Of a DNA stretch of 43,832 bases, positions 1 through 43,832 are shown in pieces. Numbering within the stretch: the first letter of the stretch is position 1; every line of letters begins with the position of its first letter. A program made the position numbers and the translations under genes. Origin of the DNA: Asaia bogorensis (GTDB lineage Bacteria; Pseudomonadota; Alphaproteobacteria; Acetobacterales; Acetobacteraceae); contig CAMCDA010000012.1 of the NCBI GenBank assembly GCA_945873195.1, positions 1-43,832 of the forward strand, read 5' to 3'. The notes under the pieces were generated by a model that saw nothing but the letters and a program-made list of their open reading frames with translations, was not told the origin of the DNA and did no database searches.

Positions 1-125
1 TGCTTGCGTTGCGGATCAATCGTCTGAACCGGGACTGGGACGCTTATTGGGCGGCGCTGGCCGACAGGCCGTCGGCACCCGCCAATCTCAACCAGCCAGA
101 AGCGTCATCGAACGCCGCCGCTTGA
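1..125 (+). CDS. C-terminal end of an unidentified protein (partial)
   Basis: The frame beginning at base 3 is open from the window edge to a TGA at 123-125 and gives 40 residues, with an Arg/Trp-rich stretch (RINRLNRDWDAYWAAL) followed by a polar Ala/Asn/Ser tail. The composition looks coding, and the frame ends 37 bases before the convergent dinB stop. I do not recognise the family. A transposase C-terminus is conceivable, but nothing visible proves it. Confidence 0.4.
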   Translation, partial: LALRINRLNRDWDAYWAALADRPSAPANLNQPEASSNAAA

Positions 126-162
126 TCCCACAACTTTGGTTCGCACCCATTGGGGCCTGTTG

Positions 163-1413
163 CTAACGCAGCGATCGGCCCCGGGTGATTGCCGCATCGC
201 CGAAACGAGTCCGCAATTGGTCGATCGCGGCTTGGGCCGCCACACGCCGCGGGGCATCGGGGTCGGCCAGGTCGGCGGGGTCCGCCTCGGCGATCGGCAC
301 CAGCGACGCCGCGCCGATCCCGATCAAGCGGAAGGCGGCGCCGGTTGCCTCGCGCGCCAGCAACGACCGGCCAAGATGAAACAGCGTGTCCGGCAGCACC
401 GTCGGCGCGGGCAGCCGAGCGGAGCGGGTTCGTGTGATGAAGCCGCCGGTCTTCAACTTCAACACGACGCCGCCGGCCGCCAGGTCCTGCTCCCTCAATC
501 GGCGCGCCAGTTTTTCCGATAGCCGCCACAAATGCCGTTCCAGGTCCCCCAACTCGGTCAGGTCCGTTTCGAACGTCGTTTCGGCGCTGACCGACTTCGT
601 CTCCCGCGTCGGATCAACAACCCGCCGGTCCTCCCCCCGCGCTCGGCTTACCAAAGCGGGGCCGTCCTCCCCCAGTCGTTTCATCGCGTCCCGATCGTTC
701 AGGACCTGCAAGTGCCCCAACCGCGTGACGCCTTGCGCTTCAAGGCGCTTTGCCAACGCAGGGCCGATGCCGGGCAGGAGGCGCACCGGTTCGGGGGCGA
801 GCAAGTAGGCCGCTTCCCCGGCGCCGATCACCGCGAAGCCGCGCGGCTTGTCACGGCCCGCGGCGATCTTGGACATCAGCCGGTTGGCGGCCAGGCCGAT
901 CGAGACGGTGACGTGCACCTGCCGCTCCACCTCCCGCGCGAAGCGGGCGAGGACGACGGCGGGTGGCGCGCCGTGCAGCGCCTCGGTGCCGGAAAGGTCC
1001 AACACGGCCTCGTCGATCGAGAGCGGTTGGACCAGCGGGGTCAGCTCCCCCATCAGCGCGCGGATCTGGCGGGACGCGGCGGTGTATTTGGCGAAGTCGG
1101 GCTTGATGACGACCGCGTCGGGGCAGGCCTTGAGCGCCTTGAACATCGGCATGGCGCTGCGGACGCCGTGGACCCGCGCGATGTAGCAGGCGGCGGAGAC
1201 GACTCCCCGCGTGCCGCCGCCGACGATCACCGGGCGGGCGGCGAGTTCCGGCCGGTCGCGCTTTTCGACGCTGGCGTAGAAGGCGTCGCAGTCGACATGG
1301 GCGATGGTCAGGCTGAACAACTCGGGATGGCGGACGATGCGCGTGCCGCCGCAGGTCGGGCAACGTGGCGCTTCCCCGACGACCTGGCAGCAGTCGCGGC
1401 AGAGCGCCCCCAT
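163..1413 (-). CDS. dinB: DNA polymerase IV (Y-family, DinB) with N-terminal zinc ribbon
   Basis: Translesion DNA polymerase of 416 residues. The start chosen is the ATG at 1413, one base after the stop of the upstream sugar kinase; the frame runs further upstream, but only antisense to that gene's end. Residues 5-21 carry a Cys4 ribbon (CRDC, then CPTC), an N-terminal extension seen in many alphaproteobacterial DinB proteins and absent from E. coli DinB. The palm follows with HVDCDAFYASVE and the SIDEA catalytic motif, then an HhH region (LLPGIGPALAKRLEAQGV) and the little-finger domain. Expression is probably coupled to the kinase gene. I see no clear LexA box, though one could lie upstream of the kinase. 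Confidence 0.93.
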   Translation of the reverse strand: MGALCRDCCQVVGEAPRCPTCGGTRIVRHPELFSLTIAHVDCDAFYASVEKRDRPELAARPVIVGGGTRGVVSAACYIARVHGVRSAMPMFKALKACPDAVVIKPDFAKYTAASRQIRALMGELTPLVQPLSIDEAVLDLSGTEALHGAPPAVVLARFAREVERQVHVTVSIGLAANRLMSKIAAGRDKPRGFAVIGAGEAAYLLAPEPVRLLPGIGPALAKRLEAQGVTRLGHLQVLNDRDAMKRLGEDGPALVSRARGEDRRVVDPTRETKSVSAETTFETDLTELGDLERHLWRLSEKLARRLREQDLAAGGVVLKLKTGGFITRTRSARLPAPTVLPDTLFHLGRSLLAREATGAAFRLIGIGAASLVPIAEADPADLADPDAPRRVAAQAAIDQLRTRFGDAAITRGRSLR

Positions 1414-1414
1414 C

Positions 1415-2314
1415 CTAGACCGCCGGCCAGAGCCAGGCGGCGCCACGCACGCCCGAGGAATCCCCGTGCCGGTTCCGCAGGATCGGGGTCGCGATGACAT
1501 CGCTGAACACGTGGCGCGGGATCAGCCGGGGCAGTTCCGTATAAAGGTGATCCATGTTGGACAGCCCGCCGCCGAGCACGATCGCATCGGGGTCGAGCAG
1601 GTTGATCACCTGCGCCAGCCCGCGGGCCAGGCGGTCCGCGTGCCGCTCCAACGCCGCTTGGGCGCGGATGTCTCCGGCGGCCGCGCGGGTGGGGAGGGCT
1701 GAGGCGTCGCGCGCCTCGGGTCCGTCGCAGTCGCGGGCGAGCGCGGGGCCGGCGACATAGGTTTCCAGGCAGCCCATCCGGCCGCACCAACAGGCGTTGC
1801 CGGGGAACTCATCGGCGTTGGGCCAGGGCAAGGGGTTGTGGCCCCATTCCCCGGCGACTCGGTGCGGGCCGCGATGGACCTTGCCGTGGGTGACGATGCC
1901 GCCGCCGCAGCCGGTGCCGAGGATGACGCCGAACACCAGGCCATACCCGGCGGCGGCGCCGTCCGAGGCCTCGCTGAGGGCGAAGCAGTTGGCGTCGTTT
2001 TCGACCCGGACCTCCCGGCCGAGGCGTCCGGCCAGGTCGCGGTCCAGCGCATGGCCGTTCAGGGCGAAGGAATTGGCGTTCTTGACCAGCCCGGTCGCGG
2101 GGCTGATCACGCCGGGGATGCCGATGCCGATGGTGGCCATGACGGACAGGCGTGCTTCGGCGTCCCGCACCAGGGTTTCGATGGCCGCGAGGGCGGCTTC
2201 GTAGCCCGTGGGGGTCGGGACGCGTTCACGATGAGGGATGGTGCCGTCGGGGGCGAGGACCGCGATCTCGATCTTGGTGCCGCCGAGGTCGATGCCGATG
2301 CGATGTCTGGTCAT
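1415..2314 (-). CDS. mak: ROK-family sugar kinase, Mak/fructokinase-like
   Basis: A 299-residue ROK kinase that phosphorylates a hexose, probably fructose, with ATP in the cytoplasm. The N-terminus has the phosphate-binding GIDLGGTKIEIAVL. The ROK zinc site is visible as WGHNPLP followed by CWCGRMGCLE (CxCxxxxC). The order WGHNPLPW...CLETYVAG resembles E. coli Mak more than NagK or Glk. The ATG at 2314 has no strong Shine-Dalgarno. It is immediately upstream of dinB with a one-base gap (TAG-G-ATG), so the two are probably translationally coupled, although no functional link is known. Substrate specificity is inferred from motif resemblance only. Confidence 0.85.
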   Translation of the reverse strand: MTRHRIGIDLGGTKIEIAVLAPDGTIPHRERVPTPTGYEAALAAIETLVRDAEARLSVMATIGIGIPGVISPATGLVKNANSFALNGHALDRDLAGRLGREVRVENDANCFALSEASDGAAAGYGLVFGVILGTGCGGGIVTHGKVHRGPHRVAGEWGHNPLPWPNADEFPGNACWCGRMGCLETYVAGPALARDCDGPEARDASALPTRAAAGDIRAQAALERHADRLARGLAQVINLLDPDAIVLGGGLSNMDHLYTELPRLIPRHVFSDVIATPILRNRHGDSSGVRGAAWLWPAV

Positions 2315-2335
2315 GCAGGGATAGCATGCCGGGGT

Positions 2336-2359
2336 GACCCCGCTTGCTCAAGCGGGGTC
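2336..2359. repeat. Perfect 11-bp inverted repeat (hairpin)
   Basis: The arms GACCCCGCTTG and CAAGCGGGGTC are separated by two bases. It lies 22 bases upstream of the ROK kinase start. There is no T-tract, so it is more likely a dispersed alphaproteobacterial palindrome than an intrinsic terminator. Confidence 0.75.
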
Positions 2360-2512
2360 TGGGCTTCAGGATGGTTTGCCGTGGGGGCGGCTGGCCCGGG
2401 ACGGATGCCGGTGCGGCAAAGGACATGTTGCCTAGGCGATGGCCGGCCGGGTAGGATGGAACGGATGACGAACGTCGGCTTATGCGAGGGGGCGCCGCGG
2501 GTGGCCCGATCG

Positions 2513-2857
2513 GATTTTTTCCCCGGACAGCACCCCATGCCCGGTGAGGATTCGTGGCTGATCGGCTGGTTCGGGGCGGTGGGACGGGGATGGTCGACGG
2601 AGGCCTCGCTACCCCTTATTCCCCCCATCCCCATCGTCATGGCCGGGCCTGACCCGGCAACCCGCGCAATGGCGTGTGTGCAACGCCGTGGCAGCACCGG
2701 CGTCGAGTGGGTGGCCGGGTCGCGCCCGGCCATGACGGTGGGCCGGGGGTGGCGCCGCGCAACCCCGCCAATGTCCCCTCCGACTGACCGGGCAGGCTTC
2801 CCCAACCCCTCGCCCATTTTTTTCCACACGGTCCTACCCCATGTCCGGTGAGAAATC
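2513..2857 (+). repeat. Pair of imperfect ~41-bp direct repeats bracketing a palindromic element
   Basis: Copy 1 (about 2513-2553) and copy 2 (about 2815-2857) each have a T6-7 run, a C-rich spacer, then ACCCCATG[C/T]CCGGTGAG. They flank the inverted repeat at 2636-2736. The gap 2315-2902 shows no convincing gene: the frames crossing it encode only repeat-derived Pro/Arg/Gly sequence. Confidence 0.55.
2636..2736. repeat. Long inverted repeat of the GTCATGGCCGGGC type
   Basis: Left arm 2636-2663 and right arm 2709-2736 are inverted. GTCATGGCCGGGC pairs exactly with GCCCGGCCATGAC, and GACCCGGCAACCC matches GGGTGGCCGGGTC at 12 of 13 positions. Each arm is also internally palindromic around CCGGG/CCCGG. 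This is a common alphaproteobacterial intergenic repeat design; a related simple copy lies at 10430-10458. Confidence 0.8.
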
Positions 2858-2902
2858 CGCCCCAACCACCCCCTCAAACCACTCCCCTTCCGGACCTGGC
2901 GC

Positions 2903-3154
2903 ATGAGTGAGACCCTCCTCGACGTGAAGGGCATGAGCTGCCCGCTGCCCGTGCTGCGCGCCAACCGCGCGCTGCGTTCCATGCCGGCGGGGGAGAAACT
3001 GCGCGTCCTCGCGACCGACCGCGCCGCCGTCGCCGACTTCCAAGCCTATTGCCGGGAAACCGGCCACGCTTTGGTCGCCTTCGGAGAGGAGAACGGCGTT
3101 TTCAGCTTCGTTATCCGTCGCCGAAGCGAAGACCCGGCAACCGGGGACTCCTGA
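2903..3154 (+). CDS. TusA-family sulfur-carrier/sulfurtransferase protein
   Basis: An 83-residue protein of the TusA/SirA fold. It has the family signature CPLPVLR with the persulfide-accepting cysteine at residue 13, and the GE..RVLATDRAAVADFQAYCRETGH pattern typical of TusA-like proteins. Such proteins pass sulfur in tRNA thiolation, molybdopterin or Fe-S pathways; which one applies here cannot be read from the sequence. It is the first gene of a tight plus-strand cluster, with the next ATG one base past its TGA. It could also be called a YedF/SirA-like protein. Confidence 0.88.
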   Translation: MSETLLDVKGMSCPLPVLRANRALRSMPAGEKLRVLATDRAAVADFQAYCRETGHALVAFGEENGVFSFVIRRRSEDPATGDS

Positions 3155-3155
3155 C

Positions 3156-4082
3156 ATGCCCACTTTGCTGATCACCCACCCGGCCTGCCTCGACCACGAC
3201 ATGGGCCCGCACCACCCCGAACGGCCGGACCGGCTGCGCGCCGTGCTCGACGCACTGGATGCCCCCGACTTCGCGGCCCTGAACCGGGAGGAAGCGCCGG
3301 AAGCGACGGTCGAACAGCTCTCCCGCCCGCACCCGCGTGAGTATGTGGAGGCGATCCTCTCCATCCGCCCCGATTTGGGGGAGATGGTGCAGCTTGACGG
3401 CGATACCTCCATGGGCGCCGGCAGCGCCGAGGCCGCGTTGCGCGCCGCCGGGGGCGCCTGCGCCGCGGTCGACGCGGTAATGGAAGGCAGGGCCGAACAC
3501 GTGTTCGTGGCGACGCGCCCGCCGGGGCACCATTCGGAACCGCGCCGGCCAATGGGGTTCTGCCTGTTCAACAACGTCGCCGTCGCCGCGTTGTATGCCC
3601 GCGCGCGTTGGGAAATCCAGCGAGTCGCCGTCGTGGATTTCGACGTCCATCACGGCAACGGAACCCAGGCGATGTTCTGGAATGATCCGGACCTGTTCTA
3701 CGCGTCCTCCCACCAAAGCCCTTGCTACCCGGGGACCGGGGACACCTCCGAAACAGGCGTCGCCAACAACATCGTCAATACGCCCTTGCGCCCGCGTTCC
3801 GGCGGCAAGGAGTTCCGCGCCGCCTGGGCCGACACGATCCTGCCGGCGCTGGATCGGTTCGCGCCGGGGCTGCTGATCATCTCGGCCGGGTTCGACGCGC
3901 ATCGGGACGATCCGCTGGCCCAACTGCGGCTGGAAACCGAGGATTTCGCCTGGATCACCCAGGAGCTTGTGGCACTCGCCAACCGTCATTGCGGCGGGCG
4001 GGTGGTATCGGTCCTGGAAGGCGGCTACGACCTGGACGCGCTGGCCGACTCGGTCGCGGCGCATGTCCGTGTGCTGATGTAG
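3156..4082 (+). CDS. Histone-deacetylase-family Zn amidohydrolase
   Basis: A 308-residue class II HDAC-like enzyme, which removes acetyl groups from acetyl-lysine or acetylpolyamine-type substrates. All core residues are present: tandem His H125-H126 in RPPGHHSE, zinc ligands in VVDFDVHHGNGTQ (D163, H165), the third Asp in SAGFDAH (D247), and the GGY tyrosine (Y291). Length matches bacterial HDAC-like amidohydrolases. It sits between the TusA-like gene and xseB. The true substrate is unknown; acetoin utilisation and acetylpolyamine cleavage are both possible for the family. Confidence 0.9.
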   Translation: MPTLLITHPACLDHDMGPHHPERPDRLRAVLDALDAPDFAALNREEAPEATVEQLSRPHPREYVEAILSIRPDLGEMVQLDGDTSMGAGSAEAALRAAGGACAAVDAVMEGRAEHVFVATRPPGHHSEPRRPMGFCLFNNVAVAALYARARWEIQRVAVVDFDVHHGNGTQAMFWNDPDLFYASSHQSPCYPGTGDTSETGVANNIVNTPLRPRSGGKEFRAAWADTILPALDRFAPGLLIISAGFDAHRDDPLAQLRLETEDFAWITQELVALANRHCGGRVVSVLEGGYDLDALADSVAAHVRVLM

Positions 4083-4091
4083 GAGCGGGGA

Positions 4092-4334
4092 ATGGCTGAG
4101 GCGAAGGCCCAGGATGTCGGCAAGCTGTCGTTCGAGGACGCGTTGGCCGAACTGGAACAGATCGTGCGCGGCCTGGAAGGCGGCCAGCAGAAGCTGGAAG
4201 ACGCCATCAAGGCCTATGAACGCGGCGCCGCCCTGCGCAAACATTGTGAGGCCAAGCTGGCCGAGGCCGAGGCGCGGGTCGCCGCCATCGTTCGCGACGC
4301 CGATGGCAATGTCTCCACCCGTCCGCTGGAGTAG
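4092..4334 (+). CDS. xseB: Exodeoxyribonuclease VII small subunit
   Basis: An 80-residue XseB, the helical subunit that binds the large subunit XseA in the ssDNA exonuclease. The family core LSFEDALAELEQIVRGLEGG and the EDAIKAYERGAALRKHCE helix are intact. Its Shine-Dalgarno AGGAG overlaps the stop codon (TAGGAG) of the deacetylase gene, so the two are translationally linked. The xseA gene is not in this window. Confidence 0.95.
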   Translation: MAEAKAQDVGKLSFEDALAELEQIVRGLEGGQQKLEDAIKAYERGAALRKHCEAKLAEAEARVAAIVRDADGNVSTRPLE

Positions 4335-4336
4335 GG

Positions 4337-5104
4337 TTGGCTCGTCCCGATAAACCACCTGGCAAGCAACGCGCGGATATCCTGCTGGTCGAACGAGGCC
4401 TGGTCGAAAGCAGGACCCGCGCCCAGGCGCTGATCATGGCTGGCAAGGTGTTTGCCGGCGACCGCGCCGTAGCCAAGTCCGGTGACGTCCTGCCCGCCGA
4501 TACCGCGCTGTCGGTGAAGGGCCAGGATCACCCCTGGGTGTCACGCGGCGGGCTGAAGCTGGTGCATGGGCTGGACCATTTCGGGTTCCAGGCACAGGGG
4601 CTGGTCTGCCTGGATGTCGGAGCCTCCACCGGCGGGTTCACCGATGTGCTGCTGTCCCGTGGCGCCATCCGGGTTCACGCGGTGGATGTCGGGCATGGGC
4701 AGCTGGCCTGGAAGCTCCGCTCCGACCCTCGCGTTGTTGTTCATGAAAAGACGAATGCCCGCCATTTGACCGCGGACCGGATCGGGGAGCCGGTTGAGGC
4801 CCTGGTCTGCGATGCTAGCTTCATCGGGCTGGCCACCCTGCTTCCGGCACCTTTGGCCCTGTGTGTGCCAGGAGCCTGGGCGATCGCGCTGATCAAGCCG
4901 CAGTTTGAGGCCGGGCCGGAGGCGGTGGGCAGCAAGGGCGTGGTCCGAGATCCCGCCGTCCATGCGGAGGTATGTGAGAGGGTGCGGGCCTGGTGGTCCG
5001 CCCTGCCGGGATGGCGCGTGCTGGGGATTGTCGAAAGCCCGATCACCGGGCCGGAAGGCAACCGCGAGTTTCTGATCGGAGCGATGCGGGAGGCGGTGGC
5101 GTGA
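4337..5104 (+). CDS. tlyA: TlyA-family rRNA 2'-O-methyltransferase / hemolysin-like protein
   Basis: A 255-residue protein with an N-terminal S4 RNA-binding domain (about residues 12-70) followed by an FtsJ/RrmJ-like methyltransferase domain containing the SAM motif LDVGASTGGFTDVLL. The bridging VSRGGLKL is characteristic of TlyA, which modifies ribose in 16S/23S rRNA in actinobacteria. The start is a TTG two bases after the xseB stop. In many alphaproteobacteria ispA and dxs lie between xseB and tlyA; here they are absent from this position. The 3' end is convergent with mntP, 8 bases away. Confidence 0.92.
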   Translation: MARPDKPPGKQRADILLVERGLVESRTRAQALIMAGKVFAGDRAVAKSGDVLPADTALSVKGQDHPWVSRGGLKLVHGLDHFGFQAQGLVCLDVGASTGGFTDVLLSRGAIRVHAVDVGHGQLAWKLRSDPRVVVHEKTNARHLTADRIGEPVEALVCDASFIGLATLLPAPLALCVPGAWAIALIKPQFEAGPEAVGSKGVVRDPAVHAEVCERVRAWWSALPGWRVLGIVESPITGPEGNREFLIGAMREAVA

Positions 5105-5112
5105 GCCGCCCC

Positions 5113-5682
5113 TCACCCAACAAACACCGTATGGTCCAGCAGTATCTTCGTGCCGATTGCGATCAAGCACAGCCCGCCCATGATCTCGGCGCCCCGTCCG
5201 AACAGCGGGCCCATCCACCGGCCAGCCAAGGTGCCGAGGGTCGTCATCAGGAACGTGGTCAGCCCAATCGCCAGCGCGGCCCACAGGATATCCACGCCCA
5301 TCAGAGCCAGGGTAACACCGACCGCCATGGCATCCAGGCTCGTGCCGACCGCCGTCAACACCAGGACCGTCAGAGAGTGGCGGGTCCGCGCGGGTGCCTC
5401 GGACGCCGGCCGCCCGATGGCATGGAACGCCATCCGCCCGCCCAGGACTCCCAGGATCACAAAGGCCGCCCAATGGTCGATATCGGCGATCCAGGCCGCC
5501 GCGGTCATTCCGGCGGCCCAGCCGATCACCCGGGTCAGCATCTCGATCGCGCCGAAGATCAGACCGGTCCGCAGCGCCTCGCTCATCCGAGGACGGTGCA
5601 ACGCCGCCCCCTTCCCCAACGCGGCGGCAAAGGCATCCATCGACATGCCAAAGGCAAGAATCAGCGTGGCGGCGGCGGACAT
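5113..5682 (-). CDS. mntP: Manganese efflux pump MntP
   Basis: A 189-residue inner-membrane Mn2+ exporter of the MntP (YebN) family with about six hydrophobic helices. The family's paired acidic motifs are present: FGMSMDAFAAALGKG in the first helix and GTSLDAMAVG in the middle. The ATG at 5682 was chosen because AGGAG lies eight bases upstream and the protein then starts as in homologues; the frame extends 14 codons further without a better site. It is downstream of metH on the same strand, but a 199-base gap with a perfect TATAAT suggests its own promoter. Confidence 0.93.
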   Translation of the reverse strand: MSAAATLILAFGMSMDAFAAALGKGAALHRPRMSEALRTGLIFGAIEMLTRVIGWAAGMTAAAWIADIDHWAAFVILGVLGGRMAFHAIGRPASEAPARTRHSLTVLVLTAVGTSLDAMAVGVTLALMGVDILWAALAIGLTTFLMTTLGTLAGRWMGPLFGRGAEIMGGLCLIAIGTKILLDHTVFVG

Positions 5683-5771
5683 TCCAGGCTCCTGGCGCGA
5701 GGGGGCCGGGAAACGCCGGTCCACCGCATCCGTCCGGCCGCCCCGCCAATGCGGGACTCGAAGGCCGAGCG

Positions 5772-5867
5772 GGCGAGGCGCTAGTAGCCTCGCCGCTGGA
5801 GATTGTCAAAATTATATTTATTTTCAACGAATTACCGCCAATGGCTACAAGATGTAGCCACGGCTAC
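5772..5867 (-). promoter_or_regulatory. Structured, AT-island leader between metH and mntP
   Basis: Three things stand out on the minus strand. After the metH stop there are overlapping GTAGCC/GGCTAC inverted repeats (5843-5867) that can fold in two mutually exclusive ways. Then comes a 30-base AT-rich island with a perfect TATAAT (5811-5816). Finally there is a strong hairpin, GGCGAGGC paired with GCCTCGCC around a 7-base loop (5772-5794). A manganese-responsive promoter is a reasonable inference, but no known riboswitch consensus was recognised. Confidence 0.45.
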
Positions 5868-5881
5868 GAACCAGGACGCCC

Positions 5882-8800
5882 CTACACAGAGAAATATTTC
5901 GCCTTCGGATTCAGCACCACGATCGCGCTGGTCGATTGTTCCGGATGCAACTGGAACTCATCCGACAGGTCCACCCCGATCCGGTCGGCGCCCAGCAGCT
6001 TCAGAATGGGTTCCTGGTCCTCCAGCCGCGGGCAGGCCGGATAGCCGAAGCTGTAGCGGCTGCCGCGATAGCTCTGCGCCAGCATCTTTTCCATGTCCCG
6101 GTCGTCCTCGGCCGAGAAACCCAGTTCGGCGCGGATGCGCTTGTGGACGTATTCCGCCATCGCCTCTGCCATCTCCACCGACAGGCCGTGCAGGTACAAA
6201 TAGTCCTGGTAGCGGTTCTCCTCGAACCATTCCCGCGCCACGTCGGACGCCTTCTGCCCGACCGTGACCACCTGCAACCCGATCACGTCCCGTTCGGCGT
6301 CATCGATGTCGCGGAAGAAGTCGGCGATGCACTCCCCGTCATCCTTCGGCTGGCGTGGCAAGGTGAAGCGGGTCAGCTCCGTCTTGCCGTCCTGGTCGAA
6401 GATGACCAGGTCGTTGCCCTGGCCCGCGGCCTTCCAATATCCGTAGGCCGCCTGAGGCTTCAGGATCGCCCGTTCCTCACACAGTGCCAGCATCCGGCGC
6501 ATGACCGGGCGCAGCTCCTGCTTCGCCCAGCCGATGAAATCATCCAGCGTGCGGCCCTGTTTCCGGAAGCCCCACTGGAACTGATACAGGCTGCGTTCGT
6601 TGATGAAGGGCACGACGGCCTTGGGCGCGGCCTCCACGATCCGGGGACCCCAGAACGGAGGCTCCACCACCGGCACGCCCTGCGTGATCCGCCGCCGGCG
6701 TTCCCGCACCACGTTCATGTCCACCGGACGGAACGCCTTCTCATCCGCCTGGCCCAGCGTGCGCGACGTGTTGCGCGCCTTGCCGGATCGCTTGGACTGC
6801 ACCGCCGCCAGGTAGTCATCGAACCCGTTGCCGGTGACGCGATCCATCAGATGCAGCCCGTCGAAGGCATCGCGGGCATAGGCGACGCGGCCCGAGCCAT
6901 AGGCGCGAACACAGTCATCCTCCACATAGTTCCGCGTCAGCGCGGCTCCACCGAGAAGGACGGGGACATCGAGACCCTGGCGCGACATCTCCTCCAGGTT
7001 TTCCCGCATCACGACGGTGGACTTCACCAACAGCCCGGACATGCCGATGGCATGCGCCCGGTGTTCCTTCACGGCGGTCAGCATATCGGCCAGCGGCACC
7101 TTGATGCCCAAATTGACCACGCGATAGCCGTTGTTGGTCAGGATGATGTCGACCAGATTCTTGCCGATGTCATGCACGTCGCCCTTCACGGTCGCGAGCA
7201 CGATCGTGCCTTTCTCCTGGCCATCCACCCGCTCCATATGCGGTTCCAGATGGGCAACGGCGGCCTTCATCGTCTCCGCGCTTTGCAGCACGAAGGGCAA
7301 CTGCATCTTGCCGGCGCCGAACAGCTCGCCAACGACCTTCATGCCGTCCAGCAGGACGTTGTTGATGATCTCCAGCGGCGGCAGGGTCTTCAGCGCGTCG
7401 TCCAGTTCCTCCTGCAAGCCCTTCCGGTCGCCATCCACGATGCGGTCCTTCAACCGGCCCTCCACCGTCTCGGCCCGCTTCTTGACCACGGCATCAGCCA
7501 GCTTCCGGCCGGAGAAGATTTCCAGCAGCTTCTGCAGCGGATCGTAATCCTCGGTCCGGCGGTCGAAGATCAGGTCCTCGGCGACCTTCACCTCCTCGGG
7601 CGCGATCAGATGGATCGGCCGGATCTTGGAAACATGGATGATCGCCCCGGTCATGCCGGCCCGCACCGCATGGTCCAGGAACACCGAATTCAGCACCGCG
7701 CGCGCCGCCGGGTTCAGGCCGAAGCTGACATTGGACAGGCCGAGGATGATCTGGATCTCGGGAAACTTCTCCCGAATCGCCTTGATCCCCTCCAGCGTCC
7801 ACAACGCCAGCTTGCGGTCGTCCTCACTCCCGGTCGCAACCGTGAAGGTCAGCGGGTCGATCATCAGGTCGGATTGCGGCAGGCCGTACTTGTCGCAGGC
7901 GAATTCCACCAGGCGGGTGGCGATGCGGACCTTGTCCTCGGGCGTCTTCGCCATGCCGACTTCGTCGATCGTCAGCGCGATCACCGCGGCGCCGAAGCGC
8001 TTGGCCAGGATCATGCGGTCGGTCGCGTGGCCTTCCCCGTCCTCGAAATTGATCGAGTTGATGATCGCCTTGCCGCCATGCAGCTTCAACGCGGCCTCCA
8101 GCACCGGAGTTTCCGTGCTGTCGATGACCAGCGGGCTGTTCACGGACGCGGTGAAGCGGGTGATGACCTCGGTCATCTCCATGTTCTCATCACGGCCGAC
8201 AAAGGCGGTGCAGATGTCGAGCGCGTGGGAGCCTTCGCCGATCTGCTCGCGCCCCATGGACACGCAGCCGTCCCAGTCGCCGGCTTCCTGCAATTCCCGC
8301 CACTTCTTGGAGCCGTTGGCGTTGCAACGCTCCCCGATCGCGAAGATCGCGTTTTCCTGCCGCAGCGCGACGGCCTGATACAGGCTGGCGACGGACGGAA
8401 CCCAGATCGGCTTGCGCGCCACTGGCGCGGGCCTGAAGCCACCGCGCTTCCGCAGCATCGCATCCAAGGCCTGGATATGCGGGATCGAGGTGCCGCAGCA
8501 GCCGCCGATGAGGTTGACCCCGTCCTCGGCCACGAACCGTTCCACCCACGTCGCGAGTTCAGCGCCGCCCAGCGGGTAATGGGTCTGACCATCCACCAGT
8601 TCCGGCAGGCCGGCGTTCGGCTGCACCGAAATCATCCCCGGCCAGTTCTTCGCCAGCCAGCCGACGTGTTCGGCCATCTCCTGCGGCCCCGTGGCGCAGT
8701 TGAGGCCCATCAGGGGCACATCCAGCGCATGCACCACGGCGGCCGCGGCGGCGATGTCCGGCCCGACCAGCAGCGTGCCCGTGGTTTCCACCGTCACCTG

Positions 8801-9367
8801 CACGAAGATCGGGATGTTCGATCCGGCTTCCTTGCGGGCGATCTTGGCGCCATTCACCGCCGCCTTGATCTGCAGCGTGTCCTGGCAGGTCTCGATCAGG
8901 ATCGCGTCCGCCCCGCCGGCGATCAGCCCGCGGCACTGCACCGCCAGCGCCGCTTCCAACGGATCATAAGCAATATTCCCCAGGCTCGGCAGCTTCGTGC
9001 CAGGCCCGATGCTGCCCACGACCCAGCGATGCCGGCCGTCCGAGAACGTTTCGGCCGCTTCCCGCGCCAGTTCGGCGGCGACCTTGTTGATCTCGAAGGC
9101 GCGCTCCGACAGGTCGAACTCGCCAAGGGTGATCGGGGTGGCACCAAAGGTGTTGGTCTCCACCATGTCCGCCCCGGCCTCAAAATAGCCGCGATGGATT
9201 TCCCGCACGAGGTCGGGGCGGGACAGGACCAGGACGTCGGTACAATTCTCCCGCCCCCAGTAGTCTTTCTCGACATCCAGGGTCAGCGCCTGGACGCGGC
9301 TGCCCATGCCGCCGTCGCACAAAAGGACAGTGTCGCGCAGGGCATCAAGAAGGTGCGGTCGGGACAT
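5882..9367 (-). CDS. metH: Cobalamin-dependent methionine synthase
   Basis: A 1161-residue four-module MetH that transfers the methyl of 5-methyl-THF to homocysteine through cobalamin. The homocysteine module carries the zinc cysteines in NCATG (about residue 224) and GGCCGTS (290-291). The pterin module follows. The B12 module has the cobalt-ligating His in DVHDIGKN (about residue 732). The C-terminal activation (SAM) domain is present, with RYSFGYPACP near its end. Length is slightly below E. coli MetH. The start chosen is the ATG at 9367, 13 bases after the upstream regulator stop; a TTG at 9388 is the alternative. It is probably co-transcribed with the SahR-like gene. Confidence 0.97.
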   Translation of the reverse strand: MSRPHLLDALRDTVLLCDGGMGSRVQALTLDVEKDYWGRENCTDVLVLSRPDLVREIHRGYFEAGADMVETNTFGATPITLGEFDLSERAFEINKVAAELAREAAETFSDGRHRWVVGSIGPGTKLPSLGNIAYDPLEAALAVQCRGLIAGGADAILIETCQDTLQIKAAVNGAKIARKEAGSNIPIFVQVTVETTGTLLVGPDIAAAAAVVHALDVPLMGLNCATGPQEMAEHVGWLAKNWPGMISVQPNAGLPELVDGQTHYPLGGAELATWVERFVAEDGVNLIGGCCGTSIPHIQALDAMLRKRGGFRPAPVARKPIWVPSVASLYQAVALRQENAIFAIGERCNANGSKKWRELQEAGDWDGCVSMGREQIGEGSHALDICTAFVGRDENMEMTEVITRFTASVNSPLVIDSTETPVLEAALKLHGGKAIINSINFEDGEGHATDRMILAKRFGAAVIALTIDEVGMAKTPEDKVRIATRLVEFACDKYGLPQSDLMIDPLTFTVATGSEDDRKLALWTLEGIKAIREKFPEIQIILGLSNVSFGLNPAARAVLNSVFLDHAVRAGMTGAIIHVSKIRPIHLIAPEEVKVAEDLIFDRRTEDYDPLQKLLEIFSGRKLADAVVKKRAETVEGRLKDRIVDGDRKGLQEELDDALKTLPPLEIINNVLLDGMKVVGELFGAGKMQLPFVLQSAETMKAAVAHLEPHMERVDGQEKGTIVLATVKGDVHDIGKNLVDIILTNNGYRVVNLGIKVPLADMLTAVKEHRAHAIGMSGLLVKSTVVMRENLEEMSRQGLDVPVLLGGAALTRNYVEDDCVRAYGSGRVAYARDAFDGLHLMDRVTGNGFDDYLAAVQSKRSGKARNTSRTLGQADEKAFRPVDMNVVRERRRRITQGVPVVEPPFWGPRIVEAAPKAVVPFINERSLYQFQWGFRKQGRTLDDFIGWAKQELRPVMRRMLALCEERAILKPQAAYGYWKAAGQGNDLVIFDQDGKTELTRFTLPRQPKDDGECIADFFRDIDDAERDVIGLQVVTVGQKASDVAREWFEENRYQDYLYLHGLSVEMAEAMAEYVHKRIRAELGFSAEDDRDMEKMLAQSYRGSRYSFGYPACPRLEDQEPILKLLGADRIGVDLSDEFQLHPEQSTSAIVVLNPKAKYFSV

Positions 9368-9380
9368 GCGGGCTTGTCTT

Positions 9381-10340
9381 TCAGGCAACGAGTTCAGGGG
9401 TTTGGGCTACCAGTGATTCGACGGCGCGAACGGCGGGCCAGAGACGGATTTCCAGCGGGCCGGGGATCCCGACGGGCTCTCCCGGTTGCAGACCGGCCCC
9501 GGCCAGCAAAGCGCGCATGGCACTGTCCGCGAAGCCCGGCCAGCGATGGGCCAGGCGGGTGGTCAAGTCGCCGCGGTCATGGGCGGCAAGGTCGATGACG
9601 ATCACCTGCCCACCCGGCGCCAAGACGCGCGTGGCCTCGGTCAGCGCGCCAGCCGGGTCTTCCGCGTAGTGCAGGATCATCTGCAGCACGGCAATATCGA
9701 AGGAGGCATCGGCCAGCGGCAGGCGATACATATCGGCCTGGCGGACGCTGCAATGGGCGTGCTCGGCGTCGGCCAATCTGGCGCGCGCAAGGGCAAGCAT
9801 GGCTTTGGAGGCATCGACGCCGACGCCCTGCCGGATGCGCGGGGCGAGCAGTTCCAGAACGCGGCCGGTGCCGGTACCGATATCCAGCAGGCGCAAGGCG
9901 GGTCGGTCGGAGATCAGGGCGGTCAGGGCGGCTTCGACCGCCTGGGCCGGCAGTTCCAGCGCCCGCATCTCATCCCAGTCGGCGCCCTTGCGCTTGAAGC
10001 TTTCCGAGGCGACGCGGGCCCGTTCGGCCAACACCCGCGCGGCCTGCCGGCGATCGGATTCCAGCACGGGGTCGTCCGGCGGCAGGCGGGCGATCAGGTC
10101 GCGGGCCAGGGCGCCGTTGTGATCGGCGGGCAAAGTGAACCAGACATTCGCCCCCTCCCTCACGCGGTCCAGCAAGCCGCACTCACATAGCAGCTTGAGG
10201 TGCCGGGACAGGCGCGGCTGGGATTGGCCGAGGATCTCGGTAAACTCCATGACGCAGAACGCCCCCCGTCCCGCCAGGGCGAGCAAACGCAGCCGTGTCG
10301 GTTCGGCGGCGGCGCGGAGACTGGCGAGCAGGTGATCCAT
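9381..10340 (-). CDS. ArsR-family regulator fused to a SAM-dependent methyltransferase domain (SahR-like)
   Basis: A 319-residue fusion. The N-terminal winged helix (about 1-90) contains the ArsR recognition helix ILGQSQPRLSRHLKLL. The C-terminal class I methyltransferase fold (about 130-300) has LLDIGTGTGRVLELL and a post-motif LQMILHYAEDP. ArsR proteins that control methionine/SAM-cycle genes in response to S-adenosylhomocysteine are known as SahR, and alphaproteobacterial forms carrying a methyltransferase-like domain sit next to metH. No metal-binding Cys cluster typical of ArsR is visible. The position directly upstream of metH and the operator at 10352-10373 support an autoregulated SAH sensor. 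Residual enzymatic activity is unknown. Confidence 0.85.
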   Translation of the reverse strand: MDHLLASLRAAAEPTRLRLLALAGRGAFCVMEFTEILGQSQPRLSRHLKLLCECGLLDRVREGANVWFTLPADHNGALARDLIARLPPDDPVLESDRRQAARVLAERARVASESFKRKGADWDEMRALELPAQAVEAALTALISDRPALRLLDIGTGTGRVLELLAPRIRQGVGVDASKAMLALARARLADAEHAHCSVRQADMYRLPLADASFDIAVLQMILHYAEDPAGALTEATRVLAPGGQVIVIDLAAHDRGDLTTRLAHRWPGFADSAMRALLAGAGLQPGEPVGIPGPLEIRLWPAVRAVESLVAQTPELVA

Positions 10341-10351
10341 TCGGGCATCAT

Positions 10352-10373
10352 GACATAAACATATCCTTATGTC
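10352..10373 (-). promoter_or_regulatory. Candidate SahR operator
   Basis: A 22-base inverted repeat with perfect 7-bp arms GACATAA and TTATGTC around ACATATCC; the core CATAAACATATCCTTATG is palindromic at 7 of 9 positions. It ends 12 bases before the regulator's ATG, where it would block initiation. It resembles the CATAAA-N-ATAT type SahR motif as I recall it. The binding itself is inferred. Confidence 0.65.
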
Positions 10374-10429
10374 TATGAGGTCTTGCGGTGGTGGACAGGT
10401 CCGTTTTAGCGCTCATTCGGTACGATACC

Positions 10430-10458
10430 GTCATGGTCGGGTCGAGCCCGACCATGAC
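10430..10458. repeat. Perfect 12-bp palindromic repeat, GTCATGGTCGGG type
   Basis: The arms GTCATGGTCGGG and CCCGACCATGAC surround the 5-base loop TCGAG. It is in the 179-base gap between the acyltransferase stop and the SahR-like operator. It belongs with the element at 2636-2736 (same GTCATGG[C/T]CGGG core) and may act as a transcriptional barrier. Confidence 0.8.
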
Positions 10459-10519
10459 TTGAATGGCCCTTCCGTGCCACCGTGAGCCACACTGTGAGGT
10501 AGCGCCGCCTGACCCGTTC

Positions 10520-11707
10520 TCACGGTGCATGGGGTATTCCCGCATGCAATTTCCTTGGCACGGGCCCCCGTTCCTCCATGTGTCCATCGTTTGTTCCTGC
10601 CTGATCCTGGCTGGCCGAGGCAAGCAAATTGCGCCCCCAATTCTGGCCAGGCACCTCCACCCAGCGATACAGCACCGCGGCCGCCAGGGTTGGCAGCACG
10701 ACCGCGCCGGGCAGCCAGAGCACCGAGAACAGGAATGCATCACCATCGGCCCACGGCGCCAGAACGGCGCCGAACAGCCGCTGCACAGGCTCGTTAACCA
10801 GATAGATGCCGTAGGACAGGGCGCCCAGTATTTGCAGCGGGCGCGCGCGCAGCACGTCCGAGGCCAAGCCCAACAACCCAACCGGCCGCACCTGCACGAC
10901 CAGGCACAACGTCCAGGCCAGCGGCGGGAGAAGCTTGGCCGCCCCGCCCTGCCACCAGCACACCGAAAGCGTGACCGCCAGCACCGCGGCATAGGCACCG
11001 ATCGCCCCGGGGCGCCCCCGCACGACCAGCACGCTCGCCACACCCAGTGCAAAAAAGTGCCCCTTGTTCCCCAGAAACGCTCGGCTGAATCGCCACTCGG
11101 GCGGCGCGAGCAGTGCCCAGGCCAACCCCGCCACGCCGATCCCGGCCAGGCACCAGGCGAGCCGGCCCGGTACCGCGCCGCGGAACGCCAGAAACCGGCC
11201 AAGGATCAGGGCCAGGACGTAGAATTGCCACTCGGTGGACAGGCTCCAGGACGCGCCGAGCAGGCTGACCCAGATGTGCGGCAGGATGCCGTCGGGAAAC
11301 AGGCCATGCGTCATGGTCAGATGGGCCAGGATATCGATCGGCCATGACTCCGGCCAACCGGTCGCCCACATGCGATACGCGAGGCTGTCCGGCGGCAGCC
11401 AGGTCATGCGGTCGAGCACCGGCGGCAGCGCGTGCACGGCCATCGCAAAGGCGAACACCACCAGGAACACCGGGAAGATCCGCGCCACGCGGGCGATCAG
11501 GAAGGTGGCGGCGCGATAGTGGAATTTCTCCAACGACCCGATGATCACCAGGCCGCTGAGCATGAAAAAGACATCCACCGCCGCGCCGCCATGCGACAAC
11601 GGCTGGGCGATCCAGCCGGGCAGGACGGCAAAGGGGGCCATGTGGCTGATCATCACATAGACGGCCAATAGGCCGCGCAGCCCGTCCAGGCATTCCAGTC
11701 GTTTCAT
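10520..11707 (-). CDS. Acyltransferase 3 family membrane protein (OafA/YrhL-like)
   Basis: A 395-residue multi-pass inner-membrane acyltransferase of the family that O-acetylates surface polysaccharides. It begins MKRLECLDGLRGLLAVYVMISH, with the hallmark DGLRG and the catalytic-type His on helix 1, followed by VDVFFMLSGLVI and about ten hydrophobic helices. The R/K-rich C-terminal tail is hydrophilic. The start was set at the ATG at 11707, where the family motif begins and GGCGGG precedes; a TTG at 11737 is possible. It is divergent from rimP. Acceptor substrate is unknown because no glycan genes adjoin. Confidence 0.9.
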   Translation of the reverse strand: MKRLECLDGLRGLLAVYVMISHMAPFAVLPGWIAQPLSHGGAAVDVFFMLSGLVIIGSLEKFHYRAATFLIARVARIFPVFLVVFAFAMAVHALPPVLDRMTWLPPDSLAYRMWATGWPESWPIDILAHLTMTHGLFPDGILPHIWVSLLGASWSLSTEWQFYVLALILGRFLAFRGAVPGRLAWCLAGIGVAGLAWALLAPPEWRFSRAFLGNKGHFFALGVASVLVVRGRPGAIGAYAAVLAVTLSVCWWQGGAAKLLPPLAWTLCLVVQVRPVGLLGLASDVLRARPLQILGALSYGIYLVNEPVQRLFGAVLAPWADGDAFLFSVLWLPGAVVLPTLAAAVLYRWVEVPGQNWGRNLLASASQDQAGTNDGHMEERGPVPRKLHAGIPHAP

Positions 11708-11748
11708 CCCGCCAGCATGACGGGGAAGGGTTAACAAACCACAAAGAC

Positions 11749-11777
11749 TTGCCTCATCGCGCCCTTCACGCTATGTA
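11749..11777 (+). promoter_or_regulatory. Candidate sigma-70 promoter of the rimP-nusA operon
   Basis: TTGCCT (11749-11754) and TATGTA (11772-11777) are separated by 17 bases, and the first start codon (11854) follows about 75 bases later. This leaves room for the hairpin leader at 11809-11834. The -10 match is only partial. Confidence 0.45.
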
Positions 11778-11808
11778 GCATCAACGACACATTCTCCGAC
11801 CGACCGGG

Positions 11809-11834
11809 GGGTGGCCTTAACCGGCCGCCCTTTT
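11809..11834 (+). terminator. Terminator-like hairpin in the rimP-nusA leader
   Basis: GGGTGGCC (11809-11816) pairs with GGCCGCCC (11823-11830), eight base pairs with one G-U, around a 6-base loop, followed directly by TTTT. It lies 20 bases before the rimP start and so could act as an attenuator. Since the operon encodes the termination factor NusA, autoregulation is plausible but inferred. Confidence 0.55.
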
Positions 11835-11853
11835 GCATTTGGGAAGGACGCTC

Positions 11854-12375
11854 TTGGCGACAACCGAGCCGAACCACACGACGCTGGAAGCGCGACTGAC
11901 CGCGCTGATCGAACCGGCGTTGTTGTTCATGGGCTATGAGCTTGTGCGCGTGATGGTGCTGGGCCGAGACCGGACCACCGTGCAGGTCATGGCGGACCGG
12001 GCCGACGGCAGCCTGATTACGATTGAGGATTGCGAAGCCATCAGTCACCAGGTCAGCGCCACGCTTGATGTGGACGATCCCATTCCCGGTGCCTGGAACC
12101 TTGAAGTCAGCTCCGCCGGGATCGACCGTCCGCTGACCCGGGCGAAGGATTGGAACCGGTTTTCCGGCCACCTCGCGCGGGCCGAGACACAATTCCCCGT
12201 GAACGGCCGGAAGCGCTTCTCCGGCGTCGTGCTCGGGGCCGACGAAACCGCGGCCAGGATGCGTCTCGATGATGGGACCGAGGTCGCGTTGCCCTTGGAT
12301 ATGATCCGCCGCGCCAAGCTCGTATTGACCGATGCCTTGATCGCGGCGACCGGCACACCGCCGAAATCGAACTGA
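11854..12375 (+). CDS. rimP: Ribosome maturation factor RimP
   Basis: A 173-residue cytoplasmic factor for 30S subunit maturation. The N-terminal domain shows the family pattern [16 protein letters not shown], the central part has [36 protein letters not shown] (a very conserved RimP block), and an SH3-like C-terminal domain follows. The start is the TTG at 11854, seven bases after GGAAGGA; an upstream in-frame TTG at 11833 lies inside the hairpin tail and has no ribosome site. It is the first gene of the conserved rimP-nusA-ylxR-infB-rbfA operon. Confidence 0.95.
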
Positions 12376-12401
12376 ACCAGGACCCAGGCACAGAGGTCAC
12401 C

Positions 12402-13970
12402 ATGGATACCGCAGTCTCACGCCCCGAACTGCTTTTGGTCGCCGACGCCGTCGCGCGGGAAAAGGCTATCGATCGCGAAGAAGTGCTGGAAGCGATGGAA
12501 CAGGCCATCCAAAAGGCCGGTCGCGCGAAGTACGGGCACGAAAAAGATATCAGGGCGACGATCGACCGGAAGAACGGCGACGTGCGCCTGTCTCGGTGGA
12601 CCGAGGCGGTCGAGACGGTGGAGAATGAGGAAACTCAGATCCCCGTTCACATCGCCCGCAAGTTCAAGCCGGAAATCCAGCTTGGCGAGTTCATCGTGGA
12701 CCCGCTGCCGCCGATCGACTTCGGCCGCATCGCCGCGCAGACCGCCAAACAGGTGATCGTGCAGCGCGTGCGCGAATACGAGCGCAAGCGGCAATACGAT
12801 GAGTTCAAGGACCGAGTGGGTGAGATCATCAACGGCGTGGTCAAGCGCACCGAATACGGCAACCTCATGGTCGAGCTCGGCAAGGCGGAAGCCCTGCTGC
12901 GGCGCGATGAATTGATCCAGCGCGAGAATTTCCGCAACGGCGACCGCGTGCGTGCCTATATCTACGACGTGCGGGAAGAACCGCGCGGTCCGCAGATCTT
13001 CCTGTCACGCACGCATCCTGGCTTCCTGGCCAAGCTGTTCGCGCAGGAAGTGCCAGAAATCTACGACGGCATCATCGAAATCAAGGCGGTGTCCCGCGAT
13101 CCGGGATCTCGCGCCAAGATGGCGGTGATCAGCCGGGATAGCGCGATCGATCCTGTCGGCGCCTGCGTCGGTATGCGTGGATCACGCGTGCAGGCCGTTG
13201 TCGCCGAATTGCAGGGCGAGAAGATCGACATCATTCCCTGGAGCGCGCAGGCCGCCACCTTCGTGGTGAACGCGCTGGCACCCGCGGAAGTGACCAAGGT
13301 CGTGCTCGATGAAGAAGCCGGCCGGGTTGAGGTTGTGGTACCGGACGACCAGCTTTCGCTGGCAATCGGCCGCCGCGGACAGAATGTGCGCCTAGCGTCG
13401 CAGTTGACCCGTTGGGATATCGACATCCTGACGGAAGCTGAGGAAAGCGAGCGCCGGCAGGAAGAATTCCGCCGCCGGTCGGGCCAGTTCGTCGAAGCGC
13501 TGGACGTCGATGATGTTATCGCCGGCCTGCTGGTGACGGAAGGCTTCACGAGCGTCGAGGAACTGGCGTTCACGCCGGAAGACGAAGTGGCTGCGATCGA
13601 GGGTTTTGACGACAACGTGGCCTCCGAGTTGATCCGGCGGGCCGAGATGTTCATCACCCGTCGCGACACCGAGTTGACCGACAAGCGCATCGAACTGGGC
13701 GTCACGGATGACGTCGCCGAAATCGATGTGTTCACGCCGGCGATGCTGGTGGCGTTGGGCGAAAAGGGCGTGAAGTCGCTGGATGATCTGGCGGACCTCG
13801 CATCCGACGAACTGATTGAGATCGTCGGCGCCGACAAGGTTGATGAAGCGACGGCGAATGACGTGATCATGGCCGCCCGCGCGCATTGGTTTGACGATGA
13901 GGCGGCGCCGGAAGGTGGGGCCGAAGAGACCGAGGCGGAGACGACGGAACAGGAGAAAAGCCACGACTGA
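12402..13970 (+). CDS. nusA: Transcription termination/antitermination factor NusA
   Basis: A 522-residue RNA polymerase-associated factor. The N-terminal RNAP-binding domain spans about 1-130. An S1 domain follows (GEIINGVVKRTEYGNLMVEL), then two KH domains (VGACVGMRGSRVQAV and LAIGRRGQNVRLA). Two C-terminal HhH/acidic repeats (DVIAGLLVTEGFTSVEELA and a second at about 430-495) are present, as in proteobacterial NusA. It ends in a short Glu-rich tail (EEEAEATT-like). The ATG at 12402 is 26 bases after rimP. The tail overlaps the start region of ylxR. Confidence 0.98.
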   Translation: MDTAVSRPELLLVADAVAREKAIDREEVLEAMEQAIQKAGRAKYGHEKDIRATIDRKNGDVRLSRWTEAVETVENEETQIPVHIARKFKPEIQLGEFIVDPLPPIDFGRIAAQTAKQVIVQRVREYERKRQYDEFKDRVGEIINGVVKRTEYGNLMVELGKAEALLRRDELIQRENFRNGDRVRAYIYDVREEPRGPQIFLSRTHPGFLAKLFAQEVPEIYDGIIEIKAVSRDPGSRAKMAVISRDSAIDPVGACVGMRGSRVQAVVAELQGEKIDIIPWSAQAATFVVNALAPAEVTKVVLDEEAGRVEVVVPDDQLSLAIGRRGQNVRLASQLTRWDIDILTEAEESERRQEEFRRRSGQFVEALDVDDVIAGLLVTEGFTSVEELAFTPEDEVAAIEGFDDNVASELIRRAEMFITRRDTELTDKRIELGVTDDVAEIDVFTPAMLVALGEKGVKSLDDLADLASDELIEIVGADKVDEATANDVIMAARAHWFDDEAAPEGGAEETEAETTEQEKSHD

Positions 13971-14672
13971 CGCGGTTTCGCTGCTCGACGCCGATGACGA
14001 TGCGGAGCCCGAGGCCGAGACTGGCCCTCTGCGCCGCTGCATCGTCACCCGGGAACGTTTGCCGAAGGAGCGGATGATCCGTTTCGTCGTTGGACCCGAC
14101 CGGGCGATCGTCCCTGACCTGACCGCAAGGCTGCCCGGACGGGGAATATGGTTGAGCGCGTCGGGTGATGTGTTAGTGTCCCCTGACGCTGCGCGGGACG
14201 GTGGTCGTCACCTGACGCGCGCGTTTGCCCGTGCGGCACGTGGTCCGGTATCGGTGCCTCCCAACCTCGGAGACATGCTGGAAGCCGCTTTGACGCGGCG
14301 TGTCAGCGATACGCTGGGGTTGGCGCGCCGAGCGGGACAGGCGATGGCCGGGTTTGAAAAGGCGCGGGAGTGGTTAAGAACCGGGCGGGCACGGGTTGTG
14401 TTGCAGGCATCGGACGGTAGTCCGGCTGAAAAGACGCGCTTCATGTCCGGCGGCGATGCATCGATAACCGTCGTGGACCCGCTGCCAGCGAGTGAGCTTG
14501 GGCGGATCTTCGCACGGGATCATGTCGTGCATGTCGCGGTAAGCGCGGGAGGCCTGGCCGAAACGCTCGCGCTTGACGCGGGCCGGCTGGCCGGGCTGAG
14601 AAACAGGAAACGTGACGAAGCGGGGCGGATTGCCGCCTCGGTGAATGAAGAAGCGGGTGCCACGGGTAAAGC

Positions 14673-14676
<4 letters not shown>
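13963..14676 (+). CDS. ylxR: YlxR (DUF448) RNA-binding protein fused to an L7Ae-like domain
   Basis: About 237 residues if started at the ACG at 13963. Domain 1 is YlxR/DUF448, with RCIVTRERLPKERMIRF and LPGRGIWLS. Domain 2 is L7Ae/YlxQ-like, from about residue 100 (DTLGLARRAGQAMAGFEKAREWL). The start is unusual. No ATG, GTG or TTG exists at the right place; a good Shine-Dalgarno (AGGAG at 13951-13955) is seven bases before ACG, which overlaps the nusA end (CACGACTGA). Upstream ATG/GTG codons would add an Arg-rich segment that is only the nusA tail read in another frame. It overlaps infB by ATGA. Confidence 0.88.
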
Positions 14677-17518
<2,842 letters not shown>

Positions 17519-17522
<4 letters not shown>

Positions 17523-17908
17523 AGAAGAACGTCGCCGGCCCCTCGCAACGGCAGTTGCGCGTGGCGGAGGAAATCCGCCACGTCCTGGCCGGCATCTTTG
17601 CTCGCCACGAGTTCCGTGACCCCGACCTGGCAACAGCCGAGGTCACGGTAACCGAGGTCCGCACCACCCCCGACCTTAAGCATGCCACGGTGTTTGTCGC
17701 CCGCCTCGGGCGCAATGACGTGGATGAACTGCTGCCGGCGATGCGGCGGGCCAGCGCCTATATGCGCGGTCAGGTGGCGCATGCGTTGCGGCTGCGGGCG
17801 GTGCCCGACCTGCATTTCCACGCGGATAACGCGTTGGATTACGCCATGAAGATCGATGAACTGATGCATCGGCCCGAGGTGGCGCGGGATCTCAACGATC
17901 GCGATTGA
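17519..17908 (+). CDS. rbfA: Ribosome-binding factor A
   Basis: A 129-residue KH-type 30S maturation factor. Recognisable blocks are RQLRVAEEIRHVLAGIF, VTVTEVRTTPDLKHATVFV and VPDLHFHADNALDYAMKIDELM. The start is a TTG overlapping the infB stop (TTGA at 17519-17522), reached by coupled translation. Further upstream codons of this frame are antiparallel to IF-2 composition and Arg-rich, so they were left out. The usual followers truB, rpsO and pnp are not present here; a toxin-antitoxin module comes next. Confidence 0.95.
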
Positions 17909-17928
17909 CGTGGCGGGTTCGGCAGCTT

Positions 17929-17953
17929 AAATCTAGCCAGTCTGGATAGATTT
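17929..17953 (+). promoter_or_regulatory. 25-bp palindromic operator of the toxin-antitoxin operon
   Basis: The layout is AAATCTA-g-CCAG-t-CTGG-a-TAGATTT: two nested inverted repeats, symmetrical except for one base pair and the centre. It lies 12 bases before the antitoxin ATG and immediately before the GGAGG ribosome site. Palindromes in this position are typical sites for antitoxin/toxin complex autorepression. Confidence 0.75.
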
Positions 17954-17965
17954 TCGGAGGTCGCC

Positions 17966-18223
17966 ATGCTCGATTGGCAATTGCAGGACGCGAAGAACCG
18001 CTTCAGCGAAGTCGTCAAGCGCGCCCGGGATGACGGACCGCAGACCGTGACCGTGCATGGCAAGCCGGCCGCGGTGATCGTGTCGGCCTCGGACTGGGAA
18101 AAACTCACCACGCCCCAGATGCCCTTCACAGCATTCCTGCTCGGCGGGGATCGCTGGTCCGACGATGTTGTCGATACTATCAACGACCGTTCCCGCGACA
18201 CCGACCGCGACGTCGATTTCTGA
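17966..18223 (+). CDS. Type II antitoxin, Phd/YefM family
   Basis: An 85-residue protein with the Phd/YefM N-terminal DNA-binding domain: DWQLQDAKNRFSEVVKRA, then PQTVTVHGKPAAVIVSASDWEKL. The C-terminal 30 residues are polar and acidic (DRSRDTDRDVDF), as expected for the disordered toxin-neutralising tail. GGAGG precedes the ATG. Its TGA overlaps the toxin ATG (TGATG), the usual antitoxin-first coupling. It should repress its own promoter through the palindrome at 17929-17953. Confidence 0.92.
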   Translation: MLDWQLQDAKNRFSEVVKRARDDGPQTVTVHGKPAAVIVSASDWEKLTTPQMPFTAFLLGGDRWSDDVVDTINDRSRDTDRDVDF

Positions 18224-18624
18224 TGTATCTGGTCGATACCTGCGTGCTGTCGGAAGCGCGCAGGGGGACGCCCAAGGCCGTGGCCTGGCTCAGCATGGCG
18301 CCTCCGGACGCCGTTTTCCTCAGCACCATCACGATCGGGGAGATCATGAAAGGCGTCGCCATGAAGGCGCGGAGCGATCCGGCCGCCGCGGCGTCCTTGC
18401 AACGCTGGCTGGATGAGCTTCGGCTGCGCTATCGGCCTCAGTTGCTGCCCGTGGATAACTCGGTGGCGGTGGCCTGGGGGCGGATCATGGGGCAGAGGCC
18501 TCGGCCGATGGCGGATGCGCTGATCGCCGCCACGGCACGGGTGAACGATAAGGTGCTCGTCACCCGCAACGTGGCGGATTTTCAGGAAATGGGGGTTGAG
18601 GTGCTCAACCCCTGGGACCTGTAG
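18223..18624 (+). CDS. vapC: VapC-like PIN-domain ribonuclease toxin
   Basis: A 133-residue PIN domain. The acidic metal site is complete: D5 in YLVDTCVLSE, E40 in ITIGEIMKG, D98 in PMADALIAATA, and the TRNVADF motif with N116/D119. PIN toxins cleave tRNA or rRNA and are neutralised by the cognate antitoxin, here the overlapping Phd-type gene. Phd-type antitoxins with PIN toxins are a common pairing. The gene ends 3 bases before the convergent crotonase stop. The module interrupts the usual rbfA-truB order and was probably acquired. Confidence 0.93.
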   Translation: MYLVDTCVLSEARRGTPKAVAWLSMAPPDAVFLSTITIGEIMKGVAMKARSDPAAAASLQRWLDELRLRYRPQLLPVDNSVAVAWGRIMGQRPRPMADALIAATARVNDKVLVTRNVADFQEMGVEVLNPWDL

Positions 18625-18627
18625 GCC

Positions 18628-19428
18628 TCAGTCGCCCTTGAAGTCCGGCTTCCGCTTCTCCAGAAAGGAGTTGACGGCTTCCCGGTGATCCGCGGTCGCG
18701 TGGGTCAGTGCCTGCATCGCGGCGGACATCTCCAGCAGCGTATCCAGGCGGGTGTGCCGCCCTTCCAGCAGCAGGCGCTTGGCCATCCGCACGGCGTGCG
18801 GGGGGTTCACCGCGATGCGTTGCGCAAGAGCACGGGCGGCGTCCAGCAACTCGGCGTCGGGCACCACGCGTGAGACCAGGCCGCAGGCCAGCGCTTCCTT
18901 GGAATCCAGCATGTCGCCGGTGAACGCCATCTCGCATGCCTTGGAGAAGCCGACGACGCGCGGCAGCAGCCAAGCGCCGCCGTCACCGGGGACGATGCCG
19001 ACCTTGACGAAGCTCTCGGCGAACTTGGCGCTTTCGGCGGCGATCCGCATGTCGCACATGCAGGTCAGATCCAGGCCCGCGCCGATCGCCGGCCCGTTCA
19101 CGGCGCAGATGATCGGGACGTCCAGCTTCTCGAACGCCATCGGGATCATCTGGATGCCGTACTTGTAGTAGCGCGGCGTCAGATGCGGCTTTTCCGCGCG
19201 GGGGCCAAAATCGGCGCGCATCTTGGTCAGGTCGCCGCCGGAGCTGAACGCCGACCCGGCGCCGGTCAGGATGGCGACGCGGACCGACGTATCGGCGTTC
19301 AGGCGATCCAGGGCATTCACGATCCCCTCGACCATGTCGAGTTCCGAGATCGGGTTGCGCTTGCCCGGATCGTTCAGCGTGATGGTGACGATATGGCCGT
19401 CCTGCTCGTAGAGCACCTTGTCGGTCAT
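18628..19428 (-). CDS. Crotonase-superfamily protein (enoyl-CoA hydratase/isomerase, PaaG-like)
   Basis: A 266-residue crotonase fold. The oxyanion-hole segments are SGGDLTKM and NGPAIGAGLDLTCMCD. Aligned to rat enoyl-CoA hydratase, the first catalytic Glu (144) is Asp and the second (164) is Phe, so canonical hydration is doubtful. KVGIVPGDGGAWLLPR resembles PaaG-type delta3-delta2 isomerases, which rely on an Asp near this site. The gene starts 27 bases after the acyl-CoA dehydrogenase stop, so the two likely form a fatty- or aromatic-acyl-CoA degradation operon. The exact reaction is not determinable. Confidence 0.85.
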   Translation of the reverse strand: MTDKVLYEQDGHIVTITLNDPGKRNPISELDMVEGIVNALDRLNADTSVRVAILTGAGSAFSSGGDLTKMRADFGPRAEKPHLTPRYYKYGIQMIPMAFEKLDVPIICAVNGPAIGAGLDLTCMCDMRIAAESAKFAESFVKVGIVPGDGGAWLLPRVVGFSKACEMAFTGDMLDSKEALACGLVSRVVPDAELLDAARALAQRIAVNPPHAVRMAKRLLLEGRHTRLDTLLEMSAAMQALTHATADHREAVNSFLEKRKPDFKGD

Positions 19429-19455
19429 CGGAAAAACCTTCTTCTTTGGAAAGGG

Positions 19456-20604
19456 TTAGCGCAGCCCCAGGCCGCGGGCGATGATGCCGCGCAGGATTTC
19501 CCGCGTGCCGCCGCGCAGGCTGAAGGATGGGGCGTGCATCATCGTGTGGGCGAGCACGGCGGCGAAGTCGTGCGTCGATTTCTCATCCGGTTCGGCGTCG
19601 ACCAGGTTGCGGGCGATCTCCGGCAATTCCTGCTCGACCAGCGCGCCCAGGTCCTTGACCATGGAGGCCTGCAAGGCCGGGTTCTCCCCGTTCTGCAGCA
19701 TGCCAGCGACCGAGCGCGACAGGCGGCGAAGGGTCATGAAATGCGCGGTCAGGCGGCCGATGGCGATGGCGCCGGCGTCGGTCGGGTTGGGACCCAGCGC
19801 GCGGATCAGCTCGACGAACAGCCAGTAGGAGGACAGGAACCGCTCGGGCCCGCTGCGCTCGAACGCCAGCTCGCTGGTGACCTGGTTCCAGCCGTCCCCT
19901 TCCTTGCCCAGCAGGGCGGCGTCGGGGATGAACGCGTCCTTGAAGACGCATTCGTTGAAATGGTGTTCCCCGGTCAAGGCGTAGATCGGGCGGATGGTCA
20001 AGCCGGGCGTGTTGTGCAGGTCGACCAGGAACTGGCTGACGCCGCCGTGCCGGTCCTCCGATGAACCGGTGCGGCAAAACAGGATCATGTAGTGCGACAG
20101 GTGCGCAAAGCTGGTCCACACCTTGGTGCCGTTGACGATATAGCCGCCCTGGACCTTGGCGGCGCGGGTGCGCGCCGATGCGAGGTCCGATCCGGTGTTC
20201 GGCTCGCTCATGCCGATGCAGCAGAATGCTTCGCCGGCGGCGAGTTTCGGCAGGTAGGTCTGACGCTGTTCCTCGGTGCCGACGCGCAGGATCAGCGGGC
20301 CGGACTGACGGTCGCCGATCCAGTGCAGGCCGACGGGCGCGCCGGCGGCCAGCATTTCCTCCAGCACGACATAGCGTTCCAGGGCCGACCGCTCATGCCC
20401 GCCATATTGCTTGGGCCAGGTCAGGCCGAGCCAGCCGCGCTTGCCGACGGCGCGGGAGAATTCCGGATCGAGGCCGGTCCACGACTCGGCCTTCTGCACG
20501 GGGGTGCGGTCGGCGAGCGCGGTCTTCAGGAAGTCCCGGACCTCATGGCGCAGGACTTCGGCTTCCGGGCATGGCGGCGGTGGGGGGAAGGAGAAGGCGT
20601 TCAC
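19456..20604 (-). CDS. Acyl-CoA dehydrogenase family protein
   Basis: A 382-residue FAD enzyme oxidising an acyl-CoA. The GTG at 20604 was chosen because the protein then starts with a family-like N-terminus (VNAFSFPPPPPCPEAEVL) and GAGG lies upstream; the 110 codons before it do not resemble the family. Signatures are WPKQYGGHERS, FCCIGMSEPNTGSDLAS and VNGTKVWTSFA. The C-terminus ends RGGTREILRGIIARGLGLR; the Glu that MCAD has just before this GT pair is Gly here, as in many GGT-type dehydrogenases, so the base must be elsewhere. It is the first gene of a two-gene operon with the crotonase. Confidence 0.9.
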   Translation of the reverse strand: MNAFSFPPPPPCPEAEVLRHEVRDFLKTALADRTPVQKAESWTGLDPEFSRAVGKRGWLGLTWPKQYGGHERSALERYVVLEEMLAAGAPVGLHWIGDRQSGPLILRVGTEEQRQTYLPKLAAGEAFCCIGMSEPNTGSDLASARTRAAKVQGGYIVNGTKVWTSFAHLSHYMILFCRTGSSEDRHGGVSQFLVDLHNTPGLTIRPIYALTGEHHFNECVFKDAFIPDAALLGKEGDGWNQVTSELAFERSGPERFLSSYWLFVELIRALGPNPTDAGAIAIGRLTAHFMTLRRLSRSVAGMLQNGENPALQASMVKDLGALVEQELPEIARNLVDAEPDEKSTHDFAAVLAHTMMHAPSFSLRGGTREILRGIIARGLGLR

Positions 20605-20752
20605 CGATGCGGATCCTCGGGCTGGGGTTACTGGGCGGTAGCGCGTGGGGGGATGGGGGTCAAGGCAAGGACGTTCGGGAGAGAATACCGGCTTGCGGGT
20701 CCGAAACAATTTTGTGATGTATGTCTCGTGGTAAGGCGCTGAGGATCGAGTG

Positions 20753-21478
20753 ATGCACACGGGTCGGACGATGTTGGCGGCTTTGGTCGCCCTGGGCACG
20801 AGCATGGGCGCGAACGCGGCGGTGGTCGGATTCGTCAACAACCCGACCGGCAACGCCGCGGATTGGGCCAGCCATATCGCCGGCACCGGGGCGAGCATCA
20901 CGACCGTCATCGACTTCGAAAGCCATCCGCTCACGGGCCTGAACGGCGGTCTTTATGCCGCCCAGGGCGTGACCATGTCGATTGTGGCGCCGTTTTATCA
21001 GTACGTGACGGATGTCACCGGGGTGCCGTCCGGATCCTCGGACTGCCCTTGCTCGGTCGGCGAGGGGCCGTTCCCGCTGTCCCGCGCGTTGGTCTACGGG
21101 GATCAGGTTTCCCTGGCGGTGAATTTCGCCAATGCGATCTCGGCGATCGGCCTGCTGACGGGGGACCATTACGACCCGAGTGGCGGCGATCCCATCACCA
21201 TTCAAGCGTTCGACGGGCTGAACGGAACCGGCACCTCCCTCGGTGCCTTCCAATCCTTCCCGCGCAACTATCAGCTCGGCTATTCCTACTTCATGGGCGT
21301 GGCAAGTTCCGTGAATGAAATCCGGTCGATTGTCCTGACCGACGCGTTTTCCGGAACCAGCGACGGCGTGTATCTCGACAACTTCAAGATCGCCGTGGTC
21401 GACGCGCCGGAACCGGCGACGCTGGGCGTTCTGGCGATCGGCGTGGTCGGGATGCTCGGATTACGCCGCCGCGGCTGA
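20753..21478 (+). CDS. PEP-CTERM sorting-domain exported protein
   Basis: A 241-residue secreted protein of unknown function. The N-terminus is a signal peptide (MHTGRTMLAALVALGTSMGANAA). The body is rich in Gly, Thr and aromatic residues, as in beta-sandwich carbohydrate- or surface-binding domains. The C-terminus is a textbook PEP-CTERM anchor: APEPATLG, a hydrophobic helix, then LRRRG. Such proteins are processed by exosortase/archaeosortase-type enzymes, none of which is in the window. The ATG at 20753 follows GAGGA by 7 bases. Its last 18 bases overlap the end of the convergent metalloprotease gene. Confidence 0.85.
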   Translation: MHTGRTMLAALVALGTSMGANAAVVGFVNNPTGNAADWASHIAGTGASITTVIDFESHPLTGLNGGLYAAQGVTMSIVAPFYQYVTDVTGVPSGSSDCPCSVGEGPFPLSRALVYGDQVSLAVNFANAISAIGLLTGDHYDPSGGDPITIQAFDGLNGTGTSLGAFQSFPRNYQLGYSYFMGVASSVNEIRSIVLTDAFSGTSDGVYLDNFKIAVVDAPEPATLGVLAIGVVGMLGLRRRG

Positions 21479-22549
21479 CCGGCGCCGCGCCGCCGCCAAC
21501 CCGAGCAGCCACGCGGCGCCCAGCGCCAGGGTGCCGGGCTCGGGGATATCAAGGTTCCAGCCGATCGTGTCGAACCCGGTCAGGTCCAGCGGTGTGACGA
21601 CCAGCGTTTCATCGGGCGCGGCGGTCGGGTCCATGATCCCGAGACCGAGGTTGTCCTTCCAGTGACTGGCCTGGCGGCCGTCGCCGTGGATCTTGCCTTC
21701 CGAGAACCTCCCGAGCGTCGTCGCGCAATTATCCAGCGAGAAATTCCGGGTCCCCGCGCCGGCCGTAAAGTCCAGCGTCGTGCCGTTTGATAAGGAGGCG
21801 GCGGAACACCGGAACATGTCGAGCGGGGAGACGAAGATGAACTGATCGTCCCGGAAGAAGTTGGGGCTCGTGGAATTGATATCCAGAATGTCCACCCCGC
21901 TGACGAACCCGAGCGTGTGGCCGATTTCGTGCTTCGCCAATCCAACGAAATCGTATGTTCCGCCGGTGATCCCGTTGGAGCTGTCGAAGTCGTAGGTGAA
22001 GGCCGTGCTGAACTGGATGAAGCCGTCACAGCTTCCGGTGCAGTCACCGCTGACCGCGCCGACCGGGGTCAGGCCGAGCGCCTTGGCATTGGCGTTGGTG
22101 ATCATGACGGTGGTGTTGTTGGCATCGCCGTCAGCGTCGACGTAGGCGACCGCGCTGCCGGCTCCGTTCGGATTGTTGCTGGTGTAATTGAGGTAAATCG
22201 ACACGCCGGTCGTGTTGGGCAGATGCGCCACGGCAGCGGTATCGATGGCGCTGGAAACGTCGGCCGCCATCGCGGCGCGGAACGTGCTGTAGCTATAAGC
22301 TGTCTGGACCGATCCCGCGGATGCCAGAATGCTGGGGCCAAGCACGCCGGTGCCAACCGTCAGGTTGATCGTCACGTTGTCTGTGAAAACCGAGGACCAA
22401 TAGTTCGCCGCGGTGGCAAAGGCTGCCTGCGCCTGGGCGGAGGTGCCGGGGATGTAGGTCAGGTTGAATGTGGGATTGGCGTGCGCCACCGGGGCCACCC
22501 ACAGGGCGGCCAACGCCGTGGCAACGACCGGACCCATCGGAAACCGCAT
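21461..22549 (-). CDS. PEP-CTERM metalloprotease-like exported protein (NF038122-like)
   Basis: A 362-residue exported protein. The ATG at 22549 has AGGGG six bases upstream and is followed by a signal peptide ending in VAHA. The zinc motif is AKHEIGHTLGFVSGVD: the HExxHxxG portion is intact, but the usual third-ligand position (metzincin His) is Ser, with an Asp three residues later. The C-terminus carries PEP-CTERM (IPEPGTLALG, hydrophobic helix, AARRR) plus a short Ala run. Four Cys (GDCTGSC and a distant pair) may form disulfides. Calcium- or sugar-dependent roles are not visible. Confidence 0.85.
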   Translation of the reverse strand: MRFPMGPVVATALAALWVAPVAHANPTFNLTYIPGTSAQAQAAFATAANYWSSVFTDNVTINLTVGTGVLGPSILASAGSVQTAYSYSTFRAAMAADVSSAIDTAAVAHLPNTTGVSIYLNYTSNNPNGAGSAVAYVDADGDANNTTVMITNANAKALGLTPVGAVSGDCTGSCDGFIQFSTAFTYDFDSSNGITGGTYDFVGLAKHEIGHTLGFVSGVDILDINSTSPNFFRDDQFIFVSPLDMFRCSAASLSNGTTLDFTAGAGTRNFSLDNCATTLGRFSEGKIHGDGRQASHWKDNLGLGIMDPTAAPDETLVVTPLDLTGFDTIGWNLDIPEPGTLALGAAWLLGLAAARRRSAAAA

Positions 22550-22716
22550 GCTTCGCCCCTGTAGCCGGCCGTCCCGCTCGGGGACAGAATTTGTAGACTT
22601 CACCATTTTTTATACGCGCGCCACCCGCCTTGCAAGCGCGTTCGCCGTCTGAACATTGCACCTCTGTCCGGCAGGGTGTTCAGTTCCTTCCCGAGGACGT
22701 CACAAGGAACGGACAG

Positions 22717-23607
22717 ATGGTGGACAAGGTAGGCTTCGTGGGCCTGGGCAACATGGGCGGGCCAATGGCTCGGAACCTGTTGAAGGCGGGGGTGAAGGTC
22801 GTCGTGCACGACCTCGACCCGCGCAAGGTGCAGGCCCTGGCGGAAGCAGGGGCCGAGGTTGCCCCCTCCCCGCAGGCGGTCGCGCGGGAAACGACCCGGT
22901 CCATTTGCATGGTCGAAACGACCGCGCAGGCCGAGTCGGTGATGCTCGGCGAAACCGGCTTCGCCAAGACCGCAAAGCCAGGCCACATCGTGATCTGCAT
23001 GAGCACGGCCGACCCATTCAAGCTGCGGGAGATGGAGCCCAAGCTGGCGGCCCAGGGCATCAAGCTGCTCGATGCCCCGGTCAGTGGCGGCACATCCGGC
23101 GCGGCGGCGGGGTCGCTGTCGATCATGGTGGGCGGGGACAAGGCGGTGTTCGACGCTTGCGCCGACCTGTTCGCGGCGATGGGCGGGAACGTGTTCCACG
23201 CCGGCAAGCTGGGCAACGGGCTGGCGATGAAGCTCATCAACAACATGCTGTTGCATGTGAACACGATCGCGGTGGCCGAGGCCCTGGTGATGGGCGCCAA
23301 GGCTGGCCTGGATATCCAGCAGTTGTTCGACATGGTCAGCGTGAGTTCCGGCAACTCCTGGGCGTTCCAGGGGCGCGGGAAGAAGATGATCACACGGGAT
23401 TTCGCGCCGTCGGGGACGGTCGATATCTCCTTCAAGGACCAGGAGCTTGAGAACGGCCTGGCCAAAAGTCTGGGCGTGCCGGTGCTGATGGCGCCGATTT
23501 CGCAGCAGGCCTACCAGATGGCGCGGGCGATGGGGATCAACAAGGAAGACGGTTCGGCGGTCATCAAGGTCTACGAGAAGCTGGTGGGGGTGGAGGTGAA
23601 GGCCTGA
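22717..23607 (+). CDS. NAD(P)-dependent oxidoreductase, 3-hydroxyisobutyrate dehydrogenase family
   Basis: A 296-residue beta-hydroxyacid dehydrogenase. The Rossmann dinucleotide motif is VGFVGLGNMGGPMARN; the substrate loop is DAPVSGGTSGAAAGSLSIMVGG; the catalytic Lys lies in GNGLAMKLINNMLL (K172). It would reduce or oxidise a short 3-hydroxy acid such as 3-hydroxyisobutyrate, tartronate semialdehyde or a similar compound; which one is not clear. The ATG at 22717 has AAGGA nearby and begins at the normal family start. It has its own terminator at 23624-23654 and is not in an operon with its neighbours. Confidence 0.9.
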   Translation: MVDKVGFVGLGNMGGPMARNLLKAGVKVVVHDLDPRKVQALAEAGAEVAPSPQAVARETTRSICMVETTAQAESVMLGETGFAKTAKPGHIVICMSTADPFKLREMEPKLAAQGIKLLDAPVSGGTSGAAAGSLSIMVGGDKAVFDACADLFAAMGGNVFHAGKLGNGLAMKLINNMLLHVNTIAVAEALVMGAKAGLDIQQLFDMVSVSSGNSWAFQGRGKKMITRDFAPSGTVDISFKDQELENGLAKSLGVPVLMAPISQQAYQMARAMGINKEDGSAVIKVYEKLVGVEVKA

Positions 23608-23623
23608 CTACCACGCACACGAA

Positions 23624-23654
23624 AAGCCCGGAACCCTGACAGGGGTCCGGGCTT
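23624..23654. terminator. Bidirectional hairpin terminator
   Basis: AAGCCCGG (23624-23631) pairs with CCGGGCTT (23647-23654), and an inner CCC...GGG extends the stem around a short loop. It lies between two convergent genes, the oxidoreductase and rpmB, and is followed by a pyrimidine-rich CTCC rather than a T-run. Confidence 0.7.
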
Positions 23655-23677
23655 CTCCGTATCTGGTCCCGATAAAA

Positions 23678-23986
23678 TCAGGCAGCGGCGGCGGCAGCGG
23701 CCTTCTTGTCGCGAGCCCGCTCAATCCGGCGCTTCAGCGCGCGGCCTTCCGGGGTCAGCTTCGTGTTCGGGGTGCCGAGGAGGAAGGCGTCGATGCCGCC
23801 ATTATGCTCCACGGTGCGGATGCCGTTGGTGCAGAGGCGCATGCGCACCGCGCTGCCCAGCGTATCCGACAACAGCGACGTCACCTGCATGTTGGGCAGG
23901 AAACGGCGGCGGGTCTTGTTGTTGGCGTGGCTGACATTGTTGCCGCTCAAAACGCCCTTGCCAGTAATCTCACAGCGGCGAGACAT
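23678..23986 (-). CDS. rpmB: 50S ribosomal protein L28
   Basis: A 102-residue L28. It starts [32 protein letters not shown], the standard alphaproteobacterial form, and has [23 protein letters not shown]. The C-terminus is a longer than usual Ala-rich/Arg/Lys tail ending in eight alanines, which is variable in this family. The ATG at 23986 has GGAG 5-6 bases upstream. It is transcribed from its own promoter at 24023-24051. Confidence 0.97.
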
Positions 23987-24022
23987 CGCACTCCATCCTT
24001 CGGTCCAGCGTAGAAGGCGCGG

Positions 24023-24051
24023 GTTATGACGACAGACCCGCCCCACGTCAA
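24023..24051 (-). promoter_or_regulatory. sigma-70 promoter of rpmB
   Basis: On the minus strand TTGACG (24046-24051) and CATAAC (24023-24028) are separated by exactly 17 bases. The expected start would be about 30 bases before the rpmB ATG. It lies in the short gap after the upstream small gene. Confidence 0.7.
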
Positions 24052-24062
24052 GGAACAACCGG

Positions 24063-24308
24063 CTATTGTGACCGTCCCGGGCCACGCAATTCGCCCGCGC
24101 GCACGCTGGCGATGGCATTATTCAGGATTTGCACGATCACTTCGTCGCTGACACTGCGGGCCAGCAGCGCCATCGATCCGCCCAGCAGGGCCGAGGCCAC
24201 GGCCACCGGCGGGATATCCTGCCCGATCATGTATTCAATCGCCTTGTCCACGACCGAGCCCGCATGGCTGAGTTCCGTGGGGGCGCCGTCGTCCTGGCCT
24301 TCCTGCAT
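24063..24308 (-). CDS. Small conserved-looking protein of unknown function (81 aa)
   Basis: An 81-residue protein starting [13 protein letters not shown] at the ATG at 24308, which follows a GGGAGAGAG ribosome site. The middle is one amphipathic/hydrophobic helix pair ([17 protein letters not shown] then [15 protein letters not shown]), and both ends are hydrophilic. It starts 20 bases after the ABC transporter stop and so is probably in its operon. No family is recognised. Its composition and strong start argue that it is real. It may be membrane-associated. Confidence 0.6.
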
Positions 24309-24328
24309 CGTCTCTCTCTCCCGTCGTT

Positions 24329-26167
24329 CTATTGCGTCGCCAGAGGCTCCGCCTCTTCCGCCGCCTGCATCGTCCACATACGGGCGTAAAGCCCGCCTCG
24401 CGCCAGCAGGGCGGCGTGGGTGCCCTGTTCCGCGATCCTGCCGTCATCCAGCACGATGATTTCGTCCGCGTCGACCACGGTGGACAGCCGGTGCGCGATC
24501 ACCAGGGTGGTCCGGTGCGATGCGACGGCGCCCAGGGCGGTCTGGATATCCTGCTCGGTCCTGGTGTCCAGCGCGCTCGTCGCCTCATCCAAAATCAGGA
24601 TGCGCGGGTTCTTCAGGATCGTCCGGGCAATGGCCACGCGCTGCTTCTCCCCGCCCGACAGCTTCAGGCCGCGTTCACCCACGCGGGTGTCGTAGCCCTC
24701 CGGCAGGCGCAGCACGAAATCATGCACCTGGGCGGACCGGGCGGCCTGCTCGATTTCCTCCTGGGAGGCACCGGGCCGGCCATAGCCGATATTGTAGCGG
24801 ATGGTGTCGTTGAACAGGACCGTATCCTGCGGCACCACCCCGATCGCCGCCCGCACGCTGTCCTGCGTCACGTCGCGGATGTCCTGCCCATCGATCAGGA
24901 TGCGCCCGCCGGTCACGTCGTAGAAGCGGAACAGCAGGCGGCTGATGGTGGACTTGCCGGCCCCGGTCTGGCCCACGACCGCGAGCTTGCGCCCCGCCGG
25001 GATCGTGAAGCTGACGCCCTTCAGGATTTCCCGGTTCGGCTGATACCCGAAATGGACGTCATCGAACCGGACGTCCCCCGTCGCGACCAGCGCCGGGGCG
25101 CCGGGCTTGTCGGTGATCTCGTGGTCGATCCGCAGCAGGTTGAACATCTGCTCCATGTCGACCAAGCCCTGCTTGATGGTCATGTAGACCATGCCCAGGA
25201 AGTTCAGCGGCTGGTAAAGCTGGATCAGATAGGTGTTGATCAGAACGAACTTGCCGATGGTCATGCTGCCGTCCTCGAACCCCTTGGCCGAGAGCAGCAT
25301 GATGACCGTCAGGCCCACGGCGATGATCACCGCCTGGCCCAGGTTCAGCATGTTCAACGAAACCTGGACGCGCACCGCCGCCCGCTCATACCGCGCCAGC
25401 GCGCTGTCGTAGCGCGTCGCCTCATGCGCCTCGTTATTGAAATACTTGACAGTTTCGAAGTTCAGCAGGCTGTCTAACGCCTTGGTGGAGGCATCGTTGT
25501 CGGTGTCGTTCATGGTCCGCCGATAGCGCCCGCGCTGGCTGGCGAGCAGCGCCGTGAAGGCGACATAGGCCAGCACGGCCGCGCAGGTGATGGCGGCGTA
25601 GCGCCAGTCGAACATGTACCAGATGATGGCCGTGACCATCACCAGCTCCAGCGCCGTCGGGACGACGTTGAACACGGCCAGCCGCAGGACCGACTGCATC
25701 CCCTGCGTGCCACGATCGATCACCCGCGACAGACCGCCGGTCTGGCGATCCAGGTGGAAACGCAAACTGACGCCATGCAGATGACGGAACGTCCGTAGCG
25801 CCAGCAGCCGCACCGCCCTCTGCTGGACCGAGGCGAACAGCGCGTCCCGGATCTCCCCGAACCCCGCCCCACCGATCCGCGCCAGGCCATAGCCGATGAT
25901 CAGGGCACCGACGATCGCGAAGCTCGCCGCGGGACCCGAGACCGGGGCCAGCGCATCCACCGTCCTGCCATACAGGATCGGCACATAGACGGTTGCGACC
26001 TTGGCCAGGAACATGAAGACCAAGGCCACGACGACGCGGACCTTCGCGCCCGGATTGCCGGCCGGCCACAGGTAGGGGAGCAGGGCCACAACGGTCTGGA
26101 AGCCGGAACGCTGCGTCGGGACCGCTGCTGGCTGATCGGCTTGCGGTGCGGCCTGGTATCGTCTCAT
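24329..26167 (-). CDS. ABC transporter, fused permease and ATPase (Atm1/HMT1-type)
   Basis: A 612-residue half-transporter. The N-terminal transmembrane domain has about six helices (for example VVALVFMFLAKVATVYVPILYG) and carries NDTDNDASTKALDSLLNFETVKYFNNE, the Atm1 signature region. The ATPase domain has Walker A GQTGAGKST, Q-loop VVPQDTVLFNDTI, signature LSGGEKQRVAIAR and Walker B ILILDEATSALD. Atm1-type exporters move glutathione-sulfur or metal conjugates; the family match suggests that, but the substrate is not proven. The ATG at 26167 was chosen because it starts the family-like region. It is divergent from the Nudix gene, with 52 bases between the two ATGs. Confidence 0.92.
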   Translation of the reverse strand: MRRYQAAPQADQPAAVPTQRSGFQTVVALLPYLWPAGNPGAKVRVVVALVFMFLAKVATVYVPILYGRTVDALAPVSGPAASFAIVGALIIGYGLARIGGAGFGEIRDALFASVQQRAVRLLALRTFRHLHGVSLRFHLDRQTGGLSRVIDRGTQGMQSVLRLAVFNVVPTALELVMVTAIIWYMFDWRYAAITCAAVLAYVAFTALLASQRGRYRRTMNDTDNDASTKALDSLLNFETVKYFNNEAHEATRYDSALARYERAAVRVQVSLNMLNLGQAVIIAVGLTVIMLLSAKGFEDGSMTIGKFVLINTYLIQLYQPLNFLGMVYMTIKQGLVDMEQMFNLLRIDHEITDKPGAPALVATGDVRFDDVHFGYQPNREILKGVSFTIPAGRKLAVVGQTGAGKSTISRLLFRFYDVTGGRILIDGQDIRDVTQDSVRAAIGVVPQDTVLFNDTIRYNIGYGRPGASQEEIEQAARSAQVHDFVLRLPEGYDTRVGERGLKLSGGEKQRVAIARTILKNPRILILDEATSALDTRTEQDIQTALGAVASHRTTLVIAHRLSTVVDADEIIVLDDGRIAEQGTHAALLARGGLYARMWTMQAAEEAEPLATQ

Positions 26168-26219
26168 GGCCTGGATGTGGCATGGTCGCTTGGCATTTGA
26201 AAGGCGACCGGGAGCAATT

Positions 26220-27053
26220 ATGACAAACCGGACAGGATTCATGCGGCATATCCAGGCCTGCACGGACGCTGAACTCCCCGGCGACCGGGTGGCGTTCCGC
26301 GTCGGCGATCAGGCCGTGGGCTGGATCAGGCCGGATATGCTGGACGATCTGGCGGCCTTTCCCTCGCTGCGCTTCGCCCCGGACAACATCAGCCTGACCG
26401 ATCCGGCGGCCCTGCCCGCGATCGCCCAGGCCCTGTCCGAGCAGGGTTATTTCCGTTGGCGGCGGGAGGAATTCGACGTTCGCGCCTCACCCGAGGGGCC
26501 GGCCCTGGCCCGGATCGACCGTGGCGCCATCCCGTCCTTCGGCGTGATGGCAGCCGGCGCGCATGTGAACGGGCTGGTCCGCGATGGCGATCGCGTCAGC
26601 CTGTGGGTGGCCCGCCGAGCGATGGACAAACTCCTGGACCCGGGGAAGCTGGATCATGTGGTGGCGGGCGGCATGCCGGCCGGCCTCACTCCGTTCGAGA
26701 CGCTGATGAAGGAAGGGGCCGAGGAGGCCTCCATTCCGCCGGAGTTCTCTCGCCACGCCCGCCTGGTTGGTCATCTTACCTATGCCATGGCGCGCCCCGA
26801 GGGGCTGCGGCGGGACTGGCTGTATTGCTACGACCTGGACCTGCCGCCGGATTTCATCCCCCAGCCGTCGGACGGCGAGGTCGAGTCGTTCGAGCTGTGG
26901 CCGATCGAGCGGGCGATGGAGGCGGTGCGGGATACGGATGATTTCAAGTTCAACGTGAACCTGGTGCTGATTGATCTGTTCATCCGTCTGGGGATGATCG
27001 CGGGGGCTGAGGCGGAGGCCCTGCGGGCCGGGTTCTTCGCCGCCCCCCCTTGA
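26220..27053 (+). CDS. DUF4743-Nudix protein (thiamine-pyrophosphokinase-associated type)
   Basis: A 277-residue protein: DUF4743 N-terminal half (RHIQACTDAELPGDRVAFRVG... SLRFAPDNISLTD) followed by a Nudix fold. The Nudix box is VAGGMPAGLTPFETLMKEGAEEAS: the catalytic EGAEE glutamates are kept, but the GE...REU pattern is altered (Gly-Leu, Lys-Glu), which is normal for this subfamily. Related domains occur in fungal thiamine pyrophosphokinase. A hydrolase or pyrophosphate-related activity is inferred. The last codons (AAPP, stop TGA) lie within the repeat at 27048-27147, which supplies the stop. Confidence 0.85.
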   Translation: MTNRTGFMRHIQACTDAELPGDRVAFRVGDQAVGWIRPDMLDDLAAFPSLRFAPDNISLTDPAALPAIAQALSEQGYFRWRREEFDVRASPEGPALARIDRGAIPSFGVMAAGAHVNGLVRDGDRVSLWVARRAMDKLLDPGKLDHVVAGGMPAGLTPFETLMKEGAEEASIPPEFSRHARLVGHLTYAMARPEGLRRDWLYCYDLDLPPDFIPQPSDGEVESFELWPIERAMEAVRDTDDFKFNVNLVLIDLFIRLGMIAGAEAEALRAGFFAAPP

Positions 27054-27147
27054 GGGGGAGGGTCGGGGTGGGGATAGACACCCCCCGGTCCGTGCCGCGA
27101 TGCGCCCTCACCCCGGCCCTCTCCCTCAGGGGGAGAGGGGGCGGTGG
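27048..27147. repeat. Palindromic intergenic repeat, copy A (CCCCTTGAGGGGGAGGG type)
   Basis: About 100 bases: CCCCCCTTGAGGGGGAGGG at the left, a conserved core (CCGTGCCGCGA) and an inverse CCCTCTCCCTCAGGGGGAG at the right. It lies between convergent genes (Nudix and dksA). It aligns with copy B (32705-32808) and, partly, with copy C inside the CbiX-like gene (38477-38525). Confidence 0.85.
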
Positions 27148-27162
27148 GGAATGGGGTGCCCG

Positions 27163-27579
27163 TCAATCGTCGCGGTGGACGCGTTCCATCCGCTCGTGGC
27201 GCTCCTGCGCCTCGATCGACATCGTCGCGATCGGCCGAGCCTCCAGCCGCCGCAGGCCGATCGGTTCGCCGGTCTCCTCGCAATAGCCGTAGGAGCCGTT
27301 CTCGATCCGCTGCAGGGCCTGGTCGATCTTGGAGACCAGCTTGCGCGCGCGGTCCCGGGTGCGGAGTTCCAGCGCCCGATCCGTCTCCACGCTGGCTCGA
27401 TCCGTGATGTCGGCCTCATGGATCCCGCCCTCGGACAGGCTGGCCAGGGTGCCATCCGCCTCGCGGATCAGATCGGCGCGCCAACGCAAGAGCTTTTGAC
27501 GGAAATACTCGACCTGGACGGGGCTCATGAACCCCTCATCCTCGGTGGGCCGATAGTCAGGTGGCAGAGTCACCATCAT
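27163..27579 (-). CDS. dksA: DksA-family RNA polymerase-binding regulator (degenerate zinc site)
   Basis: A 138-residue DksA. The coiled-coil region has EYFRQKLLRWRADLIREADGTLASL... and DITDRASVETDRALELRTRDRARKLVSKIDQAL, with the tip acidic pair preserved (EADITD). The zinc finger is reduced: C100 is present, but T103, S121 and A124 replace the other three Cys of the normal CxxC...CxxC. This form is widespread in alphaproteobacteria, so it is family-specific rather than a mutation. The start is MMVTLPPDYRP (27579 or 27576). It is downstream of fliX on the same strand, as in Caulobacter-like arrangements. Confidence 0.93.
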   Translation of the reverse strand: MMVTLPPDYRPTEDEGFMSPVQVEYFRQKLLRWRADLIREADGTLASLSEGGIHEADITDRASVETDRALELRTRDRARKLVSKIDQALQRIENGSYGYCEETGEPIGLRRLEARPIATMSIEAQERHERMERVHRDD

Positions 27580-27708
27580 GCGTGCCGGTCCTGGTCGTCT
27601 CGGGGTCTGTCCATGCCACTGGCGTGTTCGAAGCCAGCCTTGGACGGGCCGGCTTATAGCGACGCCTCGGCGGCTCGCCAAGGGTGCATGATTGTCGTCA
27701 GAAGAATG

Positions 27709-28119
27709 TCACTGGCCGGTTGAACGGAGGACCACAATCCGCGCCCGCAGCGCGATCAGGCGCAGGACACCGGCCAGTCCCGGGTCGGTTGCGTCCGGTA
27801 GCCCGTCCACCAGCCCGCTCAGGCGCGCCGCGACGGCCGCGGCGTCCCCATGCCCCAGACAGGCCCGGTGCATCGCGCCCAGCTCCGCCAGGATCGCCGC
27901 CCCGCCTTCCCGGGCGCGCTGGTCAGGCAACGGGTCCGGGTCACGGTGGTCTTCCTGCAAGGCCAGCATCCCGTCCAGGGACGCCGCGGCCGCGGCGGGC
28001 CCAACCGAAGGTGCCCAGACGAGCGTTTCGGGCACGGCGAACCGCCCCCGCGCCACGGCGGTCCGGCCGCGTGCGGCGACAGCCCGTTCGGCACCCGCCG
28101 TCTTAATGCCCGTGATCAT
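27709..28119 (-). CDS. fliX: Flagellar assembly regulator FliX
   Basis: A 136-residue protein matching the FliX family: a Pro/Ala/Arg-rich, probably flexible N-terminus (MITGIKTAGAERAVAARGR...), then SLDGMLALQEDHRDPDPLPDQRAREGG and a C-terminal Ala/Leu helical region ending LRLIALRARIVVL. In Caulobacter FliX regulates the sigma-54 activator FlbD and links assembly to class III/IV flagellar transcription. The ATG at 28119 has a perfect GGAGGTGACGC ribosome site. It is divergent from flgI, which has a palindrome and sigma-54 promoter in the shared gap. Confidence 0.85.
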   Translation of the reverse strand: MITGIKTAGAERAVAARGRTAVARGRFAVPETLVWAPSVGPAAAAASLDGMLALQEDHRDPDPLPDQRAREGGAAILAELGAMHRACLGHGDAAAVAARLSGLVDGLPDATDPGLAGVLRLIALRARIVVLRSTGQ

Positions 28120-28149
28120 GCGTCACCTCCTGTTCGGCCAAGCTTGCCT

Positions 28150-28168
28150 CCCGGCAATTCCTGCCGGG
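28150..28168. promoter_or_regulatory. CCCGGCA-N5-TGCCGGG palindrome, candidate FlbD/ftr enhancer
   Basis: A perfect 7-bp inverted repeat with a 5-base spacer in the fliX-flgI gap, 40 bases upstream of the sigma-54 promoter -24 element. Caulobacter ftr sites bound by FlbD share a CCCGGCA...TGCCGGG-like pattern and lie upstream of sigma-54 promoters, so the position fits. It could instead be a hairpin. Confidence 0.6.
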
Positions 28169-28207
28169 GAAAGCACCGCGAAATCGTCGGAAACCCGGGC
28201 GAAATCC

Positions 28208-28222
28208 TGGCATGGGTCTTGC
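28208..28222 (+). promoter_or_regulatory. sigma-54 promoter of the flgI operon
   Basis: TGGCATG-GGTC-TTGC matches the consensus TGGCACG-N4-TTGC with the exact -24/-12 spacing (GG and GC 12 bases apart). The expected transcription start is about 28234, which gives a 5' leader of about 55 bases before the flgI ATG. Confidence 0.88.
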
Positions 28223-28289
28223 GTTTCATCCCACGAGTATCGCCGCAAATGGTTTAGAGGCCCTTACCAACGGACGTGCCATCGTGTGT

Positions 28290-29390
28290 ATGCAGCGTTG
28301 TTTTCGCCTTTTTCTCCTCACGCTTTTGCTGGTCCCGTTCGGCACGGCCGCCGCGCAGGTGCGGATCAAGGATATCGCCGACCTGGAGGGCGTGCGGGAA
28401 AACCAACTGATCGGCTATGGCCTAGTGGTCGGCCTGCAAGGCACCGGCGACAAGCTGGACAGCGCCATCTTCACCCGGGAGTCCCTGGTGGGCATGCTGG
28501 AACGCTTGGGCGTGAACACCCGCGACCAGGTGAACAAACTGTCCACCAAGAACCTCGCCGCCGTGATGGTCACCGCCCAGCTGCCGCCCTTTGCCCGCAG
28601 CGGCAGCCGGATCGATATCAGCATCTCGGCCCTCGGAGACGCCACCAACCTCACCGGTGGCACCCTGCTGGTGACCCCCCTGCTGGGCGCCGATGGAGAG
28701 GTCTATGCCGTCGCGCAGGGCGCCCTTTCCACCGGCGCCATCGCGGCGCGGGGGGCTGCGTCATCCGTCACGCGCGGCGTGCCCACAGCCGGCCGCATTG
28801 CCAACGGCGCGATCGTCGAGCGCGAAGTCAAATTCCGCCTCGACAAGGGCCAGGCGCTGCGTCTCGGCCTGCGCAATCCCGACCTGACCACCGCCCGCCG
28901 CGTGGCCGCCGCGATCAACGGGGCGCTCGGACCGGTCAGCAAGGCACTGGATCCTCGGACCGTGGCGCTGGACCTGAGCACCCGCGACCCGATCGACGCC
29001 CTGGCGGTGATCGAGAACCTGCGCGTGGTGCCGGACAACGCCGCGGTCGTGGTGGTGGAGGAAGCCAGCGGCACGATCGTCATGGGCGCCAATGTGCGGA
29101 TCAGCACGGTGGCGATCGCCCAGGGCAACCTGACGATCCGCGTGACCGAAACGCCGGTGGTGAGCCAGCCGGGACCGTTCTCAGAGGGGCAGACGGTCGT
29201 CGTGCCCCGCACGGATATCCAGATCGACGACCAGAAGGACAACAAGCTGGGCATTCTGCAATCGGGCACGACGCTGCGGGAGCTGGTGACCAGCCTGAAC
29301 GCCCTGGGCGTCGGCCCGCGCGACCTGATCAGCATCCTGCAGGCGATCAAGACCGCCGGCGCGCTGCAAGCGGATTTGATCGTGCGATGA
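28290..29390 (+). CDS. flgI: Flagellar P-ring protein FlgI
   Basis: A 366-residue secreted protein that forms the periplasmic P ring around the rod. The signal peptide is MQRCFRLFLLTLLLVPFGTAAA. The mature part starts QVRIKDIADLEGVRENQLIGYG and has the conserved GLQGTGDK, VMVTAQLPPFARSGSRIDI, GGTLLVTPL and PRDLISILQAIKTAGALQADLIVR ending typical of FlgI. The ATG at 28290 was chosen because a signal peptide starts there; no strong Shine-Dalgarno is seen and a GTG six bases upstream is an alternative. It overlaps flgJ by ATGA and is under sigma-54 control. Confidence 0.95.
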   Translation: MQRCFRLFLLTLLLVPFGTAAAQVRIKDIADLEGVRENQLIGYGLVVGLQGTGDKLDSAIFTRESLVGMLERLGVNTRDQVNKLSTKNLAAVMVTAQLPPFARSGSRIDISISALGDATNLTGGTLLVTPLLGADGEVYAVAQGALSTGAIAARGAASSVTRGVPTAGRIANGAIVEREVKFRLDKGQALRLGLRNPDLTTARRVAAAINGALGPVSKALDPRTVALDLSTRDPIDALAVIENLRVVPDNAAVVVVEEASGTIVMGANVRISTVAIAQGNLTIRVTETPVVSQPGPFSEGQTVVVPRTDIQIDDQKDNKLGILQSGTTLRELVTSLNALGVGPRDLISILQAIKTAGALQADLIVR

Positions 29391-29713
29391 GTGCGTTGGG
29401 AAGTCTGGCCATGACCGCGGGGGCCATCCCGTCCGCCTCCCCGGTGGCCACGCCCCGCGGCACCGCCGATCCCGGCAAGCTCCGCGACGCGGCGCAGGCG
29501 TTTGAGAACATGGCCATCAGCGCCCTGCTCGCCCCGATGTTCGAGACGATCGACCTCAGCAAGGGCCCGTTCGGCGGCGGAGCGGGGGAGGCCGCCTGGA
29601 AGCCCATGCTGATCGAGGAAATGGCGAAGACGATCGGCAAGCACGGCGGCCTGGGCCTGTCCCGCTCCATCCACGACGCGCTGCTGCGCATGCAGGAGGA
29701 AAAACAGCGATGA
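29387..29713 (+). CDS. flgJ: FlgJ-type rod-binding protein (N-terminal domain only)
   Basis: A 108-residue protein matching the N-terminal rod-binding domain of FlgJ: KLRDAAQAFENMAISALLAPMFETID, a small Gly-rich loop, then AAWKPMLIEEMAKTIGKHGGLGL. The C-terminal muramidase domain of enterobacterial FlgJ is absent, which is normal in alphaproteobacteria. It would help to assemble the flagellar rod. ATG overlaps the flgI stop and its own stop overlaps the next ATG, so the cluster is translationally coupled. Confidence 0.88.
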   Translation: MSALGSLAMTAGAIPSASPVATPRGTADPGKLRDAAQAFENMAISALLAPMFETIDLSKGPFGGGAGEAAWKPMLIEEMAKTIGKHGGLGLSRSIHDALLRMQEEKQR

Positions 29714-30069
29714 TGACGCCGAACCAGGCCGCCGAGGCCCTGATCGCGATCCTCACCCGTGAAAACGCGGCGCTGTCCGCCATGGACCTGACCAACGCCA
29801 CCGCCTTGCTGGCCGGCAAACAGGCCGCCGCCGAGGCCCTGGTGCAATCGGGCGACGTCTCCAGCCTGGATCGGGACACCGCCGAACGGCTGCGCGCACT
29901 GGCGCGGGAGAACCAGGCGCTGCTGGAGCGCGCCCTGACCGTGCAGGGGCGGGTGATCACGCTGATCGCCGGGGCTGGAGCCGGGGAGCAGGCGCCGCGC
30001 TACGGAGCGGCGGGCCGGCTTGCCGCGGTCCAGCGCATCGCCCCCCGCGCGCTGTCAGCGCGCGCCTGA
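29710..30069 (+). CDS. FlgN-like flagellar chaperone/regulatory protein
   Basis: A 119-residue, mostly helical protein (EALIAILTRENAALSAMDLTNATALLAGKQAAAEALVQ...LRALARENQALLERALTVQGRVITLIA). The size, helical heptads and position after flgI-flgJ suggest a FlgN-like chaperone or FlbY equivalent. No decisive motif is visible. The last residues (PRALSARA) and the stop lie inside a tandem 31-bp repeat at 30049-30142. ATG overlaps the flgJ stop. Confidence 0.65.
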   Translation: MMTPNQAAEALIAILTRENAALSAMDLTNATALLAGKQAAAEALVQSGDVSSLDRDTAERLRALARENQALLERALTVQGRVITLIAGAGAGEQAPRYGAAGRLAAVQRIAPRALSARA

Positions 30070-30142
30070 TTTCCCTTTGGCGCTGTCAGCGCGCGCCTGA
30101 TTTCCCTTTGGCGCTGTCACCCGCGCCGGATCCCCTTTTTGG
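30049..30142 (+). terminator. Tandem 31-bp repeats forming a terminator array after the flgI operon
   Basis: Two exact copies of a 31-base unit (30049-30079 and 30080-30110; it begins GCGCTGTCAGCGCGCG and ends TTTCCCTTTG) are followed by a third, diverged copy that ends CCCCTTTTT (30111-30140). Each unit holds a GCGCT...AGCGC stem; the last has a T5 run. The first unit contains the stop codon of the FlgN-like gene. Confidence 0.75.
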
Positions 30143-30151
30143 AGCGCAAGG

Positions 30152-30718
30152 TCAGCCCGCGTCAGATCCGCCATCCGCACGCCAGATCGTCAGCCGCGCC
30201 GCGCCGTGGATGCGTTCGGCAAGCGGATCGGGATGCGGAGAGTCCTCGGTCCGTCCGGTCTCTGCAACGATAATGGCACCGGGCGCGATCCAGCCCGCGC
30301 CGTGCAGCCGGTCGAGCGCGCGGGGGATCAGCCCCTGCCCATAGGGCGGGTCCAAAAACACCAACCCATGCGCCCGAGGCGCGGTTCGCACGGCGGTCAC
30401 GCCGACGGACAGAACCGAGCAGGCCTGTTCGACCCCCAGCGCCTGGATATTGGTGTGCAGCGCCTTGCGGGCGGCGGGCGCGTTCTCGATGAAAGTCGCA
30501 TGCCGAGCGCCGCGTGAGAGCGCTTCGAGGCCGAGGGCGCCGGTGCCGGCGAAGGCGTCCAGCACATCCGCGTCCTCGACGCAGTCCCGGCCGGCCCAGG
30601 GGGCATGCAGCAGCATGTCGAACAGAGCCTGCCGCACCCGGTCGGCAGTGGGGCGCGTGGCCTCGGTCGGCGGGGCCGTCAGCACGCGTCCGCGCCACTT
30701 TCCGGCGACGATCCGCAT
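30152..30718 (-). CDS. rsmD: 16S rRNA (guanine-966-N2) methyltransferase
   Basis: A 188-residue methyltransferase. MRIVAGKWRGRVLTAPP and TRPTADRVRQALFDML are the family start; the SAM motif is VLDAFAGTGALGLEALSRGA and the catalytic motif is FLDPPYGQG (a D/NPPY motif). It acts on the assembled 30S subunit. The ATG at 30718 is one base after the pseudouridine synthase stop (TGA-C-ATG), confirming co-transcription; upstream in-frame codons are shared with the synthase. Confidence 0.95.
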   Translation of the reverse strand: MRIVAGKWRGRVLTAPPTEATRPTADRVRQALFDMLLHAPWAGRDCVEDADVLDAFAGTGALGLEALSRGARHATFIENAPAARKALHTNIQALGVEQACSVLSVGVTAVRTAPRAHGLVFLDPPYGQGLIPRALDRLHGAGWIAPGAIIVAETGRTEDSPHPDPLAERIHGAARLTIWRADGGSDAG

Positions 30719-30719
30719 G

Positions 30720-31487
30720 TCAGCTTTTGCGGATGCGCGGCGGCGCGGTCGGCGCGCCGGCATCCGCCGGCAACTGCTCCCGCAGCACGCGGGCGGGGAT
30801 TTCCTCGATCCCGCCGCGTTCGAGCGTCCCAAGCTGGAACGGCCCATAGGCGATCCGGATCAGCCTTGTCACCGCCAGGCCCAGATGGCTCATGACCTTG
30901 CGGATTTCCCGGTTGCGGCCTTCCCGCAGGCTGACGGTCAGCCAGGCGTTCTCGCCCTTACGGTTGTCGAGCGCGGCCTCGATCGGCCCATAGCGCACGC
31001 CATCCACGGTCACGCCATCGGCGAGGCGCTTCAGCGCCCCGGCATCCACGACGCCATGCACCCGCACGCGATAGCGCCGCAGCCAGCCCGTCGTGGGCAG
31101 TTCCAGCCGGCGGGCCAGCGCGCCGTCATTGGTCAGCAGCAACAGCCCCTCGCTGGTCAGATCGAGCCGGCCGACGCTGATCACGCGCGGCAACTGCGTC
31201 CGCAGCTTGTCGAAGACCGTGGGGCGGCCTTCCGGATCGCGATGCGTCGTCACCAGGCCGTCGGGCTTGTGATAGCGCCAGACGCGGGTGCGCTCGGGCT
31301 CGCCGACCACCGCGCCATCGACCTGGATGATGTCCTTCGAGTCCACGAAGGTCGCGGGATGGGTGACGACGGCGTTATTCAGCTTGACCCGGCCCTCGGT
31401 CAGCATGCGTTCCACATCCCGTCGGCTGGCGACACCGGCGCGGGCGAGCCATTTGGCGATCCGGTCGCCGCGTTGAACGTCGCTCAT
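30720..31487 (-). CDS. rluB: rRNA pseudouridine synthase, RluB/RsuA family
   Basis: A 255-residue protein with an N-terminal S4 domain (RIAKWLARAGVASRRDVERML...) followed by the RluB/RsuA synthase domain: the catalytic Asp is in GRLDLTSEGLLLLTNDG, and HKPDGLVTTHRDPEG and REGRNREIRKVM are present. It would make a pseudouridine in 23S rRNA (RluB) or 16S (RsuA); the choice between these follows general resemblance only. It overlaps the amidotransferase stop (ATGA) and is followed by rsmD. Confidence 0.92.
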   Translation of the reverse strand: MSDVQRGDRIAKWLARAGVASRRDVERMLTEGRVKLNNAVVTHPATFVDSKDIIQVDGAVVGEPERTRVWRYHKPDGLVTTHRDPEGRPTVFDKLRTQLPRVISVGRLDLTSEGLLLLTNDGALARRLELPTTGWLRRYRVRVHGVVDAGALKRLADGVTVDGVRYGPIEAALDNRKGENAWLTVSLREGRNREIRKVMSHLGLAVTRLIRIAYGPFQLGTLERGGIEEIPARVLREQLPADAGAPTAPPRIRKS

Positions 31488-32200
31488 GCCGCGGCCGCCG
31501 CGATCAGGGCGTCAAAGATGCGCCGGTCGCCGGGGTCGATCGAGAACTCCGGGTGCCACTGGACGCCGAGGCAGAAGCGGTAGCGCGGGTCCTCCAAGCC
31601 CTCGATCACCTGGTCGGGGGCGAGGGCGTTGACGATCGCGTTCGGTCCCGGGTGTCGGACAGCCTGATGATGGGCGGAGTTCACGTGCATCTCGGTCGCG
31701 CCGACGATCCGGTGCAGCAGCGTCCCCGGGGTCACGGCAATGGCGTGGCCTGGTTCGTGGCGTGGATTGGGCTGCTCATGCGGCAGGGCGTTCGGGATGC
31801 TGTCGGGGATATGCTGAATCAGCGTGCCGCCGAGCGCCACCGCGAGCAGTTGTTGGCCGCCGCAGATGCCGAGGACGGGCATGTTCCGCTCCAACGCCCC
31901 GCGCATCAGCGCGAGTTCCGCGGCGGTGCGGCCCTGCTTCAGGGTCACTGTCTCATGCCGTTCGCCATCGCCATACAAGGATGGATCGACGTCGAAGGCG
32001 CCGCCGGTCACGACCAGGGCCTGGATGTGGCCGAGATACTCCGCCGCCAGCGCCGGATCATGCGGCAGGGCGATGGGCAGGCCGCCGGCGGCGATGATGG
32101 CCTCGGCATAGTTCTGGCGGATCGCGTACCAGGGGTATTTCGAGTAGCCGCCCGGCTGCTCGGAATCCAGGGTTACGCCGATGAGGGGCCTGTTGTGCAT
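31484..32200 (-). CDS. Class I glutamine amidotransferase-like hydrolase (PuuD-type)
   Basis: A 238-residue peptidase C26/PuuD-like protein. The nucleophile C113 is in GICGGQQLLA, and the catalytic His and Glu are in GVQWHPEF. N-terminal LIGVTLDSEQPGGYSKYPWYAIRQNYAEAIIAAGG is typical of gamma-glutamyl-GABA hydrolases, which release GABA and glutamate in putrescine breakdown. No other putrescine genes adjoin, so the natural substrate is open. It is the first gene of a minus-strand operon with rluB and rsmD, and is divergent from tadA with 46 bases between. Confidence 0.9.
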   Translation of the reverse strand: MHNRPLIGVTLDSEQPGGYSKYPWYAIRQNYAEAIIAAGGLPIALPHDPALAAEYLGHIQALVVTGGAFDVDPSLYGDGERHETVTLKQGRTAAELALMRGALERNMPVLGICGGQQLLAVALGGTLIQHIPDSIPNALPHEQPNPRHEPGHAIAVTPGTLLHRIVGATEMHVNSAHHQAVRHPGPNAIVNALAPDQVIEGLEDPRYRFCLGVQWHPEFSIDPGDRRIFDALIAAAAA

Positions 32201-32246
32201 GCCCCGTTGCTAGACCCCAGGGCCATGGCCGGGCAAGAAGCATGTC

Positions 32247-32717
32247 ATGACCCCGATGGAGATCGCCCTGGACGAAGCCCGCGCCGCCGCCGATCGCGGG
32301 GAGGTGCCGGTGGGCGCGGTGGTGGTGGCGGCCGATGGGACCGTGCTGGCGCGGGCGGGCAACCGGGTCGAGGAACGGTCCGATGCCTCGGCCCATGCCG
32401 AGATGCTGGCGTTGCGGGAGGCGGCCGGGGTCCGGGGTAGCCCCCGGCTGCCGGACTGCGATCTGTTCGTGACGCTGGAGCCCTGCCCGATGTGCGCGCA
32501 GGCGATCAGCCTGTTCCGCATTCGGCGGGTGGTGTTTGGGGCGTACGATCCGAAGGGCGGGGGGGTGGAACACGGGGCAAGGGTGTTCGATGCGGGGAGC
32601 TGCCATCACCGGCCGGAGGTTGTGGGCGGAGTCCGGGAAGGGGAAGCGGCCGGGTTGCTGAGGGGGTTCTTCTCGGGGCTGCGTGGTTCGCAGCGGGGGA
32701 CTCCCTCCCCCCCTTGA
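32247..32717 (+). CDS. tadA: tRNA-specific adenosine deaminase TadA
   Basis: A 156-residue A34-to-inosine editing enzyme. The zinc site is complete: HAEM (His plus catalytic Glu) and EPCPMCAQAI (two Cys). Other conserved parts are GEVPVGAVVV and RVVFGAYDPKGG. The C-terminus beyond LLRGFFSGLRGS (QRGTPSPP) is encoded by the palindromic repeat at 32705-32808, which also provides the TGA; the tail is thus probably not ancestral. The start is the ATG at 32247, with no strong ribosome site. Confidence 0.95.
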   Translation: MTPMEIALDEARAAADRGEVPVGAVVVAADGTVLARAGNRVEERSDASAHAEMLALREAAGVRGSPRLPDCDLFVTLEPCPMCAQAISLFRIRRVVFGAYDPKGGGVEHGARVFDAGSCHHRPEVVGGVREGEAAGLLRGFFSGLRGSQRGTPSPP

Positions 32718-32808
32718 GGGGGAGGGTTGGGGTGGGGGGAAACACCGCACGATCCGTGCCGCGAGCCCCCTCCCCCCGCCCCCCTCCCTCCAGGGGAGGG
32801 GGAGTAGA
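32705..32808. repeat. Palindromic intergenic repeat, copy B
   Basis: CCCCCCCCTTGAGGGGGAGGG, a conserved core (GATCCGTGCCGCGA) and an inverse CCCTCCCTCCAGGGGAGGG. It aligns with copy A at 27048-27147. As with copy A, it lies between two convergent genes (tadA and thiC), and its first TGA is the stop of the upstream gene. Confidence 0.85.
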
Positions 32809-32846
32809 AAGTCAGTCAGCGTCCCCCTTTCGAGGGACTCGTCGCA

Positions 32847-34851
<2,005 letters not shown>

Positions 34852-34860
34852 TAGCTGACG

Positions 34861-34889
34861 ATAATGAGGGGGGAGAGCCCTTATGTCAA
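34861..34889 (-). promoter_or_regulatory. sigma-70 promoter of thiC
   Basis: TTGACA (34884-34889 on the minus strand) and CATTAT (34861-34866), 17 bases apart, just before the riboswitch. The -35 element overlaps the stop codon of the upstream amidohydrolase gene. Confidence 0.75.
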
Positions 34890-35809
34890 ACAGATGCTGG
34901 CACGTCGATCCGGTAGAACATCAGCGCGTTGCCGGCAAACAGCCGCCGCCGGTCCTCGGGCGCATAGCCCTGGGTCACATCCTTGAACTGGGTGAAGATC
35001 CAGTCCCAGCTTGCCTTCACCCCGTCCACCGGATGGTTCGAGGCCAGCATCGACCGGTGGATGCCGAAAATCCCGATCGCTTCCCGGATGATCGACCCGT
35101 TGACCCGCAGCGTCCAGGGCTGGTCCTTCACCGTCAGGCCCGAGACCTTGAGCCAGACATTCGGGCAGGAGGACAGCGCCTCCATCCCCCGCCGCCAGAC
35201 GCGGAGCTGTTCCTTCGAGCGGTCCAGCGGATAGCCGGTGTGGTTCAGGGCGACGCGCAGGTTGGGATGTTCGCGGCAGACCTCGGCGGCTTCCTGGAGA
35301 TGATACCAAGGCACGCGGAGGTCCCAGGACAGGTCGTATTTCTCCAGGAGCGCCAGGCCGGCGCGCCATTTCGGGTCCTGCAGGCTGCGCGGCTGGCCGC
35401 GGACGCTGTCATCCGGGCCGGACGCGATGATCGGCTTGGTGCGGATGCCGCGCACCAGGGGGAATTTCTTCTGGGCCGCGATGATTTCCTCGGCGTTCGG
35501 CGTGTCCACCCAGGCATGCGCGACGATCGCGTTCGGAAAGCCGTACTGGGCGTGCATCCGGCTCACCCATTCGGTTTCCGCGAGTTGTTGCGAACGATCG
35601 CATTCCGCCTCCACATGCACCGTTGCGATGACGTTATGCAGCGCGGTGTCGCGGCGAAACTCGGGCGGCAGATAGGACCGCTTGATCCGTGAGTAGTCGC
35701 CATGGACCGACGCATGGCCAGCCCCTTGCAGCCACGGATAGCGGATTGGTCCCTCGAGGTCCCACAAGTGATGATGCGCATCAACGATGGGCAGGTCTGC
35801 GTCGATCAT
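34886..35809 (-). CDS. Amidohydrolase_2 family metal-dependent hydrolase
   Basis: A 307-residue TIM-barrel hydrolase of the PF04909 group, which includes 2-pyrone-4,6-dicarboxylate lactonase and other aromatic or sugar lactone enzymes. The N-terminal metal motif VDAHHHLWDL is present, with ATVHVEAE, NHTGYPLDRS and SNHPVDGVKASW downstream. The start is the ATG at 35809, with CGAGG close by; 35824 is an alternative. It is the last gene of the minus-strand run from 40411. The substrate cannot be deduced. Confidence 0.88.
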   Translation of the reverse strand: MIDADLPIVDAHHHLWDLEGPIRYPWLQGAGHASVHGDYSRIKRSYLPPEFRRDTALHNVIATVHVEAECDRSQQLAETEWVSRMHAQYGFPNAIVAHAWVDTPNAEEIIAAQKKFPLVRGIRTKPIIASGPDDSVRGQPRSLQDPKWRAGLALLEKYDLSWDLRVPWYHLQEAAEVCREHPNLRVALNHTGYPLDRSKEQLRVWRRGMEALSSCPNVWLKVSGLTVKDQPWTLRVNGSIIREAIGIFGIHRSMLASNHPVDGVKASWDWIFTQFKDVTQGYAPEDRRRLFAGNALMFYRIDVPASV

Positions 35810-35866
35810 GGGGCCTCGTGGCATGGGAGGGAGCGATCCGGCGGGCTGGCCGCCGGATCGCGCGCG

Positions 35867-36847
35867 TCAGTCGGTTTCGAGTGTCTTGAAATCAGCCGGA
35901 ACGATGATTTCCAGGACTTCGAGATCGGCGGAATAATCGAGCACGGTGTGCTTGATCCCCGGCGGCTGCAGCCAGCAGGTGCCGGCGGACATCATCTGCT
36001 CCCCATGGCCCTCGAACTCGTTCTTCATCCACCCCCGGAGGATATAGACGAGTTGCAGTTCCGCCTGGTGGACATGGCGCACGCGGACTTCGTCGGTGCA
36101 GGGCGGAATCATGCGGATGACATGCGCCTGGCACAGGCCGCCGGTCGCGGCGGCGATGCCGAGGTCGCGATACAGCGCGTAGGGACGCAGGCCGTCCTTC
36201 TTGAAGTCCGCCTCATTGATATGGCTGACGGTGAAGCGCTGCGGTGGGGCGGCGGTTTGCAGGCGAGTCGCGGCGGCGCGCTTGCCCGGCGGGCGACCTC
36301 GCTTGGCGGCGACCTTGGCGGGAGCGACTTTACGAACCGGTGTGGAACGCGCGGGCGCCTTGCGGGTCGCCGTGGCGCGCGCGGCTTTTGGGGCCGCACT
36401 CCGCGCGGACTTGGCGGCCGGAGCACGGGCGGACTTCGCGGCGGCGGGCCGCTTGGCCTTCGCGGTCGCGGTTCGGGTGGATTTCGCCGCGGCGGGCCGA
36501 ACCGATTTCGCGGTTGTAGCGCGTACCGTCTTGGGCGTGGCCGCTCGCTTGGCTTTCGGCGCCGCTGCCCGCGCCGCTTTCTTTGCGGCCGGCCGAACGG
36601 CCTTGGCGGTGGACGTTCGGGCGGGTGCCGCCTTTTTCGCGACCGCACGCCCACTCTTCGCGGGGGCGGTCTTTGCGGGGGCGGCCTTGCGCTTCGCGGG
36701 CGCCGGCTTTGCCGCCGCTTTCTTCCTCGGCTCGTCAGCCTTGGGTTCGGTTTTCCGGGCAGCCTTCTGGCCGGCCGCCTTGCGGGTGCCTGGTTTCGCC
36801 GCGGCCGACCGGCTGGCGGTCTTGCTTCCTGTTGCCTTGCGGGCCAT
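35867..36847 (-). CDS. Lys/Ala-rich histone-H1-like tail with AT-hook motif fused to a cupin domain
   Basis: A 326-residue two-part protein. Residues 1-200 are almost only Ala, Lys, Arg, Pro, Ser and Thr; residues 81-160 are ten exact octads of the form xK[SAT]xRxxx. Residues 182-190 (AKRGRPPGKR) match the AT-hook core RGRP. The C-terminal cupin (about 205-326) shows RHVHQAELQL and GTCWLQPPGIKHTVLDY, the HxH...E and PPGxxH metal motifs. A DNA-bound sensor is inferred; no homologue with this combination comes to mind, though H1-like AlgP/HctB proteins share the tail style. ATG at 36847 follows AAGGGA. Confidence 0.82.
   Translation of the reverse strand: MARKATGSKTASRSAAAKPGTRKAAGQKAARKTEPKADEPRKKAAAKPAPAKRKAAPAKTAPAKSGRAVAKKAAPARTSTAKAVRPAAKKAARAAAPKAKRAATPKTVRATTAKSVRPAAAKSTRTATAKAKRPAAAKSARAPAAKSARSAAPKAARATATRKAPARSTPVRKVAPAKVAAKRGRPPGKRAAATRLQTAAPPQRFTVSHINEADFKKDGLRPYALYRDLGIAAATGGLCQAHVIRMIPPCTDEVRVRHVHQAELQLVYILRGWMKNEFEGHGEQMMSAGTCWLQPPGIKHTVLDYSADLEVLEIIVPADFKTLETD
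36368..36607 (-). repeat. Ten tandem 24-bp degenerate coding repeats
   Basis: Codons 81-160 of the cupin gene are ten 8-codon units, each with Lys at position 2 and Arg at position 5. The DNA copies are diverged (TTCGCGG-type starts on the plus strand), so the repeat is kept by protein selection or is old. Confidence 0.85.
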
Positions 36848-36909
36848 CACGTTTCCCTTCGTTTGGGCTATCGCCTTTCGTACATTATCCGCACCGGACT
36901 CGGCTGTCT

Positions 36910-37968
36910 TCAAGTGGGCGTGACAAAGCTGATCGCCGAAGGGCTCCCGATGCGAATCACCAGCCCCGTTGCGGTCAGGCCACCTGTTGCGGGATCGATC
37001 CGGAATGCCGTGATGTCGTCGCTGTCCTGGTTGGCGGCATATAGATGTTGGCCATACGGATCGATCGCAAAGAACCTGGGCCGGACACCACCCGTTGGCG
37101 TGTGACCTAAATATGACAAATGTCCCGTCGCCGGATCGACCGCATAGCGCACCACGCTGTCCTGCCCGCGATTCGATACGTACAGGAACCGTCCATCGGC
37201 CGAGGTCGCGATTTCCGCCGTCGTGTTCCGGCCTGCATGACCTTCCGGCAGCGTCGTGACGGTCTGCGATTCGGCGGCGAATCCGGTGTCTCGATTCCAT
37301 TGGAAGGCCGTGACGGTCGAATCGAGTTCATTGTTCACATACAGAACCGGCAGGCTCGGGTGGAACACCGTATGACGTGGCGCGGCGCCGGCGCGGGATG
37401 GGACGGAGCCTTGCGCGGTTGGCGTGATGCCGGCGTTCTCGAACCGAAAGATGAAGGTGCAATCGAAGCCCTTGTCGGGGATGATGACGAAGCGGCCGGA
37501 TGGATCGAAGATCACGGCGTGCGGATGTGACGACGGCTGCTGCACCGGGTCGGGGCCTGGCGTGCCCATCAGTACATGCACCTGGCTGACGGGTTGCAGC
37601 GACCCATCCTCGGCCAGCGGCATCACCGCGACCGTTCCCGTGGTGTAGTTCGCGATCACCAGATGCCGTTCCGTGGGATCGAGCGCCGCATCCACCGGGT
37701 TGTTGCCCAGGCAGTCCTGCTGGTTGATCGGCGCCAGATAACCGGTCGCGCGGTCGATCGAGAACGCGCTGATCAGCTCCCGCCCGCCATGCACGCTGTA
37801 TAGGCGTGTAGAGTCACGATTGAGCGTGAACAGCGACGGGTTCTCCCACCCCCCGATGTGCTGGATATGCGTCCAGGCGCCGCTGGCCGGATCGATGCGA
37901 TAGACGTTGATGCCGTTGCCGCGCCCAGCGCGGTCCGGCGTTGTGTAGCCACCGACATAGGCGAACAT
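36910..37968 (-). CDS. Lactonase family beta-propeller (6-phosphogluconolactonase/YbhE-like)
   Basis: A 352-residue seven-bladed propeller-like protein. It starts MFAYVGGYTTPDRAGRGNGINVYRIDPASGAW, the family N-terminus, followed by the blade motifs NPSLFTLNRDSTRLYSV, NNPVDAALDPTERHLVIANYTTGTV, SHPHAVIFDPSGRFVIIPDKG and NTTAEIATSADGRFLYVSNRGQDSV. E. coli YbhE hydrolyses 6-phosphogluconolactone; related carboxy-muconate lactonising enzymes also exist. A GGAGG precedes the ATG. It belongs to the minus-strand cluster with the cupin and amidohydrolase. Confidence 0.9.
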   Translation of the reverse strand: MFAYVGGYTTPDRAGRGNGINVYRIDPASGAWTHIQHIGGWENPSLFTLNRDSTRLYSVHGGRELISAFSIDRATGYLAPINQQDCLGNNPVDAALDPTERHLVIANYTTGTVAVMPLAEDGSLQPVSQVHVLMGTPGPDPVQQPSSHPHAVIFDPSGRFVIIPDKGFDCTFIFRFENAGITPTAQGSVPSRAGAAPRHTVFHPSLPVLYVNNELDSTVTAFQWNRDTGFAAESQTVTTLPEGHAGRNTTAEIATSADGRFLYVSNRGQDSVVRYAVDPATGHLSYLGHTPTGGVRPRFFAIDPYGQHLYAANQDSDDITAFRIDPATGGLTATGLVIRIGSPSAISFVTPT

Positions 37969-38016
37969 GGGGCTTCCTCCGCTTTGGTTGCCACGACGAT
38001 AGCCGGTCACGGTGCG

Positions 38017-38844
38017 TCACGCATCCGGGGGACGATCGACCAGGTCCAGGATCAGGGCGCCGAGGCCGGGGTCGTCCCCGATGATCCCGAGATCCAGCAG
38101 CGGCGTGGCGCGTCCGGCTCGGGCGGCTTGCAGGAGCGCCGGCATGTCGTCTCGGGCGTGGGTGCCGTGGTTGACGAACAGGCCGAGGACGGCGGTTGGG
38201 CGATCCCCGATCCGGGTTAGGGCGTCGGGGACGAAGGGGGGTTCCTCGAGGAATGCGACCTCGACGATCGGGAAGGTGTCCCGCAGGGCGGCGGCGTGGC
38301 GGTGCGCGGCCGTGATGCGGCCCGGGGCTCGGGCGGAGCCGTGGGCGAGGAGGAGGATGGCCCCGATGGGCGTGGCGGCGCGGATGCGGGTGGCCAGCAG
38401 GGCGGGGAAGTTGGGGTGGACGCCAATGGGGGGGTGTTGGATTAGATGGGGTTCCGGCTTCGGCGGTGCCGCTATACCCCCCACCCCGGCCCTCCCCCTC
38501 AAGGGGGGAGGGGGTAGGGTCGGGTCACCGACCGGCGGCGGGCCGCCCATCGCTGGTGCGTTGAGGCCCAGCGCCCGGGGCAACGCCACGCGGGTGAAGT
38601 GGCCGTCTTCCATGAAGAACGGTACGACGTGGATCGTCGGGGCGGAGAGGCTGGCCAGGGCCTCAGCTGGGGTTGGGGCGCCGGTCAGGAAGCCGACCGC
38701 GATTTCCGCGAAGCGGTCGGTTGTTCGCAGCGCCTTGGCCTGCGCCTCCAGCACCTGGCCCGCGTCGGCGTAGCGGGCGGAGCCGTGGCCGATCAGCAGC
38801 AGGGCCTCCACGCGGGCGGGTCCGTCCGTCCGCGTGGCGGGCAT
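38017..38844 (-). CDS. Two-domain CbiX/SirB-type ferrochelatase-like protein
   Basis: A 275-residue protein with two chelatase-like halves. Half 1 has LLLIGHGSARYADAG (H20) and VVPFFMEDGHFT (H82); half 2 has LLLAHGSARAPGR (H168) and a C-terminal NHGTHARDDMP. CbiX/SirB insert metals into sirohydrochlorin. Residues about 105-128, including PPPPLRGRAGVGG, are encoded by the repeat copy C at 38477-38525, inserted in the loop of half 1. Loss of function is possible but the frame is open. It lies between the VOC gene (7-base gap) and the lactonase. Confidence 0.8.
   Translation of the reverse strand: MPATRTDGPARVEALLLIGHGSARYADAGQVLEAQAKALRTTDRFAEIAVGFLTGAPTPAEALASLSAPTIHVVPFFMEDGHFTRVALPRALGLNAPAMGGPPPVGDPTLPPPPLRGRAGVGGIAAPPKPEPHLIQHPPIGVHPNFPALLATRIRAATPIGAILLLAHGSARAPGRITAAHRHAAALRDTFPIVEVAFLEEPPFVPDALTRIGDRPTAVLGLFVNHGTHARDDMPALLQAARAGRATPLLDLGIIGDDPGLGALILDLVDRPPDA
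38477..38525. repeat. Palindromic repeat, copy C, inside the CbiX-like coding region
   Basis: CCTCCCCCTCAAGGGGGGAGGG with CCCCACCCCGGCC beside it matches one half of copies A and B. It is translated in frame and supplies about 16 residues, and so is an inserted element rather than part of the original fold. Confidence 0.8.
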
Positions 38845-38851
38845 CAGGATC

Positions 38852-39265
38852 TCAGGCGCGGGCTTCGGTTTCCGCCGGCGGGAAGTTGCATTCCACCGCG
38901 ATGCCGTCCGGATCGTAGTAGAACAGCTGAGTCATGTTCATCCGCGGCAGCACACGCTCATCATAGGTGATCCCGCGGCGCGCCAGGTCGGCCTTCATGT
39001 CCTTCAGCCCGACGCAGGAGAACGCGATATGGTCCAGCCGCCCGGTCTTGGCCGGATAGGACGGACCATCGGGGATCACCGGATCAATCGCGCGATAGCC
39101 CAGCAGATGGACGGTCGGCACGCCGCCGCAATACAGCCAATAGCCGGGGAACCCCAGCGGCGGGCGGTCGCCCACGGTCAGGCCGACGACGTCGCAATAG
39201 AAATTCTTCGTCCGCTCCAGATCGCGGGTGATGATCGTGTAGTGGTTCAGCGATTGCGCGGGCAT
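38852..39265 (-). CDS. VOC-family protein (glyoxalase/dioxygenase fold)
   Basis: A 137-residue vicinal-oxygen-chelate protein. The three expected metal ligands are H8 (SLNHYTIITRD), H79 (RLDHIAFSC) and E125 (GIAVECNF). LERTKNFYCDVVGLTVG is the usual N-terminal helix. Such proteins cleave or isomerise diol-type aromatics, dicarbonyls or antibiotics. Its place 15 bases after a flavin monooxygenase suggests a ring-opening or related catabolic step. The exact substrate is unknown. Confidence 0.88.
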   Translation of the reverse strand: MPAQSLNHYTIITRDLERTKNFYCDVVGLTVGDRPPLGFPGYWLYCGGVPTVHLLGYRAIDPVIPDGPSYPAKTGRLDHIAFSCVGLKDMKADLARRGITYDERVLPRMNMTQLFYYDPDGIAVECNFPPAETEARA

Positions 39266-39280
39266 CTCAGGGTCCCTTTG

Positions 39281-40411
39281 TCAGAACTGGTTCTCGGGTT
39301 TCAGGCCGAACAGCAACTGCCCGACCGTCTCGTAATGGAGCTGCCGCCCCTGCGCCTGCTGGGCGACCGTGTGCATGTCGCGCAGCCGGCGTTCATAGGG
39401 ATGATCCTCGAACACCGCGATCGAGCCGACCGCGTGATACAGCGTGTTCACAACCTCCCGCGCCTGCTGGATCGCCCAGGTGGACGCGAGGCGGATCATC
39501 ATCCGATCATTTTCCGTCATCTCACCGGTCTGTTCAACGTGCGCCCACGCCTCATCGACGGTCGTGTGCAGATTGAGCCTGGCGGAACGGTGCCGGGCGA
39601 CGCACTGCGCCAACTGGGACTGGACGACGTTGTTTTCCCGCATCGGCCGGCTGGCACCGCGGGCGACCTTGCCGGTGGGCAGGGTCAGGAAGGCGTCGAT
39701 CATGCCCTTGGCGATGCCCAGCCCCACGCCGCCGAACCCGATCGAGTAAAGCTGGCCGGAGGTGAACCGATACAGCAGGCTGTCCGATTGCCGGTATTTC
39801 GGGTGGTCGCGGTGCATGACGTGCGACGAAGGCACGAACAGATTGTCCACCGAATACTCGTTCGACGCCGTGCCCCGCAGCCCGACCGTGTGCCAGATAT
39901 CGGCCATCGTCGTGCTGGATTTCGGGAACAGGAAGGTCAGCAGCTCCTTCGTATCGGCAGTACGGATGTGGGCGCCGAGCCAGGTGGCGTTCTGGCTGCC
40001 GCTGGCGAAACGCCAGGTGCCGGTGACGCGGTAGCCGCCCTCGACGGGGATCGCCTCGAACGGACCAGGCGGGCCCCAAGCGAGGATGCCGTCCACGGTC
40101 CCGAACATCTCCTTCGCCACCGTCGGCGGCAGATAGGCGGCCGAGGTCGAGCATCCGTTGCTCTGGCAAACCACCCAGGCGGTGGAGGCGTCGATCGAGG
40201 AGATCGTTTCCGTCACCATCGCGAAGGTCTTGGGATGCAGTTCCATCCCGCCGACTTCCTTCGGCTTCAACATCCGGAAGAAGCCGCCGGATTTCAGGGC
40301 CGCGACGACGTTGGGGGTCAGTTCGCGGCGTTCGTTGAATTGATCCGCCTCCGCTTCGATCAGAGGCCGCAGATCGTGCGCGCGTTGGACCTGTTCGTGC
40401 AGTTGCGTCAT
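39281..40411 (-). CDS. Flavin-dependent monooxygenase, acyl-CoA-dehydrogenase fold (HsaA/HpaH-like)
   Basis: A 376-residue protein of the group D flavin monooxygenases: RPLIEAEADQFNERRELTPNVVAALKSGGFFRMLKPKEVGG at the N-terminus, VTETISSIDASTAWVVCQ, VTGTWRFASGSQNATWLG, and a C-terminal region ending LFGLKPENQF. HsaA (steroid) and p-hydroxyphenylacetate hydroxylases have this fold and use reduced flavin from a partner reductase, which is not seen here. The ATG at 40411 is the first gene of the minus-strand catabolic run. Confidence 0.87.
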   Translation of the reverse strand: MTQLHEQVQRAHDLRPLIEAEADQFNERRELTPNVVAALKSGGFFRMLKPKEVGGMELHPKTFAMVTETISSIDASTAWVVCQSNGCSTSAAYLPPTVAKEMFGTVDGILAWGPPGPFEAIPVEGGYRVTGTWRFASGSQNATWLGAHIRTADTKELLTFLFPKSSTTMADIWHTVGLRGTASNEYSVDNLFVPSSHVMHRDHPKYRQSDSLLYRFTSGQLYSIGFGGVGLGIAKGMIDAFLTLPTGKVARGASRPMRENNVVQSQLAQCVARHRSARLNLHTTVDEAWAHVEQTGEMTENDRMMIRLASTWAIQQAREVVNTLYHAVGSIAVFEDHPYERRLRDMHTVAQQAQGRQLHYETVGQLLFGLKPENQF

Positions 40412-40689
40412 CGCCGGATCCTTTGCGCCTGTCGTTGTGACAGTACAAAGGTCCAGCGCGCCCACGTCAAGCTGGGGTCGGGCACCGCGTCCTCCGGGGT
40501 GCCGCCGAGGGGATCGGTGGATAGGGTCTCAAAAGCCCAAGATGCCTGTTGGATCGAACCAAATGACCAAATTCAGACAATCCGATCAGTCCACTCCCGC
40601 GCCGCCTTGCCGGTTCCCCGATCACCGCCCTGTCCGCCGCACATGCACCGCGGGCTGATGGCCCTTCTCTGGATAGTCCGCGCGCTCAC

Positions 40690-41177
40690 CCTCCCAGCGG
40701 GCGTGACGCTTGGAACTGGCACGGCCAAGCCTGGATCGGCACCTACATCGACAAGGTCTGGCTCAAGTCCGAGGGCACGGTCCACGGCACCGGCCGCATC
40801 GACGACGGCCGGCGGGCGTGCGGGGCGTGCTGCCCTACTTCATCGAAACCGAGGCCACGCTCAACGCCAGCGACAACGGCCACTACGCCGCGCGCGTCGC
40901 CCTGTCCCATGACGTGCGCCTGACACAGAAACTGATCCTGCAACCGCAGGTCGACGTTAACCTTTACAGCAGGGCCGATCCGGGCCGGCATATCGGCGCG
41001 GGCCTGTCCAGCATCGAAGCCGGATTGCGCCCGCGGTATGAGATCGTTCCGGAATTCGCCCCCTATATCGGCGTGGTCTACGGCCGCCGCCTGGGCCAGA
41101 CCGCGCGCCTCGCGGCACAGGACGGCGACCCGGCGACGCAGATCCGGTTCGTGTTCGGCATACGAAGCTGGTTCTGA
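40690..41177 (+). pseudogene. copB: copB (copper resistance protein B) remnant with deletion and frameshift
   Basis: Two fragments in different frames match CopB in order. Fragment 1 (from about 40705) is WNWHGQAWIGTYIDKVWLKSEG; fragment 2 (about 40830-41177) is LPYFIETEATLNASDNGHYA and LILQPQVDVNLYSRADP, ending FVFGIRSWF, the CopB barrel end. About 40-60 residues of the middle are missing, and the frame changes at the junction. No start or signal peptide is kept. CopB is a periplasmic/outer-membrane copper protein; copA is not in the window. The gap 40412-40689 shows nothing else. Confidence 0.75.
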
Positions 41178-41199
41178 GTCGGCAGAATCTGCCCGGCGG

Positions 41200-41214
41200 T
41201 TAACGGACCGTTCA
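41200..41214 (+). promoter_or_regulatory. Candidate CtrA box upstream of fliF
   Basis: TTAA-N7-TTCA (41200-41214) differs from the full CtrA consensus TTAA-N7-TTAA by one base. It lies about 100 bases before the fliF ATG, between the copB remnant and fliF. Caulobacter fliF is CtrA-controlled, so the site fits. Confidence 0.5.
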
Positions 41215-41314
41215 CCTTTCCCGGGCACACTGCCGGCGTGACAGAACGCCACGCACGCAGGGGCACGATTTCTCCGATGCCACGCCGACCGCGCAAAACC
41301 CGCGAGACCACCCC

Positions 41315-42994
41315 ATGAAGGCGCTGCTCGACGGGCTGCGCGCCCTGGGACCCGCGCGCCTTGCCGCCATGGCCGTCGTGGCCGTAGGCGTCCTCGGCCT
41401 GCTGGCCATGCTGGCCGCGCGCGGCGGCGGGTCGGACCAGATGGCCCTGCTATACGGCGACCTCGACCCCCGGGAGGCCGGGCAGGTCACCGAACAGCTC
41501 AATCGCCGCCACATCCGCTACAAGCTGGCCGGCGGCGGCACGCAGATCCTCGTGCCCGTCGACCAGATCCCCGACACAAGGCTACTGCTGGCGCGCGAAG
41601 GCCTGCCGTCCGGCGGTTCGATCGGCTACGAGCTGTTCGATCGCGGCGACGGCCTGGCCTTCACCGAGTTCCAGCAGAAAATCAACGAAACCCGCGCGAT
41701 GGAAGGCGAGATCGCCCGCACGATCCGCGCCATCCGCGGTGTGCGCCAGGCCCGCGTCCACCTTGTGCTGCCAAGGCGCGAACCCTTCGCCCGCGACCGC
41801 CAGGACGCCCAGGCCAGCGTCTTGCTGACCATGACCGGCCAGCAGCGGCTGGATCAGGAAGGCGTGCAGGCGATCCTCAATCTGGTCGCCGCCGCGGTGC
41901 CGGGCCTGCGCCCACAGAACATCTCGGTGGTTGATTCACGCGGCGACCTGCTCGCCCGCGCCGGCCAGCCGATCAACCAGATGACCGCCGCGCTGTCAGC
42001 CGAGGAAGTCCGCCGCTCCACAGAACTCAGGCTGTCGCGGGCGGTCGAGGAAATGCTCGAACGCAGCCTGGGGCCAGGACGCGCGCGAGCGGAAGCGACG
42101 GTGCGGATGAATTTCGATCGCGTGAACGAAACGCAGGAGAAGTTCGATCCCGAAGGCCAGGTCACCCGCAGCACGCAAAGCGTGACCCAGAACAGCAAAT
42201 CCACCGAGCCCAGCGGCACGGTGTCGGTGCAGAACAACCTGCCGAACGCCGATGCCGGCGCGCAGGGCGCGGGGTCACAGGAAGCGCGCCAGGAAGAAAC
42301 CACCAACTTCGAGATCAGCAAGACCGTCCGCACCCTGATCCGCGAGCAACCGCAGATCGACCGCGTCAGCATCGCCGTCATGGTCGACGGCACGGAAATC
42401 GCCGGCGCCGATGGCAAGCGGGAATGGCAACCCCGCCCAGCCGAGGAAATGACTCGCCTCACCGCACTGGTGAAAAGCGCCATCGGCTATGACGAACGCC
42501 GCGGCGACGTGGTGGAGGTGGTGAGCTTGCGCTTCGCCGGCGGCATCGAACCGATGACGGACACGAGCGGGTTGTTTGGCCTCGGCCTGGAAAAGAACGA
42601 CTTCGTGCGGCTCGCGCAGACCGGGCTGTTCGGCCTGATCGGGTTGCTGGCACTGCTGCTGGTGCTGCGGCCGATGGTCCATCGCCTGACCGCGCTCGCC
42701 CCCGGCGGAGCGGCCGGCGGAAGCGGCGGCGGGGTCCAAGGCGGCGTGTTGACCGGACCTGGCGGCGCCATGCTCGCCGGCCCCGGCGGCATCACCCTCG
42801 CGGGCGGCGTCCCAGGGCTGGCCGCACCCGGTGGCGTCGCTGGCCTGCTGGAAGACGAAAGCATGGTCAACATGGCGCAGATCGAGGGCCAGATGCGCGC
42901 CTCCTCGCTCCGCAAACTATCGGAACTGGTGGAAAAACACCCGGATGAAACGCTGACGATCATGCGCGGCTGGATGGCGCAGGAAAATGGCTGA
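41315..42994 (+). CDS. fliF: Flagellar MS-ring protein FliF
   Basis: A 559-residue inner-membrane protein that forms the MS ring and holds FliG. The N-terminal TM is [20 protein letters not shown]; YscJ/FliF domain blocks include [21 protein letters not shown] and [16 protein letters not shown]; the periplasmic region has [29 protein letters not shown]; the second TM is [21 protein letters not shown]. The C-terminal cytoplasmic tail ([35 protein letters not shown]) is the FliG-binding part and is intact, preceded by an expanded Gly/Pro/Ala linker. Its stop overlaps fliG by 8 bases. Confidence 0.96.
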
Positions 42995-43808
42995 AGTCGC
43001 CCCCACCGATCTGCGCGGCGTCAAGGGCGCGCAAAAGGCCGCCATCCTCATGCTCGCGCTGGGAGAAGCGCATTGCGCCCGCCTGTTCAGCATGATGCAC
43101 GAAGACGAGATCAAGGAAATCTCGGCCGCCATGGCACAGCTGGGCGCGATCCGCGCCGACGTGGTGGAACGCCTGTGCACTGATTTCATGGACACGATGG
43201 GATCGTCGGGCAACCTCGTCGGCAGCTTCGAAAGCACCGAAAATCTGCTGATGAAGGCCCTGCCGCGCGACCGCGTCACCCAGATCATGGAGGAAATCCG
43301 CGGCCCCGCCGGCCGGACCATGTGGGACAAGCTGGGCAACGTGCACGAAGAAGTGCTCGCGAACTACCTGAAGAACGAATACCCCCAAACCGTCGCGGTC
43401 GTGCTGTCCAAGGTGCGCGCCGACCACGCCGCCCGCGTGCTGACCCTGCTGCCCGACGCCTTCGCGATGGAGGTCGTCATGCGCATGCTGCGGATGGAGA
43501 CGGTGCAAAAGGACGTGCTCGATGGCGTCGAACGCACCCTGCGGTCGGAATTCATGTCCAACCTCGCCCGCAGCACGCGCCGTGACGCCCACGAACTGAT
43601 GGCCGACATCTTCAACAACCTCGACCGCGCCGCCGAAACCCGGTTCATCACGGGACTGGAGGAACGCAACCGCGAAGCCGCCGAACGTAATAGGGGCACA
43701 ACCACGGGCACGCAGGTGGCGGGTTCTCCGAACGCCGGCGGTCAAACGGGCGACGGAAACAACCGTGCTTGCGCCAATCAGGCAGGGCGCAGGCGAGCTC
43801 TGACGTAA
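42987..43808 (+). CDS. fliG: Flagellar motor switch protein FliG, C-terminal part replaced
   Basis: An open frame of 273 codons. Residues 1-234 are normal FliG: N-domain [19 protein letters not shown], middle domain with [10 protein letters not shown] and [20 protein letters not shown]. At codon 235 (43689) the expected RALMFTFEDL-like continuation changes to [18 protein letters not shown], and the frame ends after 39 more codons in unrelated sequence. Full FliG has about 330-350 residues; the torque-generating charged C-domain is thus missing. An insertion in the gene is the simplest explanation. If no other fliG exists, the motor would be inactive. Confidence 0.85.
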
Positions 43809-43832
43809 TGGTCGAGCGGTTCGATGATCGCG
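43689..43832 (+). mobile_element. Unrelated DNA joined to fliG, possible left end of an inserted element
   Basis: Beginning near 43687 (CGTAATAGGGGCACAACC...) the sequence departs from fliG. The segment contains no known IS terminal repeat that I recognise. A new reading frame starts at 43808 ([27 protein letters not shown]...), one base overlapping the TAA, and runs off the window. Element type is unknown; an assembly join is an alternative. Confidence 0.4.

Follow-up and report, generated by a model that had tools for sequence, protein, structure and literature searches.

What would a small cupin protein do with a long lysine- and arginine-rich tail? The question is raised by one gene in the window, the 43,832-nt stretch of Asaia bogorensis DNA analyzed here, which belongs to a draft genome of 400 contigs. 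Bacterial tails of the histone H1 type have been described chiefly for chromatin-like proteins and for phasins (PMC9239181). In the open-licence literature none of the titles listed concerned a tail plus cupin architecture and no publication combining cupin, nucleoid-associated and lysine-rich was found, and the papers found on cupins and AT-hook DNA binding were all eukaryotic by title. Where cupin and histone H1-like did occur in one bacterial paper, its available text has them in two separate table rows. The architecture is real and conserved, and it is built from known parts; we infer the function of both halves.

A basic tail and a cupin barrel in one protein

The tail and the cupin are encoded by a single minus-strand open reading frame (Table 1). 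The first-pass annotation had described ten Lys/Arg octads, KRGRPPGKR and a complete-looking cupin in one protein, and this was confirmed by the translation and by 2000 shuffles of the tail. The ten octad units are consecutive, and the longest run in the shuffled tails was three. The tail contains 34 K, 25 R and 3 D+E (K+R 29%, A 35%, P 11%). It is long, Lys/Ala/Pro-rich and very low in acidic residues, as are tails of the AlgP/PhaF type, and KRGRPPGKR consists of a GRP core with basic flanks, as in AT-hooks. Arrays of 24, 22 and 15 bp are found within the tail DNA, and a search for tail DNA copied from elsewhere in the genome gave no second DNA match. Another tandem repeat (31 bp, three copies, 91% matches) is located at 30049-30138, just outside the minus-strand ORF 30152-30847. 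The sequence GAAGGGAA lies upstream of the ATG of the tailed cupin gene. In the orthologues a purine-rich stretch precedes the MA[KRD] start; the orthologue starts were chosen by this motif (four by hand), a rule that favours Met-Ala.

Table 1. Coordinates of the tailed cupin gene, its parts and its neighbours in the window
Feature	Position	Strand	Basis
Tailed cupin gene, 326 aa	35867..36847	-	ORF, translation; orthologues of the same architecture
N-terminal polycationic Lys/Arg/Ala/Pro tail, residues 1-202	36242..36847	-	Composition; purifying selection; charge kept; modelled without secondary structure
Ten octads (K at 2, R at 5), residues 81-160	36368..36607	-	Sequence; shuffle test
KRGRPPGKR, AT-hook-like core, residues 182-190	36278..36304	-	Sequence; GRP counts
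Cupin domain, residues 203-326	35870..36241	-	Profile, structure and motif comparisons
Putative metal ligands in the cupin: H258, H260, Q265, H300			
Promoter-like TTGAAG-N18-GATAAT, immediately 5' to the tailed cupin gene	36884..36913	-	Consensus and conservation only
Lactonase (PF10282), found repeatedly upstream in the Rhodopila group	36910..38010	-	
CbiX-domain protein, in many Rhodopila-group loci further upstream	38017..38844	-	
Amidohydrolase (PF04909), downstream neighbour; of the relatives, only the nearest (L034) has a close copy	34886..35824	-	

The cupin domain was predicted with a pLDDT of 95 and has the double-stranded beta-helix barrel of the superfamily. In an AlphaFold model of the whole protein, made with 28 aligned sequences, the tail is without secondary structure (pLDDT mostly 42-61), which is weak evidence of disorder because the tails align poorly. 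Pfam Cupin_2 (PF07883) scored 23.3 bits, below its gathering cut-off of 27.2; the domain is placed in the cupin superfamily by its fold and not by the Cupin_2 model. The closest structure is 2o8q (BXE_C0505 of Burkholderia xenovorans LB400), a 134-aa chain of unknown function without such a tail; a literature search for Bxe_C0505 or 2o8q returned crystallographic methods by title.

HxHx4Q and a late His, the metal residues of cupin motifs 1 and 2, are present in 82 of 82 aligned rows. HxHx4Q was also found in 29 of the 30 loci taken from a class-wide search and was not seen in the distant relative L143. Cupins usually have Glu where Gln stands here. The KdgF structures (5fq0, 5fpx and 7zyc) share the fold and the HxHx4Q...H arrangement with the tailed cupin at a profile E of about 0.002 and 12-19% identity (Foldseek); they differ in that their chains are short and carry no tail, and by entry title they belong to a pectin pathway. 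The KdgF-like HxHx4Q...H pattern in a small barrel suggests that the domain is a metallo-cupin and probably an enzyme, as does the placement of some tail-less plasmid homologues in aromatic-catabolism clusters.

Occurrence of the tail and what selection keeps

The first-pass annotation had named as a refuting case a tail confined to this strain, with homologues of the same cupin lacking it. This was looked for in relatives and did not hold, as the fusion is conserved far beyond the strain. Some relatives (L057, L063 and others) are tail-less; all genus orthologues are tailed. In 33 genomes of the genus, a tail of 95-229 aa was found in 26 of 26 close orthologues, a set that includes the window and one sequence clipped at a contig end; seven genomes, some of them incomplete, had no close orthologue. 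The cupin of G039, a genome from another genus of the same family, has no tail, and that of G046 has a tail of 54 aa.

A scan of named genomes was limited to the best 80 of 156 relatives, and the shares of tailed loci are therefore not unbiased. A locus was labelled tailed at a net charge of at least +10 and a length of at least 20 residues (thresholds set in this analysis; two rows were labelled weak). Within these 80, 61 loci are tailed. The nearer loci L034-L063, in which 24 of the 26 genus sequences recur, are tailed in 28 of 30 cases (54-208 aa). The more distant loci L064-L113 are tailed in 33 of 50 cases (25-94 aa), with 15 showing none and two being weak. Thirty of these 33 distant tailed loci, still within the best 80 of 156, are from Hyphomicrobiales (Bradyrhizobium, Rhodopseudomonas, Pseudolabrys, Xanthobacteraceae and others). 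Among the same 80, three Hyphomicrobiales loci (L065, L074 and L106) are without a tail, as are 10 of the 11 beta- and gammaproteobacterial loci, the remaining one (L093) being weak. The close relatives L057 and L063, and also L076, have none. Two distant cupin paralogues are present in the source genome: L002 (G000:C95) shows no basic tail by eye, and the match of L003 (G000:C184) is confined to the C-terminal half. Since L057, L063, L065, L074, L106, L076 and L002 lack the tail, the cupin chemistry does not need it.

In the class-wide search a cupin was found in 79 of 385 genomes at E up to 1e-20. Inspection by eye of the N-termini of 30 of the loci gave four tailed ones (the window, L116, L117 and L131), one weakly basic (L120) and 25 without a tail. 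L116 looks identical to L066. L131 is from another family (G162); its cupin has 51% identity and carries its own 47-aa basic N-terminal tail, which may be an independent gain. On a cupin tree of 83 rows, window included, the three tail labels need 4 changes compared to 19.3 for shuffled labels, with many forks of the tree unresolved. From its spread across relatives, the tail is either an old trait or a recurrent one; some near kin (L057, L063) are without it.

Purifying selection acts on the tail, and its charge and composition are conserved rather than its sequence. The tail dN/dS was below 1 in all 56 computable pairs of 58 hand-chosen ones (0.02-0.68), and a misread frame was rejected on this ground. 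The cupin gave 0.04-0.27 in the same pairs, and in most of them the tail value was the higher one. In 12 hand-chosen pairs, K/R positions of the tail were 81% identical and 87% basic; identity was 74% for Ala, 66% for Pro, 45% for Thr and 39% for Ser. A 40-aa Lys/Ala-rich basic segment was found in 50 of 79 cupin ORFs and in 1 of 3836 other ORFs (some of them spurious) of the same best 80 of 156 loci, so that the tail is not a general ORF trait of these loci. These results make it improbable that the tail arose by neutral low-complexity growth, in which slippage of high-GC repeats lengthens a dispensable N-terminus and the charge is a by-product. Such growth would be in line with the short arrays in the tail gene, with a tail length and period that vary between species, with a tail dN/dS above that of the cupin in most pairs and with the missing tail in some close relatives; but no computable pair reached a dN/dS of 1, the basic residues are kept best, similar short tails occur across Bradyrhizobium, and the neighbouring ORFs are practically free of such a segment.

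The octads and the AT-hook, which the first-pass annotation had put forward as key features, turned out not to be the conserved ones. The octads, as seen in this genome, are a local version of the tail; the polycationic tail itself is not local. By lag analysis the nearest relative (L034) has no 8-residue period. Other long tails have different periods, for example 17 (L054) or 5 (L035, L041, L047 and L051), and many show none beyond that of shuffled tails. A 4-residue charge period together with some acidic residues sets the Rhodopseudomonas tail of L079 apart from the rest. Of the 26 genus tails, 13 contain GRP cores (as many as eight in a single tail); the 33 distant tails (L064-L113, within the best 80 of 156 relatives) contain none. 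Both motifs were rejected as the conserved functional unit on these grounds.

Gene neighbourhood and a promoter-like site

The catabolic neighbours noted in the first-pass annotation are mainly a local feature. Among the loci L034-L063 (within the best 80 of 156), 29 have enough DNA on the upstream side, and in 19 of these the lactonase is the next gene upstream. The close amidohydrolase gene recurs only in L034. Hyphomicrobiales have other neighbours, the sampled ones coding for a phosphoribosyltransferase, DUF188, a metal ATPase and a nucleoside transporter. More distant homologues of the amidohydrolase (25-30% identity) are present within the loci L035, L054 and L085, in the last of which the gene adjoins the cupin on the opposite strand. 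Remote homologues of the monooxygenase-like gene of the window are found about 5 kb away in L090, L091 and L098. The neighbour clusters include spurious antisense ORFs, and seven clusters were annotated. Within about 4 kb of the cupin, 14 of the loci L034-L113, some with a tail and some without, have short-chain dehydrogenase genes (one broad cluster), and several have branched-chain-type transporter genes, among them the tail-less L063.

Of the 29 tailed loci around Rhodopila, the window among them, 21 have the promoter-like pattern TTGANN-N16-19-KATAMT no more than 110 bases from the start. It was found in neither of the two tail-less loci of that group and in none of 51 others (one locus was skipped). 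The pattern was written after viewing the sequences, and it occurred in 16 of 5000 random stretches. The conserved promoter-like site argues for expression of the cupin gene apart from the upstream genes, as judged from the DNA sequence. As the neighbours vary, and as the gene in the Rhodopila group has a promoter-like site of its own, a catabolic operon was rejected as the defining context beyond that group.

Plasmid homologues were found in 23 records, all below 60% identity, and the three examined are too short for a tail. On two of these plasmids the tail-less homologue is near VOC and fumarylacetoacetate-hydrolase genes together with an aromatic hydroxylase or amidohydrolase gene; on the third, no such aromatic-catabolism neighbourhood was found. 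Since intermediates of aromatic catabolism are acids, the tail could in principle gather an anionic substrate or a partner enzyme near the active site and have no nucleic-acid role. We regard this as very improbable, as the tailed Hyphomicrobiales genes have sampled neighbours of other kinds and a tail of 100-200 aa would be bigger than this role needs.

The likely partner of the tail

The long, positive, histone H1-like tail is common to many related alphaproteobacteria, so that the protein probably sits in the cell on DNA or on some other polymer of negative charge. In our judgment there is an even chance that it is a metallo-cupin, probably an enzyme, with a disordered H1/AlgP-type tail that tethers the cupin to the nucleoid; metal binding, dimerisation, the DNA partner and the enzyme activity are all predicted in this reading. 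The tail would be a swappable, charge-selected and sequence-nonspecific tether which keeps the cupin on a polyanion, with the nucleoid as the likeliest candidate, as proposed for PhaF. AT-hook-like cores, where present, would give an extra grip on the minor groove. Many cupins are dimeric; if this one is a dimer, each particle would have two tails and could also bridge DNA.

The nearest parallels are AlgP and PhaF of Pseudomonas, in which a Lys/Ala/Pro-rich tail of similar size and charge is joined to different folded parts, predicted to be helical in AlgP and binding PHA granules in PhaF (available text of PMC9239181). AlgP tail fragments have been reported to bind DNA, and the PhaF tail is believed to anchor granules on the nucleoid (PMC9239181). 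Both tails are C-terminal (PMC9239181), whereas the protein in the window has an N-terminal tail on a cupin.

Pfam HC2 (PF07382, histone H1-like) matched 4 of 20 hand-chosen cupin proteins and did not match the protein in the window up to E 0.1. Pfam AT_hook, which is a very short model, was absent from matches at E up to 0.1 for the window protein and the 20 scanned proteins. The protein in the window may work like HC2 and other histone H1-like proteins by analogy; it is not a member of the family. Proteins of the HC2/HctB type share the composition of the cupin tails and to our knowledge have no folded enzyme domain. A stand-alone HC2-like protein above the family cut-off is encoded in the same genome (G000 contig C91:14676-15308; L146, L172). 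It was matched in 19 of 33 genus genomes, with stops in some of the matches, and two further matches are cupin tails. In related species the stand-alone protein tends to contain more GRP cores where the cupin tail does (Spearman 0.71, n=16, p 0.002); this co-variation is only a hint, because it comes down to one or two phylogenetically independent contrasts.

Three points favor DNA as the partner: some of the genus tails carry AT-hook-like cores, HC2 matches occur among the cupin proteins, and AlgP tail fragments are reported to bind DNA. Against it, polycations bind many polyanions, and GRP cores are missing in 13 of 26 genus tails and 33 of 33 distant ones. DNA tethering of the tailed cupin is plausible from sequence comparison, and the metabolite sensor suggested in the first-pass annotation is a candidate role for it. 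Polyphosphate is the main rival partner, as AlgP, which has a net charge of +55 and a KPAA tail, is found at polyphosphate granules, whose even spacing depends on it (available text of PMC9239181). The tail may accordingly bind polyphosphate or link a storage granule to the nucleoid, the cupin being granule-associated like AlgP/PhaF. Net tail charges of up to +54 in the tailed cupins and the distant tails without GRP cores, which fit any polyanion, agree with such a tether, but the presence of AT-hook-like cores in some genus tails speaks for nucleic acid, and we consider it possible but rather unlikely.

RNA is another candidate because extended AT-hooks prefer RNA over DNA, according to the available text of a review. 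The tail would then resemble such a hook or a basic extension of a ribosomal protein, and it did give a weak PDB match to ribosomal eS21 (E 0.11). This match looks compositional, and the HC2 matches and the composition similar to that of the stand-alone H1-like protein favor chromatin, so that an RNA or ribosome tether appears unlikely.

Two eukaryotic systems combine related parts. CENP-C/Mif2 is a mostly disordered chain with putative AT-hooks and a C-terminal dimerising cupin fold, like the tailed cupin, and differs from it as a kinetochore protein with nucleosome-binding motifs (available text of PMC7360964). A two-tailed cupin dimer would have a CENP-C-like layout, which is an analogy and not kinship. 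JMJD6 is a cupin-fold (JmjC) enzyme, likewise with an AT-hook-like motif; it differs in being a 2-oxoglutarate oxygenase with the AT-hook-like stretch (299-317) at the end of the fold, for which the review states that evidence of DNA binding is lacking (PMC5352680). The CENP-C parallel could be carried further to a conserved bacterial family of nucleoid-associated metallo-cupins, in which the H1-like tails of dimers bind and bridge the chromosome and occupancy of the barrel by metal or small molecule modulates packing; we hold this to be unlikely.

Selection has kept the tail on a cupin across Acetobacteraceae and Hyphomicrobiales, and the close tail-less versions form a natural on/off comparison. 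That comparison, for which Rhodopila globiformis DSM 161 and Bradyrhizobium are cultured hosts, would show how a small protein is served by a tether of chromatin type.
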